Of a DNA stretch of 64,000 nucleotides, positions 1-64,000 are shown one piece after another; positions within the stretch are counted from its first letter, which is position 1, and the number at the start of each line of letters is the position of its first letter. The stretch covers positions 730,912 through 794,911 of the forward strand of contig NZ_LN555523.1 in NCBI RefSeq assembly GCF_900015215.1. Direction: 5' to 3'. The notes under the pieces are model-generated. The model saw only the letters and a list, made by a program, of their open reading frames with translations. It had not been told where the DNA came from and searched no databases. The stretch comes from Romboutsia ilealis (lineage in GTDB: Bacteria > Bacillota > Clostridia > Peptostreptococcales > Peptostreptococcaceae). A program made the position numbers and the translations under genes.

Positions 1-1
1 T

Positions 2-955
2 AAATATATACTAGGAAAAACTCCAGATGATGAATATCATGTAACCGTTCCTATATATACTAATGACTCTATAGCTCCTTATACGCTGGATATAGTAATG
101 CCTCTACAACCTATAGATGAGGCTAATCAAGTTATAAGAAAATTAATGCCATTTATATTAATAGTTGCACTTTTAATAGGGGCAATAGGGGCATATATTT
201 ATTCAAAGGTAATAACAAAGCCACTTATACAAATTATAGAAAGTGAGAGAGAGGCCGAAAATAGAAGGAAAGACTTTGTAGCGACAATATCTCATGAACT
301 AAAAACTCCTATAACTATAATTAGCGGTCAACTTGAAGGTATGATGTATAATATTGGAAAATATAAAGATAGAGATACATATCTAAAAAAATCATATGAA
401 TCAACACAAGAATTAAGAGATTTAGTTAATGAAATGATAGAAGTGTCAAAGCATGAAATATTAGAATCAGACTTAGCATTAACGAAAGTTAATTTAAGCA
501 GTCTTTTAGAAAAACTTATAAAAAAACATCAGTTTTTGATAGAAGAAAAGAATATGAATGTAATACTTAAAATAGAAAATGACGTTTATATAAAGTGTGA
601 TGAATCAAGAATTGAGAAAGCTATAAATAATATAATAATAAATGGAATAAAGTACTCTCCAAAAGATGAAAATTTAATAGTAAGACTTTATAAGAAGAAC
701 TATAAAAATAGTAGAAAAAATAACCAATATAGAGCATATTTGGAAATAGAGAATACTGGTGTTACTATAGATAAAAAATACTTAAGTCAGATATTTAATC
801 CATTTTTTAGAATAGAAAAATCTAGATCAAGAAAAACTGGAGGAAGTGGTTTAGGATTATATCTAGTAAGTCAAATACTTAAATCTCATGGATATTATCA
901 TAGTTTAAAGAATAAAGAAAATTCTGTAGTATTTACTATTGAGTTTAAAAATTAG
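2..955 (+). CDS. Sensor histidine kinase, C-terminal part (5' end outside window)
   Basis: The frame is open from base 2, so the gene begins before the window; the ATG at 98 is internal. The visible 317 residues contain one membrane helix (about residues 48-68), a short HAMP-like linker, the H-box FVATISHELKTPI with the phosphoacceptor His (about 98), an N-box around NNIIINGIKYS, and G-boxes ending in GGSGLGLYLVSQI. This is the layout of a membrane two-component kinase that autophosphorylates on His and passes phosphate to a response regulator, which should lie upstream. The G1 motif reads ENTG rather than DNG, as in VanS-like kinases. The signal sensed cannot be told because the sensor domain is missing. 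Confidence 0.93.
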   Translation, partial: KYILGKTPDDEYHVTVPIYTNDSIAPYTLDIVMPLQPIDEANQVIRKLMPFILIVALLIGAIGAYIYSKVITKPLIQIIESEREAENRRKDFVATISHELKTPITIISGQLEGMMYNIGKYKDRDTYLKKSYESTQELRDLVNEMIEVSKHEILESDLALTKVNLSSLLEKLIKKHQFLIEEKNMNVILKIENDVYIKCDESRIEKAINNIIINGIKYSPKDENLIVRLYKKNYKNSRKNNQYRAYLEIENTGVTIDKKYLSQIFNPFFRIEKSRSRKTGGSGLGLYLVSQILKSHGYYHSLKNKENSVVFTIEFKN

Positions 956-1055
956 ATTTCAAGAACTATTCACAAAAAACTCATATTAAATTCATAAAAA
1001 AGAGTTATTATATAACTAAAGAAAGAACTAACTTAAAAACTATAATATAATACCC

Positions 1056-1138
1056 TATTGTAAAATAAACCCCACGAACATCCTCCACAATGTTTATTTT
1101 GCAAAAAAAACCCATAATTAAATTTTATGGGTTTTTTT
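1056..1138 (+). ncRNA. Candidate small RNA with C-rich loop
   Basis: Behind two overlapping TATAAT-like boxes (1041-1051) lies an 11-bp hairpin (1059-1069 with 1092-1102). Its 22-base loop contains CCCCACGAACATCCTCC, complementary to Shine-Dalgarno sequences. A terminator hairpin with a T7 tract follows directly. There is no start codon or plausible peptide. A stem-loop presenting a C-rich, anti-SD loop before an intrinsic terminator is the usual form of trans-acting sRNAs in Firmicutes. No good -35 box is visible, so this remains a proposal. Confidence 0.35.
1111..1138. terminator. Bidirectional intrinsic terminator
   Basis: CCCATAA pairs with TTATGGG, flanked by an A-run on the left and a T-run on the right. 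It can end transcription from both sides and overlaps the stop codon of the leftward permease gene. Confidence 0.8.
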
Positions 1139-1633
1139 ACTTACTAAATAATCAACTATATATCCCATAATAATAATACCAGGTATATTTATAATTAATC
1201 GATAGAATGTAAACTCATATCCAAGAGCTCCAATTTCAAATAGTAGTGTAGAAAATTTAGTTACACACCATGCATTTAAAAATATAATTATATTTGAAAA
1301 TTTGACTCCCTTTTTTATCAAAACTGCAGCAAATGGAAAGCCAGCATACATAGGTCCAGCAGCAAAAAATGCAAGCATAAATGATAAAAATATTCCTAGA
1401 AGTTTAGATTTATCTCCCATATATTTCATAAAATATTCTCGAGGAATCCATTCATCCATAAGTCCTAGCAATATCATAGTTGGAGGTAAAACTGATAACA
1501 TTTGAATTAAATTCGACTTAATGTTTTTAAATGCAGAAAGTCCAATTTCATTATTGAATATGGAAATTAGTATAAGAATAAAGAAAAATATTAAAAAATA
1601 TTTATATCTTTTAATTATTTTTGATATACTCAA
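1118..1633 (-). CDS. Predicted permease, C-terminal half (ArsP/DUF318-like)
   Basis: A 171-residue integral membrane protein with about four to five hydrophobic helices. The GPMYAGFPFAAVLIKKGVKF stretch is typical of the second half of the predicted permease family PF03773 (YraQ/ArsP type), which exports small molecules such as organoarsenicals in some members. Full-length members are about 300-350 residues; here the two halves are separate genes overlapping by 4 bases, so translation is probably coupled and the halves presumably assemble into one transporter. Substrate unknown. Confidence 0.7.
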   Translation of the reverse strand: MSISKIIKRYKYFLIFFFILILISIFNNEIGLSAFKNIKSNLIQMLSVLPPTMILLGLMDEWIPREYFMKYMGDKSKLLGIFLSFMLAFFAAGPMYAGFPFAAVLIKKGVKFSNIIIFLNAWCVTKFSTLLFEIGALGYEFTFYRLIINIPGIIIMGYIVDYLVSKKTHKI

Positions 1634-2106
1634 TTAAATACACCTCCTATAAAAATAGCAACAATAAATGAAAATAAAAAAGCTAAGAAATTTCGATAAA
1701 ACGCAGCTTTTTTACCTATATATTCAGCCTCTAATGGGAAAGTTAGCATACCAACCATGGTAAGTGTAGTAATTAAAGCAGAGACTTGAGCATATCCAGC
1801 GCCATTTTGAAGTAAAGTATTACCTGTTGAAAATGCAACAAAAGTTGGCATCATAGTAATAGCTCCAATTATAGAAGATAGTAGTATACCAAAACTTCCA
1901 GACTCTTTACCTATAAGTTTTGATATCATTTCTGGATTTAAAATAGCTAATATTATAGCTATAATTATTACAATAGATAAAAATTGAGGCATTATATTTT
2001 CTAAAGATTTAAGTCCGTTAATAATTGCTTTTTTAGTTTTTTCTTTGTTTTTAAGAAAAGATACTAAAGTAAGTATTATACATAGTCCGTAAAGAGTATA
2101 AGTCAT
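1630..2106 (-). CDS. Predicted permease, N-terminal half (ArsP/DUF318-like)
   Basis: A 158-residue membrane protein, first gene of a leftward two-gene unit, with a strong ribosome binding site (AAAGGAGG) upstream. The central segment GAITMMPTFVAFSTGNTLLQ resembles the repeated core of PF03773 permeases, with a proline-rich turn between helices. It overlaps the start of the second half by 4 bases. Both reading frames look intact with proper starts, so this is a genuinely split transporter rather than a frameshifted one. The cargo cannot be inferred from context. Confidence 0.7.
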   Translation of the reverse strand: MTYTLYGLCIILTLVSFLKNKEKTKKAIINGLKSLENIMPQFLSIVIIIAIILAILNPEMISKLIGKESGSFGILLSSIIGAITMMPTFVAFSTGNTLLQNGAGYAQVSALITTLTMVGMLTFPLEAEYIGKKAAFYRNFLAFLFSFIVAIFIGGVFN

Positions 2107-2228
2107 TAAAAATATCCCCTCCTTTTTATACTTATAGTATGAAGAATTATAAATAATCGTTAAAGATTTATGTTATCAAATAAAATTATTTATTTTGGGA
2201 ACAATAAAAATTAAAAGGAGGGTTTGAT

Positions 2229-2447
2229 ATGAGCCATATAAATGATATGAATGATATGAAAAGAGAAGTTAAAAAAACAGCTACTAAAGCTAAGTACATG
2301 GCAAAAGAAGTAGCAGAAGATGTAAAAGATGATCTGGAAGGTGCAATGAATATAATGGAGTCTAAAAAAGATGAATTAGTGGATATGTATGAACAAAAGA
2401 AATTTGCACACGATATAAAAAAACAAATGAAAAACGAAATGAAGTAA
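2229..2447 (+). CDS. Small charged helical protein (YtxH-like)
   Basis: A 72-residue protein with an excellent ribosome binding site (AAAAGGAGGG) and its own terminator. It is rich in Lys, Glu and Ala in a heptad-like pattern (KKTATKAKYMAKEVAEDVKD) and should form a long amphipathic or coiled-coil helix without a membrane segment. Short YtxH/LEA-like stress proteins of Firmicutes look like this, but the resemblance is compositional. Function unknown; monocistronic. Confidence 0.75.
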   Translation: MSHINDMNDMKREVKKTATKAKYMAKEVAEDVKDDLEGAMNIMESKKDELVDMYEQKKFAHDIKKQMKNEMK

Positions 2448-2454
2448 TAATAAG

Positions 2455-2484
2455 AGGTGTATCAATATGATACGCCTTTTATTT
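2455..2484 (+). terminator. Intrinsic terminator
   Basis: AGGTGTATC pairs with GATACGCCT (one G-U) followed by a T-rich tract, just after the stop of the 72-residue gene. Confidence 0.85.
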
Positions 2485-2616
2485 TAAATCTAAAAAACTT
2501 ATTATTTAATTTAAAAGAAAATTTAGTATAAAATAAAATAATTTAGCCTAATATATAACATTTTGATAGAAATTTTCATATTCTATTATAAACCAAAAAT
2601 TAATGGGGGTTTAGAT

Positions 2617-2796
2617 ATGGCTAATAAAAAAAGAAAAAGACCTAATGAAACATCTAACCAAAATAATAAAAATAAGCCAAATAACAAATTTAAAAATAAT
2701 AAGAATAATAACAGTAAACCAATTAATAATAAAAATGAAATAAATGAAAAATTAAAACAAGTATTATTAGAAAAATTAATAGAAAAGCTTAAATAA
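2617..2796 (+). CDS. Asn/Lys-rich small basic protein
   Basis: A 59-residue protein. I choose the ATG at 2617 because GGGGG lies 7 bases upstream; the longer frame from 2563 has no ribosome binding site. The first 40 residues are almost entirely Lys, Asn, Arg and Pro (MANKKRKRPNETSNQ at the start) and are probably disordered; the last 18 form a Leu/Lys/Glu amphipathic helix. A nucleic-acid or ribosome-associated role is possible, but I do not recognise a family. Low complexity makes homology inference unreliable. Confidence 0.6.
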   Translation: MANKKRKRPNETSNQNNKNKPNNKFKNNKNNNSKPINNKNEINEKLKQVLLEKLIEKLK

Positions 2797-2861
2797 TAAA
2801 AATTAAAGTTGAATATATTATTATTTAAATATAGAAAATAAGTTATTTTAAACTTATAAAA

Positions 2862-2886
2862 AATGAGGGAAATTTCCCTCATTTTT
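2862..2886. terminator. Bidirectional intrinsic terminator
   Basis: AATGAGGGAAA pairs with TTTCCCTCATT, flanked by A-rich and T-rich tracts. It separates the rightward small gene from the convergent aminotransferase gene. Confidence 0.9.
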
Positions 2887-2915
2887 AACTTATATAAATT
2901 TTAGTTAAAGTAACT

Positions 2916-4148
2916 TTAAAATTCTAAATTTAAAGAAAGTAACCTATTTTTTAATTCATTCATTATATTAATTTCATCTTCAAGTGTATCCGCATCATAA
3001 GTTACAGAAAATCTTAAGAAAGCTCCGCAATCATCCCAAGGAACAGTAGATACTAATGCATTTGATAAAAGGTATAAGGTAACATCTTCAGCTGTTGTAA
3101 ATTTAACTCCTTCTTTTATACCTTTAGGAATAGGAACATAAATATAAAATCCAGCTTTAGGTTTTGTAGCTTCAAAGCCAACTTCTTTCAATGCTTCAGT
3201 TAAAAGGTCAAGTCTTCTAGAATATCTTTCTCTATTAATATCTACTAAATGATAATTATCAAGTGCAAATACACCTGCTTTTTGTATAGCTCTAAATTGA
3301 CCAGAATCTGTATTAGATTTTATTACAGAGAAAAGTTTTATAAATTTATCAGACCCAACTATAAAAGCAAGTCTCCAACCAGTCATATTGAAGGACTTAG
3401 ACAGAGAATGGATTTCTACACAAACATCTAAAGCACCATCAACAGATAATATGCTAAGAGGTTTATATCCATCATAAGTTAGGTGTCCATATGCTAAATC
3501 TGATACAACTAAAATATTATTTTCCTTAGCGAAATCTACAATATCTTTATAAAATTCATAAGTTGCGACCTGACCTGTAGGGTTGTTCGGATAGTTTATA
3601 TACATCATTTTAGCTCTTTTTAAAATATCGTTAGGAATATTTTTTAAATCCATATAAAAATTATTTTCTTTGGAAAGTTCAAGATTATATATTTCTCCAC
3701 CTAAAAGCTTTGTATAAGTTGCTAGGGTTGGGTAATTAGGCGATGGCATTATACATACATCGCCAGGATTTATAAAGCATATCGGTATCATAGCAAGTAT
3801 AGATTTAGATCCTATCCCGTGCATTACATTAGATGTAGTAAGATTATCTATACCATATACATTGTTTAAATATCTACAAGCAGCTTCTTGAAATTCTTCA
3901 ATTCCATTATCGGCATAGTACCTGTTTTCAGGCTTTCTACATTCATTATTTAATACATCACATATAAGTTTATCAGCCATTTTATCAGGCTCTCCTACAC
4001 CCATATCAATAAGTTTAATATCAGGATTATTCTTTATAGTTTCATGAGTTAATTGTTTGATTTTCTCAAATTTATAAAGTTTTTTAGGAGCATTAAAGAA
4101 AGAAGATCCTCCTAGTGAGTCAGCAATTAAATGGTCCAAAAATCCCAT
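2916..4148 (-). CDS. PLP-dependent aminotransferase, LL-diaminopimelate aminotransferase-like
   Basis: A 410-residue fold-type I class I/II aminotransferase. Visible are the substrate-binding segment near DMGVGEPD, the NNPTG motif (about 195-199) and the PLP lysine in SLSKSFNMTGWR (about 254). Length and the N-terminal segment before LIDMGVGEPDKMAD suit the LL-diaminopimelate aminotransferase (DapL) group, which makes LL-DAP for lysine and peptidoglycan in one step from tetrahydrodipicolinate; related clostridial paralogues act on other amino acids. GGAGG lies just upstream of the ATG. It stands alone, so the assignment to DapL is moderate. Confidence 0.85.
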   Translation of the reverse strand: MGFLDHLIADSLGGSSFFNAPKKLYKFEKIKQLTHETIKNNPDIKLIDMGVGEPDKMADKLICDVLNNECRKPENRYYADNGIEEFQEAACRYLNNVYGIDNLTTSNVMHGIGSKSILAMIPICFINPGDVCIMPSPNYPTLATYTKLLGGEIYNLELSKENNFYMDLKNIPNDILKRAKMMYINYPNNPTGQVATYEFYKDIVDFAKENNILVVSDLAYGHLTYDGYKPLSILSVDGALDVCVEIHSLSKSFNMTGWRLAFIVGSDKFIKLFSVIKSNTDSGQFRAIQKAGVFALDNYHLVDINRERYSRRLDLLTEALKEVGFEATKPKAGFYIYVPIPKGIKEGVKFTTAEDVTLYLLSNALVSTVPWDDCGAFLRFSVTYDADTLEDEINIMNELKNRLLSLNLEF

Positions 4149-4339
4149 TGTTATACCTCCAAAATAAATAGTATAATATATAATATTTATCGGTTACATA
4201 TTTAAGCACTGAATCTAGAAAATTAATATAAAATGGATATAAGTGTAAGAATTTTAAAATGTGTTATAAAGTAATTATTTACAAGTTTAAAAAAATATAT
4301 AGGAAAAACTATATTTATACATAAGAAAGGGTGATAATT

Positions 4340-4510
4340 TTGGATAAATCAAAAGTAAGAAGAGATAATAAAAATCAATCAATACAAAATATAGTGAATC
4401 ATTCTCAAGGAGATAAAGATCTTGTATCAAATCTTGAACAAGTTCAAGTTGTAAATAGTGAAGGAAATAGTAAAAAGGATAATAATCTCCCTAAAAATAA
4501 TATGATTTAA
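4340..4510 (+). CDS. Small hydrophilic protein, TTG start
   Basis: A 56-codon frame starting with TTG, preceded by AGAAAGGGTG at good spacing; an in-frame GTG at 4331 would overlap that site. The product is polar, rich in Asn, Ser, Lys and Gln (ends LPKNNMI), with no membrane segment or cysteine. It fills the gap between the divergent aminotransferase and the next operon. No family recognised; clear RBS and lack of other content support a real gene. Confidence 0.45.
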   Translation: MDKSKVRRDNKNQSIQNIVNHSQGDKDLVSNLEQVQVVNSEGNSKKDNNLPKNNMI

Positions 4511-4606
4511 ATATATAAAGTAAAGCAAGAACTTTCTACAAAAAAAATCATATAATTATACGAGAAAGGTATTGTCTACTTTTCTTTTAAAAAGGAGGTT
4601 TTTGTA

Positions 4607-5929
4607 TTGCAAAATTTAAACAATAAAAAGTATACAAGAGCTGAAAAGAACTCAGACTATAGAAAGATGTTTTTAGGGGTAGATATTAAATTTAAACTAG
4701 AAAATGGTAAGAAGGTTATACCTATTGGATTTGACAATGGTGCAACAACACCAGCTCTAAAATGTGTATTTGACGAAGTATACAATGATTTATTAGTATA
4801 TGGCTCGATAGGTAGAGGTCAAGGCCCAAAAGGAGAATTATCAACTAGAAAATATGAAGAGTCTAGAGAGAGAGTATTAAAATTTTTTAACTTACAAGAC
4901 AATGATACTCATACAGTTGTATATACAAAGACAACAACAGAGTCTTTAAATATATTAGCTAACATACTAATAAAAAATAAAAATGATAAAGTACTAACAA
5001 CTAGAATGGAACATCATGCAAATGACCTTCCTTGGAGAAAAAATGCTATAGTTGAATATATAGACGTAGATGAATTAGGAAGGATAAATATAGAAGATAT
5101 AGAAAATAAATTAAAAAAAGAAAATGGAAATATAAAAATAGTAAGCGTAACTGGTGCATCTAATGTAACAGGATATATAAATCCTATACATGAAATAGCA
5201 AGACTTGCTCATAAATATGGTGCAATAATAGTAGTAGATGGAGCACAATTAGTTGCACATAAAGAAGTTGATATGAAAGGAAAGGATCCTACAGAGCAAA
5301 TAGACTTTTTAGTATTTTCAGGTCATAAAACATATGCACCATTTGGAAGTGGTGTAATAGTTGGTCTGGTAAAAGATTTAGATGTTGAAGAACCTTTTGT
5401 AAAAGGTGGAGGATGTGTAGATTACGTATTTGATGATAAAGTAATTTGGAGTGAACCGCCAAGTTTACATGAAGCTGGAAGTCCAAATTTTATAGGAACT
5501 ATGGCAATGGTTAGAGCATTAGAAGAGTTAAAAAATATAGGTTTTGAAAATATATATAATCATGAAAGAAAAATCAAGGATTACTTGATGGAAGAAATGA
5601 AAAAAATTGATAATGTAATAATATATGGAGATACTGAAAATACTGAAGATAGATTGGGTGTTATATCTTTTAATATAAAGAACAAAGATTGTTATGAAGT
5701 AGCTGATAAATTTGCAAAAGAAAATGCAGTATCACTAAGAGCAGGTAAGTTTTGTGCACATCCATATGTAGCAAGATTACTGAAAGTAAGTAATAATTAC
5801 GAGGAATATAAGAAAAATCTTGATGATGCTGATTTTGGGATGATTAGGCTAAGTATAGGATTGTATAATACAATGGAGGAAGCAAAGATATTTATAGATG
5901 AATTAAAGAAAATTGCAGTAGATGCATAA
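4607..5929 (+). CDS. Class V aminotransferase, cysteine desulfurase (SufS/CsdA)-like
   Basis: A 440-residue fold-type I PLP enzyme starting with TTG behind a perfect AAAGGAGG. The PLP lysine lies in FSGHKTYAPFGSG, the His stacking on PLP in TRMEHHAND, and the sulfur-accepting Cys in RAGKFCAHPYV, matching the SufS-type RxGxxC loop. Such enzymes remove sulfur from cysteine as a persulfide for Fe-S clusters or thio-cofactors. No suf or isc genes are adjacent and it ends in its own terminator, so it may be a specialised paralogue (for example a cysteine or selenocysteine lyase). Confidence 0.85.
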   Translation: MQNLNNKKYTRAEKNSDYRKMFLGVDIKFKLENGKKVIPIGFDNGATTPALKCVFDEVYNDLLVYGSIGRGQGPKGELSTRKYEESRERVLKFFNLQDNDTHTVVYTKTTTESLNILANILIKNKNDKVLTTRMEHHANDLPWRKNAIVEYIDVDELGRINIEDIENKLKKENGNIKIVSVTGASNVTGYINPIHEIARLAHKYGAIIVVDGAQLVAHKEVDMKGKDPTEQIDFLVFSGHKTYAPFGSGVIVGLVKDLDVEEPFVKGGGCVDYVFDDKVIWSEPPSLHEAGSPNFIGTMAMVRALEELKNIGFENIYNHERKIKDYLMEEMKKIDNVIIYGDTENTEDRLGVISFNIKNKDCYEVADKFAKENAVSLRAGKFCAHPYVARLLKVSNNYEEYKKNLDDADFGMIRLSIGLYNTMEEAKIFIDELKKIAVDA

Positions 5930-5937
5930 TGAAAAAA

Positions 5938-5965
5938 GTAGCCAATTTATTTGGCTATTTTTTTT
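5938..5965 (+). terminator. Intrinsic terminator
   Basis: TAGCCAA pairs with TTGGCTA, followed by a T8 tract, directly after the class V aminotransferase. Confidence 0.9.
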
Positions 5966-6012
5966 ATCAAAATAAAAATAAAAAAGTTATAGGAAATTGT
6001 TTACAGAATTAC

Positions 6013-6058
6013 AGTAATCGTTTACTATATAGATATAAAGTTATAGTAATCGTTTACT
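6013..6058 (+). promoter_or_regulatory. Twin LacI/GalR-type operators upstream of galK
   Basis: AGTAATCGTTTACT occurs exactly twice, at 6013-6026 and 6045-6058, 32 bases apart (about three helical turns). It is a near-palindrome with the central CG typical of LacI/GalR-family operators. A further half-site TTTACAG lies at 6000-6006. The gal operon encodes a LacI-family protein as its last gene, which is the natural ligand. Confidence 0.8.
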
Positions 6059-6150
6059 GTGAATGATTATTAAGAATATATAAGATAAAAAAAGGAGTTA
6101 TTTACTCTTATAAATTTAATAAAAATATATTTAATCAAAGGAGTATTGAG

Positions 6151-7314
6151 ATGATAAATAAGTTAAAATCAGATTTTAAAAGAATATTTGAAATAGAAAG
6201 TGAAGAAGTATTTTTCTCACCAGGTAGAGTTAATTTAATAGGAGAGCATACAGACTATAATGGAGGTCATGTATTCCCTTGTGCACTATCGTTTGGTACT
6301 TACGGAGTAGTATCAAAAAGAAATGATAAAAAGATTAGAATGTATTCATTAAATTTTGAAGATATAGGAGTAGTAGAGTTTAACTTAGATTCTATAGAAT
6401 ATGATAAAGCACATGATTGGGTTAATTATCCAAAGGGGGTAGCAAAAGTTATACAAGATAAAGGCAATAACATAGAACATGGTCTTGATATATTAGTATA
6501 TGGAAATATACCAAATGGAGCGGGTCTTTCATCTTCGGCATCGCTTGAATTATTAATGGCAGTTATATTAAATGATACATTTAATCTTGGAATAGATATG
6601 GTAGATATGGTTAAATACGCTCAAGAAGCTGAAAATAAGTTTATAGGTGTTAACTGTGGTATAATGGATCAATTTGCAATAGGTATGGGGAACGATAGAT
6701 GTGCAATATTACTTGACTGTAATACATTAAAGTATAGATATAGTGAAATAAATATGGAAGGATACTCTATAGTTATAGGAAATACTAATAAAAGAAGAGG
6801 TTTAGCAGACTCTAAATACAATGAAAGAAGAAGTGAATGTGAAAGAGCATTATCTAATCTTCAAACTAAATTAAATGTAAAAGCATTAGGAGAGTTAACA
6901 GAAGAAGAATTTGAAGCTAATAAAGAATTAATAGAAAATGAAGTAGATAGAAAAAGAGCAAAGCATGCAGTATATGAAAATCAAAGAACATTAAAAGCTG
7001 TTAAAGCATTAGAAGAAAATAACCTAGAATTATTTGGACAATTAATGGTTGGTTCTCACGTTTCTTTAAGAGATGATTACGAAGTTACAGGAATAGAATT
7101 AGATACATTAGTTAGTTTAGCACTTAAGCAAGATGGTGTAATAGGTGCTCGTATGACAGGTGCAGGATTTGGTGGATGTACAGTAAGTATAGTTAGAAAC
7201 GAAAATGTAGGAAACTTCATAGAAAATGTAACTAAAGGATATGAAGAAGAAATAGGATATGCACCAACATTCTATGTTGCTAATATATCAAGTGGTACTA
7301 GAAAAATAGGGTAA
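6151..7314 (+). CDS. galK: Galactokinase
   Basis: A 387-residue GHMP kinase that phosphorylates alpha-D-galactose at C1 with ATP, the first Leloir step. The galactokinase signature [15 protein letters not shown] is at about 25-39, the ATP-binding motif GAGLSSSAS at about 122-130, and the C-terminal MTGAGFGGC motif near 330. Length is standard. AAAGGAG precedes the ATG. It is the first gene of a galK-galE-galT-galR unit with 9-26 bases between genes and sits behind two LacI-type operators. Confidence 0.97.
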
Positions 7315-7340
7315 ATATAACTTATTAGGAGGAGATAGAA

Positions 7341-8330
7341 ATGTCAGTATTAGTTTGCGGTGGAGCAGGATACATAGGAAGCCATACAGTACATCAACTT
7401 ATAAAAAATGGTGAAGATGTTATTATAGTAGATAATTTACAAACAGGTCATATGGATGCAGTTCATAAAGATGCAAAGTTTTGTAAAGGTGATATAAGAG
7501 ATAAGGAATTTTTAAGAAGTGTATTTAAAGAAAATAACATAGAATCAGTTATACATTTTGCAGCGAACTCTTTAGTTGGGGTAAGTATGAGTGATCCTTT
7601 AAGTTACTTTGATAATAACGTATATGGAACACAGGTACTACTTGAAGTTATGGTTGAATTTGACGTTAAAAAAATAGTATTTTCATCAACAGCAGCAGTA
7701 TATGGTGAGCCAAAGCAAATACCAATACTTGAAACAGATATTACTAATCCAACTAACACTTACGGTGAAACTAAGTTAGCTATGGAAAAAATGATGAAAT
7801 GGACTGATTTCGCTCATGGGATTAAGTATGTATCACTTAGATACTTTAATGTTGCTGGAGCATTAGAAGATGGAGCTATAGGAGAGGACCATACTCCAGA
7901 AACGCATCTTATACCACTTATACTTCAAGTACCTCTTAAGAAAAGAGAGTACATAACTGTATTTGGAGATGACTATGATACTCATGATGGTACTTGTATA
8001 AGAGACTATATACATGTCATAGACCTAGCTAATGCTCATATAAAAGCACTTAACTATTTAAGAGAAGGAAATGAAAGTAATATATTTAACTTGGGTAGTG
8101 GAAATGGATTTACTGTAAAAGAGATGATAGAAGCTGCTAAAGAAGCTACAGGAGAAGAAATAAAGGTCGTTATAGGAGAAAGACGTTTAGGAGATCCAGC
8201 AAAACTTGTTGCATCAAGCCAAAAGGCAAAAGAAATACTTGGATGGACTCCAGAATTTGATGATGTTAAGAAAATGATAGGGGATGCTTGGAATTGGCAC
8301 AAAAACCATCCAAATGGATTTAATAACTAG
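7341..8330 (+). CDS. galE: UDP-glucose 4-epimerase
   Basis: A 329-residue short-chain dehydrogenase/reductase. It has the NAD-binding GGAGYIGSH at 7-15, the SSTAAVYG strand and the catalytic YGETK (Tyr near 147). It interconverts UDP-galactose and UDP-glucose through an NAD-bound 4-keto intermediate, regenerating UDP-glucose for GalT and supplying UDP-galactose for surface polymers. TAGGAGGAG provides the ribosome binding site. Second gene of the gal operon; full length with no anomalies. Confidence 0.97.
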   Translation: MSVLVCGGAGYIGSHTVHQLIKNGEDVIIVDNLQTGHMDAVHKDAKFCKGDIRDKEFLRSVFKENNIESVIHFAANSLVGVSMSDPLSYFDNNVYGTQVLLEVMVEFDVKKIVFSSTAAVYGEPKQIPILETDITNPTNTYGETKLAMEKMMKWTDFAHGIKYVSLRYFNVAGALEDGAIGEDHTPETHLIPLILQVPLKKREYITVFGDDYDTHDGTCIRDYIHVIDLANAHIKALNYLREGNESNIFNLGSGNGFTVKEMIEAAKEATGEEIKVVIGERRLGDPAKLVASSQKAKEILGWTPEFDDVKKMIGDAWNWHKNHPNGFNN

Positions 8331-8339
8331 GGGGATATT

Positions 8340-9836
8340 ATGAATATAAATTACGAAGTTAATAGATTAATAAATTTTGCGATTCAAAATAATTTAATAG
8401 ATAAGTTAGATGCAGTTTATGCATCTAACTTATTATTAGAAGTATTAAACTTAGATGAATTTGAAGAAGTTGAAGTTGATGAAAAACTTCAAACAGCAAC
8501 ACCTATACTTGAAAATATGTTAGACTATGCAGTTGAAAAAGGTATGATAGAAGATACAACAACTGAAAGAGATTTATTTGATACAAAAATAATGAATGCT
8601 TTAATGCCTAGACCATCAGAAGTCATAAAAACTTTTAATGAAAAGTATGAAAATAACAAAGAAGAAGCAACTGATTACTACTATAAAATGAGTATAGCTT
8701 CAAATTATATAAGAAAAGATAGAACTGATAAAAATATAGTTTGGAAAACTACAACAGAATATGGTGATTTAGATATAACTATAAACTTATCTAAGCCTGA
8801 AAAAGATCCAAGAGATATAGCGAAAGCGAAACTTATGAAATCTACTTCATATCCTAAATGTTTATTATGTAAACAAAATGAAGGATTTAGAGGAAATATA
8901 AATCATCCGGCTAGACAGAACCATAGAATAATACCAATGGAATTTGCAGGAGAAAATTGGTTTTTACAATACTCTCCATATGTATATTACAATGAACATT
9001 GTATAATACTTAATGCAAAACATACTCCTATGAAAATATATAGAAAGACATTTGAAAATTTATTAGGATTTGTAGAAAAATTACCACACTACTTCGCAGG
9101 TTCTAATGCGGATTTACCAATAGTTGGTGGATCAATACTTTCTCATGATCATTACCAAGGTGGACACTACACATTTGCAATGGAAGTTGCTCCAATTGAA
9201 GAAACTTTCGAAGTTAAAGGATATGAAAATACTAAAGTTTATCGTGTTAAATGGCCAATGTCTGTTATAAGACTTAATGGAGAAAATAAAGAAGAAATCA
9301 TAAATTTAGCAGAACATGTATTAAATACATGGAAAAATTACTCTGATGAAAGTGTTGAAATACTACATGAAACAGATGGAGAGCTACATAATACTATAAC
9401 TCCTATAGCAAGAATAAAAAATGGTAAATATGAACTTGATTTAGTACTTAGAAATAATCGTACAAATGAAGCTCATCCTATGGGAATATTCCATCCACAT
9501 AATGAAGTTCATCATATAAAGAAAGAAAATATAGGTTTAATAGAAGTTATGGGATTAGCTGTACTTCCTGCGAGACTTAAAAATGAGATAAATAGCTTAG
9601 GAGAACTTTTAGTATCAGGTATTAAGAATATAGATGATAATGAAAGTTTAAATCACCATGGAAGTTGGTATAAGTATATAGTAGGAAATTATAGTAATAT
9701 AAATAAAGAAAATGTAGATCAAATACTTATAGATGAAGTTGGTAAAAAATTCTCTACAGTACTTGAACATGCTGGAGTATTTAAGCGTGATGAAGAAGGT
9801 ATAAAAGCATTTAATAAATTTATAAATTCATTATAA
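8340..9836 (+). CDS. galT: UDP-glucose--hexose-1-phosphate uridylyltransferase (class II GalT)
   Basis: A 498-residue protein of the Gram-positive type II GalT family, which is longer than the E. coli enzyme. Visible signatures are CLLCKQNEGFRGN, the His-rich SHDHYQGGHYTF segment and the downstream HPMGIFHPHNEVHH stretch. It transfers UMP from UDP-glucose to galactose-1-phosphate. It starts 9 bases after galE with GGGGGAT upstream. The order galK-E-T matches a complete Leloir pathway for galactose use. Confidence 0.96.
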   Translation: MNINYEVNRLINFAIQNNLIDKLDAVYASNLLLEVLNLDEFEEVEVDEKLQTATPILENMLDYAVEKGMIEDTTTERDLFDTKIMNALMPRPSEVIKTFNEKYENNKEEATDYYYKMSIASNYIRKDRTDKNIVWKTTTEYGDLDITINLSKPEKDPRDIAKAKLMKSTSYPKCLLCKQNEGFRGNINHPARQNHRIIPMEFAGENWFLQYSPYVYYNEHCIILNAKHTPMKIYRKTFENLLGFVEKLPHYFAGSNADLPIVGGSILSHDHYQGGHYTFAMEVAPIEETFEVKGYENTKVYRVKWPMSVIRLNGENKEEIINLAEHVLNTWKNYSDESVEILHETDGELHNTITPIARIKNGKYELDLVLRNNRTNEAHPMGIFHPHNEVHHIKKENIGLIEVMGLAVLPARLKNEINSLGELLVSGIKNIDDNESLNHHGSWYKYIVGNYSNINKENVDQILIDEVGKKFSTVLEHAGVFKRDEEGIKAFNKFINSL

Positions 9837-9849
9837 GGAAAATTTAATT

Positions 9850-10854
9850 ATGAAAACAACTATAGTAGATGTAGCAAAAGCTTGCAATGTTTCTGTAGCC
9901 ACTGTGTCGAGGGTTATAAATGGGAATTATCCTGTAAAAGAAGAAACAAAAGAAAAAGTATTAAAAGTAATAGAAGAACTACAATATAAACCTAACACAC
10001 AAGCTAGGGACTTAATAAAGAAGCAGTCTAGTACTATAGGTGTAGTAGTTCCAAGTATAAGTAATATGTTCTTTACTAACGTTATAAATGGTATAGAAAG
10101 TTATTTTGAAAAATCAGAGTACTCAATTTTTTTATGTATAACTGAACATGATAAAGACAAAGAGATATCAAGAATAAATGAGCTTATATCCAGAAACGTA
10201 GCTGGTATAATAGTTGTTGACCCGGGAATAGATAACGTGGAATCAAAATATTTTGATCAAGTAGCAAAATATCTACCGATGGTATTTGTAAATAGATACT
10301 CAGAAAGTTCACATATATCATCAGTATATAATGACCAAGAAAATGGAGCAAGGCTTGCTATTAATTACCTCTTATCTAAAAATCATAAAAATATAGCATT
10401 TATTCGTGGAGATAATAGTTATTCTTATGATATAAAAGAAAAGGTATACAAAGAAATGATGAAAGATATAAATAATTTCAAAGAAGAGTTTATAGTAAAT
10501 ATAGGCCATGGAAATAGTATACAAACAGTTAATAAAACAATGAAAGAGGGAATAAAGTTATTAAGTTTAAATAAAGATGTAACGGGAGTATTTGCTTGTA
10601 ATGATCTTATGGCTATAGGTATTATGAATGCATGTAAGAAGCTTAATATAAAGATTCCAAATGATTTGTCCATAGTTGGATATGATAATATTGAACTTAG
10701 TGAAATGGTAGAGCCAAAATTAACAACAATAGATCAAAATATGTTTTTACTAGGTAAAAACTCAGCTATATTATTAAATGAAAAAATAGAAAATAATAAT
10801 AAATATAGCAAAAGTATAGTACTGAATAATCATCTAATTAAAAGAGATACTTAA
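9850..10854 (+). CDS. galR: LacI/GalR-family repressor of the gal operon
   Basis: A 334-residue regulator with an N-terminal LacI helix-turn-helix (VDVAKACNVSVATVSRVING, residues 5-24), the hinge helix near NTQARDLIKKQSS, and a periplasmic-binding-protein-like effector domain. It starts 13 bases after galT with AAGGAAA upstream. Encoded last in the operon it should control, it most likely binds the twin operators before galK and is released by galactose or a derivative. The effector is inferred, not seen. Confidence 0.88.
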   Translation: MKTTIVDVAKACNVSVATVSRVINGNYPVKEETKEKVLKVIEELQYKPNTQARDLIKKQSSTIGVVVPSISNMFFTNVINGIESYFEKSEYSIFLCITEHDKDKEISRINELISRNVAGIIVVDPGIDNVESKYFDQVAKYLPMVFVNRYSESSHISSVYNDQENGARLAINYLLSKNHKNIAFIRGDNSYSYDIKEKVYKEMMKDINNFKEEFIVNIGHGNSIQTVNKTMKEGIKLLSLNKDVTGVFACNDLMAIGIMNACKKLNIKIPNDLSIVGYDNIELSEMVEPKLTTIDQNMFLLGKNSAILLNEKIENNNKYSKSIVLNNHLIKRDT

Positions 10855-10855
10855 A

Positions 10856-10888
10856 ACCTATGGGAAAAATTTACCCCATAGGTTTTTT
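10856..10888 (+). terminator. Terminator of the gal operon
   Basis: AACCTATGGG pairs with CCCCATAGGTT, followed by TTTTTT. The T-tract is also the left edge of a diverged copy of the 195-bp repeat. Confidence 0.9.
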
Positions 10889-11040
10889 ACGTACAAGGAA
10901 ATTATATTATAAAAATACATATGGATAATCTCTGTATAATAGACAGAGCAATAGTTTTATAAGTGCAAAAAATTATATTTTAAGCAATGGATTTATCTAA
11001 AATTATTTGCTAACGCATCGCTTAATCTAAGCGTATTTTG
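10882..11040 (+). repeat. Diverged copy of the 195-bp terminator-associated repeat
   Basis: It begins at TTTTTTACG in the gal terminator, then follows the family in order: AAGGA, a TGGATAA block, a block resembling GTTTTGAGCGTAAAAAA, AAGCAATGGA, and a last part (about 11007-11040) that aligns over 34 bases with the GC-rich right end of the good copies and ends in TTTT. Internal deletions and many transitions mark it as old. Confidence 0.55.
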
Positions 11041-11060
11041 TATTTATAAAAAAATATAAA

Positions 11061-11082
11061 AGTTAAGGTTAAGTTAAGGTTA
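11061..11082 (+). promoter_or_regulatory. Tandem 11-bp direct repeat, possible response-regulator site
   Basis: AGTTAAGGTTA occurs twice in direct tandem (11061-11071 and 11072-11082), one helical turn apart, 42 bases before the start of a secreted-protein gene. Direct repeats of about 11 bp are typical binding sites for OmpR/PhoB-family response regulators. Confidence 0.5.
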
Positions 11083-11124
11083 AAGCTAATACTAATATAA
11101 ACAAAATAATTTAAGGAGGACAAT

Positions 11125-11496
11125 ATGAAACTAAATAAGAAAAACATAATATTAGCATCAATATTAGGATTAACATTAATGAGCTCTAATTTTAATTTAT
11201 CAAATGCACAAGAATTAATTACACAACCACAAAATTCATGTGAGCAACAACATCCAAATTGTAAGATGATGCATAGAAAGAGCATATTTAAGGAAAGTGT
11301 AGAAAAATTAGAAGTAGAAGGTGTTCTTACTCAAGATGATATAAAAAGTATAAAAGAGTATTGTAAAGAACAGATGATTAAGAAAGAAAAAGAAAAATCT
11401 ATTGAACAAGTTGAACAAATGGTTAAAGATAATGTAATAACTAAAGAAAAAGGTGAAAAACTTAAACAAGCTATAACAAATAGTAAAGGAGAATAA
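11125..11496 (+). CDS. Small secreted helical protein (DUF2680-like)
   Basis: A 123-residue protein with a clear signal peptide (basic MKLNKKN, hydrophobic core, cleavage probably after NLSNA near residue 28). The mature part has a Cys/His/Met-containing stretch (CEQQHPNCKMMHRK), then a helical segment with GVLTQDDIKSIKEY resembling the repeats of Clostridial DUF2680 proteins, which usually lie near two-component systems. GGAGG precedes the ATG and the 11-bp direct repeat precedes the gene. The CxxxxxxC/His/Met patch could bind metal, but that is a guess. Confidence 0.7.
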   Translation: MKLNKKNIILASILGLTLMSSNFNLSNAQELITQPQNSCEQQHPNCKMMHRKSIFKESVEKLEVEGVLTQDDIKSIKEYCKEQMIKKEKEKSIEQVEQMVKDNVITKEKGEKLKQAITNSKGE

Positions 11497-11501
11497 TAAG
11501 A

Positions 11502-11541
11502 AAAGGAACTCTTGATAATAATTCATGAGTTCCTTTCTATA
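11502..11541 (+). terminator. Intrinsic terminator
   Basis: AAAGGAACTC pairs with GAGTTCCTTT, with TTGA/TCAT extending the stem. It lies between two convergent genes. Confidence 0.8.
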
Positions 11542-11568
11542 TATTAATGTATCACTAGATTTTTAACA

Positions 11569-12801
11569 TTATTTATTATTAGATTTTTTAGTAGATTTAT
11601 TTTTTATATTTTTCTTAACAGATTTACTCTCTTTAGAATCTTTAGGTTTTCTAGTTTGTTTAAACGCAGCATCAACAAGTTTACCTTCTTTTAAATCTTT
11701 TTTCTTTATATCTATATTAAAGTTTCTCTTGTAGTCTCTTATAGTAGATAGATTTTGATTAGTAACTATTGATATAGCATCACCTTTTCTATTTCCTCTA
11801 GCAGTTCTACCACATCTGTGTACATACTCATTTTTTCCTGGTGGGAAATCTAAGTTAAATACATGAGTAACATCAACTATATCAAGACCACGAGCAGATA
11901 AGTCTGAAGATACTAGTATTTTAGATTTGCCTATTTTAAAGCTATTTAAAGCATTTTTTCTATCTTCTTTTGTCATTCTACCGTATATACCAACAGCCTT
12001 ATAACTATGATAGTTTAATTTTGCAGTTATAACTTCTATACTATCTTCGTCATTAACAAATACTATAGCACGTTTTGGATTAGTTGCAGCGATAGCTTTT
12101 CTAAGCAAGGTAAACTTATCACGTCTATCTCCATGTAAATACATATGATTTATATTTGGATTTATAGGTTCTTCATCTATTTTTATAACTTCAGGCTCTT
12201 TCATTACATTGTTTAATATATCTAGAGCAGTTTCATTTAAACTAGCTGAAAATCCTAGAAGTTGTCTATCTCTTAATGTAGTTTTAATTATATCCTTTAC
12301 AACTGATACATTATTTCCACTAAGTAAACTATCAACTTCATCAAGTATTATAGTTTTTATAGTATGTGCTTTTAATTTCTTTTGCTTTATTAAATCTAAA
12401 ACTCTACCAGAAGTCCCAACTACTATATGAGGCTTTATAGCTTTTATATTTTTTATTTGTTTTTGAATATTTACTTCTCCTATTAAAGAAAAAGCAGTAA
12501 CATCGAAATTAGAATTAGATGATAAAAGCTTTGCTTGATCTGTTATTTGCATAACCAATTCATGAGTTGGAGCAAGTATTAAAACTTGAGTTTCTCTTTT
12601 TGTAGAATCTATTTTTTCAAACATTGGAAGTAAATATGATAGGGTTTTACCGCTTCCTGTTTGTGCATTTACTATTAAATCTTTGTTATCAAGTATTTTA
12701 TTTATAGTAAGGCTTTGAACCTTAGTAGGCTCGGTTATATTTTGTTTTTTTAAGCCATCAATTAAATTCTTATTTAAGTTTAATTCATTAAATGTAGTCA
12801 T
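11569..12801 (-). CDS. DEAD-box ATP-dependent RNA helicase
   Basis: A 410-residue core helicase: Q-motif region at the N-terminus, motif I AQTGSGKT (about 41-48), PTHEL, GTSGR, motif II DEVD instead of DEAD, motif III SAS instead of SAT, then RGLDIVDVTHV and HRCGRTARG in the second RecA lobe. A Lys/Ser-rich basic tail of about 40 residues follows and probably binds RNA. Such proteins unwind structured RNA in ribosome assembly or mRNA decay. The DEVD variant occurs in other clostridial helicases. AAGGAG precedes the start; monocistronic. Confidence 0.93.
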   Translation of the reverse strand: MTTFNELNLNKNLIDGLKKQNITEPTKVQSLTINKILDNKDLIVNAQTGSGKTLSYLLPMFEKIDSTKRETQVLILAPTHELVMQITDQAKLLSSNSNFDVTAFSLIGEVNIQKQIKNIKAIKPHIVVGTSGRVLDLIKQKKLKAHTIKTIILDEVDSLLSGNNVSVVKDIIKTTLRDRQLLGFSASLNETALDILNNVMKEPEVIKIDEEPINPNINHMYLHGDRRDKFTLLRKAIAATNPKRAIVFVNDEDSIEVITAKLNYHSYKAVGIYGRMTKEDRKNALNSFKIGKSKILVSSDLSARGLDIVDVTHVFNLDFPPGKNEYVHRCGRTARGNRKGDAISIVTNQNLSTIRDYKRNFNIDIKKKDLKEGKLVDAAFKQTRKPKDSKESKSVKKNIKNKSTKKSNNK

Positions 12802-12892
12802 ATATTTCTCCTTCGTTATTTATATATATCTAATTATACACATATTATATAAAAAATTACACTAAATAAAATATAAAATAATATTTTATATA

Positions 12893-13014
12893 ATCTGTTG
12901 CGATAGTTATTTTATTAAGTATATTGAAATTATTATATAAGTTTTTTTATTATTAAAATATAGATTGATATAATCCAGTATTTTAAATGATTATATTTAA
13001 CTAGCGCAACAAGT
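12893..13014 (-). repeat. 122-bp MITE of the IS982 group (copy 1)
   Basis: The ends (ATCTGTTGCGATAGTTA on the left, CTAGCGCAACAAGT on the right) are near-inverted copies of each other and match the terminal repeats of the IS982 element at 47.2 kb. The interior aligns along its length with the copy at 54.0 kb in reverse orientation. It has no coding capacity. It lies in the gap before the lactate dehydrogenase gene, whose remaining leader (13015-13248) shows nothing I recognise. Confidence 0.8.
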
Positions 13015-13248
13015 TAATGTAGAAAAGGAGATTTAAGATTAATTATAGCATTTTGTATATATTTAATATTAATAATTAAATCTAAAATTGCACAAAATAT
13101 ATAAAAGAGAAATAACATTAGATATAATTAAATATCAAATAAAATTTAATTAAAAATATCACAAAGTATAATAAAAAAGCATAAAATATGGTAAAATGTA
13201 CAATGTATACAATTGATAAATTAAATACACTTTATAGGGAGGACAATA

Positions 13249-14193
13249 ATGAAGAAGAATAAAGTTGTAATAGTTGGAACAGGTATGGTAGGTATGAGTT
13301 ACGCTTACTCTATGGTAAATCAAGGGACATGTGAAGAATTAGTTTTAATAGATTTAGATAAAAAGCGTGCAGAAGGAGAAGCAATAGATTTAAATCATGG
13401 TCTTAGTTTTGCACCTAGAAAAATGAATATATATGCTGGTGATTATAGTGATTGTAAAGATGCATATCTAATATGTATAACAGCAGGTGCTATACAGTTA
13501 GAAGGTGAAACTAGACTAGATTTACTTCATAAAAATACTAAGATAATGAAGTCTATTGTAAATGAGATAAAAAAGTCAGGATTTGATGGTATAATATTAG
13601 TTGCTGCAAATCCAGTTGATATAATGACTTATGTTTGTTGGAAATTATCAGGATATGATAAATCAAAAGTAATTGGATCAGGAACAACATTAGACTCAGC
13701 TAGACTTATGTACACATTAGGTGAAAGGTTAGATGTAAATCCAAAAGATATAAACGCATATGTTATAGGAGAGCATGGTGATTCTCAATTTGTGGCATGG
13801 AGTTACGCACTATGTGGAGTTCAACCAATATATCAAATCGCGTCAAGAAAAGATAGCAAGATAAGATTTGAGGATTTAGAGAAAATAGAAGATGAAGTTA
13901 GAAATATAGCGTATAAGATAATAGAATGCAAAAAATCAACATATTATGGTATAGGCATGGCTTTAACAAGAATAACTAAGGCAATACTTGAAAATGAAAA
14001 TAGTGTGCTTACAGTATCTTCATATTTAAATGGGGAGTATGGTCATGACGATGTATATATTGCTGTGCCAAGTATAGTTAATGAAAATGGTGTAAGAGAA
14101 GTTATTCATCTTCCATTAGATAATGAAGAAAAGGAAAAGTTAGACAAATCTGTCGAAATAATGAAAGAAAATATAAATAAGCTAGATATATAA
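13249..14193 (+). CDS. ldh: L-lactate dehydrogenase
   Basis: A 314-residue NAD-dependent dehydrogenase of the LDH/MDH superfamily. The nucleotide-binding VGTGMVGMSYA is at about 9-19, and the catalytic His lies in the IGEHGDSQFVAW motif (about 175). It reduces pyruvate to lactate, reoxidising NADH in fermentation. GGGAGGA lies upstream. The identity as lactate rather than malate dehydrogenase rests on overall similarity and the lack of an extra Arg in the mobile loop, so it is strong but not absolute. Monocistronic. Confidence 0.9.
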   Translation: MKKNKVVIVGTGMVGMSYAYSMVNQGTCEELVLIDLDKKRAEGEAIDLNHGLSFAPRKMNIYAGDYSDCKDAYLICITAGAIQLEGETRLDLLHKNTKIMKSIVNEIKKSGFDGIILVAANPVDIMTYVCWKLSGYDKSKVIGSGTTLDSARLMYTLGERLDVNPKDINAYVIGEHGDSQFVAWSYALCGVQPIYQIASRKDSKIRFEDLEKIEDEVRNIAYKIIECKKSTYYGIGMALTRITKAILENENSVLTVSSYLNGEYGHDDVYIAVPSIVNENGVREVIHLPLDNEEKEKLDKSVEIMKENINKLDI

Positions 14194-14196
14194 AAA

Positions 14197-14234
14197 AATA
14201 AGAAGTTGAGAGATTCTCAACTTCTTATTTTTTT
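14197..14234 (+). terminator. Intrinsic terminator
   Basis: AAGAAGTTGAGA pairs with TCTCAACTTCTT around GAT, followed by a long T-tract; strong. Confidence 0.95.
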
Positions 14235-14415
14235 ACAAAATTATAAAACTGTTTAATTTTAGGACATGAGTAATTAAAAGTAGATATTATTAATGTATTA
14301 TTTTAATGTCGAAAATATATTTTTTACAAAAATGATATGATAATTGTATATACTTTCAAATTTTGTTATACTAATTAAAGTAGAGTATACAATAATAAAA
14401 GGTGGGGACCTAAAA

Positions 14416-14634
14416 ATGATAGGAAATAAGGATAGCTTAATAGGATCATTGTTAAATGGTGGAAATGTGTACAGATTAAAATGTCAAAATTGTGAAGCTG
14501 TATCAGTTCAAATAACAGAAAATAATGGACCAGATTATACATGTCTTGATTGTGGAGGTAGATGTGTTATATTTAAGGAATTTTTAGCAGACAAGGAAGA
14601 CGTTATCTTTTCGATGAAGGGGATAAGAGATTAG
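14416..14634 (+). CDS. Small zinc-ribbon protein
   Basis: A 72-residue protein; the start at 14416 is chosen because AAAGGTGGGG sits just upstream, while the longer frame has none. CQNC (about 23-26) and CLDCGGRC (about 42-49) form two CxxC knuckles of a zinc ribbon. The N-terminus is a short amphipathic helix. Such small zinc ribbons often act as regulators or RNA/protein adaptors. No family name can be given; terminator follows at 14659. Confidence 0.7.
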   Translation: MIGNKDSLIGSLLNGGNVYRLKCQNCEAVSVQITENNGPDYTCLDCGGRCVIFKEFLADKEDVIFSMKGIRD

Positions 14635-14658
14635 AATATAAAGTTATAATTATAGAAT

Positions 14659-14704
14659 ACCCTATATAGATATGAGTTTTACATATAAGCTATATAGGGT
14701 TTAT
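14659..14704 (+). terminator. Intrinsic terminator
   Basis: ACCCTATATAG pairs with CTATATAGGGT over a 20-base loop, then TTTATT. It separates convergent genes. Confidence 0.75.
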
Positions 14705-14711
14705 TGTATGT

Positions 14712-15269
14712 TTATATTTTTTTTATATAATATATAATCATGATAATACTTCCAAATAAAGCATCTATCATATCATGCATAGTGTCGGTAAGTCCTCCTT
14801 GTTGCGTATTCATTTTGAATAGCGTATCTAAGGAATATTCAATAATTTCACAAACAGAGGCAAATCCCATTGCAAAAAAGAAGAGTAGTATAACTATTAA
14901 TAATTTATTAGTAAAATTACTTATTTCAACAATTTTAATAATATTAAAACCAATCTTAATAGTTATAAAACCAGACCAAAAGTGTAAAAAATCATCATAG
15001 TGTTTTATACTATCATAAAGTCTAAATGAAGATCCAAAAACTAAACAAAATAGTATAAATAAACTTCCAACTATATATAGACTACTATCTAATATAAGAA
15101 AATTTTTAGAATAGACCCATCTAAGAATTAAATTGATGATAAATGCAATTGTAGGTAGACCTACATTTTTATAATCTTTGTTAAATAAAAAATATCCTAT
15201 AGAAATTATATATATTATACAAATAACTGTATCAAAATAATTTATTTTTTTAGTTTCATAATATACCAA
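14712..15269 (-). CDS. Membrane protein, DUF2238/YjdF-like
   Basis: About 185 residues with five to six membrane helices. The conserved-looking polar residues DDFLHFWSG, CEIIEYSLD and GGLTDTMHDMIDALFG match the pattern of the DUF2238 (YjdF) membrane family, whose function is not established. The only start in frame near the 5' end is a TTG that abuts AAAGAGG with almost no spacer, so the true start is uncertain. Stands alone on the minus strand. Confidence 0.6.
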   Translation of the reverse strand: MVYYETKKINYFDTVICIIYIISIGYFLFNKDYKNVGLPTIAFIINLILRWVYSKNFLILDSSLYIVGSLFILFCLVFGSSFRLYDSIKHYDDFLHFWSGFITIKIGFNIIKIVEISNFTNKLLIVILLFFFAMGFASVCEIIEYSLDTLFKMNTQQGGLTDTMHDMIDALFGSIIMIIYYIKKI

Positions 15270-15460
15270 CCTCTTTATTTATTTAAATATATTTTATGCA
15301 ATAAATTAAAAAATTATAAAAATAAAATTATATGCCGCTATTTAAAATAGTCAAATTATCTATAATTCTTATAATTAATATTCAAAAAATCTATTTTAGA
15401 AATTATTAAGTAATCTTAACAATATAAATATATATATTTATATTGTTATAGGGGGAGATT

Positions 15461-15868
15461 ATGGATGATAAAATATTAAAAAATGATTTAAGTCTAGATA
15501 AAAGAAAACTTCTAGATAAATATAACTTAACTTGCTCAGAAGATTATATCTGGGAGTTTAGGCATAGTAAATATCATACAGTAAAATATTTTTCTCATAA
15601 GTTTGCGAAAAATCATTCTACATTGGCTTTAGTCTTTTATATAAATAGATTGTGCTATGCGAAAATTAAGTATTTTGAAGAGAACCTTTATAAATATGAA
15701 TCATATAAATATATATTTAAAAAGGGATTTTCTAAATGTGAAATGTATGATATGGAATTTTTATTTCATAAGCCAAGTGAAAGATTTATTGATATTAGAA
15801 GTTTAAGAGAAATAAAGAGTATTGAAGAGTTTAAGAGATTTTGTAAGATATTAGAAGAACTAGAATGA
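15461..15868 (+). CDS. Hypothetical protein, 135 residues
   Basis: A protein with a clear RBS (AGGGGGAG) and normal codon use. It is rich in aromatic residues and Lys (for example YIWEFRHSKYHTVKYFSHKF), predicted soluble, with a helical C-terminus (SLREIKSIEEFKRFCKI). No motif is recognised. A terminator hairpin AGTAATAT/ATATTACT with T6 follows immediately (15869-15907) and runs into a copy of the 195-bp repeat. Confidence 0.7.
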   Translation: MDDKILKNDLSLDKRKLLDKYNLTCSEDYIWEFRHSKYHTVKYFSHKFAKNHSTLALVFYINRLCYAKIKYFEENLYKYESYKYIFKKGFSKCEMYDMEFLFHKPSERFIDIRSLREIKSIEEFKRFCKILEELE

Positions 15869-15901
15869 AGTAATATAATAAGAACATATTAACCATATTA
15901 C

Positions 15902-16100
15902 TTTTTTACGCTTAAGGATATTATAATACTTAAAAAATGTGGATAAATTCTGAATGTAAGTAATATTAATAAATTGGTTTTGAGCGTAAAAAAGATTTTG
16001 AAATACTTCGTCCACGCAGTGGCTCAAGCAACGGACGAAGTCGTTGGCGATATGAAGTGTTTCGCCGACACGTCGCTCAAGCGAAGCGAATTTTTTATTT
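15902..16100 (+). repeat. 195-bp terminator-associated repeat, copy A
   Basis: A well-preserved copy. The left edge TTTTTTACGCTTAAGG is the U-tract of the preceding gene's terminator. An inverted CTTTTTTACGCT / AGCGTAAAAAAG pair encloses about 75 AT-rich bases; then a GC-rich right half contains CTTCGTCC/GGACGAAG and TTGGCGA/TCGCCGA stems and ends in GCGAAGCGAATTTTTT. No open frame. Other copies lie at 10.9, 20.5, 38.2, 49.7, 56.5, 59.5 and 63.9 kb, all in the same orientation. Confidence 0.9.
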
Positions 16101-16136
16101 AATTTGAGATATAAAATTACTTAAATCGGATAAATA

Positions 16137-16172
16137 ATAATAATGGCATAAGTATATTTATGCCATTATTTA
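16137..16172 (-). terminator. Intrinsic terminator of the ZIP transporter gene
   Basis: AATGGCATAA pairs with TTATGCCATT, with flanking A/T runs; it lies just after the leftward gene's stop. Confidence 0.85.
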
Positions 16173-16174
16173 TT

Positions 16175-16981
16175 TTATCCAAGAGCAACATCTAAAATCA
16201 TCATAAGTGTAAATCCTATTATTATACCTACTGTTGTTAAATTTTTATTTTCTAAGCAGGCTTCAGGTATTAGCTCAGATGAAACAACGCCAATCATAGC
16301 ACCAGCAGAAAATGATAAAAGTATAGGTAATATACTTCTCATGGAGATAGCCATAAAAACACCTAAAACACCTGCTATAGGCTCAACAAGCCCAGATGCC
16401 TGACCATACAAGAAACTTTTTCCGACTGAAAAACCTTCACGTCTTAAAGGTAGAGATACAGCAGCACCTTCAGGAAAGTTTTGAAGACCTATACCTATAG
16501 CTAAAAGGATTGCACTAGCAACAGTACATCCTGGTATTCCAAGTGCAGAACCACCAAAAGCGACTCCAACAGCTAATCCTTCTGGTATATTATGAAGTGT
16601 AACTGCTAAAACTAATAAAATACTTTTTTTATAAGATTTAAACCTCATTCCATCGTCCACTTTTAAATCTTTAAAAGTAAACTTATCTAAAAATTTATCT
16701 GATAAAACTATAAAAAGTCCACCTAAAATGAACCCTAATGAAGGTATGAACCAAGAATTATATCCTAAATCATCGCAAAGGGATATTGCAGGACTAAGCA
16801 AAGACCAAAAGCTAGCTGCAATCATAACTCCTGCACCAAATCCTAACATAGTATTTAATATACTTTTATTTACATCTTTAAAGAAAAATACAATGCTAGC
16901 ACCTAATGCAGTAATAGACCAAGTAAATAAAGTTGCTAAAAGACCTTGCAGTATAGGATTAAGAGATAAAAACCAAGTCAT
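16175..16981 (-). CDS. ZIP-family metal transporter
   Basis: A 268-residue integral membrane protein with about eight helices. The two metal-site helices show HNIPEGLAVGVAFGG (about 127-141) and NFPEGAAVSLP (about 165-175), the hallmark of ZIP (ZupT/GufA-like) proteins, which bring zinc or other divalent cations into the cytoplasm. The second helix has N instead of H at the first position of the HNxPEG motif, as seen in GufA-type members. GAGGTGA precedes the ATG. Not linked to other metal genes. Confidence 0.92.
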   Translation of the reverse strand: MTWFLSLNPILQGLLATLFTWSITALGASIVFFFKDVNKSILNTMLGFGAGVMIAASFWSLLSPAISLCDDLGYNSWFIPSLGFILGGLFIVLSDKFLDKFTFKDLKVDDGMRFKSYKKSILLVLAVTLHNIPEGLAVGVAFGGSALGIPGCTVASAILLAIGIGLQNFPEGAAVSLPLRREGFSVGKSFLYGQASGLVEPIAGVLGVFMAISMRSILPILLSFSAGAMIGVVSSELIPEACLENKNLTTVGIIIGFTLMMILDVALG

Positions 16982-17107
16982 TATATTGTCACCTCATAAA
17001 AAATTTATAATAGAACTACTATTTTTATAATATGAAAAATAGTGATGGGTGTTACAATAAGAAAATGTAAGTAAAAATATTTATGCATAAAATATTAATA
17101 AAAATAG

Positions 17108-17136
17108 TTGACACTCTAATACTAAACTACTACTAT
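17108..17136 (+). promoter_or_regulatory. Sigma-A promoter of tRNA-Leu
   Basis: A perfect -35 box TTGACA (17108-17113), a 17-bp spacer and TACTAT (17131-17136), 24 bases before the mature tRNA. Confidence 0.85.
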
Positions 17137-17160
17137 TTAAGTATAACATATTTAATATAT

Positions 17161-17244
17161 GCGGATGTGGCGGAATTGGCAGACGCACCAGACTTAGGAT
17201 CTGGCGCCTATGGCGTGGGGGTTCGACTCCCTTCATCCGCACCA
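17161..17244 (+). tRNA. tRNA-Leu (anticodon UAG)
   Basis: An 84-base sequence folds as a class II tRNA: acceptor GCGGATG/CATCCGC, D-arm with GGAATTGGCAGACG, anticodon stem CCAGA/TCTGG around CTTAGGA (anticodon TAG), a long variable arm, GTTCGACTC T-loop, and an encoded CCA end. It reads CUA codons (and other CUN by wobble). Single gene with its own strong promoter. Confidence 0.97.
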
Positions 17245-17354
17245 ATTACATAGAAAATCAATTTGATTTGACTATAAATTCAAATAAATAGACTTCTACT
17301 GTTAAATTTTTAGTTTACAAAATATCTTAGTAAGTGGTAATATATAAATAAAAA

Positions 17355-17430
17355 TAAAAAGGTGATGGAGTTCACCATTAAGTGCGAAAGCTAATGACTC
17401 CTACTCTTAAGTTTAAGGGTAGGAGTCTAT
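17355..17430 (+). promoter_or_regulatory. Fluoride riboswitch (crcB motif) with expression-platform terminator
   Basis: GGTGATGGAGTTCACC (17361-17376) followed by GCTAATGACTCCTAC (17390-17404) is the conserved core of the fluoride aptamer. The 3' part of the aptamer, GACTCCTAC, also forms the 5' arm of a terminator hairpin with GTAGGAGTC (up to 17428), then TATTTGTTT. Fluoride binding should therefore block termination and switch on the antiporter gene. A TTTACA / TAATAT promoter lies at 17314-17343. Confidence 0.93.
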
Positions 17431-17454
17431 TTGTTTGCAAAAAAGGAGGAAATC

Positions 17455-18654
17455 ATGACTTTAGTATTAAGCTTATTAACAATAGGCATCATAGCCACAT
17501 ATAGCGGAAAAATAGTAGAGAAGTTTAAGCTACCAGCACTTATAGGTATGATGATAGTTGGAATGATTATGGGGCCTTCATTTTTAAATATAGTTCCTAG
17601 TAATATTTTAGAAATAGCTCCAATTATAAAAGATATGGCATTAGTTATTGTTTTATTTATAGGAGGACTTGGCATAAGTTTATCTCAGATAAAGCAAATA
17701 GGAAGACCTGCAGTACTTTTGAGCATAATACCAGCTACTTTAGAAGGATTTACAATAGCATTTTTATCTATGAAGTTTTTAGGATTTACATTTGTCCAAG
17801 GAACTATATTAGGATTTATAATAGCAGCAGTATCGCCAGCAGTTCTTATACCATCAATGATATCTTTAATAGAAAGAAAAATTGGCCAGGATAAGGCAAT
17901 ACCACAAATGTTATTAGTCGGAGCAAGTGCTGACGATACAATTGCTATAACTTTATTTACAACATTTTTAGGAATATATATGCAAAATAATAGTGGACAG
18001 AATATATCATTTATGAAAAATCTTATATCAATACCAATAACTCTTGTGATAAGCATATTAGGAGGATTTATAGTATTTAAATTAAGCAAGAATGTAATAG
18101 AAAATATTAATAAGAAATATTTAAAGCCAATTATAGCGTTTATTATTTGTTTAGCTATGAGAGCTGTAGAGAAAAATTTGCATATAGAAATATTTAATTC
18201 ATTGATTGCTATTATGGTTTATGGATTTTTTATAAGAAATTATATAAAAGAAGATGCTAAATATATATTAGATAGTATGAATAAGGTATGGAAATATGGA
18301 AAATTATATTTATTTACATTTGTTGGAATGGCAATTAATCCTATATTAGTAGGAAAATACTTCTTTATAGGCGTAATGATACTAATATGTTCTTTATTTA
18401 TACGTTCTGTAGGAGTAATGATATCCTTAGTTGGTACTAACTTAAGCAAAAAAGAAAAAATATTTTGTGTTATAGCATATCTTCCAAAGGCAACAGTTCA
18501 ATCTGCAAAAGCATCAATACCGCTTCAGATGGGGGTATTAGGTGGAGATATAATGCAAGCCATTGCTATACTTAGTGTATTAATTACAGCGCCTATAGGA
18601 GCTATAGGTATAAATTTAACCTGTGAAAAATTACTTCATACAGAAATTGAATAA
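17455..18654 (+). CDS. Cation/proton antiporter under fluoride riboswitch control
   Basis: A 399-residue membrane protein of the CPA (NhaP/Kef-like) Na+/H+ exchanger fold with 11-13 helices. The ion-site helix shows GASADDTIAI (about 161-170) with two acidic residues. I use the ATG at 17455 because AAAAGGAGGA is directly upstream. Family members under fluoride riboswitches are thought to help cells cope with fluoride or the ion stress it causes; the exported ion here (F-, Na+, H+ coupling) cannot be told from sequence. The gene is monocistronic behind the aptamer, so its response should be fluoride-dependent. Confidence 0.88.
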   Translation: MTLVLSLLTIGIIATYSGKIVEKFKLPALIGMMIVGMIMGPSFLNIVPSNILEIAPIIKDMALVIVLFIGGLGISLSQIKQIGRPAVLLSIIPATLEGFTIAFLSMKFLGFTFVQGTILGFIIAAVSPAVLIPSMISLIERKIGQDKAIPQMLLVGASADDTIAITLFTTFLGIYMQNNSGQNISFMKNLISIPITLVISILGGFIVFKLSKNVIENINKKYLKPIIAFIICLAMRAVEKNLHIEIFNSLIAIMVYGFFIRNYIKEDAKYILDSMNKVWKYGKLYLFTFVGMAINPILVGKYFFIGVMILICSLFIRSVGVMISLVGTNLSKKEKIFCVIAYLPKATVQSAKASIPLQMGVLGGDIMQAIAILSVLITAPIGAIGINLTCEKLLHTEIE

Positions 18655-18695
18655 AATAATAAATATACAGGGAAATTTAGTATAACAATAGGATA

Positions 18696-18737
18696 AAAGA
18701 CTGGCTTAAAAAGTATCATTTGAGCCAGTCTTTTTAT
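18696..18737 (+). terminator. Intrinsic terminator
   Basis: AAAAGACTGGCTTAAA pairs with TTTGAGCCAGTCTTTT around a short loop, then T-rich; strong and shared by two convergent genes. Confidence 0.93.
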
Positions 18738-19075
18738 TAATCTAGTATGCTATATAAAACTGCATTAACTATTGATAGTAATATAGATGCCCATATAGCG
18801 CTAAAGAATCCATAAAGGGCTACGTTAGAAACAATCATAAAAGATAATTTTAAAACTAATGCATTAATAACTAAAGAAAATAATCCTAAAGTTAAAAATG
18901 TTATAGGGAAAGATAAGAATTTAAGTATTGGTTTAATTGTTGAGTTAAGTAAGCCTAATATTATTGTAAGAATCAATAGTGACTTAAGAGATCCTATATA
19001 CATACTATCCATTAAGTTTGATACTAAATACAGAGATATAGCATTAATAACTATAAATAGTGATATTTTTTTCAT
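18737..19075 (-). CDS. Membrane protein of the YvlD / PF04020 family
   Basis: About 112 residues with four membrane helices. The motif NSTIKPILKFLSFPITFLTL is the signature of the small YvlD-like membrane family, often labelled phage holin family although it is chromosomal. The start is placed at the second ATG (MKKISLF) because AAAGGA overlaps the first. Function is unknown; related proteins respond to envelope stress. Confidence 0.85.
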   Translation of the reverse strand: MKKISLFIVINAISLYLVSNLMDSMYIGSLKSLLILTIILGLLNSTIKPILKFLSFPITFLTLGLFSLVINALVLKLSFMIVSNVALYGFFSAIWASILLSIVNAVLYSILD

Positions 19076-19439
19076 CTTTAACATCCTTTCTTTTTAAAAC
19101 TATATATAATTTTTTAGTATAAAATACATTATATATTTAATGTATTATAGAATAACGTTTATAAAAATAGTTATATTCTATATTATGGAAAATATTAAAT
19201 TACTATGTATAATTTTTTAGATTAGATATAGAAATAAAATAAATAAGTATATTTTATTAAGAATAAATATTACTAGAAAAAATCTTTTAAAATTATTAAA
19301 TATAGTTAAATGAATTACATAGCTGTAATATAAATAACACATCCATATTATAAAATATTACAACTTAGTAAATCTATTGCACAAAGCTAGCAATTTAGTA
19401 TATTATGGTTAGTATCTAATAAATAATAGGAGAAAGAGT
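19076..19439. other. Intergenic region with no recognised feature
   Basis: 364 very AT-rich bases between divergent genes. I see no open frame with an RBS, no repeat copy and no clear hairpin with a T-tract. It must hold two divergent promoters; several TATAAT-like strings are present but cannot be ranked. Confidence 0.5.
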
Positions 19440-20495
19440 ATGCTAAATTTAACTAAAACTAAAAAAACGTGTTTACAGTATAGTTTCTTACTACTTTTAA
19501 TATGTATAACTGTTTATTTAGTATCGACAACACTAGATATTACATTAATACCCACGATTATAAAATTAGTTAATAAAAAATTTATATTTATTGGCTTTTT
19601 ATTAATGATAATTTATATGCTATTGGAATCTATAATAATAAATATATTAATAAAATCTATACAAAAAACAGAAGTAAGATTTTTATCTTTTAAGATAGCT
19701 ATGATGGGATTTTATTATAATTTAGTAACACCATTTGCTTCAGGTAGTCAACCTATGCAAATTTATACATTAAATAAATATGATATAAATCTTAGTAAAT
19801 CTACAGCTATAGTTACAAATAAGACAGTATTATTTCAAATTGTAGTAACAATATATACTGCAGTTATAATATTTTTTAATATAGACTTACTTAAAAATGA
19901 ATTGCCGTCTATATTGCTATTAATGAGTATAGGTATGGTAATGAATATAGTTTCGTTATTTGGAGGTATGCTAATAGTACTAAGTCCTAATACTATGAAA
20001 ATGATAATTAAAATAGTAATTAATATACTGTATAGATTAAAAATATTTAAATCATTAAATAACAAAATATATACTATAAATAAATTTATTGATGAATATA
20101 GCTATTCAATAAAATTATTTATTAAAAATAAAAAAGCATTATTTTTAAGTATTATACTTACAATAATACAACTTACAATATATTTTATTATATCTTATTG
20201 TATTTATAAAGCATTTAATTTAAGTGGATTAAGTATTTTTAAAATTTTAGCACTTCAAGTATTTTTATACATGTCAGTTTCTCCTATTCCAACACCTGGA
20301 AATGTTGGAGCAAATGAAATAGCATTTTTTACTATATTTGCTAATGTATTTCCTGAAAATATAATAGGATATTCTGTAGTTTTGTATAGTATGTATGTTT
20401 ATTATTTTTTAGTCGTATTTTGCGGATTCTTTACAATACATACACATTATCATATGAATAAACGAAAAAATAAAAATCTAAATTATAATTTATAG
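19440..20495 (+). CDS. Lysylphosphatidylglycerol synthase TM-like flippase (UPF0104)
   Basis: A 351-residue membrane protein with about eight helices and no soluble catalytic domain. It carries the family's key segments: YYNLVTPFASGSQPMQIY (about 96-113) and SVSPIPTPGNVGANEIAFF (about 280-298). PF03706 proteins of this kind act as lipid-linked substrate flippases or accompany MprF-type enzymes; here no synthase domain is attached. ATG follows AGGAGAAAG. Exact lipid unknown. Confidence 0.85.
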   Translation: MLNLTKTKKTCLQYSFLLLLICITVYLVSTTLDITLIPTIIKLVNKKFIFIGFLLMIIYMLLESIIINILIKSIQKTEVRFLSFKIAMMGFYYNLVTPFASGSQPMQIYTLNKYDINLSKSTAIVTNKTVLFQIVVTIYTAVIIFFNIDLLKNELPSILLLMSIGMVMNIVSLFGGMLIVLSPNTMKMIIKIVINILYRLKIFKSLNNKIYTINKFIDEYSYSIKLFIKNKKALFLSIILTIIQLTIYFIISYCIYKAFNLSGLSIFKILALQVFLYMSVSPIPTPGNVGANEIAFFTIFANVFPENIIGYSVVLYSMYVYYFLVVFCGFFTIHTHYHMNKRKNKNLNYNL

Positions 20496-20517
20496 AGGCT
20501 TTTAAAGCCTCTTTTTG
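20494..20517 (+). terminator. Intrinsic terminator
   Basis: AGAGGCTTT pairs with AAAGCCTCT, then TTTTT; it overlaps the stop codon of the flippase gene. Confidence 0.9.
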
Positions 20518-20612
20518 CATTTAAGGATATTATAATACTTTAAAAAATGTGGCTAGCTTTTGAATTTAAGTAATATCGATAAAGGGGATTTGAAGGTAAA
20601 AAATTTTTATAT
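20512..20612 (+). repeat. Left half of the 195-bp repeat, copy F
   Basis: TTAAGGATATTATAATACTT, AAAAAATGTGG and TAAGTAATAT blocks follow the family consensus, then a diverged GATTTGAAGGTAAAAAA replaces the usual GGTTTTGAGCGTAAAAAA. The GC-rich right half is absent. As in other copies it starts in the U-tract of the upstream terminator. Confidence 0.75.
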
Positions 20613-20761
20613 GAAAAATTATAATTTATTTTAGTGATGGCTAAAATATAAATGCTAGCATTAATGAAAATTTAGCCAAAACATAAAAAAAATAATAGTA
20701 GTAAAACTATTAGATATGGGCAACGTAAAGATATATAAAATATAAAAGAAAGGAAGATATT

Positions 20762-20926
20762 ATGACAAATAAAAAAGAAAAATTAGATAACAATAAAGAA
20801 ATCAATAAATTACTAAAAGATAATTCAACTAAAATGGAAATAGCTAAAGAAATACAATCCAATAAAAAAATCGCTGAAATAGTTGGAGATAGATTAGCGA
20901 GAAAAAGACATTTTCCTCCATGTTAA
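20762..20926 (+). CDS. Small hydrophilic protein, 54 residues
   Basis: ATG preceded by AAAGAAAGGAAG. The product is Lys/Asn/Glu-rich and helical and ends in the unusual tail RKRHFPPC. No membrane segment. It is followed after 27 bases by a second small gene and a shared terminator, so the two form a mini-operon. No family recognised; the single C-terminal Cys is notable. Confidence 0.5.
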   Translation: MTNKKEKLDNNKEINKLLKDNSTKMEIAKEIQSNKKIAEIVGDRLARKRHFPPC

Positions 20927-20953
20927 AAATAATTAGTTAGAGGAGTGAATAAA

Positions 20954-21109
20954 TTGAGCGATAACAGATTTTATAATGGTCATTATAGTGACGCTCTACA
21001 ATATACTAAAGATATATTAAAGGGTAGTTCCTCTATAGATGAAATAATAATAAATGTAGATAACAATAAAGATAACAATGAAAATAAAGATAATAAGGAA
21101 GAAAATTAA
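20954..21109 (+). CDS. Small acidic protein, 51 residues, TTG start
   Basis: TTG start behind AGAGGAGTG. The first 30 residues (MSDNRFYNGHYSDALQYTKD at the start) look like an ordered helix; the last 20 are Asp/Asn/Lys/Glu repeats and probably disordered. It is the second gene of a two-gene unit ending in a strong terminator. No recognised family. Confidence 0.5.
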   Translation: MSDNRFYNGHYSDALQYTKDILKGSSSIDEIIINVDNNKDNNENKDNKEEN

Positions 21110-21138
21110 ACGTGGTATATTTTTACCACGTTTTTTTA
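21108..21138 (+). terminator. Intrinsic terminator
   Basis: AAACGTGGTA pairs with TACCACGTTT, then T-run; it overlaps the stop of the 51-residue gene. Confidence 0.93.
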
Positions 21139-21196
21139 TAGTATATAAAAATGTTTACTAGTTATGTATAATATAATTTGAGGATTGTTTGTTATA

Positions 21197-21387
21197 ATGG
21201 CAATAAATATAACTTTAGAAGTATCTGCTAATCAAATAAATTTATAGTAGTATTAGAAATTTAAGAAGTTATAGATTCTAATAGAGCAGGATTAAATTTA
21301 GTATCAATAATGATAGGTTTAACAATAGCTATAATAAATGGTGGATTTATATTTGAGAAATATGTAAAACAATATATGATTAAATAA
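21197..21387 (+). pseudogene. Relic of a small membrane protein
   Basis: Two short frames look like pieces of one protein: MAINITLEVSANQINL, then, after a frame change and stops, IDSNRAGLNLVSIMIGLTIA with a further hydrophobic stretch ending in IFEKYVKQYMIK. The second part has no start codon or RBS. The hydrophobic helix with a charged tail suggests a former one- or two-helix membrane protein; the family is unclear. Confidence 0.35.
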
Positions 21388-21442
21388 GAATCTACAGGTT
21401 AGTTAAATATAGAGTATTAAATTGTGAGAATATAAAATTTAA

Positions 21443-23005
<1,563 letters not shown>

Positions 23006-23027
23006 AACAATATGATATATAACATAT

Positions 23028-23055
23028 AAAAAGTCGCTAATTTAGCGACTTTTTA
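23028..23055. terminator. Bidirectional intrinsic terminator
   Basis: AAAAAGTCGCTAA pairs with TTTAGCGACTTTTT; serves glpK and the convergent membrane-protein gene whose stop overlaps it. Confidence 0.93.
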
Positions 23056-24147
23056 TATTAAAGCAAGTGAAAATAAAACTATTATAAATGGTAATATAAA
23101 GAATATCTTTCCTTTAGTAGTACCAATATTTACGGTCCATCCAGCACCAAATCTTTTATTAACAAAAAGTGATGGGTCATTTGGATTATTATAAATACAA
23201 CCAAATATCCATAAAGAATCATCGTCATCTATAGAGTAAGATGCACTTTTACTTTTATTAGGAGATTTATAATATAGATACGTTTGATAAATACAAACTA
23301 AAATAATTATAATTGTAGCTGGCCATAAAATTAAAGGATTTACACTGCTTGCATTCCTAGTAGCAATAAGTATATCTATAAATAAAATATCCATACAGAT
23401 ATTTAAAAGTAAAAAAGTAATGCCAAACATATTCAAACAATATAATTGAGTCTTTTTACTCTTATCTATAAAATTAAAATCTAATTTAAATCTAGATTTT
23501 AAAGAATATATAGATGCTAGATATATAATAACTGAAAGACCAACCATCATACCTATAGTAGCAAGTATTTTTATAAATGATTTATCAGAAAATGCATCGG
23601 CCTTTCCACTAGGCCCCCAATGAGTAGGTATAACATCTGGTATAGAATTATAACTAGCTAAAACATATACACCTACTATAGTAACTACTATTAAAGGTAT
23701 TAAGTGTAGTAATGAATATCTTTTTACTATTATATTTTTCTCTTGAATAAACTCTGTATCTAACATAACATTATTTTTTTCTAAATCTAAATCGGATATA
23801 TTAAAAGATAACTTAGATTTTAACTCTTTTACGTTATTATGAATATTTATATATACAAAAAAATTATATAAACAAAAAACTAACATTGGCAAAATTGAAG
23901 AAGCTACATATGCCTTAAATATATAAATTGATGATAATTCAAGTATTAAAGATATTATAAAACCAATAGTTGTAAATAGTTTATACTTTTTATCTAAAAC
24001 TTTAAATTCTTTTTTATTAAAGTAATCATAATTCAAGCTAATTCCATAGAATTGTCTTTTACCACTTAAGGCTTGAGTAAAATAAGTTAATACGTAAAGT
24101 AAAAATAAAATAGGGACATTAATAATTAAAGCTAAAGTACTATTCAT
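23053..24147 (-). CDS. DUF1648 / DUF5808 membrane protein
   Basis: A 364-residue membrane protein with eight or so helices. The motif HWGPSGKADAFSDKS (about 177-191) after a PDVIPT turn is the DUF1648 signature (SdpI-like immunity/envelope proteins), and the C-terminal WIFGCIYNNPNDPSLFVNKR segment is typical of DUF5808. Its gene overlaps the upstream GntR gene by 8 bases, so they are translated together. A role in envelope or bacteriocin immunity is possible; family functions are not firmly known. Confidence 0.85.
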   Translation of the reverse strand: MNSTLALIINVPILFLLYVLTYFTQALSGKRQFYGISLNYDYFNKKEFKVLDKKYKLFTTIGFIISLILELSSIYIFKAYVASSILPMLVFCLYNFFVYINIHNNVKELKSKLSFNISDLDLEKNNVMLDTEFIQEKNIIVKRYSLLHLIPLIVVTIVGVYVLASYNSIPDVIPTHWGPSGKADAFSDKSFIKILATIGMMVGLSVIIYLASIYSLKSRFKLDFNFIDKSKKTQLYCLNMFGITFLLLNICMDILFIDILIATRNASSVNPLILWPATIIIILVCIYQTYLYYKSPNKSKSASYSIDDDDSLWIFGCIYNNPNDPSLFVNKRFGAGWTVNIGTTKGKIFFILPFIIVLFSLALI

Positions 24148-24529
24148 AATATTTCACCTCATATTTATCAAATAATTTATTACTATAATCTAAAAATTCT
24201 TCACGAGATATTCCGAAAAGGTAACTTTGAGCGACTAAAAGATCTAACATAGATTCAATTTTATTAATATTAAGATCAGTTTTAGCTAGTGGAAGATTAT
24301 TTACAATTGCACCTTTTCTTCTATCTATATTTATATATCCCTCATCTTTAAGTAAGTTATAAGATTTATTAACTGTATGGAGATTTACTCCTATTTCTTC
24401 AGCCATATTTCTTACTGATGGTAAAGATTCATTTATTTTTAAATCTCCATGAGCAATAGATTTAATTATTTGCTCTCTAATTTGAGTATAAATGGGAATA
24501 TCACTATTAAAATCTAAATTTAAAATCAT
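24140..24529 (-). CDS. GntR-family regulator (YtrA subfamily)
   Basis: A 129-residue regulator: winged helix at residues 10-75 with SIAHGDLKINESLPSVRNMA and GVNLHTVNKSYNLLKDEGYI, then a short helical dimerisation tail as in YtrA-type GntR proteins, with no large effector domain. The start at 24529 has ATGGAGG upstream; the longer frame lacks one. It is the first gene of a two-gene leftward operon and almost certainly represses it through the 43-bp palindrome just upstream. Confidence 0.92.
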   Translation of the reverse strand: MILNLDFNSDIPIYTQIREQIIKSIAHGDLKINESLPSVRNMAEEIGVNLHTVNKSYNLLKDEGYINIDRRKGAIVNNLPLAKTDLNINKIESMLDLLVAQSYLFGISREEFLDYSNKLFDKYEVKYYE

Positions 24530-24547
24530 TTTTAAACCTCCATAATA

Positions 24548-24590
24548 TTTACAATAATTGTTATATATATTATATAACAATTATTGTAAA
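24548..24590 (-). promoter_or_regulatory. Perfect 43-bp palindrome, probable GntR operator
   Basis: Two 20-bp arms (24548-24567 and 24571-24590) are exact inverted copies with a 3-base centre; the arms start TTTACAATAATTGTTATATA. It lies 19 bases before the GntR start codon and covers the likely promoter. Confidence 0.8.
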
Positions 24591-24867
24591 TGTTACAACT
24601 ATTAATTATGAATAAATATAATAAAATTTTCCTAAAAATTTTGATGATTTATAGGTTAAGGCAAAATAAAATTAAAAGAAATGCTATAAATACTAAACAG
24701 GTGATATAGTAAGTTATTAAGAGCATATAAGTGACTTTGAAAAAGAAATATTAGCTTAAAGCATATAAAGCGTGTAAGAGAAAAATAATAAAAAATAAAG
24801 TTAATTTATAAAATATATTTACACTATTCGACAGATATGTTAATATAAACTTAATAAAATAAATAGT

Positions 24868-25026
24868 ACCTTTAATCCAGTTCAGAGAAGCTGGCAAGGT
24901 TTTCGGATATGAAAATTTATAGTATTTTAATAAAATATACAAAATGTATAAAATATAATATAGAAATACATTTGAAATATTTATTAAAATCATAAGAAAA
25001 CCTCTTGCATAGCAAGAGGTTTTTTG
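24868..25026 (+). promoter_or_regulatory. PyrR-type attenuator before codBA
   Basis: ACCTTTAATCCAGTTCAGAG continued by AAGCTGGCAAGGT (24868-24900) folds as ACCTT/AAGGT and CCAG/CTGG around a TTCAGAGAAG loop, very close to the PyrR-binding anti-antiterminator of pyr operons (UCCAGAGAGGCU core). A terminator hairpin AACCTCTTGC/GCAAGAGGTT with T6 follows at 24997-25026, ahead of codB. UMP-bound PyrR should favour termination. No open frame occupies the leader. Confidence 0.75.
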
Positions 25027-25055
25027 TTTAGGTACTTATAAAAAGGAGAACATTT

Positions 25056-26324
25056 ATGAGTAAAAAACATCAAGATCATGATTATTCACTAGAAGCAATA
25101 CCAAATAGTGATAAAAAAGGATTTATATCAATGTTGGTTGTAATGTTAGGGTTTACATTCTTCTCGGCGAGTATGTTAGCAGGAGGAAACTTAGGTACAA
25201 GCCTTAGTATGGAGAAGTTTATAACTGCAGTAATTATAGGTAATATAATACTTTGTATATATACAGGACTTTTAGCTTATATGGCAGGAGATACAGGACT
25301 TTCAACGCACTTACTTGCAAGATATTCATTTGGCGAAAAAGGTTCATATCTTGTATCATTTTTGGTATCAGCAACACAAGTAGGCTGGTTTGGTGTAGGA
25401 GTTGCAATGTTTGCAATACCAGTATCAAAGGTTACAGGAATTAACGTAGGTATATTAGTTTTAGTATCAGGTTTATTAATGACAGCTACAGCTTTCTTTG
25501 GAATGAAGTCATTAACAATATTAAGTATGATAGCAGTTCCCTCAATAGCAATACTAGGTAGTATATCAGCAGGGAAAGCTATAGGTGATGTAGGAGGAAT
25601 TGCAGGATTATTATCAATAGAACCAACAGGAACTATGACAATGAGTGCAGCACTTGCATCAGTAGTAGGTACATTTATAAGTGGTGGAACATTAACAGCG
25701 GACTTTACAAGATTTTCTAAAGATAAAAAGACAGCTGTAAGCACTACTGTAATAGCCTTCTTAATAGGAAATTCATTAATGTTAGCATTTGGAGCTATAG
25801 GAGCAATGGCTACAGGCCAATCTGATATAGCTGAAGTAATGTTTATGCAAGGTCTTATTATACCAGCGATAATAATACTTGGTCTTAATATTTGGACGAC
25901 TAATGATAATGCGCTTTATGGATCAGGGCTTGGATTTTCAAATATAACAAAGCAACCAAAAAGTAGAATGGTTATAATAAATGGTATAGTAGGGACATTA
26001 CTAGCATTATTTTTATATAACAACTTTATGGAATGGTTAAATTTATTAAATTCATTTATACCAGCAACAGGAGCAGTAATAATAGCTGACTACTTTATAT
26101 TAAATAAAAGAAGTTATACAGAGTTTAAATATGCAAAATTTAAAACAGTTAATATAAATGCAATAATAGCTTGGATAGCAGGTGTTATAGGATCGTATAC
26201 ATTAAAAGGAATAACACCTTTAAATTCAGTAATAGTTGCAATAGTAGTTTATGTAGTATTAAGTAAATTAAATACAAAAAGTAAATTAAATGATATAAAT
26301 AATAGTACGGAGAAAATAGCTTAA
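25056..26324 (+). CDS. codB: Cytosine permease
   Basis: A 422-residue member of the nucleobase:cation symporter 1 family with about 12 helices. Typical features are the early GGNLGTSLSMEKF segment, QVGWFGVGVAMFA and SGGTLTADFTRF. It imports cytosine with a cation. It precedes codA by 59 bases and both lie behind a PyrR-type attenuator, tying uptake to pyrimidine supply. AAAAGGAGAA precedes the ATG. Confidence 0.92.
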   Translation: MSKKHQDHDYSLEAIPNSDKKGFISMLVVMLGFTFFSASMLAGGNLGTSLSMEKFITAVIIGNIILCIYTGLLAYMAGDTGLSTHLLARYSFGEKGSYLVSFLVSATQVGWFGVGVAMFAIPVSKVTGINVGILVLVSGLLMTATAFFGMKSLTILSMIAVPSIAILGSISAGKAIGDVGGIAGLLSIEPTGTMTMSAALASVVGTFISGGTLTADFTRFSKDKKTAVSTTVIAFLIGNSLMLAFGAIGAMATGQSDIAEVMFMQGLIIPAIIILGLNIWTTNDNALYGSGLGFSNITKQPKSRMVIINGIVGTLLALFLYNNFMEWLNLLNSFIPATGAVIIADYFILNKRSYTEFKYAKFKTVNINAIIAWIAGVIGSYTLKGITPLNSVIVAIVVYVVLSKLNTKSKLNDINNSTEKIA

Positions 26325-26383
26325 AATTGTTTTGTTAGCTAACTAGTAGTTAAATATAGCTTTAGTATTTTAGGAGGGAAAAG

Positions 26384-27646
26384 ATGTTAATCAAAAATGC
26401 GAAATTAAGAAATAATGACAACTTAGTAGATATATTAATAGAAGATGGAATAATAACTAAAATAGACTCAAATATAGAAGTAAATAATGATGAAATAATA
26501 GATGCAAAAGGATTTTTAGTTGTACCACCATTTATAGAGCCTCATATTCATTTAGATACTACATTGACTGCTGGGGAACCTAAATGGAATGAAAGTGGTA
26601 CACTATTTGAAGGAATAGAGCGTTGGTCAGAAAGAAAAGAATTCTTAACAATAGAAGATGTAAAAACTAGAGCAAGAAAAGCTATAAGTTGGCAAGTAGC
26701 AAATGGGATACAATTTATAAGAACTCATGTTGATACGACAGATCCAAGCTTGACAGCGATAAAAGCTATGGTAGAACTAAGAGAAGAGTTAAAAGATTAT
26801 GTAACTATTCAAATAGTTGCATTCCCTCAAGAAGGAATATTATCATATCCTAATGGACTTGAGTTGCTTGAAGAAGCTTTAAAATTAGGTGCTGATGTAA
26901 TAGGAGCTATACCTCATTTTGAGTTTACTAGAGAGTATGGAGTAGAGTCTATTGATAAAATGTTTGAGTTAGCTAAAAAATATGATGTATTAATAGATGT
27001 TCACTGTGACGAAATTGATGATGAACAATCAAGATTTGTAGAAGTACTTGCAACAAGAGCATATGAAAATAATATGGGGCATAAAGTTACGGCAAGTCAT
27101 ACAACAGCAATGCACTCATATAATGGAGCTTATGCATATAAATTATTTAGATTATTAAAAATGAGTGGTATAAACTTTATAGCAAATCCTCTTGTTAATA
27201 TACATCTTCAAGGTAGATTTGACACATATCCAAAAAGAAGGGGAATTACAAGAGTTAAAGAAATGGTTGAATCTAATATAAATGTATGTTTTGGTCATGA
27301 TGATATAATGGATCCATGGAATCCACTTGGTACAGGAAATATGTTACAAGTTCTTCATATGGGGCTTCATGTATGTCAAATGATGGGATACAGTCAAATA
27401 AATGAATCAATAGATTTAATAACTAATAACAGTGCAAGAACTCTTAATATATGTGATAAATATGGTATAGAAGTTGGAAAGCCAGGGAATATGATAATAC
27501 TTCCCGCTGAAAATGGATATGATGCAATAAGAAGACAAGTACCTGTTTATTACTCAATAAGAGAAGGTAGAGTTATAGCACATACTACATTAAGTGAAAC
27601 TAATGTAATGTTAGGTGAAAAAGAAGTTATAGATTTTAAAAAATAA
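26384..27646 (+). CDS. codA: Cytosine deaminase
   Basis: A 420-residue amidohydrolase that converts cytosine to uracil and ammonia using a divalent metal. Metal ligands are visible in PHIHLDT (about 63-69), [14 protein letters not shown] (about 207-220), ASHTTAMHS and [14 protein letters not shown]. Length matches the E. coli enzyme. RBS TAGGAGGG. Coupled to codB for pyrimidine salvage, followed by a strong terminator. Confidence 0.95.
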
Positions 27647-27655
27647 ATTAAGTTT

Positions 27656-27685
27656 AACCTACTGATAATATCAGTAGGTTTTTAT
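27656..27685 (+). terminator. Terminator of codBA
   Basis: AACCTACTGATA pairs with TATCAGTAGGTT, then T-rich tract. Confidence 0.92.
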
Positions 27686-27745
27686 ATTATACATAAAAAA
27701 TATTACTAGAAATAGAGGAGTTTAAATATATATTGTATAATATGT

Positions 27746-27835
27746 AATTTATATGAATTTTAAATCGCTTATATAAATAAATAGAATAATTAAAAAAGGT
27801 ATAGGTATAATTATATATTCTATACCTTTTTTAGA
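27746..27835 (+). ncRNA. Candidate short transcript with orphan terminator
   Basis: A terminator-like hairpin (AAAAAAGGTATAG with CTATACCTTTTTT, 27793-27832) has no coding sequence in front of it. A TATAAT box sits at 27735-27740, so an RNA of roughly 90 bases could be made. No -35 box is clear. Confidence 0.25.
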
Positions 27836-27928
27836 TAAATATTTATTATGTTATGAGTATAATTTTAATAATAAATTAGTTATTTAATAATCAGATTATA
27901 ACTATAAGGATTATGAAAGGAGGAAAAT

Positions 27929-28642
27929 ATGAAAAAGAGTATAAAGATTTCAGGAGATGGATTTATTAGTAAAGGGGAATATGATGTAGTAAAAATTATG
28001 GGAGATGCATCATCTATTGGAGATGTATATGCAAGAGAAGTAAAAATAAATGGAGATGCTGAATTTAGAGGAAATTTAGATTTTGGAAAATTAAATATAC
28101 GTGGTAATACATATATAAATGGAGATATTAAAGTAAGTAAATCTAAGATAAATGGGGATTTTTTAGTAGATGGAAATACTGATATAGATGAATTTGTTTT
28201 AACAGGAAATTGTAAATTTAGTTTTGATATAAGGTGCGATATTATTAATATAACTGGCGATATATATGTAGAAAATAATATATACGCAAAAGAAATAAAT
28301 ATAAATGGATTAGTTAAAGTAAAAGGTAACATAGAGTGTGAAAATATAACTATAAAAGGATCTATACAATGTGAGGGAACATTAAAAGCTCAAAGTGCAA
28401 GTATTTATCCATATAGTGAGTCAGATTGCAATGAAATAAAATCATCGAAAATAGAGATACTTAAATATAAGCGCAGAAATATTCTAAATTTATGCAAAGA
28501 AAAGTATGGAAGGTTTAGTTGCAAATTAATGAAGGGTGATGATATAAAACTAGAAAATACTGATGTAGAATATATAGAATATACAAAAAATCTTAATATA
28601 TCTGAAGATTGTAAAATTGAAAAAAGTTTAAAAATAATTTAA
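27929..28642 (+). CDS. Bactofilin-like polymer-forming protein
   Basis: A 237-residue soluble protein. Residues 1-150 are a regular series of short beta-strand repeats with INGD/ISGD/ITGD turns (for example VKINGDAEFRGNLDFGKLNI), as in bactofilins and the B. subtilis YhbE/YhbF pair, which form right-handed beta-helices that polymerise. The last 80 residues are not repetitive and include several Cys and a basic stretch. RBS GAAAGGAGGA. Probably a cell-envelope or cytoskeletal scaffold; specific role unknown. Confidence 0.8.
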   Translation: MKKSIKISGDGFISKGEYDVVKIMGDASSIGDVYAREVKINGDAEFRGNLDFGKLNIRGNTYINGDIKVSKSKINGDFLVDGNTDIDEFVLTGNCKFSFDIRCDIINITGDIYVENNIYAKEININGLVKVKGNIECENITIKGSIQCEGTLKAQSASIYPYSESDCNEIKSSKIEILKYKRRNILNLCKEKYGRFSCKLMKGDDIKLENTDVEYIEYTKNLNISEDCKIEKSLKII

Positions 28643-28652
28643 GGAGTATATT

Positions 28653-28712
28653 GTGACTACTTTTAAGGTAAATAGACATTTATATAATAAGTTAGTAGAG
28701 AAAGTGTGCTAA
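28653..28712 (+). CDS. Possible 19-residue peptide
   Basis: GTG start with AAGGAG seven bases upstream, directly after the bactofilin-like gene: MTTFKVNRHLYNKLVEKVC. The stop codon lies inside the terminator stem. It may be a real micropeptide or a chance frame. Confidence 0.2.
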   Translation: MTTFKVNRHLYNKLVEKVC

Positions 28713-28764
28713 GTTAATTATAACTTAGATTTAAAAGTTTGATTATTTTAGCACACTTTTTAAT
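28698..28764. terminator. Intrinsic terminator with long loop
   Basis: AAAGTGTGCTAA pairs with TTAGCACACTTT around a loop that itself contains AAGTTA/TAACTT; T-tract follows. Confidence 0.75.
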
Positions 28765-28793
28765 TACAAGTAATCTATATATTAAATTTTGTT

Positions 28794-29312
28794 TTAATTG
28801 CTATATGTTTGTTTAAATGATTTTACATATTTTACAGTAATAAGATATGAAGCTATTGGTATACCAATTATCATACTAATTATACCTTGAAGCATATTAG
28901 ATAAAACTGAGCCTAATGCAATTATAAAGCTACCTTGTAAAAATGTACCTGCTAATAAATATCCAACGACCATAATTACTACACCAAATAATGTAGCTAA
29001 TATATTTTTTACTAAATTTGCATTTTTCTTAACTATAGTACCAACTATATATCCTTCAAATCCCTTTATTAGTAGTGTGAATAAAGCCCAATGTGAATAT
29101 CCAGTTAAAATGTCAGCTGAAGCAGATCCTAATCCTCCAGCTATCATACCTGATATAGGTCCAAATAAAATTGATGTTACAAAAATAATGCTGTCGCCTA
29201 TATTTACATACCCATCTGTCATAGGTATTGGTATTTGTATTACCATAGTGGCTATACAAACAAGAGCTATCATAAGCCCATTTAGAACAAGTAATTTAGT
29301 TTTGTTATTCAT
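28794..29312 (-). CDS. ECF transporter S component
   Basis: A 172-residue membrane protein with about six helices. The N-terminal MIALVCIATMVIQIPIPMTDGYVN region and GPISGMIAGGLGSASADILTG match substrate-specificity (S) components of group II ECF vitamin transporters (DUF1393/HmpT-like). These associate with shared EcfA/A'/T elsewhere. The start is MNNKTK at 29312, with GGAGG upstream. The vitamin cannot be told from sequence; no biosynthetic genes are adjacent. An inverted repeat lies in its promoter region. Confidence 0.85.
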   Translation of the reverse strand: MNNKTKLLVLNGLMIALVCIATMVIQIPIPMTDGYVNIGDSIIFVTSILFGPISGMIAGGLGSASADILTGYSHWALFTLLIKGFEGYIVGTIVKKNANLVKNILATLFGVVIMVVGYLLAGTFLQGSFIIALGSVLSNMLQGIISMIIGIPIASYLITVKYVKSFKQTYSN

Positions 29313-29379
29313 CTCTATATCCTCCAATTTATGATCATGTGTTATCTAAATTATACCAACCGCAGTAATTAGATACAAT

Positions 29380-29403
29380 AAAAATTGTACCCATACAATT
29401 TTT
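29380..29403 (-). promoter_or_regulatory. Inverted repeat in the ECF S-component promoter region
   Basis: AAAAATTGTA pairs with TACAATTTTT around CCCA. It is a 10-bp perfect palindrome about 70 bases before the gene, upstream of a TATAAT-like box (TGGTATAAT on the minus strand). A repressor operator is plausible; the regulator is unknown. Confidence 0.45.
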
Positions 29404-29563
29404 AAAATTATAATGAAGAAACAATCTATTATAATAGTATTTCTTAAGGGTGTATAAAAAATTAATGATTTTTCAATAATATCAATAAAATATAACTTTA
29501 TGGGTATATAATATATTATAAAATGAAAATATTATAAATTAGCATAAATTGGAGGAATAATAG

Positions 29564-30376
29564 ATGACAAATTGTAACTCATGTCCGTCAAAAAATAGTT
29601 GTAAAACTCAAGCAACTTGTAATATAAAGAATAATCCAAATAATAATATAAAAAAAATAATTGCTGTTATGAGTGGGAAAGGTGGAGTTGGAAAATCAAC
29701 TGTAACTGCATTGATAGCTAAAAAATTAAATAAAATGGGATATAAAGTAGGAATACTTGATTCAGATATAACGGGTCCGAGTATTCCAAGACTTATGAAT
29801 CTTCAAAATCAAAGGGCTATGTCCAATGGAAAAGATATATATCCTATAGAAAGTAAAGAAGGTATAAAAACAATGTCTATAAACTATATGGTAGATAATG
29901 AAAATCAGCCAATAGTTTGGAAAGGACCAATGGTAGGGAATGCTGTAAAGCAATTTTATAGTGATGTAATATGGGGAGAGCTAGATTATTTATTAATAGA
30001 TATGCCTCCTGGAACTGGAGATGTCGCACTTACAGTAATGCAATCAATTCCTATAAGTGGAGTAGTTATGGTATCTGTACCCCAAGATATGATATCTATG
30101 ATAGTTGCAAAGGCTGTTAATATGGCAAAAATGCTAAATATAAAAGTATTAGGTGTTGTAGAGAATATGAGCTATATACAATGCCCGGATTGTGATAAAA
30201 AAATAAAATTATTTGAAGGGGAAGAAACTGAAAAATTCTTAAGTGAGATGGATTTGAAACTTTTAGGAGAACTTCCTATGACAAAAGAAATAGTTAATAT
30301 AACTCATAATGGAGTATCAGAAATTAGTGAGAGCTTAGACGGAATACTAACTGGTATTGTAGATAATATAAAATAA
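29564..30376 (+). CDS. Mrp/NBP35-family P-loop ATPase (Fe-S cluster carrier)
   Basis: A 270-residue ATPase. The N-terminus has clustered Cys (CNSCPSKNSCKTQATC) resembling the NBP35-type ferredoxin-like extension; the deviant Walker A MSGKGGVGKST is at about 35-45; the C-terminal CPDCDKK (about 208) supplies the CxxC that binds a bridging cluster. Mrp proteins deliver Fe-S clusters to target enzymes in the cytoplasm. RBS GGAGGA. Stand-alone gene. Confidence 0.92.
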   Translation: MTNCNSCPSKNSCKTQATCNIKNNPNNNIKKIIAVMSGKGGVGKSTVTALIAKKLNKMGYKVGILDSDITGPSIPRLMNLQNQRAMSNGKDIYPIESKEGIKTMSINYMVDNENQPIVWKGPMVGNAVKQFYSDVIWGELDYLLIDMPPGTGDVALTVMQSIPISGVVMVSVPQDMISMIVAKAVNMAKMLNIKVLGVVENMSYIQCPDCDKKIKLFEGEETEKFLSEMDLKLLGELPMTKEIVNITHNGVSEISESLDGILTGIVDNIK

Positions 30377-30540
30377 TTAAGGGTCATATCTAAACAACAC
30401 TTAGAAGTGATTTTGTATATAGATATGATTGGTGCTGAATTCATAAAAATATTAATTATTATTAATTTCTTTATGAAAATATAGTGAATATGTTAGGTAA
30501 AGATAAAAATATAAGTTAATATATATTCGTACATAAGTAT

Positions 30541-30568
30541 AAGCTGATAGTTAAACTATCAGCTTATT
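30541..30568 (-). terminator. Intrinsic terminator
   Basis: AAGCTGATAG pairs with CTATCAGCTT around TTAAA, at the 3' end of the leftward 73-residue gene. Confidence 0.85.
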
Positions 30569-30785
30569 TATTTATAAATTCTATGCTTTTTACATTATTT
30601 TTATTTATAGCTATAGCACTGCCTAAATCTCTTCCTGACATGGTAAGAAAAGGAACTTCTTCTCCTTTGTTAAATTTTTCTAGCCAATCGACTAGAGAAT
30701 TAAAGTTTCGAATATTATCTCTTTCTATAATTCTTACAAAACCATTTTTAAATGTTATTTTTATTTTATTATTTATTTTAATCAC
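30564..30785 (-). CDS. Hypothetical protein, 73 residues
   Basis: A GTG start with GGAGGAC unusually close upstream. The product is small, soluble and basic with an SM-like or beta-strand N-terminus (KIKITFKNGFVRIIERDN) and VDWLEKFNKGEEVPFLTMSG. No family recognised. The terminator directly after the stop supports a real gene. Confidence 0.6.
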   Translation of the reverse strand: MIKINNKIKITFKNGFVRIIERDNIRNFNSLVDWLEKFNKGEEVPFLTMSGRDLGSAIAINKNNVKSIEFINK

Positions 30786-31245
30786 CGTCCTCCAATATTA
30801 TTTACTTAATATATCTATCACAAACTAAATTTATATATGATATGTTTGTAAAGAATTATATTTTAAGCATACATATATATTTTAATTAAAATGCTTCATT
30901 AAGTAAAATTATTATTTTGTATTGTTCAAAAATAATATAAATAATAGAAGTATTTTATAATGTCTAATTATTATTAGAAGATATATAAATGAATTTGGTA
31001 ATACGGATAAAGTTTTGTAGGAAATATTAATATATACATTTTTATGTTTATAAAGAAAAAATATTACATACAAAATTATTGATTAATTGATATTAAAAGT
31101 GGAATTATTAATAAAATAATAAATAATATAAGCGTAAAACCTAAAAATAATAGAAAAGATATCATGTTATACACTTTCTTATCAAAATTTGCTAAAAGGG
31201 TAATAAAAGTAAGTTATTGAATTTATATATAAGGAGAGTGATAAT
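30786..31245. other. Long intergenic region, possibly one tiny membrane peptide
   Basis: 460 AT-rich bases. Nothing is recognised with confidence. On the minus strand an ATG near 31163 opens a 29-residue, almost wholly hydrophobic frame (MISFLLFLGFTLILFIILLI at its start), but its RBS is weak. Confidence 0.3.
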
Positions 31246-31962
31246 GTGAATTTTAAAAAGCACCTTATGATTTGTATATGTTTATTATTTATGGTATTTA
31301 GTTTTAGTATATTATCAAAAAATCTTACAATTTCAGGGGAAGACTTATCATCAAATAATATAGAAAATGAAATAGCAAAGAATGAAGAAGTTGAAAAACT
31401 TAAAATAGAATATGAAGAATTAGAAGCTAGAAGAAGAGAAGAAGATATTGTTGAAGCAAATAGAGTACAAGGGGTTTCTTATTTAAGAGAAAATGTTACG
31501 GTAATTAGTGAAATAACTGAAGAAGAAATGAAGGAAGTACTTATAAATACTACAGGTTCAAAGACTATGGTCCATCTTGCAGGTGCTTTTGTTGAATGCG
31601 AAAAAAAGTATGGTGTAAATGCATTTTTTATGGCAGGAATAGTAGCACTTGAAAGTGGATTTGCAACATCTAGAAGGGCAATAGAGGATAATAACCTAAC
31701 TGGGTATGAAGTTTATAGTGACAGTTCAGAGGGAAGATTATTTAGTAGTCATCAAGAATCAGTACTTCATACTGCAAGGCATTTAAGTAATAATTATTTA
31801 AAAGAAGATGCTATGTATTATAAAGGTTTATCTGTTGATGCTATCCAGTTAAATTATTGTCCAGATGAGGGAGAAGATAAGAGATGGGAAGAGAAGGTTG
31901 ATTACTTGGCAAGTAATTTTTTAAAGACTTATGATAATTTATTTAGAGCTGATAAATCGTAA
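31246..31962 (+). CDS. Secreted/anchored glucosaminidase-domain protein
   Basis: A 238-residue protein with a GTG start behind AAGGAGAG. An N-terminal hydrophobic segment (about 7-24) is a signal or anchor; residues 40-70 are a charged coiled coil; from about 100 on is a glucosaminidase (GH73-like) domain with VECEKKYGVNAFFMAGIVAL, the catalytic-type Glu in ALESGFATS, and HQESVLHTARHL. Such enzymes cut the glycan chain of peptidoglycan. Its terminator follows at once. Confidence 0.88.
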   Translation: MNFKKHLMICICLLFMVFSFSILSKNLTISGEDLSSNNIENEIAKNEEVEKLKIEYEELEARRREEDIVEANRVQGVSYLRENVTVISEITEEEMKEVLINTTGSKTMVHLAGAFVECEKKYGVNAFFMAGIVALESGFATSRRAIEDNNLTGYEVYSDSSEGRLFSSHQESVLHTARHLSNNYLKEDAMYYKGLSVDAIQLNYCPDEGEDKRWEEKVDYLASNFLKTYDNLFRADKS

Positions 31963-31963
31963 A

Positions 31964-32006
31964 TAAAAAAGGTATAATATTAGTATATGATGTTATACCT
32001 TTTTTC
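31964..32006 (+). terminator. Intrinsic terminator
   Basis: AAAAAAGGTATAA pairs with TTATACCTTTTTT. Confidence 0.88.
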
Positions 32007-32189
32007 TATTATTTAATTTTAAGTAAACATAGTATATTTATATAAATAAAAGTTAATAAAAAATATATATAATATAAAATAAGCAATAAAAAAATTACTT
32101 AAAATATAAATTAAAGCCTATATATTTTTTTATAAATCAAAATGCTTAATTAATTATAAAACAAAACTAATAAATAAAGAGGATAAAAA

Positions 32190-32720
32190 ATGAAGAAACT
32201 TATAGTAATTATATTAGTTGTGTTTAGTTTGGGTGGAATGTATTATTTTTCAAGCCAAAATGCACAAATGTCAGGAAATCAATCACAGGAAGTAGTAAGA
32301 ATTATAGATAAAATAAGAGATAAAGTTACCTTACAAGATGAAAAGCTTATAAAAATCCAGACTAATATATATGATAAATTAAAAAGATTTGGAAGTAAAA
32401 GCTATATTGTTAGAAAGATGGCTCATTTTAGTATATATGCATTAATAGGAACATCTTTATTATTATTTATATATGAGTTTTCTAAAAAGCTTGTACTATC
32501 ATCATTAATAGCATTTTTACTTTCTATAACGTATGCATGTTATGATGAATATAGGCAATTATCTGTACCGGGAAGATCAGGAAGTATAAAAGATGTATTC
32601 ATAGATTCATCAGGTGCTTTAACTGGTATAATTTTAACTTTTATAATAATATCAATAATAAAAATAATAGTATCTTTATTAAATAAGAAAGACTTATCGG
32701 AAGAAGAATTTAATAATTAA
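32190..32720 (+). CDS. VanZ-family membrane protein
   Basis: A 176-residue protein with an N-terminal helix, a soluble loop (about 25-75), then three helices. The signature KMAHFSIYALIGTSLL, YDEYRQLSVPGRSGSIKDV and DSSGALTG is typical of the VanZ family. VanZ-like proteins modestly raise resistance to lipoglycopeptides in some species; most have unknown roles. RBS AGAGGA. Followed by the long hairpin before the ATPase gene. Confidence 0.9.
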   Translation: MKKLIVIILVVFSLGGMYYFSSQNAQMSGNQSQEVVRIIDKIRDKVTLQDEKLIKIQTNIYDKLKRFGSKSYIVRKMAHFSIYALIGTSLLLFIYEFSKKLVLSSLIAFLLSITYACYDEYRQLSVPGRSGSIKDVFIDSSGALTGIILTFIIISIIKIIVSLLNKKDLSEEEFNN

Positions 32721-32737
32721 TTAAAATATGTTATATT

Positions 32738-32782
32738 ACTTCTTTCTACTTTATATAATTATTATATAAAGTAGAAAGAAGT
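32738..32782 (+). promoter_or_regulatory. Perfect 21-bp hairpin covering the ATPase gene's ribosome binding site
   Basis: Arms at 32738-32758 and 32762-32782 are exact inverted copies around TTA. The right arm ends in GTAGAAAGAAGT, six bases before the ATG, so the only RBS-like sequence would be locked in the stem. No T-tract follows on the plus strand, so this is not a normal terminator for VanZ; it could be a translational switch or a protein-binding palindrome. Confidence 0.75.
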
Positions 32783-32788
32783 GATAAA

Positions 32789-33814
32789 ATGAGCTATTTA
32801 ACTTATTTAAAAATACATCATTTTAAAAGTATAGAAGACTTAGAATTAAAAAAACTATCTAATATAAACATAATAGTAGGAGCAAATAACAGCGGAAAAA
32901 CATCATTACTTGAAGCTGTGTCAATACTTGGAAATAAAGATAGTATAAAAAGTATCTTAAATAATGTATTCAAAAGAAGTTCTGATTACCCTTCAAGTTT
33001 TGAATTATTCTTAGACATATTCCCAAGAGAGCAAGATATAAACAAAAGTATAAAAATTGAATCAACTATAAAAGGATTAACTAGAGAGATTAATATAAAT
33101 GGAAATATAGTAAAAGATATTGGTATAAATAGTGATATGGATAAGGCATTTTTAGGTAATATTAATGTGAAGGTAGAAGATGAAACAGTCATAGATAAAA
33201 ATATATCTATAGAAGAAAATAAAGATATAAAATACCTTAATGACTATGACATTATAAAAATAGTATATGTTACACCATATGATTATTATAGAAGTGACTT
33301 GATAGAAAGTACTTTAGAAAATATAAATGATAGAGATAAAGAAAATATAATAAATCTACTTAGTATATTCGATCCAGATATAGAGGATTTTAAAGTAGTA
33401 AAAAAATTTAACGAAGGTAGATGTTGTGTATATATAGATCATAAGATATATGGTACTGCACCTTTATTTAGCTTTGGAGATAGTATAAAAAAGATATTTA
33501 TACTTGGAGTTGCTATGGTAAGTGCAAAATGTGGAATACTACTAGTTGATGAAATAGAAAGTGCAATACACAAAAATCATATAAATAAAGTATTTGACAG
33601 CATTATAAAAATATGTAAGGAATACAAGATTCAACTAATATGTACGACTCATAGCTTAGAGGTTATAGATGGAATTATACTTTCACTTGGAAATCAAATA
33701 GACTTATTATCTTGTTATAGAATAGAGGTATACGATAATAAAACATATTATACAAAGTTTTCTGGCGATAGGTTAAAAGATATTAGAAACTTGCTAGGTC
33801 AGGATGTGAGATAA
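32789..33814 (+). CDS. OLD-like AAA/ABC ATPase
   Basis: A 341-residue ATPase of the SMC/RecF/OLD type. Walker A GANNSGKTS is at 31-39 after the usual FKSIEDLELKKL strand; Walker B GILLVDEIESAIH at about 249-261; the H-switch CTTHSLEVIDG at about 284-294. No TOPRIM domain is attached, unlike OLD or GajA; instead the next gene, joined by a one-base overlap (TAATG), encodes a TOPRIM-like protein. This split arrangement resembles anti-phage pairs such as PARIS (AriA/AriB) or AbiL. Defence is inferred, not shown. Confidence 0.88.
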   Translation: MSYLTYLKIHHFKSIEDLELKKLSNINIIVGANNSGKTSLLEAVSILGNKDSIKSILNNVFKRSSDYPSSFELFLDIFPREQDINKSIKIESTIKGLTREININGNIVKDIGINSDMDKAFLGNINVKVEDETVIDKNISIEENKDIKYLNDYDIIKIVYVTPYDYYRSDLIESTLENINDRDKENIINLLSIFDPDIEDFKVVKKFNEGRCCVYIDHKIYGTAPLFSFGDSIKKIFILGVAMVSAKCGILLVDEIESAIHKNHINKVFDSIIKICKEYKIQLICTTHSLEVIDGIILSLGNQIDLLSCYRIEVYDNKTYYTKFSGDRLKDIRNLLGQDVR

Positions 33815-34587
33815 TGAGAAGCTTTTTATTTTTTGTAGAGGGAGTTCATGATATAAATTGTGTAGCTAGAATATTATTAATAAATGGATTTAAAGAAGCT
33901 AGCAATATAAACGATATTCCAGAAATATGGAGGAGTAGAGTTCCAAGAACTTATCCCTTTGTAGATAATCGATTGGATAGATTTATACCAATACCTTCCT
34001 ATTTTATAAAAAATAATCTATGTATAGCAATGGTATCAGCTAATGGAGTAGGTAATATTATCAGAGATATAGATTTATACCTTAGCAATATGACTAAGGC
34101 TGAATTAAAGCAAATAAATGGAGTATGTGCCATATTTGATGCTGATCAAAAATCTGCAAAAGAGGCTTTTGATGAAAGATTTAAAAAGTATAACAAAGAT
34201 ATGGTTATTAAGAAAAAGGATTTTCTAAGTGGTTCCTGTAGAATACGAGGAGAAAGTATAAATATGTATTATTATTTTTTCCCAGATAACTACTCACAAG
34301 GAACATTAGAAAACTTTTTACTTGAAGGTGCTAAGGTTGTTTATAGTGATTTATTAGATAATGTAAATGAATATTTAGAAAAGGTTAATGATAGATATAA
34401 AGAAAATTGGAGCAAATCTAGTGAGAATAAAGTTAAGGTAGGATGTATAGCAAATATATTTCAACCTGGAAGTGCTAATCAGATATCAATACGATATGAT
34501 GATTGGATAAGTGAAGAAAGTATAATGTATAGCTCTGTTATAAAAAAATTTTATGATTTTATAATAGATATATTGGAGCTTAATTAA
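33814..34587 (+). CDS. TOPRIM-like protein (DUF3226/DUF4435 type), partner of the ATPase
   Basis: A 257-residue protein, translationally coupled to the ATPase. The N-terminal FVEGVHDIN has the conserved Glu (residue 9) of TOPRIM folds; IFDADQKSAKEAFDERF (about 107-123) has the DxD pair; GTLENFLLEG (about 162) follows as in DUF3226-type proteins. TOPRIM domains cut or bind nucleic acid with Mg2+. In PARIS-like systems the TOPRIM partner is the toxic effector released by the ATPase. A terminator follows. Whether this pair acts against phage needs testing. Confidence 0.75.
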   Translation: MRSFLFFVEGVHDINCVARILLINGFKEASNINDIPEIWRSRVPRTYPFVDNRLDRFIPIPSYFIKNNLCIAMVSANGVGNIIRDIDLYLSNMTKAELKQINGVCAIFDADQKSAKEAFDERFKKYNKDMVIKKKDFLSGSCRIRGESINMYYYFFPDNYSQGTLENFLLEGAKVVYSDLLDNVNEYLEKVNDRYKENWSKSSENKVKVGCIANIFQPGSANQISIRYDDWISEESIMYSSVIKKFYDFIIDILELN

Positions 34588-34603
34588 AAAGTTAAAAATC
34601 AAC

Positions 34604-34634
34604 AAAAGGGCTAAATTAAATTAGCCCTTTTTAA
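34604..34634 (+). terminator. Intrinsic terminator
   Basis: AAAAGGGCTAA pairs with TTAGCCCTTTT, then T-rich. Confidence 0.92.
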
Positions 34635-34718
34635 ATTAAAAAATATATAAATAATTATTAAAATAAATTTTTGAAAATGTATAATTGTATATTATTTGTA
34701 ATATGAATGGAGTGAATG

Positions 34719-35924
34719 TTAACAACCAGAAATTAATTCATATTTATCCAAAATATAGTTTTCAACTGCATTCTTTAATTGATATAGAGCTTTTTCTAAA
34801 ATTTTTCTAGGACAAGCTATATTTATTCTCATATAACCGTCTCCACCTTCTCCAAATATACGACCATCATTAAGTGCAAGTTGAGCTTTATTAACGAAGA
34901 AGTCAACTAAGTCATCTCCCTCAAGATTTAAATTTCTACAATCTAGCCATAGTAAGTATGTACTATCAGGAATACTTACTTTTATTTGAGGTATATTATT
35001 ATTTATATAATCTACAGCATATTTTATATTTTCTTCTATATAAGTAGTGGCTTCTAAAAACCATTCTTTTCCTTCAGTAAAAGCAACTGTATTAGCAACT
35101 ATACTAAATGCATTGTTTCTATATGTTTCTATTTTCTTTAATATAGTATCATATTGATTTTTCATATCTACATTAGGGAATATTACTGTAGCAACTTGAA
35201 GTCCAGCTAAGTTAAATGTTTTAGTTGAAGAAGTACAAGTTATAGTATGTTTTCTTATTTCTTCACTTATAGATGCCATTGGAGTATGTTTATTTCCCCA
35301 TAACATTATATCAGAGTAAATTTCATCAGATATAATAGTTATGTTATTTTCTATACAAATATTTGCTATAGTTTCTAATTCTTCTTTTGACCAAACCCTT
35401 CCAACTGGATTATGAGGATTACACACTATCATAAATTTAGCACCTTGCTTAGCTTTATTTCTTAAATCATCAAAATCTATAAAATATTTACCGTTATCCT
35501 CTATAAGTTGATTTATAACGACTTCACCATCCCAAGCTTCTATAACGTTTTTAAATTCATGAAATACTGGTGGCTGTATTATAACCTTATCTCCTTTTTC
35601 TAAAAACGTATGCATTAAGTTTGCAAGCATTGGTAAAACACCTAAAGCATGTGACATAAGCGATGTATCTACTTCCCAGTTATTCTTTTCTAGTTGCCAT
35701 TTTTTTATAGCTTCAAAATATTCAATAGGTCTAGAAGTATATCCATAGATACCTTGCATTGCTCTTTCTTGAAGTGCATTTATTATAGGATCTGCAGCCT
35801 TAAAGTCCATGTCAGCTATCCATAATGGTATTAAATCATCTCTACCAAACTTTTCTTTAGTTTCGTCATACTTAACTGCATAATTATTAGAACGGTCTAT
35901 TATTTCATCAAAGTTGTATTTCAT
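34719..35924 (-). CDS. PatB/MalY-family aminotransferase (cystathionine beta-lyase-like)
   Basis: A 401-residue fold-type I PLP enzyme. The N-terminal PLWIADMDFKAADPI is the PatB/MalY hallmark; NPHNPVGRVW and the PLP lysine in SSTKTFNLAGLQ follow. These enzymes split C-S bonds of cystathionine or cysteine conjugates, giving pyruvate or homocysteine. The start is MKYNF at 35924 with TTTGGAGG upstream; a TTG five codons earlier overlaps that site. Stand-alone gene; in vivo substrate uncertain. Confidence 0.92.
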   Translation of the reverse strand: MKYNFDEIIDRSNNYAVKYDETKEKFGRDDLIPLWIADMDFKAADPIINALQERAMQGIYGYTSRPIEYFEAIKKWQLEKNNWEVDTSLMSHALGVLPMLANLMHTFLEKGDKVIIQPPVFHEFKNVIEAWDGEVVINQLIEDNGKYFIDFDDLRNKAKQGAKFMIVCNPHNPVGRVWSKEELETIANICIENNITIISDEIYSDIMLWGNKHTPMASISEEIRKHTITCTSSTKTFNLAGLQVATVIFPNVDMKNQYDTILKKIETYRNNAFSIVANTVAFTEGKEWFLEATTYIEENIKYAVDYINNNIPQIKVSIPDSTYLLWLDCRNLNLEGDDLVDFFVNKAQLALNDGRIFGEGGDGYMRINIACPRKILEKALYQLKNAVENYILDKYELISGC

Positions 35925-36103
35925 TTTAAAAACCTCCAAAGTTTAAATTAGTATTTTATGTAGAATCTAAAAAATTAGTTGTTTGCTTTATTACTATATT
36001 TATATAGTATCACGCAATATATGAGTATAAAATATGAAAAAGTGCTATTTATATTGCAAAAAATGCTATAAAGATGATTGGACACAAGTTAATTGTTTTT
36101 TTA

Positions 36104-36228
36104 TTTGTCACTGGTGATAATAGGAGTAGCAATACTATCTTTTATTGAATATCTTTATATAACTTAAAAGCAATAAAATATACTGCAGTAAGTATTTACA
36201 ACGATTAAATTTAAATAGCACAATGAGT
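36104..36228 (-). repeat. IS982-group MITE, degenerate copy 2
   Basis: The right end AATAGCACAATGAGT matches the family end, the interior TTATTGAATAT...ACGATTAAATTTAAAT follows the copy at 12.9 kb, and the left end TTTGTCACTGGTGATAAT is a decayed version of TCTGTTGTGCTAGTTATT. It occupies the gap between two divergent genes. Confidence 0.6.
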
Positions 36229-36366
36229 TATATTAGGGGGGAGAGATATATCTTAAGCAAAGAAAATTATTTAATTTATCAAATTGGATATTATATAAAA
36301 TTTGTGTATAATAATGAGATAAGCAAAGGTTTCAAATAACTAATTTTATAATAAGGAGAGGATAAT

Positions 36367-36840
36367 TTGATAAATAAATTAAATGAATTGGATTTAGATA
36401 TAAAAAGATGTGACACTTTATTAATAGAAAATAATTATTTAGAAATTGTAATAGCAATAGAAGAGCTTCATGATAAATATAAAAATAATATAGATTCTGT
36501 ATCTAATATAAGTAATGATGTAGTTTGGAACTACAGTAAAAAAGATATAGAAAATATACAAAATTATTTAAAGGATTATAAAGAGGAATTAATTTTTAAG
36601 GAAAAACAAAAAAATATACATGATAAACTTACAGATTTAAAGGAATACATAGATTATAACGATATTTTAGAAAAAGATAAGTTAGTAGAAGTTATTAATC
36701 TTATAGAAAATATAGAGAAGAATAATTTAAATTTAGATGAAAAATGGAATAAATTAAAAGAATGTTTAGAGTTAATAAAAAATCAAGAAAGAGAAATAGG
36801 CGTACAATTATTAGAGATACTACTATTTGTTGCTAAATAG
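36367..36840 (+). CDS. Coiled-coil hypothetical protein, 157 residues
   Basis: A TTG start behind AAGGAGAG. The protein is acidic and almost fully helical, with Leu/Ile/Glu/Lys heptads (DILEKDKLVEVINLIENIEK) and no membrane segment. It ends ten bases before a DUF1294 gene, so the two are co-transcribed. No domain recognised; perhaps a structural or adaptor protein. Confidence 0.7.
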   Translation: MINKLNELDLDIKRCDTLLIENNYLEIVIAIEELHDKYKNNIDSVSNISNDVVWNYSKKDIENIQNYLKDYKEELIFKEKQKNIHDKLTDLKEYIDYNDILEKDKLVEVINLIENIEKNNLNLDEKWNKLKECLELIKNQEREIGVQLLEILLFVAK

Positions 36841-36849
36841 GTAAAGAAC

Positions 36850-37098
36850 ATGATTTATTATTTAATATTTATAAATATAGTTGGCTTATTATCAATGTAT
36901 TTGGATAAATACTTTGCTAAAAATAATATGTATAGAATTTCTGAAAAGACTCTATTTTTTATAGCAATTATAGGGGGGAGTATAGGCAGTATTATAGGGA
37001 TGTATCAATTTAGGCATAAGACTAAACATAGGCAATTTACTACTGGATTACCTGCTATACTATTTATTCAAATAATTATACTAATTTACTATAAATAA
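36850..37098 (+). CDS. DUF1294 small membrane protein
   Basis: 82 residues with two to three helices. MYLDKYFAKNNMYRISEKTL and GGSIGSIIGMYQFRHKTKH match DUF1294, a widespread small membrane family of unknown function. No strong RBS is visible (GTAAAGAAC), which suggests coupling to the preceding gene. Confidence 0.85.
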   Translation: MIYYLIFINIVGLLSMYLDKYFAKNNMYRISEKTLFFIAIIGGSIGSIIGMYQFRHKTKHRQFTTGLPAILFIQIIILIYYK

Positions 37099-37120
37099 AT
37101 CATAAATTAATAATAGCTTA

Positions 37121-37242
37121 ACTCGTTGTGATGGTTAAATGTGATTGATAAAAATACTAGAGTATAATAAATTATATTTTGATACTTAAAAAACTTTATA
37201 TAGTAAATTTAATATTCTTAGTAGCGTAATTAGTATAATATA
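37121..37242 (+). repeat. IS982-group MITE, degenerate copy 3
   Basis: The left end ACTCGTTGTGATGGTTAAAT is clear; the interior (TATTTTGATACTTAAAAAAC, TTTATATAGTAA) follows the copy at 54.0 kb; the right end is decayed. Length agrees with 122 bp. Confidence 0.7.
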
Positions 37243-37353
37243 TTTTAATTTATTTGTTTTGAATATTCTAAAATAATTATATAAATAAGTAAAAGCATAG
37301 CTAAAAATGCTAAAAGTTGGTATAATAGCTTTTAACTGGAGGGATTATATAAT

Positions 37354-38217
37354 ATGAAAAAATCAACAAATAATATTATAATAGAATTTTTAGGACTAAT
37401 AATAGGGTGTATATTTATGGGTGTTGGGCTTAATATGTTCTTTAAGCCATATACTATAGCACCGGGTGGATTAAGTGGGTTATCACTTGTAATAAGTAAA
37501 TTTACAGGATTGTCTGTATCAATAATAATGCTTATTATAGGTATCCCTCTTTTAGTATTTTCTATAAAAATATTGGGGAAAAAAGATGCAATAAAAACAT
37601 TTATAGGTATGATAATATTATCTGCAGTATTGAAAATTACAGAGCCATTATCAACAATATCGGCTACACAAGATGTATTATTATCAGCAATATCAGGGGC
37701 TATATTACTAGGAACTGGTTTAGGAATTGTATTTAGTGTAGACGGTTCAACTGGAGGAACAGATCTTATAGCATTAATGGTAAACAGAGCAATTCCAAGT
37801 TTACCTGTATCTAAATGTTTAACAATTATAGATGGTATGGTTGTTTTGTCAGCTGGTATAGCTAATAAAGATATAGAAACAGGATTATATTCTGCTATAG
37901 CACTTTATATAATAGTTAAGGTAATAGATGCTATTATATCTGGATTTAATTATTCCAAGGCATTTATGATTATAACAGAAAATCGAGATGAACTAAAAGA
38001 AGCTATAGTTAATGATGTAAACAGAGGTGTTACTATTATTGATGGTAAAGGTGGATATACTAATAATGATAAGAGTATCTTGTTAGTTGTTGTGAATAAT
38101 AAAAAGCAAGAAGTTCACTTAAAGAAGTTTATCAAAAAAGTTGACCCTAACGCATTTATAATAGTAAGTGATGTTCATGAAGTATTAGGTGAAGGATTTA
38201 AGTCAATAGCGGCGTAA
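37354..38217 (+). CDS. YitT-family membrane protein
   Basis: A 287-residue protein: five to six helices (DUF161) with APGGLSGLSLVISKFTG and DGSTGGTDLIALMVNR, then a cytoplasmic DUF2179 domain from about 205 (RGVTIIDGKGGYTNNDKSIL). YitT-family proteins are common and poorly understood; some are proposed transporters. RBS TGGAGGG. A copy of the 195-bp repeat starts about 20 bases downstream. Confidence 0.92.
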   Translation: MKKSTNNIIIEFLGLIIGCIFMGVGLNMFFKPYTIAPGGLSGLSLVISKFTGLSVSIIMLIIGIPLLVFSIKILGKKDAIKTFIGMIILSAVLKITEPLSTISATQDVLLSAISGAILLGTGLGIVFSVDGSTGGTDLIALMVNRAIPSLPVSKCLTIIDGMVVLSAGIANKDIETGLYSAIALYIIVKVIDAIISGFNYSKAFMIITENRDELKEAIVNDVNRGVTIIDGKGGYTNNDKSILLVVVNNKKQEVHLKKFIKKVDPNAFIIVSDVHEVLGEGFKSIAA

Positions 38218-38237
38218 AGAAGAAGGGGGTAACCTCT

Positions 38238-38436
38238 TTTTTTTACGCTTAAGGATATTATAATACTTAAAAAATGTGGATAAATTCTGAATGTAAGTAA
38301 TATCAACAAATTGGTTTTGAGCGTAAAAAAGATTTTGAAATGCTTAGCCCACGCAGTGGCTCAAGCAACGGACGAAGTCGTTGGCGACATGAAGTGTTTC
38401 GCCGACACGTCGCTCAAGCGAAGCGAATTTTTTATA
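38238..38436 (+). repeat. 195-bp terminator-associated repeat, copy B
   Basis: Near-identical to copy A over its length: TTTTTTTTACGCTTAAGG at the left, GAGCGTAAAAAAG in the middle, GC-rich right half ending in GCGAAGCGAATTTTTT. The first GC-rich stem is damaged (CTTAGCCC against GGACGAAG). Confidence 0.92.
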
Positions 38437-38470
38437 AAAGATATATTATCATAAATAGAAAGGAAATCAA

Positions 38471-38821
38471 ATGAATAGGAATAAAAATAATATAATATCA
38501 GCGTTAGTATTCTCTATGCTTGCAATAATAGGATATTTAGTTACGTATAATAATAAGATATTATTTTTTCTAGTTTTTGTATGTGAGAGAATGTATTCTT
38601 TTGGTGCAAAAGAAGATCTTGATAGTAGTTTAGATGAATTTAATTTAGAAGAAGGCAAAAAAACAATAGGATTAATTATATTTCTTATTTTAGTAATAGT
38701 ATGTATATATCTATATTTTAGTTTTAAGTATCCATATATTTTAATTATTTTAATACTAGGAGATATATTAGACTATTCGATTTATAGAGCATATAAAAAG
38801 CATAAAGTAAAAAAAGATTAA
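38471..38821 (+). CDS. Small membrane protein, 116 residues
   Basis: Three to four helices: two at the N-terminus (about 8-40), one to two near 65-100, with an acidic loop KEDLDSSLDEFNLEEGK between and a basic tail RAYKKHKVKKD. RBS AAAGGAAA. No family recognised. It lies directly behind repeat copy B and is not linked to other genes. Confidence 0.65.
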   Translation: MNRNKNNIISALVFSMLAIIGYLVTYNNKILFFLVFVCERMYSFGAKEDLDSSLDEFNLEEGKKTIGLIIFLILVIVCIYLYFSFKYPYILIILILGDILDYSIYRAYKKHKVKKD

Positions 38822-38987
38822 TTATAATACCTTTTGTCCTTATACTATTTTCACTATCTTATTATAGCATAATAAATTAATTAGCATGATATAAGGAATA
38901 AAATTTCCTACTAGATAATATAATTTATAGATTATGTGTGTAATTTAACACGAATAAAATATATTAAATATTACTAGGGAGGAACGT

Positions 38988-39365
38988 ATGAAAAAAATAA
39001 TTACTATAGTATTAAGTGTTATGCTTTTAGTAGGATGTAGCTTAACTAAAGAACAAGAGATAGATAAGGACCAAAAATCTAATTTAGTTAATAATATAGA
39101 AAATAACTTAGAAAGTGTAAATATAGATTCTAATTGGAACATACCAGTTAAAGGAGAGTTAAGTGGTATATTTTGTGGGTTTATAGATAATCACTCATTT
39201 GAGTTATTAGGTGAAGATGGAAATTATTATGCAGTTAGTATTTTAAAATTAATAGATGAAGATTTTAGTGAGTTAGAGAATAATAAGACAAAGATTACTA
39301 TAGAGTATATTATAGAAGATGAGGGAAGTCAGCTAACATTAGTAAAAATAATTGATAAAAATTAG
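38988..39365 (+). CDS. Small lipoprotein
   Basis: 125 residues with a classical lipoprotein signal: MKKIITIVLSVMLLVGCS, lipobox LVGC with Cys17. The mature part is acidic, probably beta-rich at the C-terminus (GELSGIFCGFIDNHSFELLG and following), and could be a small OB/ligand-like domain. RBS AGGGAGGA. Function unknown; own terminator. Confidence 0.85.
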   Translation: MKKIITIVLSVMLLVGCSLTKEQEIDKDQKSNLVNNIENNLESVNIDSNWNIPVKGELSGIFCGFIDNHSFELLGEDGNYYAVSILKLIDEDFSELENNKTKITIEYIIEDEGSQLTLVKIIDKN

Positions 39366-39376
39366 ATAGTAAAATA

Positions 39377-39425
39377 TAAAAAGTATATCCTTAAATTTTA
39401 GAAATATTAAGGGTATACTTTTTAT
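39377..39425 (+). terminator. Intrinsic terminator
   Basis: AAAAAGTATATCCTTAA pairs with TTAAGGGTATACTTTTT (one G-U), followed by T-rich sequence. Confidence 0.88.
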
Positions 39426-39651
39426 ATTTTGTTTTTGTATTAAGTTTATTTTATGAAAATATGATTATATCTAATAAGTTAGTAGGTTAACTAAATAGTT
39501 TTAGAAGAAATAGATGGTAAGAATATATAAAGTTAGATATAAGGAGAATATATATTTTATATACAACATATTTTATATTGACTGATATAATTATAGTAAT
39601 AGGAACAAGTAAAGTAAAAATGCATAATATTATATTATAGGAGGGGGTATT

Positions 39652-40254
39652 ATGATTTTACGAAGTGAGCTAAAGCAAAATGCTAAGGATCAATTAAAAA
39701 ATAATTGGGGATTAGCTATAGGTATCATTATAGTATGCACATTAATATCTGGTATACCAAATCTTTTAGCTGAGATTGATAGTGAATCATTTGCTATATC
39801 TATTATAATTCCAATTATAACATTAGTTATAACTGGACCATTGACTATAGGTCAATGTAAATTTTTTATCAACTTAGCAAATAGATCAAATCCTAAGTTT
39901 TCAGATTTGTGGTATGGATTTAATAATATGCTAAGAGCTATTGGAGTTACATTATTAGTTGGGGTTATAGTTTTTATAGGAAGTATATTATTTATAATTC
40001 CAGGTATAATACTAGCTTTTATGTACTCTCAAGTATATTATATAATGGCTGAAAATCCAGAAATGTCTATAATGAATTGTTTGAAAGAAAGTTCTAGAAT
40101 TATGAAAGGACATAAAATGGATCTTTTTATATTAGAATTAAGTTTTCTAGGATGGGGAATATTAATGGTAATAACTCTTGGTATTGCGGGATTATATGTA
40201 TTACCTTATTACAATGCAACTTTAACTAATTTCTATCTAGAAATTAAAGACTAA
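39652..40254 (+). CDS. DUF975-family membrane protein
   Basis: 200 residues. The amphipathic N-terminus ELKQNAKDQLKNNWGLAIG, followed by four to five helices and the cytoplasmic-loop FSDLWYGFNNMLRAIG, is typical of DUF975. The NCLKESSRIMKGHKMDLF segment is also characteristic. Role unknown. RBS AGGAGGGG. Ends in its own terminator. Confidence 0.85.
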   Translation: MILRSELKQNAKDQLKNNWGLAIGIIIVCTLISGIPNLLAEIDSESFAISIIIPIITLVITGPLTIGQCKFFINLANRSNPKFSDLWYGFNNMLRAIGVTLLVGVIVFIGSILFIIPGIILAFMYSQVYYIMAENPEMSIMNCLKESSRIMKGHKMDLFILELSFLGWGILMVITLGIAGLYVLPYYNATLTNFYLEIKD

Positions 40255-40261
40255 AGTTAAC

Positions 40262-40312
40262 ATAGCTATAAAAATAGTTAATTATTAAATTAATTATTTT
40301 TATAGCTATTTA
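40262..40312 (+). terminator. Intrinsic terminator
   Basis: ATAGCTATAAAAATA pairs with TATTTTTATAGCTAT. Confidence 0.75.
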
Positions 40313-40440
40313 TATTTTATTTTGATATTTGTTGCTAGAAGGAAATATTATTTTAGAGATAAGATATCAATAATTAAAAATAGACACAAAAAGTTTATTA
40401 ATATATAATATGAAAAGATATCAACGAGGAGGATGACATA

Positions 40441-40740
40441 ATGAATTCAAGATTTGAAGGTAGTCTGTTAGGATTAATAGGCGTTAATATATTAGCTTGG
40501 GGAATAAGTGCACTAACATTTGGCATAGCAACGCCATGGGCTATGTGTATAAAATATAAGTGGCAAATAAATAATACAGTAATAGAAGGTAGAAAACTTA
40601 AGTTTGTTGGAACTGGATCAAGCTTATTTATGAACTATATAAAATGGTGGATATTAACTATAATAACTTTTGGAATATATGGATTCTGGTTATATATAAA
40701 AATGTTACAATGGAAAATTGAAAATACTATATTTGAATAA
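40441..40740 (+). CDS. Small membrane protein, DUF898-like
   Basis: 99 residues with two to three helices. GGLxG-like start SRFEGSLLGLIGVNILAWGI, PWAMCIKYKW and ITFGIYGFWLYIKMLQW resemble the repeated unit of DUF898 (YjgN) membrane proteins. It is a single-unit version. RBS GAGGAGG. Function unknown; own terminator follows. Confidence 0.75.
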   Translation: MNSRFEGSLLGLIGVNILAWGISALTFGIATPWAMCIKYKWQINNTVIEGRKLKFVGTGSSLFMNYIKWWILTIITFGIYGFWLYIKMLQWKIENTIFE

Positions 40741-40746
40741 TAAAAT

Positions 40747-40787
40747 AAAATCACCTTGATAAGTAAATCAGGGTGATTTTTATTTTA
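40747..40787 (+). terminator. Intrinsic terminator
   Basis: AAATCACCTTGAT pairs with ATCAGGGTGATTT (one G-U), then T-rich. Confidence 0.88.
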
Positions 40788-40809
40788 TATTAATATAAAA
40801 TACATTTTG

Positions 40810-40837
40810 GGAACTTTTACAAAGGTTTATCAGTCTT
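40810..40837 (+). promoter_or_regulatory. ECF-sigma-type promoter
   Basis: GGAAC (40810-40814), an 18-base spacer, and GTCT (40833-40836) match the GGAAC/GTC form of autoregulated ECF promoters, directly upstream of a decayed sigma gene. Confidence 0.55.
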
Positions 40838-40858
40838 ATACATGTAGGAGGTGATGAG

Positions 40859-41101
40859 GTGTTAAGTATTGGCGCCAATATAAGTAGAAAAATAATAAAC
40901 ATAAATAAAAATGAAATCAGTAAAGAAGAGTTTGTTGATTTAGTTGAAGTACATAAATTATCTTTATATAGATTTGCAAAAAGTAGATTAAAAAATGATA
41001 TAGAAGTAGAAGATGCAATAAGTGAATCAATATTAAAGAAGTCCTGGATGATGAGAATAGTATCAAATGAATGTTATGACTTAATAAAAAGAAAAATTTG
41101 A
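40859..41101 (+). pseudogene. Decayed ECF sigma-70 factor
   Basis: The frame starts with a GTG behind GTAGGAGGTG and reads through region 2 (EFVDLVEVHKLSLYRFAKSR, VEDAISESIL), then jumps straight to KSWMMRIVSNECYDLIKRK. Normal sigma factors have about 15 residues between these parts (region 2.2-2.3), so a small deletion has occurred. The frame stops right after region 2.4; region 4, which reads the -35 box, is missing. The protein cannot be a working sigma factor. Confidence 0.75.
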
Positions 41102-41102
41102 T

Positions 41103-41690
41103 GCTGATTTTACTAAATTAGATGCTATATCACCGATTTTTTTAGATAGTGAATTTGCACTAGTTGATGAAAATAATAATTATTTAGATATGGTAGGAAA
41201 AGGGGTTATAGGACATGATTCAACTACTAATGGTGTAACTAATTCTTTTGAATTTAAATTAAGAGATAAAGATATTAAATCATTAAGACTTATTCCTATA
41301 AAATATATTGGTGAAGAAAATAAGATATTAGATATTTATGATATAGATAAATTACCTATAACATTTGAGATTAATGAGTATGGAAAAGTAATAATAGAAG
41401 ATATACAAATAAACGATAGTAAAATAATCTATACATACTATATGGAAGGATTTGTACCATATGAATCAGGTTTAGTATTCTTTGATGAGAATGAAAAAGA
41501 AATTGGATTTAGTTGTAGCGGTAGTGAAAATAAAAATAAAAAAACTGGTAGAATTACTACAACAATTAATTTAGAAGGATATGGAAATGATTTAAATGCA
41601 ATTTCTAAAATAAAAAAGGTTTCAACTTATAATAATACTAAAATGAGATTGCTATATGATGAGGCTATAGAAATAAATTTAAGTAATTAA
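41103..41690 (+). pseudogene. C-terminal part of an anti-sigma factor (DUF4179/DUF5643-like)
   Basis: In the +1 frame relative to the sigma relic, open sequence runs without a start codon from about 41094 (FDADFTKLDAISPIF) through the ATG at 41190 to 41690. The content (HDSTTNGVTNSFEFKLRDKD and later beta-rich segments) resembles the extracellular C-terminal domain of ECF anti-sigma factors of the DUF4179 type. The cytoplasmic sigma-binding part and membrane helix are gone. A deletion has joined the sigma and anti-sigma genes. Confidence 0.65.
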
Positions 41691-42003
41691 ATTGCAAAGT
41701 TAAACACTATTATATACTAGATTATTATGAGTATTATAAAGATATATTAAAATATACGTATATATGAATATAAATAATAAAGAGTGTTTAGATACAACTA
41801 AAGGTGATAGAATTTATAATTGAAAATAAGTTCTATATAGATTTATAAGAACTTGATAAATGGTATATAATTTATTATATAAGTTAAAAAATGGGAGGAT
41901 TAATATCCTCCTTTTTTAATTTGTATAATATTAAGTACATAGCAATATAATTCAAATATAAGTATATTAATATATTTATATTTGAAAAAGAGAGGAGGAG
42001 AAT
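41691..42003. other. Intergenic region with an orphan terminator
   Basis: No coding frame seen. GGGAGGAT/ATCCTCC with T6 (41892-41917) is a good intrinsic terminator 200 bases after the anti-sigma relic; it may have served a lost downstream part of that operon. Confidence 0.5.
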
Positions 42004-42480
42004 ATGAAGAGTTTAGTTATATATTATTCATTAGAAGGGGACACAAAACTAATTGCAAACATCATAAAAAATGAATTAAATTCAGATGTTTTAGAATTAA
42101 GAACTAAAAAACAATATCCTAATAAAGGATTTAAGAAGTACTTATGGGGTGGAAAAAGTGTAATTTTCAAAGAAAAGCCAAAACTTTTAAATAAATATAT
42201 AGATATAAGTATATACGATAAAATATTTATAGGCACACCTATATGGGCGGGAACATATGCAGCTCCATTTAATACATTTTTTAATGAATATAAAATAAAA
42301 AATAAAGAAATTGGATTATTTGTATGCCATGGAGGTGGTAGATCAAATAAGTGCTTTGATAATTTAAAAAAAGAGTTAAAAGGAAATAAAATTATAGGTG
42401 AGATAGAATATACAAACCCATTAAAAAATAACAAAGAAGAAAATATACAAAAAACTTTAAACTGGATAAAAAATTTATAA
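42004..42480 (+). CDS. Flavodoxin-family protein
   Basis: 158 residues. The FMN phosphate loop is YSLEGDTKLIA (about 8-18), with YDKIFIGTPIWAGTYAAPF (about 73-91) and FVCHGGG (about 107-113) as the further FMN-binding loops of the flavodoxin fold. Such small proteins carry electrons or reduce quinones. RBS AGAGGAGGAG. Partner unknown. Confidence 0.9.
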   Translation: MKSLVIYYSLEGDTKLIANIIKNELNSDVLELRTKKQYPNKGFKKYLWGGKSVIFKEKPKLLNKYIDISIYDKIFIGTPIWAGTYAAPFNTFFNEYKIKNKEIGLFVCHGGGRSNKCFDNLKKELKGNKIIGEIEYTNPLKNNKEENIQKTLNWIKNL

Positions 42481-42656
42481 AAAAAATAGATATTGAATTA
42501 TACAATTAAGAGTACTACACTTTATTTAAATAAGTACTTAATCAATTCGATAAGTGATACAGAAAATATATTAAATTATATTAGCGCTAGTTCAATAGGT
42601 TGTATCAATAATTTTAAATCAGCGCAAAAGTGCTTAAAAAGAAAGGGGTTATTATA

Positions 42657-43028
42657 ATGAAAATATGTGTACCTGTAGAAGTTAATAATGGATTAGATAG
42701 TAGACCTTTTGGCCATTTTGGTTCAGCTCCAATGTTTGTAGTATGTGATTTAGAAAGCGGTGATCTAAGTACTATAAATAATGGTGACTTAGGACATGAA
42801 CATGGCATGTGCCAACCTATAAAAGCATTAGCAGGAAATGTAGTTGATGCAGTTATAGTTGGAGGGATAGGCCAAGGAGCTATATCAAAATTAAATTCAA
42901 TGGGAATAAGAGTTTATAAAGCAAAAGGTGAAACTATAAAAGATAACTTAGAGTTATATAAAGAAAATAAACTTCAAGAGTTTCCAAGAAATCATACTTG
43001 CTCGCATGATGGTTGCGGACACCATTAA
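42657..43028 (+). CDS. NifX/NifB-like (dinitrogenase FeMo-cofactor domain) protein
   Basis: 123 residues starting at MKICVPV, with GAAAGGGG upstream; the longer frame is not needed. SRPFGHFGSAPMFVVCD and VDAVIVGGIGQGAISKLNSM match PF02579, and the C-terminus NHTCSHDGCGHH is a metal-binding His/Cys tail. Stand-alone members in anaerobes bind Fe-S or Mo-type clusters and are not tied to nitrogen fixation; no nif genes are near. Terminator follows. Confidence 0.92.
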   Translation: MKICVPVEVNNGLDSRPFGHFGSAPMFVVCDLESGDLSTINNGDLGHEHGMCQPIKALAGNVVDAVIVGGIGQGAISKLNSMGIRVYKAKGETIKDNLELYKENKLQEFPRNHTCSHDGCGHH

Positions 43029-43054
43029 AATTAATTAAAATATGTTTTAGATTT

Positions 43055-43092
43055 AAAAGGGCTAATCTTAATTTAAGATAGTCCTTTTATTA
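43055..43092 (+). terminator. Intrinsic terminator
   Basis: AAAGGGCTAATCTTAA pairs imperfectly with TTTAAGATAGTCCTTT, then T-rich. Confidence 0.7.
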
Positions 43093-43229
43093 TTAATAAA
43101 TGATAAATTTTTATTTTAATATAAATACCTACTTACTTTCTATAATCAGAAAATATATATTCTAAAAGTGGCTGAAAAACTATAAAGGTACTAAATAAAA
43201 AAGCACCGCTAAGAGTACTTAAACTAATT

Positions 43230-43736
43230 TTATTTATCATATTCATTTAAAAAGTTTTCTAAAGCTGTGCTAATTATATCACTTATCTTATATTGATTAT
43301 TTTTAGAACAGTATTCTTTAAATCTTTGTTGTACTTCTGTATCAACTCTATATGCTCTTACTACATTTTCATTTTTATAGAACCTTATTTCTTTATAATT
43401 ATTTTGTTTCTGTTATGTATTTGTTGCATCGTTGTTGCTTAAAGTATGTAATTTCTTTTCTATATTTTTTATACGCTTTTATAAGCCGTTATATTGATTT
43501 ATATTATTAGTATTCTCTACAGAGTTAGAATTGCTATCATTAGCTTTTTTAGTATCTGTAGCTATATACTGATTATCAACTAATGTATATCCATTACCTT
43601 TAAATCTCTTCATTACTGTTGCTCTATCTATTCCAATCGTTGCACATACTGTTGTCAAACTGTTGCTTTATAATTGTTTATTTATGTATTGTATTTGTTC
43701 TGTTATTTCTAAGTTATTGAATTGTTGTTTATTCAT
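43230..43736 (-). pseudogene. Plasmid-type HTH/ribbon-helix-helix protein with three in-frame TAA stops
   Basis: One frame of 169 codons runs from MNKQQFNNLEITEQIQYINK to LENFLNEYDK, broken by three TAA codons (after INKQL, after QYNGL, and after DATNT). The reading frame is otherwise intact. The N-terminus (SLTTVCATIGIDRATVMKRF) looks like a helix-turn-helix; the C-terminus (VVRAYRVDTEVQQRFKEYC) looks like a ribbon-helix-helix or RepB-type DNA-binding domain. Such proteins are common on plasmids and integrated elements. It is dead unless the stops are suppressed. Confidence 0.65.
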
Positions 43737-43773
43737 TAGAATAACCCATTTGTAAAAGTTTTATATATCAATT

Positions 43774-43795
43774 ATACAACAAATATACAACAAAT
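43774..43795. repeat. Tandem 11-bp direct repeat upstream of the broken DNA-binding gene
   Basis: ATACAACAAAT occurs twice head to tail, 38 bases before the start of the RHH pseudogene; a weaker third unit may follow. It may be an autoregulatory operator or iteron remnant. Confidence 0.6.
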
Positions 43796-43823
43796 GTGCA
43801 ATCATGAATATATAATTGTATAA

Positions 43824-44743
43824 TATAGTCAATTAACTTTAAAAAGTTGGTAAATAGTTTCTTCTAAACTTATGTTATTTTTAACTATTTTTTTCAACTT
43901 CTTTTTTAATACTGCCCAGTACTTTTCTATTGGATTTAAATCTGGAGAATATGGTGGTAAAAATATTAATTTTAGATTTTTGTTAGCATTCTTGCATAAT
44001 TCATATAGTCTACTTTTACAATGAAATGTTGCATTATCCATTACAATAACTTTGTTTTCTTCTACTTCTTTTAAAAACATTTCTTTGAACCATTTTTCAA
44101 AAAACTCACTATCCATTATTTTATCGTATACTAAAGGAGAGATTATCTTATCTACACATTTTCCTGCTACTATATTTATTCTTTTATACTTTTTGCCAGG
44201 TATTTTGTCATAAACCTTTTTACCTCTTACGGCTCTAGCATATTCTCTATAAATATATCCTTGTATCCCTGTTTCATCAATGTATACTATATCTTCTTCT
44301 TTAAAATATTTTATTTCATTTAAATATTTTTTTATTTTTTCTTTGCATTGCTCCTTGTATAAAGTTGTCTTTTTTTTCGTGTTATATTTAGTTTCTTAAG
44401 TGCTTTAAATATAGCCACATCACTACAATTGAATTCTTCTGCTATCTCATATAAGTATGCATCTGGATACTGTTCTATATATTTAACTAATTGTTCTGGA
44501 CAAATCTTTTTTGGTTTTCTAACTCTTATTTTTACTTCGCCTAATTTCCCTTCCTTTTTTTTGTTTATCCATCTTATTAGTGTTGTTTCAGATATTTTAA
44601 ATACTTTACAAGTTTCCTTGAAAGTGTGTCCTTCTTCTCTATATTCAATTACTCGTTGTTTAAATTTTATATCATAACTCATATTAGTTTTATTAACTTT
44701 TTTGATATATTGCATACTATTATTTAAAAGTTAGGTTACTATA
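43824..44743 (-). mobile_element. IS630-family insertion sequence
   Basis: About 920 bp. Imperfect ends TATAGTCAATTAACTTTAAA (left) and, inverted, TATAGTAACCTAACTTTTAA (right) flank one leftward transposase in two frames. TA bases at both borders fit the TA target of this family. Confidence 0.8.
43829..44682 (-). CDS. IS630 transposase made by programmed frameshift
   Basis: The first frame (from 44682, MSYDIKFKQRVIEY) holds the N-terminal helix-turn-helix domains and ends about 44332. The second frame is open from an A8 run at 44370-44377 to 43829 and contains the DDE residues: VYIDETGIQGY, VIVMDNATFH and PYSPDLNPIEKYWAVLKKKL. Reading KK then TTLYKEQCKEK across the A8 run gives a continuous family-like protein. 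Both parts are free of other damage, so the element may be active. Confidence 0.85.
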
Positions 44744-44861
44744 AAAGGCTATAAATATTTAAAATGTACCCTATAGAGTAGACAATTAATAAAAAGGTCT
44801 ACCCTATAGGGTATTTTTGTATATAATTAAATAAATAATAAATAGAGATGGAGAAATTTTA

Positions 44862-45281
44862 ATGAGTATAAATTTATTTACAGAGGAAGAAATAATTGAA
44901 TTAAGAAAAAATAAATATGTTAAAAAAGTTAGCTCGAAGGGGATTACTTATACAGATGAATTTAAAAAAATATTCATAGATGAGAACTGCAATGGTAAAT
45001 TACCTAGGATAATATTTGAAGAATGTGGATTTAATATTGATATTATAGGTATGCAAAGAGTTAAATCTTCGGCAAATAGATGGCGTACAGCCTTTAAAAA
45101 CGGCGGAGCTGCAAAACTTACAGATACTCGTAAATATAATAATGGTAGACCTGTTGAGAAGAATATGACATTAGAAGAAAAGTATAAAAAACTAGAAGCT
45201 AAAATAAAATTACTTCAAGCTGAAAATGAATTACTAAAAAAGTTAGACATGATAGAAAGGAGAGTGTTAAGGAAGAAATAA
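44862..45281 (+). CDS. IS3-family OrfA
   Basis: 139 residues with a helix-turn-helix (KLPRIIFEECGFNIDIIG, RVKSSANRWRTAFKNGG) and a Leu-zipper-like end (LEEKYKKLEAKIKLLQAENE). It binds the terminal repeats. An A AAA AAG slippery string at 45236-45242 lies near its 3' end for -1 frameshifting into orfB. Confidence 0.9.
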   Translation: MSINLFTEEEIIELRKNKYVKKVSSKGITYTDEFKKIFIDENCNGKLPRIIFEECGFNIDIIGMQRVKSSANRWRTAFKNGGAAKLTDTRKYNNGRPVEKNMTLEEKYKKLEAKIKLLQAENELLKKLDMIERRVLRKK

Positions 45282-45346
45282 ATGTATTATCTTGGGAAAA
45301 ATATGAACTTATTAAAGCTACAATAAAAAAGTATAATTTAAAAAAT

Positions 45347-46192
45347 ATGATAAGTTACTTATGTAAAGTTGCCGATGTATCTCGATCTGGATACTACAAA
45401 TATTTTTTAGTAGAAAATGAAAAATTAAGAAACTTTAAGGAAAAACAGGATCTCTTAGCTAAAGAAAATGTGTTGAAAGCATTTAACTACAAAGGCCGCA
45501 AAAAAGGTGCAAGGCAAATAAAAATGGTTTTAAAGGATAAATTTAATATAATATATAATTTAAAACGTATTAGAAGAATAATGAATAAATATGATATAAT
45601 TTGTCCGTTTAGAAGAGCTAATCCTTATAGACGTATGATGAAAGCAACTAAAGAACATACTATCGTTCCTAATTTACTAAATAGAGAATTTAAACAAGGT
45701 ATACCAGGTAAAGTATTGTTAACGGATATCACATACTTAAGATACAAAAATGGGAAAAAAGCATATTTATCAACAATAAAAGATTCATCTACAAATGAAA
45801 TATTAGCTCATTATGTTTCAGATAACCTACGGTTAAATATTGTCTTAAATACACTAAAAAAACTTACATTAAATAAAACTTTAAAACTTCACAGCGAAGC
45901 TATTTTACACTCGGATCAAGGCGTACACTATACAAGCCCTAAATTTCAAAGTATAGTAAAAAAACTTGGATTAAAACAATCTATGTCTAGGAGAGGTAAT
46001 TGTTGGGATAATGCTCCGCAGGAATCATTCTTTGGCCATTTCAAAGATGAAGTTATTCTTAATAATTGTAGCACTTTAGAGCAAGTAAGGAATGAAATAG
46101 ATGATTATATGGATTACTATAATAATGATAGATATCAATGGAATTTAAACAAGATGACTCCTGTACAATACAGAAATCATCTTGCTTTTTAA
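45347..46192 (+). CDS. IS3-family OrfB (DDE integrase domain)
   Basis: 281 residues from the first ATG; the frame is open upstream back to the A6G slip site at 45242, giving the OrfAB fusion transposase. DDE residues: VLLTDITYL, LHSDQGVHYTSPKF and PQESFFGHFKDE, followed by YNNDRYQWNLNKMTPVQYR. No damage visible; probably active. Confidence 0.92.
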   Translation: MISYLCKVADVSRSGYYKYFLVENEKLRNFKEKQDLLAKENVLKAFNYKGRKKGARQIKMVLKDKFNIIYNLKRIRRIMNKYDIICPFRRANPYRRMMKATKEHTIVPNLLNREFKQGIPGKVLLTDITYLRYKNGKKAYLSTIKDSSTNEILAHYVSDNLRLNIVLNTLKKLTLNKTLKLHSEAILHSDQGVHYTSPKFQSIVKKLGLKQSMSRRGNCWDNAPQESFFGHFKDEVILNNCSTLEQVRNEIDDYMDYYNNDRYQWNLNKMTPVQYRNHLAF

Positions 46193-46249
46193 AGATCCCT
46201 TTTTTTAAATTGTCCTTTACATAGGGTACATTTTAATTAGTTATAGCCT

Positions 46250-46303
46250 TTATATTTCTTTATCATCATATTGTTTTACTAACTTATAGAAAGTAGTTCT
46301 TTT
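46250..46303 (-). pseudogene. C-terminal tail of a serine recombinase
   Basis: The last 17 codons before a TAA read LKRTTFYKLVKQYDDKEI, the helix-turn-helix end of resolvase/invertase-type recombinases (SRTTFYKxVKxY). Upstream sequence is full of stops. The terminator after it now holds the IS3 element. Confidence 0.45.
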
Positions 46304-47192
46304 AAGTCATAAGATAAACCAGTTATTAAGTTTTCTTGAAGTATGCACCTTCCTTCGGATAATCTAATTTAATTATCGAACTTGTTAGAAGAATACACAC
46401 TTTAATTTTACATACCCAGATTCATATTACATATTATAAACTCTAAATTTATCAACAACTGTTTTTCCATCATTATCATAAACATTTATCTCTCTATATT
46501 CTCCATATTTACGAATACGTTCTTCTTGTAATCTAAGTGCTTCCTCTGGAGAACTTGGATTCTCATATACTCCCATATCTTCCAAAGATATATAGCCATA
46601 ATTTCCATTCATACCTTCTGCAGCTATCATATCTTTAGTTTCATACATTGTTATACGTTCTTTTAACTCTTCATTTGATATATTAAGATTCATACTTTTA
46701 TATGATATATATCCACTTGGATTTAAACTTGTACCTATATATGTACCATTACTTTCATCATATGATTTCATTGTGCCTTTAGCTCTATAGTTACCTGCGA
46801 CTGGAGATTGTTTTGAAACACTCACAGTATGAATTTTCTTAGCAGCATTATTGTATGACCAAGAAGAGCTAACTATAGCCTCACCAGTTCCTTCTTTGTA
46901 TAAAGCAGTATGTGCACCTATACGTCCAGAAGAAACTATATTATTAGTCTCCACAATTGTACTTGCTGTTGCTTTTTTAGAAATAGTATTAGTTTCTATT
47001 TTTGTTTTTCCAGTATATTTAACCCCGCTAACAGTTTTAGAAATTCCAGTACTCTGTGATACAGCACGTGTATTTAAATCACTTTTAAGATTATAATTAT
47101 TATTTTCTTTTATATTATTATTAGCATGCGATATTATATTCCCAAATACTGATATTGATGCTATCGCTATCGCTAATGAAGTTGTTAATTTA

Positions 47193-48314
47193 ACTCGTTG
47201 TGCTAGTTAAATTTTTCAATAATAAAACTCCAACAAATATAGTATCCTAAGATTATCTCTACTATTCTAAAGGAGGATTATATATGCTAGAGTTTAATAA
47301 TTATTATATCCAAGATCAAAAAAATTTAACTGATTTATTTACAAATATATTTGTAATTATAGATGATATATATAATGAGATTATACCTATAACTGTAAGT
47401 AATAGACGTAATATAAAAGATAGCAAACTTTCTGATAGTGAGATAATCACTATTAGCATAGTTGGTGAACTTTTAACTATTGATTCTGAAAAAGCATTCT
47501 TTAGTTTGCTTAAAAGGGAATATAAAAATCTATTTCCAAAGATAGGAGATAGAACGAGATTCAACAGAACTAAAAGAAACTTATATTGGGTAATATCTAA
47601 AATAAGAGAGCATATTTCTTTATTTATGCAATCTTATTCTAACAATATAAGAATTGTAGATAGTATGCCTATTCCAGTATGTGAATTTGGTAGAGCACAT
47701 TTTAGTAAATGCTTTAAAGGCGAAGCCTCTTATGGTAGATGTCCTTCAAAAAAACAAACTTATTTTGGATTTAAATTTCATGCTCTTACTACAATAGATG
47801 GATTTTTATCTGATTATATTATAACTCCAGCTAATGTAGATGATAGAAATGCAGTATGGGATTTATGTGATAAATATAAATCTATTTCTATTATTGGTGA
47901 TAAAGGGTATGTAAATAAAAGGCTAACGCCTGAACTGAAAGTTGAAAAGGATATAAATCTATTATTTTTAAAGCGCGGAAATAGTAAAGATAATTATCCC
48001 AAAGATATAAGACAATTGATATTTAAAGCTAGAAGAAGGATAGAAACTAGTTTTTCTCAGTTGGCAGAACAATTAAATTTGAATAAAGTAAAAAGTAAAT
48101 CAATGTTAGGATTTATAACTAGAACTTCAATAAAAGTTTTAGCTCATAATATATCATTTCTAATAAACAAATTAATGGGAAATGAAGATTCTATATCTAA
48201 AATAAAAAGATTAGTATTTGGATAAAAATTACAAATACTAATCTTTCATAGGATATTCTTTTTTGCACAATTTAAATTCCTTTATTTGGAAAAATAATTA
48301 ACTAGCACAACAGA
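47193..48314 (+). mobile_element. IS982-family insertion sequence
   Basis: About 1.12 kb. The left end ACTCGTTGTGCTAGTTAA and the inverted right end (A)TCTGTTGTGCTAGTTAA flank one transposase gene; 7-8 bp duplications (TTAATTTA, 47185-47192 and 48315-48322) mark the target. The same ends bound the 122-bp MITEs in this window. Confidence 0.9.
47284..48225 (+). CDS. IS982-family transposase
   Basis: A 313-residue DDE transposase: IRIVDSMPIPVCEFGRAHFS (first Asp), IIGDKGYVNKRL (second Asp), ARRRIETSFSQL (Glu). Length is standard and the frame is undamaged, so it may be active and could move the MITEs in trans. RBS AAAGGAGG. Confidence 0.93.
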   Translation: MLEFNNYYIQDQKNLTDLFTNIFVIIDDIYNEIIPITVSNRRNIKDSKLSDSEIITISIVGELLTIDSEKAFFSLLKREYKNLFPKIGDRTRFNRTKRNLYWVISKIREHISLFMQSYSNNIRIVDSMPIPVCEFGRAHFSKCFKGEASYGRCPSKKQTYFGFKFHALTTIDGFLSDYIITPANVDDRNAVWDLCDKYKSISIIGDKGYVNKRLTPELKVEKDINLLFLKRGNSKDNYPKDIRQLIFKARRRIETSFSQLAEQLNLNKVKSKSMLGFITRTSIKVLAHNISFLINKLMGNEDSISKIKRLVFG

Positions 48315-48388
48315 TTAATTTATTTCTTTTTATCATAATTTTTCTCCCCTACAATAATTAATATTTTTTATTTATTGCATAATCTAGT

Positions 48389-48790
48389 TTATTTTGATCC
48401 TATCTTATATGATCCTATAACATTTTTACCATCTTTTTTATAAACAGATATAACTCTATCTCCGCTTTTTTCAAGTTTTTCCATATATGCAACGGCTTCT
48501 TCTGGATTTTTAGGTTGATTAGATATATCATAAAAATCTTCTTTATATACATAACCAGTTTTTCCATTATCAGCCTCTACTAAAATTAAATCTAAATCGT
48601 CTGGATTACCATTTTCATCCATGCTATGACTTTCTATTGCTAAATTACTACCATATGTTTGACCATTTTCATTAGTTCTAACTGTTAAATCATCTAAATT
48701 TGTCATAGTTGTTTTTGGATCTTTTATGGATAATATACTTATGATTCCTAATATAGGAATTATTGCTAGATATCTTTTTTTTAAACCCAT
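48389..48790 (-). CDS. Secreted/anchored protein related to the interrupted gene
   Basis: 133 residues with an N-terminal hydrophobic segment (LKKRYLAIIPILGIISILSI) that is a signal or anchor. The C-terminal half (NGKTGYVYKEDFYDISNQPK, NPEEAVAYMEKLEKSGDRVI, SVYKKDGKNVIGSYKIG) is the same domain as the end of the split neighbour. It is encoded upstream of that gene on the same strand, so the pair probably arose by duplication. Extracytoplasmic; function unknown. AAAGGAG lies 12 bases from the ATG. Confidence 0.75.
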   Translation of the reverse strand: MGLKKRYLAIIPILGIISILSIKDPKTTMTNLDDLTVRTNENGQTYGSNLAIESHSMDENGNPDDLDLILVEADNGKTGYVYKEDFYDISNQPKNPEEAVAYMEKLEKSGDRVISVYKKDGKNVIGSYKIGSK

Positions 48791-49127
48791 AATAATACTA
48801 CTCCTTTCATTAAAATTAATATTATTTTATTATAAGTTATATTATAATGAAATATATTTTTTGATTTTGTAAACTTTTGTAACAAAAATTTAGATTATTT
48901 TGTAATATTACATTGAAAAACAATCTTTTATTTAAAATATTATTTTAATAAAATTAAAATAATTATTATTTTTATTAAGTTTTAAATACTTAGCATCATA
49001 CAAAATTGATAAGTATACATTATTTTAATTATAATAAATTGGTACAATATATGGTATATTTGTATATTCTATTAATAAGACGATATAAACATATCCAAAA
49101 ATGAATATAAATTGTGGAGGATATGAT
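48791..49127. other. Intergenic region with no recognised feature
   Basis: 337 very AT-rich bases between divergent genes. Only promoters are expected; GGTACAATATATGGTATATT near 49041 contains -10-like strings. Confidence 0.4.
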
Positions 49128-49520
49128 ATGAAAAAAATAGATAATAATTTTGATGAAAAATTAAAAAAATACTCAGATGAAATAAAGAGTATGGAAATTA
49201 TATACCATAATGGAAGAGTCAAATGTATAAATAAGGAAAGTATGAGAAATTTAAATGATAGTAATATACAAGATAAACCTATAGATATAAAAAGAGAGAA
49301 TCAGAAGAAGGATTTTGCTACAAATGAAAAAAATCATTCAATTTTAAAAAATGTATGTAGTTTAATATTAAAGCTTATTTTGACATGCATTGTATTTATT
49401 AGTATACCTATTGTATTTGAAAAAATTGCTAATATCGGCGTTAACGCATTTATTTCAGGGATTGGAACTATTTTTATATCTTATTTTATAATAAATATAA
49501 TATGGGTATTTTTAGAATGA
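49128..49520 (+). CDS. Membrane protein with charged N-terminus, 130 residues
   Basis: The start at 49128 follows GTGGAGG; the longer frame lacks an RBS. The first 75 residues are polar and charged, then two helices (about 76-100 and 108-130). No family recognised; perhaps a sensor or assembly partner in the membrane. A terminator follows 140 bases on. Confidence 0.6.
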   Translation: MKKIDNNFDEKLKKYSDEIKSMEIIYHNGRVKCINKESMRNLNDSNIQDKPIDIKRENQKKDFATNEKNHSILKNVCSLILKLILTCIVFISIPIVFEKIANIGVNAFISGIGTIFISYFIINIIWVFLE

Positions 49521-49659
49521 AGTATTGTGTACTATTAGAAATATCTAAATATATTTTAGATATGCCTACCTAAAATATATCTATTTTAAATGATCGGTTG
49601 CATGCATATATGTATATAAAAATTATAATATTATAAAAATATGATGTATGGATTAAAAG

Positions 49660-49689
49660 AATAACTCTTTTTGAAAGAGTTATTTTTTT
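49660..49689 (+). terminator. Intrinsic terminator
   Basis: AATAACTCTTT pairs with AAAGAGTTATT, then T7, running into repeat copy C. Confidence 0.9.
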
Positions 49690-49880
49690 GTAATTAGATG
49701 TTATAATACTTAAAAATATGTGGATAAATTCTGAATGTAAGTAATATCAATAAATTGGTTTTGAGCGTAAAAAAGATTTTGAAATACTTCGCTCACCCAG
49801 TGGATCAAGCAACGGACGAAGTCGTTGGTGACATGAAGTGTTTCGCCGACACGCCGCTCAAGCGAAGCGAATTTTTTATC
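49681..49880 (+). repeat. 195-bp terminator-associated repeat, copy C
   Basis: It starts in the T-tract of a terminator; the ACGCTTAAGG block is replaced by GTAATTAGATG, but from TTATAATACTTAAAAA on it follows the family to GCGAAGCGAATTTTTT. Some changes lie in the GC-rich half (CGCTCACCCAGTGGATCAAG). Confidence 0.9.
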
Positions 49881-49999
49881 TAATTTTTGTGATTGAACTT
49901 AATATGATAATTTATCAAATTAAAAAACTAAAAGATATTATGTACAAGTGGTATACTATATACTATAAAAAGAAAATGATAATTAAGGAAGGAAATTTT

Positions 50000-52117
50000 A
50001 TGAAAAAAACATTAGTATTAGCAGAGAAGCCTTCGGTAGGTAGAGATATAGCTAGAGTGTTAGAATGTAAAAATGAGAAAAATGGATATATAGAGGGTAG
50101 CAAGTATATAGTAACATGGGCACTAGGGCATTTAGTTACATTAGCAGATCCAGAAAATTATGATCAAAAGTATAAGGTATGGAATATAGAAGAATTACCA
50201 ATATTACCAAAACATCTAAAAACTGTAGTAATAAAGAAAACTAGTAAGCAATTTAATACTGTAAAATCTCAGATAAATAGAGATGATGTAGGAGAAATAG
50301 TAATAGCAACTGATGCAGGTCGTGAAGGTGAATTAGTTGCAAGATGGATATTACAAAAAAGCAACACAAATAAGCCACTAAAACGTCTTTGGATATCATC
50401 AAGTACAGATAAAGCAATAAAAGATGGATTTAAAAATTTAAAAGAAGCATCTAAATATGAAAATTTATACAATTCAGCAATAGCAAGAGCTGAAGCTGAT
50501 TGGATTGTTGGAATAAATGCAACTCGTGCTCTTACAACTAAGTTTAATGCACAACTTTCTTGTGGAAGAGTACAAACTCCAACACTTGCAATGATACATA
50601 AAAGAGAAGAAGAGATAAGAAATTTTACGCCAAGAGAATATTATACATTAGATGTAAAGGCTAAAATATCAAATGAAACTATAAAGTTTACTTGGCAGGA
50701 TAAGAAAAATCTAACATCTACATTTAATAAAGATAAGATAGATGCTATATCTAATAAAATAAAAAATAAAGATTTAGAAATTATAGAGGTTAATAAAGTA
50801 GATAAGAAAAAATATTCACCTTCATTATATGATTTAACTGAATTACAAAGAGATGCAAATAAAATATATGGATTTTCAGCAAAGGAAACATTATCGATAA
50901 TGCAAAAACTATATGAACATCATAAAGTGCTTACATATCCAAGAACAGATTCAAGATACTTAACAAGTGATATAGTTGATACATTAAAGGATAGAATCAA
51001 AGCAGTGAATGTAAGCGATTATTCTAAAGTTTGTAATAAATTACTTAAATCAAATATTAAAGCAAATAAATCATTTGTTGATGATTCAAAGGTAAGTGAC
51101 CATCATGCAATAATACCTACAGAAGAAAGAGTATTTATAGGCAATTTAAGTGAGAAAGAAAGAAAAATATTTGATCTTGTTGTTAAAAGATTCTTAAGTG
51201 TATTATGTCCACCTTTTGAATATACAGAGACAAAAGTTAAAGGTAATGTAGAAGGTGAAATATTTATAGCTAAAGGCAATAAAATCAATAGTTTAGGGTG
51301 GAAGGAAACTTATAAAGATTTAGATGATGAAGAAAATTATGAGAGTATGCCAAATATAAGTAAAAATTCTACATTAAAAATAGATGATGTTAAAGTGAAA
51401 GTAGGCAAAACTAATCCGCCATCATATTTAAATGAAGGGACTCTTTTAACATCTATGGAAAAAAATAATTTAGGTACAGTTGCAACTAGAGCAGACATAA
51501 TAGAAAAATTATTTAATTCCTTTTTAATAGAGCAAAAAGGAAAAGATATAGTAATAACTTCTAAAGGAAAGCAATTATTAGACCTTGTGCCTACAGAGCT
51601 TAAAACACCAGAACTTACATCAAGTTGGGAAAAGAAATTACAAGATATATCTACAGGAAAGTTAAATAAAAATATATTTATAAAAGAAATGAAAGAGTAT
51701 TCAAAAGATATAGTTAAAGATATTAAAAATAGTGATAGTAAGTTTAAACATGATAATTTAACTAAAAATAGATGTCCGGAGTGTGGCAAGTATATGCTTG
51801 AAGTTAAGGGAAAAAGAGGGAAAATGTTAGTTTGTGAGGATAGGGAATGTAACACCAGAAAAACAGTATCTCAAATAACTAACTCTAGATGTCCTATTTG
51901 TCATAAAAAGCTAGAACTTCGTGGTGAAGGAGAAGCAAAAACATTTATATGTTCTTGTGGACATAGAGAAAAATTATCATCATATAATAAAAGAAAACAA
52001 GAAGATAAAAATAAAGCGTCTAAAAAAGACATAAATAAATATTTAAAAAGTCAAAGTAAAGATGTAGAAAATTTTAATAATCCATTTGCAGAAGCTTTAG
52101 CTAAGTTAAAAAAATAA
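50000..52117 (+). CDS. topB: DNA topoisomerase III (type IA)
   Basis: 705 residues from the ATG at 50000 (AAGGAAGGAAA upstream); the frame extends further left only into the repeat. TOPRIM Glu in LVLAEKPSVGRD (about 5-16) and ATDAGREGELVARW; catalytic Tyr in LTYPRTDSRYL (about 312); C-terminal zinc ribbons CPECGKYML, CEDRECN and CPICHKKLEL. It relaxes and decatenates DNA by single-strand passage. Some clostridial topB copies belong to mobile elements; here no conjugation genes are adjacent, so it may be chromosomal. Confidence 0.95.
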   Translation: MKKTLVLAEKPSVGRDIARVLECKNEKNGYIEGSKYIVTWALGHLVTLADPENYDQKYKVWNIEELPILPKHLKTVVIKKTSKQFNTVKSQINRDDVGEIVIATDAGREGELVARWILQKSNTNKPLKRLWISSSTDKAIKDGFKNLKEASKYENLYNSAIARAEADWIVGINATRALTTKFNAQLSCGRVQTPTLAMIHKREEEIRNFTPREYYTLDVKAKISNETIKFTWQDKKNLTSTFNKDKIDAISNKIKNKDLEIIEVNKVDKKKYSPSLYDLTELQRDANKIYGFSAKETLSIMQKLYEHHKVLTYPRTDSRYLTSDIVDTLKDRIKAVNVSDYSKVCNKLLKSNIKANKSFVDDSKVSDHHAIIPTEERVFIGNLSEKERKIFDLVVKRFLSVLCPPFEYTETKVKGNVEGEIFIAKGNKINSLGWKETYKDLDDEENYESMPNISKNSTLKIDDVKVKVGKTNPPSYLNEGTLLTSMEKNNLGTVATRADIIEKLFNSFLIEQKGKDIVITSKGKQLLDLVPTELKTPELTSSWEKKLQDISTGKLNKNIFIKEMKEYSKDIVKDIKNSDSKFKHDNLTKNRCPECGKYMLEVKGKRGKMLVCEDRECNTRKTVSQITNSRCPICHKKLELRGEGEAKTFICSCGHREKLSSYNKRKQEDKNKASKKDINKYLKSQSKDVENFNNPFAEALAKLKK

Positions 52118-52260
52118 TATGAATTTTATAAAATTAATTTAAAAAATTTACATATATAATTTCTATATTGTTAATAAGACTCAGTGTATGATATAGTATA
52201 TTTTATCATTTGTCAAAATATAAGTTATTTTGTAAAAATAATAAAGAGAGGAAATATACT

Positions 52261-52803
52261 ATGGAGTCTGTGAGAATTAATCCGACTGAATTCAAATTGG
52301 AAAATTTTATAAATTATTATAATGATAATGTTGGAGAATTACTATCTGAATATCCTAATTATGTATCAAGAATTTGTTTAATAGATAGAGATTATATGGA
52401 TGTAGTAATTTTTGATGAAGATTATGAAGGATTAGACGATGCAAGTGATTATAAAGAACTTTTATTAAATGGAGAGTATGCACTTCATTTTGCTATAGGT
52501 AAGACATATGAAGGTGCAGAGAAAGTAGAATTTATAGATGGAAAAAAATATGGACTTAATCATTATTTAGAAGATATATATGAAGATGATAGCACTATAA
52601 AAGATATAGGTGAATTAAGTTTAAATGTTGATAATCTAATTGGATTACTATTTGATTTTGAAGATGAAGACGAAGAAATTGTAATATCTGTTGTGGATTT
52701 TGAACATGGCGGAGGACTATCTAATCCTAGAATAAGAGAAGTTGATGATAGCGGAGATATAGGAAATATATTAAAAGAATTAATAGAAAAGTTTAGTGAA
52801 TAA
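52261..52803 (+). CDS. Acidic hypothetical protein, 180 residues
   Basis: The start at 52261 follows AGAGAGGAAA. Very acidic (many Asp/Glu: LFDFEDEDEEIVIS), soluble, mixed alpha/beta. SUKH- or DUF-like immunity proteins can have such composition, but no motif is decisive. Intact with its own terminator. No recognised family. Confidence 0.65.
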   Translation: MESVRINPTEFKLENFINYYNDNVGELLSEYPNYVSRICLIDRDYMDVVIFDEDYEGLDDASDYKELLLNGEYALHFAIGKTYEGAEKVEFIDGKKYGLNHYLEDIYEDDSTIKDIGELSLNVDNLIGLLFDFEDEDEEIVISVVDFEHGGGLSNPRIREVDDSGDIGNILKELIEKFSE

Positions 52804-52805
52804 TA

Positions 52806-52853
52806 AAATAAAAGATAAGTTTATTAGAAAAATAAGCTTATCTTTTATTTTTA
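52806..52853 (+). terminator. Intrinsic terminator
   Basis: AAAAGATAAGTTTATT pairs with AATAAGCTTATCTTTT (one G-U), then T-rich. Confidence 0.88.
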
Positions 52854-53117
52854 TGAAATATAAAACTTAGATAATTATAGATATGATTATTTATAATATA
52901 TATGTTTTAATTATTTAAAATTATTATTTTATATTATTCAAAATTACCATAAATAATAAACATATTTTGTTATGTTTTAAATGAATGCTGAAATTTATAT
53001 AATATAAATTAATTGAGTCGTAATTATTATATAATAAGAATTAAATAGGAGTTAGATTACCGTACACACCTAGAAAAAAGGACTATTACTTTATGAGCTA
53101 ATTTAGCAAAGTAACCA

Positions 53118-53163
53118 TAAAAAATAGAGAATATTTTTATTTAATAAAACTACCTCTCTCCAC
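53118..53163 (-). ncRNA. Candidate small RNA between two genes
   Basis: On the minus strand an extended -10 box TGGTATAAT (53168-53176) is followed within 60 bases by a hairpin (AGAGAGGTAGTTTTATT with AATAAAAATATTCTCT, imperfect) and T6. This could be a short terminated RNA. The rest of the 413-base gap (52854-53264) shows nothing I recognise. Confidence 0.3.
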
Positions 53164-53264
53164 TTTAATTATACCATGTATAAAATGAAAATATAAGTAT
53201 ATGTTTATTGTTATATATATATTAAAATAATGTAACTATAATAAATAAGAAGAGAGGATATTAA

Positions 53265-54014
53265 ATGAGCAATAAATTTGACCCAAAGAATAAAATTATT
53301 AGACTATGTATGTTGGGAATGGGTATGGAAGAGCAAGGCAACTCTGAAGAAGCAAGTGAAGTATTTCTTCAAGCTTGGAATGAAGCCATAAATGACTTTG
53401 AAAGATTTATTGCAGCTTATCATGTGGCTAAATATAAAAAAGATATTTCAGAGAGATTAAAATGGATGGAAACATCTTTACAGTATGCCATAAAATCAAA
53501 AGATGATAGTGTTAAGAGCGCTTTTCCCACAATATATTTAAGTATCTCAAAATGCTATGAAGAATTAGGTGATTATAATAAGGCAAAAACAAATTATGAA
53601 TTATCAAATTCATACAATACTGAACCTTATGATAAAGGACCTTTTTATCATGGAACTAGAGCGGATTTAAAAGTTGGAGATTTACTTGTAGCAGGTCGAA
53701 ATTCAAATTATAATTGTGAACTTAAGATGAATCACATTTATTTCACATCTAATATTAATGGAGCGGGACTTGCAGCTGCGTTAGCAAAAGGAGAAGGTAG
53801 AGAACGCGTTTATGTTGTAGAACCAACAGGAACTTTTGAAAATGATCCAAATGTAACTGATAAGAAATTTCCAGGAAACTTGACATGTTCTTATCGCTCG
53901 CAATACCCTTTAAGGATTGTAGGTGAAAAAACAGACTGGGTGAAACAGACTCCTAAAGAAGTTAACCAATGGCGTAAAAAATTAGCTAATAACAAAGGAG
54001 AAATTATTAATTAA
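53265..54014 (+). CDS. TPR domain fused to Arr-type rifamycin ADP-ribosyltransferase
   Basis: 249 residues. Residues 1-125 are helical TPR-like repeats (ISERLKWMETSLQYAIKSKD, YLSISKCYEELGDYNKAKTN). Residues 127-235 match Arr: FYHGTRADLKVGDLL, HIYFTSNINGAGLAAALAKG, RVYVVEPTGTFENDPNVTDK and NLTCSYRSQYPLRIVG, which cover the NAD-binding and catalytic His/Tyr/Asp-type positions. Arr enzymes inactivate rifamycins by ADP-ribosylation. The TPR half is unusual compared with the 140-residue mobile arr genes and may choose a protein or other substrate. RBS AAGAGAGGA. A MITE abuts the stop codon. Confidence 0.85.
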   Translation: MSNKFDPKNKIIRLCMLGMGMEEQGNSEEASEVFLQAWNEAINDFERFIAAYHVAKYKKDISERLKWMETSLQYAIKSKDDSVKSAFPTIYLSISKCYEELGDYNKAKTNYELSNSYNTEPYDKGPFYHGTRADLKVGDLLVAGRNSNYNCELKMNHIYFTSNINGAGLAAALAKGEGRERVYVVEPTGTFENDPNVTDKKFPGNLTCSYRSQYPLRIVGEKTDWVKQTPKEVNQWRKKLANNKGEIIN

Positions 54015-54135
54015 CTCGTTGTGCTAGTTAAATATGATTATTGAAAACACTAAAGCATTGTAAACTATATTTTTATAGTTCAAGAACTTTATATAGTAAT
54101 TTCAATATGTTTAGTAAAATAACTAGCACAACAGA
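54014..54135 (+). repeat. 122-bp MITE of the IS982 group (copy 4, best preserved)
   Basis: The ends ACTCGTTGTGCTAGTTAA and (inverted) TCTGTTGTGCTAGTTA are the same as those of the IS982 element at 47.2 kb. Interior is AT-rich without coding capacity. The first base of the MITE is also the last base of the Arr gene's TAA stop. Confidence 0.9.
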
Positions 54136-54178
54136 TTAATATTAATAAATTGTAAATAATTACTTAAGGGGGAGCTAT

Positions 54179-54739
54179 ATGAAAAAAATTATTTTAGTAT
54201 TAATTTGCGTATTTACATTCTCTATTTTTTTAATAAGGTTTAATTGTAAAAATGTAGATAATAATACAACTATTAATGTAAATTATTTTAATAAACAAAA
54301 TGTAAATGGTATGGGTCTAGATTATAATATAAAAAATATATCTAAAGGAAAATATAAAATTAATTTATATTCAAAAGAGTTTAAAAAAGGTAAATTTATC
54401 AAAGAAGAAAGTTTGTATAGCACAATTTTAAACATTAAAGATAATAAAAATGGGTTTGATATAAGTATATATCAAGAAAATGAAGAATTTAAAATTTCAA
54501 TAGGAGAATCTACATATTATGAAGTCTCATCCGATTTTTTTAAATCTGGATACTCTGGAATAGCTTTATTTGGAATTTAATCAGAAAATAAAGTAACATT
54601 TAATAAAGATTTTCCAATTCAAGGATATATAATAGGTGATAATGTAAAAAATATAGATAATACAAATATTGATGATATTTTTAATCATAATTCTGACAAT
54701 GAAATTATAATATATTTAAATATAAGTAATATAGAGTAA
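54179..54739 (+). pseudogene. Secreted or anchored protein with one in-frame TAA
   Basis: From the ATG at 54179 (GGGGGAG upstream) the frame encodes a signal/anchor (MKKIILVLICVFTFSIFLI) and about 110 further residues to a TAA at 54578; the same frame then continues open for 52 codons (SENKVTFNKDFPIQGYIIGD at the start) to a second TAA at 54737. The continuation keeps the same style, so a single nonsense mutation has probably truncated a protein of 186 residues. No family recognised. Confidence 0.6.
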
Positions 54740-54773
54740 GATGAAATTTAATTTATAACCTTAATATAATACG

Positions 54774-54847
54774 AACAAAAGGTAGGGATATGTAAAGTCG
54801 ATATACTCATACTTTTGTTATTCAAATTGATTTTAATATCGACACTG
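54774..54847. other. Two interleaved inverted repeats
   Basis: AACAAAAG (near 54774) can pair with CTTTTGTT (near 54820), and GTCGATAT (near 54798) with ATATCGAC (near 54840), in the order A-B-A'-B'. These pairings exclude one another as simple hairpins or form a pseudoknot. No gene overlaps. Confidence 0.3.
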
Positions 54848-54963
54848 TATTAAAACAAAACCAAATATTTAAATGATAAATAATATTTTAAATTAAATCT
54901 ATTGAAAAAATAATAAATTATTGGTAGGATTAAATTTAGTTAATATAGAAAGAAGGTATTACT

Positions 54964-55221
54964 ATGGAAGAAATATACAGACTAATAGAAGAAAAAATAA
55001 AAGCTTCAGGATACTTAGGATATTTAAGTGGTGAAGAAATATATGATGAGATCTGTGATGAAATAGAAGAGAAAGAAAATGGAAGTTATATATTTATGTC
55101 TAAAAAGGAAGATGATATATTTTTTGAATTTAAGATAGATGTTATGGATGAGAATTTTAATTTATCTTATATAGATATAAACACTCCTGAAAAAAAATAT
55201 CATGTAGATTTTGATGCATAA
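54964..55221 (+). CDS. Small acidic hypothetical protein, 85 residues
   Basis: RBS AAAGAAGG. The protein is acidic, with an N-terminal helix (EEIYRLIEEKIKASG), then alternating strands (YIFMSKKEDDIFFEFKIDVM). Soluble, intact, with its own strong terminator. No family recognised. Confidence 0.65.
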   Translation: MEEIYRLIEEKIKASGYLGYLSGEEIYDEICDEIEEKENGSYIFMSKKEDDIFFEFKIDVMDENFNLSYIDINTPEKKYHVDFDA

Positions 55222-55267
55222 TAAAAAGCCATATTATAAGCTTTAAGTTTATAATATGGCTTTTATT
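55222..55267 (+). terminator. Intrinsic terminator
   Basis: AAAAGCCATATTATAA pairs with TTATAATATGGCTTTT around a short loop. Confidence 0.92.
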
Positions 55268-55301
55268 TTAATGTATATAAATCAAATTTATTATATTTAA
55301 A

Positions 55302-55559
55302 TCATCTACTTAAGTATAATATGTAAATTACAATAAGTGTTTTTATAGTATTATTTTTTTCAACATAGTCTATAATTGGTCTTAAATTCATATTAAATTT
55401 TATTAAAAGGGTAATACTGGGTATAAAACTAAGGCTAGGTATAAATGAATTATTATTTTTAGTAAATTTAATAGTAAGGTCTTTTTTACTATCTAAAAAG
55501 TAATTTATACACTTTAAATTATTAAAACTAATTATAAAGTCCTTTTGAATACAATATAA
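55302..55559 (-). pseudogene. Open frame without start, possible gene relic
   Basis: The minus strand is open for 85 codons (CIQKDFIISFNNLKCINYFL at the start, ending TIKTLIVIYILYLSR), with protein-like composition and a hydrophobic C-terminus, but no start codon with an RBS. It occupies most of the 450-base gap before surE, in which I see nothing else. Confidence 0.25.
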
Positions 55560-55720
55560 CTATATTATCTTAAAATTAGTAAATTATGATATATTGATAT
55601 AGTAAATATAAATTTTTATTTATACTAATAAGGAACTATTTAGAATATTATAATTATAAGAATATATAATATTTTAGAATTATAATTAAAAAATAATATG
55701 TAATAAAAAGGAGAATAAAT

Positions 55721-56476
55721 ATGAATATACTAATTACTAATGACGATGGAATAAGAGCTGACGGAATTATAGAACTTGCAAAAGAACTTGCAAAAACTCA
55801 TAAAGTATATGTAGTTGCACCGGATACTCAAAGAAGTGCAACAGGACATGCAATAACAATACATGAACCTATAATGGTAAATAAAGAATATATAGATGAT
55901 AATATATGTGCATATTCAATATCAGGAACACCAGCAGATTGTGTAAAAATAGGAATAGAGGCTTTATTCAAAGATATAAACATAGACATGGTTTTAAGTG
56001 GTATAAATAATGGACCAAATTTAGGAACTGATGTAATATACTCTGGAACTGTATCTGCTGCAATAGAAGGGTTTATCCAAAATAAACCATCAATAGCATT
56101 TTCATTAAACGAGTTTAATGTCTCAAAAGAAATTTATAGTCAAGTTTCTAAATATGCATCAAAAATAGTAAATGATATTAAAGATAAGTTAAATATATTA
56201 AATGATTGTATATTAAATGTAAATATACCAAATGGAGAAGTTAAGGGAACTAAAATAACAAGACTTGGAGAAAGAAAATATGAAAATGTACTAGAAGAAA
56301 GAATTAGCCCACATGGAAAAAGATATTTTTGGATAGGTGGTCAAGTGAAAGAGCTTGAACAAGAAAATGACAGTGATATAGCTGCAATTGAAGAAGGTTA
56401 CATAACAATAACTCCAGTAAATATAGATATGACAAATAATAAAAAAATAGATATATTAAAGAATGAATTATTATAG
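55721..56476 (+). CDS. surE: 5'/3'-nucleotidase SurE
   Basis: 251 residues. The N-terminal metal site NDDGIRADGI (about 7-16), then VVAPDTQRSATGHAIT, SGTPADCVKIG and SGINNGPNLGTDVIYSGTVS are the SurE signatures. It removes phosphate from nucleoside monophosphates and helps survival in stationary phase. AAAAGGAGAA precedes the ATG. Monocistronic. Confidence 0.97.
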   Translation: MNILITNDDGIRADGIIELAKELAKTHKVYVVAPDTQRSATGHAITIHEPIMVNKEYIDDNICAYSISGTPADCVKIGIEALFKDINIDMVLSGINNGPNLGTDVIYSGTVSAAIEGFIQNKPSIAFSLNEFNVSKEIYSQVSKYASKIVNDIKDKLNILNDCILNVNIPNGEVKGTKITRLGERKYENVLEERISPHGKRYFWIGGQVKELEQENDSDIAAIEEGYITITPVNIDMTNNKKIDILKNELL

Positions 56477-56482
56477 TTAAGC

Positions 56483-56529
56483 AAAAAAGTTATAAGATAT
56501 ATAAACTTTATATCATATAACTTTTTTTA
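56483..56529 (+). terminator. Intrinsic terminator
   Basis: AAAAAAGTTATA pairs with TATAACTTTTTT, the T-tract being the left edge of repeat copy D. Confidence 0.85.
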
Positions 56530-56721
56530 CGCTTAAGGATATTATAATATTTTAAAAAATGTGGATAACTTCTGAATGTAAGTAATATCAATAAATTGTT
56601 TTTGAGCGTAAAAAAGATTTTGAAATACTTCGCCCACGCAGTGGCTCAAGCAACGGACAAAGTCGTTGGCGACATGAAGTGATTCGCCGACACGTCGCTT
56701 AAGCGAAGCGAATTTTTTAAT
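56522..56721 (+). repeat. 195-bp terminator-associated repeat, copy D
   Basis: It follows copy A closely: TTTTTTTACGCTTAAGG, GTGGATAA, GAGCGTAAAAAAG and the GC-rich half ending in GCGAAGCGAATTTTTT. It differs in GGACAAAG, which breaks the first stem, and in a C-to-T near the last loop. Confidence 0.92.
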
Positions 56722-56873
56722 ATGCTTATAAAAATACTTTTAATATAGCAATTTCCTTTGGATTTTTAAGTTCATTTGCATTAAAATTATCTGTATTTAT
56801 AGTATTTTTAATTATTATAAAAAAATGAAAGCATATACTTATAAAAATACTATTAAAAGCTAGGGGTGAGAAT

Positions 56874-57299
56874 ATGAATAATACTCTTATACTATATGAA
56901 AACGATTCTGTAGAAATAAATAATGTATTAAATAAAATAAATGAAGTAATATCAAATTCAAAATTACATCAAGTAAATGATGAACTTGTAGATGTAGATA
57001 ATTATTCAAATATAGCGATAACTATTTCTATGGAAGATGAAAATAATTTTAATTTATATAAAAGTTTAAGAGATTACAATATAGATTTTACAAATAAGAA
57101 ATTAGTAATAATATGTATAGGAAGTACTAAACAAGATGTAATTAAACATATAACTGAAATCAAAAAAATAACTAGTAAATCAGATTTATATTATCGTTTT
57201 ATAAATACAAAATATGAAAAATTAGAAAATATAATAAATGCAGCAATTAATATAAAAAGATATATAGAAGAGCCTAAAAAGTATAAAAAGAATCATTAA
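56874..57299 (+). CDS. Hypothetical protein, 141 residues
   Basis: RBS TAGGGGTGAG. A soluble protein with a flavodoxin/Rossmann-like start (NNTLILYENDSVEINNVLNK) and a central KKLVIICIGSTKQDVIKHIT strand-turn-helix, but without a convincing FMN loop. It could be a degenerate flavodoxin-domain protein. Intact; no neighbours in the same unit. Confidence 0.6.
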   Translation: MNNTLILYENDSVEINNVLNKINEVISNSKLHQVNDELVDVDNYSNIAITISMEDENNFNLYKSLRDYNIDFTNKKLVIICIGSTKQDVIKHITEIKKITSKSDLYYRFINTKYEKLENIINAAINIKRYIEEPKKYKKNH

Positions 57300-57522
57300 A
57301 TGATTAGATAGGTAAATATTTAAAGAATAAAATAATATTCAATAGTTGGAGAATTATAGATATTAATAATAATTTCAATAAAGTAAATACATCAATAAAG
57401 TATATTAAAATTAATATAATTTAAAAGAATAGATATTGAAAATATTAGATATTTATATATAAATTTTAATATAATTAAAATAAGACTTAGTAAATAGGAA
57501 TTATTAAATTAGGGGGATGGAT

Positions 57523-57843
57523 ATGTTAATATTAACTATTGAAAGTGTACCAGGTAAAAAGATTAAAGAGGTAGTAGGATTAGTAAAGGGGAGTACTATA
57601 AGAGCAAAGCATATAGGAAAAGATATAGGAGCAGGATTTAAGCAATTAGTTGGTGGAGAGTTAACTGGATATGATGAAATGCTTACAGAAGCTAGAAAAA
57701 TAGCTATAGCTAGAATGGTTGATGATGCAAAGAGTCAAGGAGCTAATGCTATTATAGGATTTAGATTGACTTCGGCTGCAGTTATGCAAGGTGCTGCTGA
57801 AATGTTAGCTTATGGTACAGGAGTTATATTAGAAGATGAGTAA
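57523..57843 (+). CDS. YbjQ/UPF0145-family protein
   Basis: 106 residues. The start at 57523 has AGGGGG at correct distance; the ATG at 57517 would touch it. VVGLVKGSTIRAKHIGKDIG, MVDDAKSQGANAIIGFRLTS and YGTGVILE match the PF01906 family of homopentameric proteins once called heavy-metal-binding; their role is unclear. It overlaps a small membrane-protein gene. Confidence 0.95.
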   Translation: MLILTIESVPGKKIKEVVGLVKGSTIRAKHIGKDIGAGFKQLVGGELTGYDEMLTEARKIAIARMVDDAKSQGANAIIGFRLTSAAVMQGAAEMLAYGTGVILEDE

Positions 57844-57991
57844 TAATGGAGTTTTTATTATAAGTGCTATATTAGGTTTAGGTATTCCTGCTATAGCTGT
57901 AATTTCTAGTGTAATACTGCTTATAGTGAAAATCATAGAACGAATAAAAGAAAAGAAAAATGAGGATTTCGATAAATACGATAAATATTAA
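57836..57991 (+). CDS. Single-helix membrane protein overlapping the YbjQ gene
   Basis: 51 residues, ATG inside the end of the previous gene (8-base overlap), so translation is coupled. The N-terminal segment GVFIISAILGLGIPAIAVIS plus following residues forms one membrane helix; the tail (ERIKEKKNEDFDKYDKY) is charged and cytoplasmic. It may anchor or control its YbjQ-family partner. A terminator follows. Confidence 0.65.
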   Translation: MSNNGVFIISAILGLGIPAIAVISSVILLIVKIIERIKEKKNEDFDKYDKY

Positions 57992-57994
57992 AAT

Positions 57995-58038
57995 AAAAAA
58001 TAGTATAGGAAATTTATATTTCTTATACTATTTTTTGC
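57995..58038 (+). terminator. Intrinsic terminator
   Basis: AAAAAATAGTATA with GAAA pairs with TTTC and TATACTATTTTTT. Confidence 0.88.
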
Positions 58039-58121
58039 GCTATATAATTATGTTTTAAATTTTTATAATATGGAAATCATAATTATATTAAATATAACTT
58101 ATATTAAAGGAGATTATAAGA

Positions 58122-59240
58122 ATGAATTATGATGTTGTAATTATAGGCGCAGGTCCATCAGGAATTGCAGCAGGACACAATATTATAAATAACAACTTAT
58201 CTTGTTGTATAATTGATAAACAAGTGTTTCCAAGAAATAAACTTTGTGCAGGTGGAGTAACTCAAAAGACATTTGAATTATTAAAAAGTTTAAATTTAGG
58301 TCAAGAATTTAAGGGTGAAAATACTATAGTTAGTAAGGGCGTAAGTATATATTTAAAGGATAAGTACATAACAGATATAGCATGCAAAGGAAATACATAT
58401 TTAGTAGATAGATTCGAATTTGATGAATACTTAGTAAGAGCTTATGAAAAAAAAGGAGGAAAGCTATTAGAAAATACTAAAATAAAAAATATTGATACAG
58501 AAAATAATATTATAACCCTAGCAGACAATCAAAATATAAAATTTAAATATATAATAGGAGCAGATGGAGCAGTAGGGATTACACGTTCTTTAGTAGATAA
58601 AGATATAAAGGCTAATGGTTTTTGCCTGCAAGTAGATATAGATAAAATAAATACAAACTATAATAGTGATAATATGTCTATGTATTATGGAGTACTTCCT
58701 TATGGTTATGGCTGGATATTTCCTAAAAAGAATCATCTAAGTGTTGGATTTATAGGAGAATATGATAAAAAGATAGACTATAAATGTGAGTTTGAAAACT
58801 TTTTAAATAATATAGGAATTAATTGTGATAGAAGTGAGTTTAAAGGAGCATTTATACCATTTGGACAATATCTAAATAAACCTATAAATAAAGAAAAAAA
58901 CTTATTATTAGTAGGTGATGCAGCTGGATTTGTAGATCCGATAACAGGAGAAGGAATATATTTTGCTGTTTTATCTGGAATAAAGGCTTCAGAAACTATT
59001 ATTAAAGCTATAAAAAATAAAGATATAAATATTATAGATGAATATATTTATGAAATTCACAATATTACTAATAGTATAAAAAAGGGAAGTAAACTCAAAA
59101 AAGTAATATATAACTATAAAAAGCCACTATTTAATTCTATGAAAAATAAAAAAATAGGAAGTTTTATGTTTAATGACTGTGTGTACAATTCTAATTATGA
59201 TATATTAAAAACTTTAAATAATAAAAAAAACTGTAGATAA
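58122..59240 (+). CDS. FAD-dependent oxidoreductase, geranylgeranyl reductase-like
   Basis: 372 residues. The FAD-binding GxGxxG is in VVIIGAGPSGIAAGHNI (about 5-21); PRNKLCAGGVTQK follows as in the family; the second FAD motif is LLLVGDAAGFVDPITGEGIY (about 262-281). These enzymes saturate isoprenoid chains or reduce related lipids; in clostridia the substrate is unknown. AAAGGAGA precedes the ATG. Stand-alone gene. Confidence 0.9.
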   Translation: MNYDVVIIGAGPSGIAAGHNIINNNLSCCIIDKQVFPRNKLCAGGVTQKTFELLKSLNLGQEFKGENTIVSKGVSIYLKDKYITDIACKGNTYLVDRFEFDEYLVRAYEKKGGKLLENTKIKNIDTENNIITLADNQNIKFKYIIGADGAVGITRSLVDKDIKANGFCLQVDIDKINTNYNSDNMSMYYGVLPYGYGWIFPKKNHLSVGFIGEYDKKIDYKCEFENFLNNIGINCDRSEFKGAFIPFGQYLNKPINKEKNLLLVGDAAGFVDPITGEGIYFAVLSGIKASETIIKAIKNKDINIIDEYIYEIHNITNSIKKGSKLKKVIYNYKKPLFNSMKNKKIGSFMFNDCVYNSNYDILKTLNNKKNCR

Positions 59241-59264
59241 AAATACTATCTACAGTTTTTTTAT
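59226..59264 (+). terminator. Intrinsic terminator
   Basis: AAAACTGTAGATA pairs with TATCTACAGTTTT, then T-run; overlaps the end of the flavoprotein gene. Confidence 0.92.
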
Positions 59265-59464
59265 TACCAGTTACAAGGTTATGTAAAACTATCACTTTAA
59301 ATAATAGACAAAGATAATAATTATTATATGGAATTAATGAACGTATAAAATCATTGTTAAAATAACTTTATTTATAATAATTTAATTAGTATAATAAATT
59401 ATAAGCAATACTCATAAATTTACAGAAATATTATAACGGATAAAAATACTAAATAAATATTAAT

Positions 59465-59655
59465 TTTTATTATGGATGATATTACAATACTTAAAAAAAC
59501 GGATAACTTCTAAATATAAGTAATACTAATAAATTGGTTTTAAGTTTGAAAAATATTTCAATAAACAGATGAAGTTGTTAGCGAAATAAAAAATAACATG
59601 ATATATGACTTAAAGTGTTTCGCTTACACTTTACTCAAGAGAATCTAATTTCATA
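59465..59655 (+). repeat. 195-bp repeat, diverged copy E
   Basis: It follows the family in order (GGATGATATTACAATACTTA, GGATAACTTCTAAATATAAG, AATAAATTGGTTTT, AAGTGTTTCGC near 59613) but has lost most GC-rich positions. It lies in the 485-base gap before hydE, otherwise without recognised features except the upstream region of hydE. Confidence 0.7.
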
Positions 59656-59748
59656 TCTAAAATAGTTAAAAAAATAACTATATTAAGATATGAATTTTAA
59701 TTTATAGATGGGGTATTAATTAAATATTAATGAAATAGAGGTGAATAG

Positions 59749-60795
59749 ATGGATACTATAAGCATTATAAATAAATTATATAATGAAAATAATGCATCAA
59801 GAGAAGAGTTATTATATTTATTAGATAATATAGACTCTAAATCTAAAGAGCTTCTTATAGAAAAAGCTCATAAAACAAGACTAAAATACTTTAAAAATAA
59901 AGTATATATAAGGGGGTTAATAGAATTTACAAGTTTTTGTAAGAAAGATTGTTTATATTGTGGTTTAAGAAGAACAAATAAAAATGCACAAAGATATAGA
60001 TTAAGTAAAGAAGATGTTTTAGAGTGTGCAAGAGTAGGAGATAAATTAGGATATAAGACTATTGTATTACAAGGTGGAGAAGACGCATATTTTAACGATG
60101 AAGTAATGGTAGATATTATTAAATCTATAAAAAGGGAGTTTCCAAATAATGCAATAACACTATCTCTTGGAGAACGAAGTTATGAATCTTATAAAAAAAT
60201 GTATGATGCAGGTGCTGATAGATATCTTTTAAGACATGAAAGTGCATCTAAAAAATTATATGAAGATATACATCCAGGGGAACAATTTGAAGCTAGAAGA
60301 AGGTGTTTAAAGGATTTAAAAGAGATAGGGTATCAAGCTGGTGCTGGATTTATGGTTGGGATACCTAACCAAACTAATGAAGATTTAGTTAAGGATTTAT
60401 TATTTGTAAAAGAATTTGAACCAGCTATGTGTGGAATAGGACCATTTATACCACATAAAGATACGCCTTTTAAAGATTATGAACATGGAAGTTTAGAAAA
60501 GACTATTATATGTTTAGCGATAGTTAGATTATTACTTCCAAAGGTTTTACTTCCTGCTACAACAGCTTTATCAAGTATTTGTGAAAATGGAAGAGAAGAG
60601 GGATTAAAGGCTGGAGGGAATGTTGTAATGCCTAATCTATCACCAATGAGTGTTAGAAAAAAATATTCTTTATATGATAACAAAGCATATATATTAGACG
60701 AAGATGCTCAATATAAAAATATGATAGAGGAAAAGTTAAAAAATGTAGGGTTTGAGATAGAAATAACTAGAGGAGATAATCCAGATTTTAAATAA
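59749..60795 (+). CDS. hydE: [FeFe]-hydrogenase maturase HydE
   Basis: A 348-residue radical-SAM enzyme; the CxxxCxxC cluster motif is in SFCKKDCLYCGLRR (about 63-76), followed by GGEDAYF and SLGERSYESYKKMYDAGAD. HydE acts on a sulfur-containing precursor in building the H-cluster 2Fe subcluster. RBS AGAGGTG. First gene of hydE-hydG-hydF; the hydrogenase itself is elsewhere. Confidence 0.95.
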   Translation: MDTISIINKLYNENNASREELLYLLDNIDSKSKELLIEKAHKTRLKYFKNKVYIRGLIEFTSFCKKDCLYCGLRRTNKNAQRYRLSKEDVLECARVGDKLGYKTIVLQGGEDAYFNDEVMVDIIKSIKREFPNNAITLSLGERSYESYKKMYDAGADRYLLRHESASKKLYEDIHPGEQFEARRRCLKDLKEIGYQAGAGFMVGIPNQTNEDLVKDLLFVKEFEPAMCGIGPFIPHKDTPFKDYEHGSLEKTIICLAIVRLLLPKVLLPATTALSSICENGREEGLKAGGNVVMPNLSPMSVRKKYSLYDNKAYILDEDAQYKNMIEEKLKNVGFEIEITRGDNPDFK

Positions 60796-60821
60796 AATTT
60801 ATCAAAAAGGGGGAAATATTT

Positions 60822-62198
60822 ATGTTGATAAATCATGAATATATATACAAAATTCTTGAAGAAACTAAAAATCCAAGTAATGAGCAAATAAAGGATGTTC
60901 TTAAAAGAGCTAAGAATAGAGAGGGATTAGATTACAAAGATATAGCAATACTTCTTCAAGCAGAAGATGAAAATGACTTAAAAGAAATATATTCTTTAGC
61001 AGGAGAAATAAAAAAAGATATATATGGAAAGAGAGTAGTTGTATTTGCACCTCTTTATGTAAGTGACTATTGTGTAAATAATTGTGTTTATTGTGGCTAT
61101 AAAAGAGATAATAGCTTTAATAGAAGAAGACTTACAATGGATGAAGTAGCACAAGAAGTAAAAATATTAGAACAAATGGGTCATAAAAGATTAGCACTTG
61201 AACTTGGAGAAGACCCAGTTAATGCACCTATAGAGTATGTACTAGAATGTTTAGATACAATATATAAAACACAAAATAACAATGGAGAAATAAGAAGAGT
61301 AAATGTAAACATTGCAGCTACAACTGTAGAAAATTATAAGTTACTTAAAGAAAAGGGTATAGGAACTTATATATTATTCCAAGAAACATATCATAAACCA
61401 ACTTATGATAAAATGCATCCAAAGTCATTAAAGGGAGATTATAATTATCATTTAACTGCATTTGATAGAGCTATAAAAGCAGGTATTGATGATGTTGGAG
61501 CAGGGGTTTTATTTGGATTAGCAGATCCTAGATTTGAAGTATTAGGTCTTATGATGCATAATGCTCATTTAGAAGAAAAGTTTGGAGTAGGATTTCATAC
61601 AATATCAGTTCCAAGACTTCAGCCAGCAAAAGGGGTTACATTAGAAAACTACCCACATTTATTAGATGATAAGATGTTTAAAAAGATTGTTGCTATACTT
61701 AGAATAGCAGTTCCTTTTACAGGTCTTATACTTTCAACTAGAGAAACTCCAGCAATGAGAAAAGAATTATTAAAATATGGTGTATCTCAAATATCTGCAG
61801 GTTCTTCAACAGGAGTTGGTGGATATAAGGAAAGAGAAAAAGGTAAAGAAACAAAGCAATTTGAAACAAACGATGAAAGAAGTCCAATAGAAATATTAAA
61901 AGAACTACTAAGTGATGGATATATACCAAGTTATTGTACAGCCTGTTATAGAAAGGGAAGAACTGGGGATAGATTTATGAGCCTAGCAAAATCAGGTAAC
62001 ATAAAATATGTCTGTGAACCGAATGCTTTAATGACTTTACTTGAGTTTACACTAGATTATGGAGATGAAGAGTTATATAAAAAATCTCTAGAAATAATAG
62101 ATAAAGAAGTTGAAAATATAGAAAGAGAAGATATAAAGACATTAACAAAAGAAAGTATGGAAAAAATGAAAAAAGGACAAAGAGATTTTTATCTTTAG
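60822..62198 (+). CDS. hydG: [FeFe]-hydrogenase maturase HydG (tyrosine lyase)
   Basis: A 458-residue radical-SAM enzyme. The SAM cluster motif is VNNCVYCGYKRDN (about 85-97); the C-terminal second-cluster Cys are in SYCTACYRKGRTGDR (about 371-385) and further CEPNA. HydG splits tyrosine to give CO and CN- ligands of the H-cluster. RBS AAGGGGG. 26 bases after hydE, 9 before hydF. Confidence 0.97.
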   Translation: MLINHEYIYKILEETKNPSNEQIKDVLKRAKNREGLDYKDIAILLQAEDENDLKEIYSLAGEIKKDIYGKRVVVFAPLYVSDYCVNNCVYCGYKRDNSFNRRRLTMDEVAQEVKILEQMGHKRLALELGEDPVNAPIEYVLECLDTIYKTQNNNGEIRRVNVNIAATTVENYKLLKEKGIGTYILFQETYHKPTYDKMHPKSLKGDYNYHLTAFDRAIKAGIDDVGAGVLFGLADPRFEVLGLMMHNAHLEEKFGVGFHTISVPRLQPAKGVTLENYPHLLDDKMFKKIVAILRIAVPFTGLILSTRETPAMRKELLKYGVSQISAGSSTGVGGYKEREKGKETKQFETNDERSPIEILKELLSDGYIPSYCTACYRKGRTGDRFMSLAKSGNIKYVCEPNALMTLLEFTLDYGDEELYKKSLEIIDKEVENIEREDIKTLTKESMEKMKKGQRDFYL

Positions 62199-62207
62199 GA
62201 GGCAAAA

Positions 62208-63395
62208 ATGAATACAACTCCAAATGCAAATAGAAAACATATAGGAATATACGGAAATACTAATAGTGGAAAATCTTCACTAATGAATAAAATATTAGGT
62301 CAAGATATTTCGCTAGTATCAAATGTAGAAGGAACAACAACAGACCCTGTTCAAAAGGCTATGGAACTTATTCCATTTGGACCGGTACTTTTAATAGATA
62401 CAGCAGGACTTGAAGATAAAACTGAGTTAGGTGAAATAAGAGTTAAAAAAAGTTTTGAATTTTTAAAGCGATTAGACTTTGCTATATATGTAGTTGATGG
62501 AAAAAATTTAGATATAGATACTTATAAAAAGTGGAAAAGAGAAGCTAATAAATATAATATAAATTACATAGTTGTTGTAAATAAATTAGATAGGTTAAAT
62601 AATGATGAAATAAATAATATAAATAATATATTTGATAATCCATTATTTATATCCGCTAAGAAAAATGAAAATATAGATAAGTTAAAAGATGAACTTGTAA
62701 AATATTTAGAGCAAGATGAAGAAGACAAACCTATAGTAGGAGATTTACTTCCTTATGGATCAAATGTAGTTTTAGTTGTACCAATAGATTCTGAAGCTCC
62801 AAAGGGAAGAATTATACTTCCACAAGTTCAAGTTATAAGAGATTGTTTAGATCATGGAATAAAAACTTATGTTGTAAGAGATACAGAACTTGAAGAAGCT
62901 TTAAAAGAAATTAAAAATGTAGATTTAGTTATAACTGATTCACAAGCTTTTAAAGAAGTAGATAAGATAGTTCCTAAAGAAATAAATTTAACTAGCTTTT
63001 CTATATTATTTGCAAGACAAAAAGGAGAGCTTAGTTATCTTTTAGAAGGAGCAAATAAATTAAAGGATTTAAAGTCTGGAGATAAAATATTAATATGCGA
63101 AAGTTGTACTCATAATATATCTCATGAAGATATAGGTAGAGTAAAAATACCTAGGATGTTAAATAAAATTGCTGGTGGAGAATTAAATTTAGAGTACAAA
63201 GTAGGTTATGATTTCAATGAGGATGTAGAAACGTATGACATGGTAATACACTGTGGTGCATGTATGGTAAATCGAAAAAGTGTAATAAATAAAATTAATC
63301 TATGCAAAGAAAAGAATGTTCCTATAACTAATTATGGTTTAGTTATAGCATATTTTACAGGTATCTTAGATAGAAGTATAGAGATTTTTAATTAA
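62208..63395 (+). CDS. hydF: [FeFe]-hydrogenase maturase HydF (scaffold GTPase)
   Basis: 395 residues. G1 motif GIYGNTNSGKSSLMNKI (about 12-28), DTAGLED and NKLD GTPase motifs; C-terminal cluster ligands in CESCTHNI and HCGACMVNRKS (CxH...HCxxC). It carries the 2Fe precursor and loads HydA. RBS TAGGAGG. End of the operon, followed by a strong terminator. Confidence 0.96.
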   Translation: MNTTPNANRKHIGIYGNTNSGKSSLMNKILGQDISLVSNVEGTTTDPVQKAMELIPFGPVLLIDTAGLEDKTELGEIRVKKSFEFLKRLDFAIYVVDGKNLDIDTYKKWKREANKYNINYIVVVNKLDRLNNDEINNINNIFDNPLFISAKKNENIDKLKDELVKYLEQDEEDKPIVGDLLPYGSNVVLVVPIDSEAPKGRIILPQVQVIRDCLDHGIKTYVVRDTELEEALKEIKNVDLVITDSQAFKEVDKIVPKEINLTSFSILFARQKGELSYLLEGANKLKDLKSGDKILICESCTHNISHEDIGRVKIPRMLNKIAGGELNLEYKVGYDFNEDVETYDMVIHCGACMVNRKSVINKINLCKEKNVPITNYGLVIAYFTGILDRSIEIFN

Positions 63396-63405
63396 TAAAT
63401 TAAAT

Positions 63406-63447
63406 AATAAAAAGAGTCTCTTAATTTAGTTAAGAGACTCTTTTTTA
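63406..63447 (+). terminator. Terminator of hydEGF
   Basis: AAAAAGAGTCTCTTAA pairs with TTAAGAGACTCTTTTT around a short loop; strong, also usable by the convergent small gene. Confidence 0.95.
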
Positions 63448-63464
63448 TTTTAAATTATTAATTT

Positions 63465-63617
63465 TTAGTTAAATTGATTAGTATATTTTTTATTTTTATC
63501 TTCTTTGCACCCGCAATCATTTTTAAATTCTGGGCAAGTTCCTTCTAGTCTTTTCTTAGTAGTACAAGACATTTTTACATCACTATTGCTATTAAATTTA
63601 GGCTGTTTATTTTTCAT
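63465..63617 (-). CDS. Small cysteine-containing protein, 50 residues
   Basis: ATG with TTGGAGGG upstream. The protein is MKNKQPKFNSNSDVKMSCTT at the start and has four Cys (KMSCTT, GTCPEF, NDCGCK), suggesting metal or disulfide binding. Hydrophilic, no signal peptide. Convergent to hydF. No family recognised. Confidence 0.55.
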   Translation of the reverse strand: MKNKQPKFNSNSDVKMSCTTKKRLEGTCPEFKNDCGCKEDKNKKYTNQFN

Positions 63618-63859
63618 TATGTTAACCCTCCAAATAATATATCTGTAATATTTATTATTAGGAAAAATACAAAAATTATTTAAGTAATAATAGGCATAAA
63701 TACCAACTCAAGTATTAAATTTAAAAAAATAAATAACAATATATAATGTATAAAATAAATTTAAAATTATGTTGAGTTTATTAAAACATAAAGAATATAA
63801 AACTTATATAAAAATAGAAGGATATTATAAAGAAGAGTTATAATATAAATATAAAAGTT

Positions 63860-64000
63860 ATTTTTTACGTATAAAGTTAACTATAATATGAAAAATATGG
63901 AGAATTTATTAATGGAGGTAATATAAACTACTTTAGATCTTCAAAAATAATGCTTTGAAATGCTTCGACAACGCAGTGGCTCAAGCAATGGATGTGATAA
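63860..64000 (+). repeat. 195-bp repeat, diverged copy G (cut by window end)
   Basis: TTTTTTACGTATAAAGTTAA at the left, then a diverged middle, and TTTGAAATGCTTCGACAACG, CAGTGGCTCAAGCAATGGA at the right match the GC-rich half; the sequence ends there. The rest of the 63618-63860 gap shows nothing else. Confidence 0.75.

What the first reader, a model, noticed from the sequence alone, without database searches (positions are those of the whole stretch)
15902..16100. Unrecognised 195-bp repeat, eight same-strand copies, most inserted at terminator U-tracts
Seen: copies at 10.9 (diverged), 15.9, 20.5 (left half), 38.2, 49.7, 56.5, 59.5 (diverged) and 63.9 kb (diverged), all on the plus strand. 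In six copies (10.9, 15.9, 20.5, 38.2, 49.7, 56.5) the left edge falls in the T-tract just after a rightward gene, usually of its intrinsic terminator, and five copies share TTTTTTAC. TTTTTTA recurs at the right end. The left half has an inverted CTTTTTTACGCT/AGCGTAAAAAAG pair; the right half is GC-rich and structured. Known: group IIC introns target terminator hairpins, and IS200/IS605 elements insert after short motifs such as TTAC with strand bias and leave hairpin-ended, ORF-less derivatives. Inference: a non-autonomous mobile element, possibly IS200/IS605-derived.
Basis: partly seen in the sequence, partly recalled or inferred. Interest (0 to 1): 0.75.

Follow-up and report, generated by a model that had tools for sequence, protein, structure and literature searches.

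The report
Terminator-targeting hitchhiker DNA repeat
About a hundred copies of a short, gene-less DNA repeat lie in this bacterium's chromosome, most of them directly behind the stop signals (terminators) of genes and nearly all facing the way the DNA is copied; it is likely a hitchhiking mobile element that would slip into single-stranded DNA at the replication fork by pairing its own run of A's with the terminator's run of T's, moved by an enzyme not yet found.

Summary
The repeat is real and reaches far beyond the window. All eight window copies are there. In the own-genome DNA that I fetched I counted 110 left-end or core matches, 97 of them with at least two of five element motifs. Of these, 107 of 110 (95 of 97) point with the replication fork, switching at the GC-skew origin and terminus. 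99 of 110 follow a co-directional gene; 81 of 92 scored copies follow a strong hairpin at a T-tract. Empty alleles in sister species show insertion 3' of a host T5-7A, without target duplication; the right end carries its own TTTTTTA. One helix covaries across 14 genomes: host TTTTTT plus element ACGC pairs with internal GCGTAAAAAA. This works like a non-autonomous IS200/IS605-type single-strand element. Membership is not shown: 13 of 27 element-bearing genomes have no Y1 transposase match, and the 46 Y1 loci scanned show no such ends beyond two weak left-end-like stretches. Reverse transcriptase is absent from 7 of 7 genomes tested. Matches stay within one bacterial family. The mobilising enzyme is unknown.

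The parts
15870..15901 (+). host terminator-like hairpin (GTAATAT...ATATTAC) in front of copy A
   Evidence: sequence; hairpin score test over 92 copies
15902..15908 (+). host target TTTTTTA; insertion point after the A (inferred from empty sites of other copies)
15909..16097 (+). copy A of the element (CGCTTAAGG ... GCGAATTTTTTA)
15938..15946 (+). conserved TGTGGATAA, matches the DnaA-box consensus on the other strand (label recalled, binding untested)
15982..15994 (+). internal guide GAGCGTAAAAAAG, complementary to host T-tract plus element left end
16030..16045 (+). right-half hairpin AAC(G)GAC-GAA-GTC-GTT with one bulged G
   Evidence: stem variants GAC/GTC, GGC/GCC, GAATC/GATTC
16081..16087 (+). 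terminal mini-hairpin GC-GAA-GC just before the right end
   Evidence: variants AC-GAA-GT, AC-GTA-GT
16091..16097 (+). element-encoded right end TTTTTTA
   Evidence: right T-run is 6 in 70 of 80 copies whatever the left T-run
38246..38434 (+). second full copy
56530..56719 (+). third full copy
49690..49878 (+). copy with altered left edge (boundaries approximate)
20512..20603 (+). left half only; no right half matched
59478..59660 (+). diverged copy
63861..63992 (+). diverged copy, near the window end
10883..10937 (+). old diverged copy, left part detected

Best explanation
The repeat is likely a non-autonomous mobile element that is predicted to move as single-stranded DNA at the replication fork, in the manner of IS200/IS605 ends: it would insert just 3' of the T-tract-plus-A of an intrinsic terminator on the lagging-strand template, finding the site by pairing its internal GCGTAAAAAA with the target's TTTTTT and its own left end. 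SHOWN: copies in the fork direction with the switch at origin and terminus; the position after terminator-like hairpins; empty alleles with the junction at T(5-7)A and no duplication; a right end that encodes its own TTTTTTA; tandem copies placed at that right end or at the same terminator; compensatory changes in the T-tract/guide helix and in the small right-end hairpins. INFERRED: the single-strand intermediate; cleavage after TTTTTTA at both ends; a HUH-type or other single-strand nuclease acting in trans, either lost, rare or unrecognised; recognition of the short right-end hairpins by that enzyme. UNTESTED: whether any copy moves today.
For: Orientation: 107 of 110 matches follow the fork (origin about 2.4665 Mb and terminus about 1.18 Mb by GC skew), 95 of 97 with at least two motifs, against 114 of 146 genes on the leading strand in three unselected blocks (binomial p 8e-9). 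In relatives: R. timonensis contig G002:C5 33 of 34 listed left ends (skew switch between 1.29 and 1.32 Mb) and G015 14 of 15 right modules. Terminator target: hairpin score of at least 16 in 81 of 92 copies versus 25 of 58 unoccupied intergenic leading-strand T6A sites (p 8e-9). Fork effect beyond terminator direction: 79 leading to 2 lagging among hairpin-bearing copies versus 25 to 16 among available hairpin T6A sites (p 2e-7). Insertion: empty alleles at sites 82834, 510579, 639147, 1883673 and 2342213 with the junction at the T-tract. Left T-run varies while the right T-run is 6 in 70 of 80, correlation -0.12, so the right TTTTTTA is not a duplication. Guide helix: RNAalifold's only consensus helix; with all 27 chosen sequences 96.6% of cells paired, five pairs with double changes, 14 double-change cells versus 2.9 in shuffles, 0 of 500 shuffles as high, and sliding by 1-3 columns drops pairing to 44-71%. 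Right hairpins: GC-GAA-GC 62, AC-GAA-GT 7, AC-GTA-GT 4, AC-AAA-GT 2. No reverse transcriptase in 7 of 7 genomes.
Against: No enzyme: 13 of 27 element-bearing genomes have no Y1_Tnp match at E 1e-3, among them copy-rich ones (G002 37, G077 41, G085 64 right-module matches). The 46 Y1 loci scanned carry none of the end motifs except left-end-like stretches in L267 and L271; not all Y1 matches were fetched as loci. The guide lies about 80 nt from the left end, unlike the tetranucleotide next to a hairpin foot described for IS608 (PMC6006769, passages). The terminator preference is not a demand of IS200/IS605 that I know of (recalled); it is closer to group IIC introns. Besides the guide helix no left hairpin is conserved across genera. 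Three matches point against the fork (821831, 1597327, 1986432), also one in G002 and one in G015; fork direction was not tested in other relatives, and listed positions in G059 do not split simply. In Terrisporobacter-type copies the A6 guide is absent. In G002 5 of 25 sites read hold at least two motifs, so not every copy is a recent insertion.
Confidence: 0.6

Rival explanations
1. A group IIC-intron-like retroelement derivative: its RNA reverse-splices into the T-tract behind a terminator hairpin on lagging-strand DNA, the internal AAAAAA acting as EBS1 on the T-tract as IBS1.
For: A DNA hairpin plus T-tract target, an A-rich EBS1 and use of lagging strands are described for group IIC (PMC10190682, passages) and have counterparts here.
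Against: No RVT_1 in 7 of 7 element-bearing genomes tested. The only Rfam match on copy A to E 10 is an unrelated family at E 7. Only 126-220 bp long. The pairing continues across the insertion point into the element (ACGC/GCGT) and the right end repeats the target motif.
Confidence: 0.1
2. A host 3'-end element kept for a job (RNA stability, second terminator, replication or DnaA binding) and spread by recombination, not a mobile element.
For: Lies at 3' ends of genes, right end is itself hairpin plus T-tract, carries a conserved DnaA-box-like motif (57 of 110 exact), and some sites are shared by two or three species.
Against: Empty alleles with exact junctions, decayed and half copies, tandem insertions and species-specific subfamilies.
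Confidence: 0.12
3. Integration of a double-stranded circle by a tyrosine or serine recombinase with a TTTTTTA core shared by target and element.
For: A TTTTTTA core flanks most copies, and circle integration also gives precise empty sites.
Against: Does not predict the fork bias beyond terminator direction (79:2 versus 25:16), nor the conserved internal A6 that pairs with the host T-tract; left and right T-runs differ freely. No recombinase search was made.
Confidence: 0.08
4. Plain IS200/IS605 PATE: deletion derivatives of an ordinary IS605 whose TnpA-bearing parent has been lost, with nothing unusual in mechanism.
For: L267: a left-end-like stretch stands 28 bp before a decayed IS605-type transposase remnant at a terminator. 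14 of 27 element-bearing genomes do have some Y1_Tnp match, several of them broken.
Against: One case only and it may be a nested insertion; 13 of 27 element-bearing genomes lack any Y1_Tnp match; the one own-genome IS200 copy that was read (of 4) has other ends.
Confidence: 0.1

Closest known systems
IS200/IS605 ends-only elements (PATE, palindrome-associated transposable elements)
   Same: No ORF, insertion 3' of a short motif, no target duplication, lagging-strand-template orientation, guide-type pairing with the target (features from PMC6006769 and PMC7290912, passages; the latter paper reports no strand preference for its own IS605 set)
   Different: No TnpA parent found; strong preference for a terminator hairpin; a 7-nt T-tract target; one guide about 80 nt inside that also pairs with the element's own left end; modular right half
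Group IIC introns
   Same: Target is a hairpin plus T-tract; A-rich guide; lagging-strand use (PMC10190682, passages)
   Different: No reverse transcriptase in 7 of 7 genomes tested, no ribozyme match, right end repeats the target
REP/BIME repeats with TnpAREP
   Same: Short intergenic high-copy palindromic repeats with small hairpins (PMC6006769, passages)
   Different: Exact insertion site and one orientation; 13 of 27 element-bearing genomes have no Y1_Tnp match; GTGG occurs inside the element but was not seen at a hairpin foot
IStrons (CdISt1)
   Same: Insertion after a T-rich motif (TTGAT, ATTAT or TTTAT; PMC4227781, passages)
   Different: No group I intron match in Rfam, no transposase genes, right end TTTTTTA instead of TCAG

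Membership tests
IS200/IS605 family | Y1 HUH transposase (TnpA) between, or acting on, these ends | tested here: not met
   PF01797 without any match in 13 of 27 element-bearing genomes; no end motif near 44 of 46 Y1 loci scanned, left-end-like stretches only in L267 and L271
IS200/IS605 family | insertion 3' of a short motif without target duplication | tested here: met
   empty sites and T-run comparison
IS200/IS605 family | insertion into the lagging-strand template | tested here: met
   107 of 110, 95 of 97 strict; 79:2 versus 25:16; G002 33 of 34 and G015 14 of 15
IS200/IS605 family | subterminal hairpins with a guide that pairs with the cleavage sites | tested here: inconclusive
   guide helix covaries; right hairpins vary with pairing mostly kept; no conserved left hairpin besides the guide helix
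Group IIC intron | reverse transcriptase/maturase | tested here: not met
   RVT_1 in 0 of 7 genomes
Group IIC intron | terminator-like hairpin plus T-tract target | tested here: met
   81 of 92 copies versus 25 of 58 control sites
Group IIC intron | ribozyme core, domain V | tested here: not met
   no such Rfam match to E 10 on copy A
classical MITE | terminal inverted repeats with target-site duplication | tested here: not met
   left T-run is host, right T-run is element, uncorrelated; no duplication at empty sites
REP/BIME | GTAG/GTGG-tagged hairpin served by TnpAREP | tested here: inconclusive
   no Y1_Tnp in 13 of 27 genomes; GTGG is present in TGTGGATAA and in one right module, but no hairpin foot beside it was seen by eye

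The most novel reading that the evidence does not exclude
A family-wide class of gene-less elements that read intrinsic terminators as their address: an internal A6 guide pairs with the T-tract of a terminator exposed on the lagging-strand template, and an unrecognised enzyme (neither Y1 transposase nor reverse transcriptase, perhaps a host replication or DnaA-linked factor, given the conserved DnaA-box-like motif) inserts them there, so that they fill the safe gaps behind genes all around the chromosome.
Probability: 0.25. Interest if true: 0.85.

Novelty: new variant of a known kind. Interest (0 to 1): 0.63.

Why it matters
Where an element can land without harm is a basic problem for mobile DNA. 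Here about a hundred gene-less copies settled behind terminators on one strand of each replichore, and the address seems written into the element as a guide complementary to the terminator T-tract. If true it gives a natural test of replication-coupled single-strand insertion, a possible terminator-directed insertion tool, and an open question with a sharp edge: what moves it in genomes where neither a Y1 transposase nor a reverse transcriptase was found. It also adds many DnaA-box-like sites of fixed orientation to the chromosome.

Tried and rejected
Rfam: nothing at gathering score for the element, one match at E 7 to an unrelated family. Phages: no match; plasmids: one match covering 32% of the query. 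Own IS200 as parent: ends differ in the one copy read of four. Reverse transcriptase route: none found. Inner left stem (GATATTA/TAATATC) as a conserved hairpin: seen in own-type copies, not supported across genera. Guide changes tracking target changes: one case (G044: TATTTTA with TAAAATA, counted as a double change); own-genome copies with TATTTTA or ATTTTTA do not follow it, so reprogramming is not claimed. HuH-less TnpA-like protein of G058/G059 as mobiliser: no Romboutsia among the few named homologues and its HuH histidines look replaced, dropped. G001 was not used for empty sites: its assembly has N runs and repeated fragments at the repeats. Automatic empty-site flags (20) include misaligned ones; only continuous junctions by eye are used. 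Motif counts can miss decayed copies (e.g. site 74601 in G002, seen by eye). First-draft count 'at least 110 copies' was lowered: 12 of 110 matches show one motif only, and one copy split by an IS was counted twice. Literature: searches gave no paper on this repeat as judged from titles and abstract starts; the library is open-licence only, so absence from print is not claimed.

Full report
THE OBSERVATION. Blastn of the 15.9-kb copy finds the eight window copies, all on the plus strand. The window is bases 730912-794911 of a 2,581,778-base contig. The size matches the Romboutsia ilealis type strain (recalled); one same-genus genome, G002, has a contig of the same length as NZ_LT629850.1, R. 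timonensis. Genome-wide there are 90 left-core matches (3 in the reversed-pattern control), 68 right-core matches (0 in control) and 88 left-end matches. In the own-genome DNA fetched around these I counted 110 left-end or core matches. Of the 110, 98 show at least two of five motifs; counting one IS-split copy once leaves 97.

ANATOMY. Reading 5' to 3': host terminator hairpin; host T-tract plus A; element start CGCTTAAGG; a left half with a conserved TGTGGATAA; a guide GAGCGTAAAAAAG; a right half of small hairpin modules, one in the short form, more in the long; a terminal mini-hairpin GC-GAA-GC; the end GAATTTTTTA. From T-tract to right end the commonest lengths are 196-197 (37 of 80 copies with a recognisable right end) and 145-146 (18 of 80).

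ORIENTATION. GC skew changes sign near 2.4665 Mb and 1.18 Mb. Copies are + up to 1.11 Mb and from 2.486 Mb on, and - from 1.21 to 2.41 Mb; 107 of 110 follow the fork, exceptions 821831, 1597327 and 1986432; in the strict set 95 of 97. Genes on the leading strand are 114 of 146 in three unselected blocks, so gene direction alone would give about 78% (binomial p 8e-9). In G002 33 of 34 listed left ends on contig C5 agree with a skew switch between 1.29 and 1.32 Mb; in G015 14 of 15 right modules. Other relatives were not tested for fork direction; the positions listed for G059 do not split simply.

POSITION. 99 of 110 have a co-directional ORF of at least 90 aa as nearest upstream neighbour within 1 kb; 8 have an opposed one and 3 none near. 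A strong hairpin (score at least 16 in my own simple scoring) ends at the T-tract in 81 of 92 left-end matches, against 25 of 58 unoccupied intergenic leading-strand TTTTTTA sites, 16 of 85 lagging-strand ones and 13 of 269 inside genes. Among hairpin-bearing sites the copies are 79 leading to 2 lagging; the available sites are 25 to 16 (Fisher p 2e-7). So terminator choice and fork direction both count. The control sites come from three blocks, 184 kb in all, and use my own ORF calls.

INSERTION. I took 28 of 78 usable gene ends and looked up their orthologues in four relatives, then read the DNA behind them. Continuous empty alleles were found at sites 82834 (G002, G003), 510579 (G003), 639147 (G002), 1883673 (G002, G003) and 2342213 (G002). 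At 510579 and 2342213 the own-genome flanks, joined after the T-tract plus A, match the empty allele without a gap to the right of the junction. Many other sites could not be judged because intergenic DNA has diverged or, in G001, is N. Over 80 copies the left T-run is 3-8 (0 in two) and the right T-run is 6 in 70; they do not correlate (-0.12). So the left T-tract is the host's and the right one is the element's: no target duplication. The base after the right end is T in 61 of 80.

REUSE OF SITES. Some sites are shared: in G002 5 of 25 sites read hold at least two motifs, and site 1570246 is shared by eye. Site 959735 holds what looks like the same old copy in G000, G002 and G003. At 864344 the own genome and G003 each hold their own subfamily. 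At 1252394 G002 has a young copy between the terminator and an old-looking copy, where the own genome has an old copy alone; at 2235028 G002 has a young and an old copy in tandem where G003 looks empty. New copies thus seem to enter at the terminator T-tract or at the TTTTTTA end of an older copy.

GUIDE. I chose 27 left halves from 14 genomes; Terrisporobacter-type copies, which lack the A6, were left out. RNAalifold on 18 of the 27 reports a single consensus helix: TTTTTTACGC at the left with GCGTAAAAAA about 80 nt downstream (pair counts: 97.2% paired, 0 of 500 shuffles as high for three measures, 16 of 500 for the number of pairs with double changes, 155 of 500 for further pair types). With all 27: 96.6% of cells paired, five pairs with double changes, 14 such cells against 2.9 in shuffles, 0 of 500 shuffles as high except for further pair types (16 of 500); sliding by 1-3 columns gives 44-71% paired. 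Copies from one genome are related, so the shuffle numbers are not probabilities. Position 9 fails to pair in 4 of 26. The T6 side is host DNA; the A6 side is inside the element. The simplest reading is recognition of the target by pairing.

RIGHT HAIRPINS. The module AAC(G)xxx-NNN-yyyGTT keeps pairing as GAC/GTC, GGC/GCC and GAATC/GATTC with a free loop, with some broken stems such as GAACGAAGTC (4) and GGACGAAATC (2). The terminal mini-hairpin appears as GC-GAA-GC 62 times, AC-GAA-GT 7, AC-GTA-GT 4, GC-AAA-GC 3, AC-AAA-GT 2, and with one-sided changes GTGAAGC 5, GCGAAGA 2 and single cases (loci overlap, so the counts are not independent).

DISTRIBUTION. The right-module pattern (up to 3 mismatches) is in 27 of 71 genomes of the family (13 of 23 genera), up to 70 per genome, control 0; in an order-wide draw 13 of 198 genomes match, all 13 in this family.

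ENZYME. Of the 27 genomes 13 have no Y1_Tnp match at E 1e-3: G001, G002, G003, G010, G013, G015, G049, G052, G077, G081, G082, G084, G085. The other 14 have one, several of them broken. Of 46 Y1 loci scanned (30, 16; not every match was fetched) 44 carry none of the end motifs; L267 has a left-end-like stretch 28 bp before a decayed remnant and L271, from another family, a left-end-like stretch. RVT_1 is absent from 7 of 7 genomes tested. The mobiliser is therefore unknown, lost, or outside these families.

COMPARISON WITH THE KNOWN. IS200/IS605 elements insert 3' of a tetra- or pentanucleotide without target duplication and without terminal inverted repeats (PMC7290912, passages), into the lagging-strand template, with a guide next to a subterminal hairpin that interacts with the target and with the right-end tetranucleotide (PMC6006769, passages). 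Group IIC introns use lagging strands and pair an A-rich EBS1 with a T-rich IBS1 of a structured DNA target (PMC10190682, passages). The repeat shares the first set in chemistry and the second in target, and fails the enzyme test of both. I therefore file it as working like an IS200/IS605-type non-autonomous element, not as a member.

VERDICT. A real, abundant, probably mobile element; new variant of a known kind; confidence 0.6 in the single-strand, fork-coupled, guide-directed mechanism.

Noticed in passing
window 15938-15946 and other copies: The conserved TGTGGATAA is a perfect DnaA-box consensus on the other strand (label recalled). 57 of 110 matches have it exactly; of 64 such 9-mers in the 510 kb fetched, 57 lie in the element (the fetched DNA was chosen around copies, so the share is inflated).
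   Followed up: partly
G000:C1:1840451-1841564: An IS with a transposase-like ORF is inserted inside one copy, splitting left and right parts.
   Followed up: no
L267 (G006:C34), 1473-1700: At a ribosomal-protein-gene terminator an element-like left end stands 28 bp before a decayed IS605-type transposase remnant.
   Followed up: partly
L389 (G059:C1:1058938-1059288): A 133-aa Y1-transposase-like protein in which the HuH histidines look replaced; 49 homologues, one close one named from Paraclostridium.
   Followed up: partly
G001:C1: This 2,581,044-base genome is nearly collinear with the own genome, with N runs at the repeat sites and repeated fragments around them; it looks scaffolded on a reference.
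   Followed up: partly
L033, L034, L038 (Clostridium sp. 1001270J): The right module stands there as a tandem unit, two or three copies in a row.
   Followed up: no
window 17161-17244 and 17352-17410: A tRNA-Leu gene followed by a fluoride riboswitch.
   Followed up: no
G000:C1:820081-821831: Two copies in opposite orientation frame about 1.7 kb; the minus copy is one of the three that face against the fork and has no hairpin before it.
   Followed up: no
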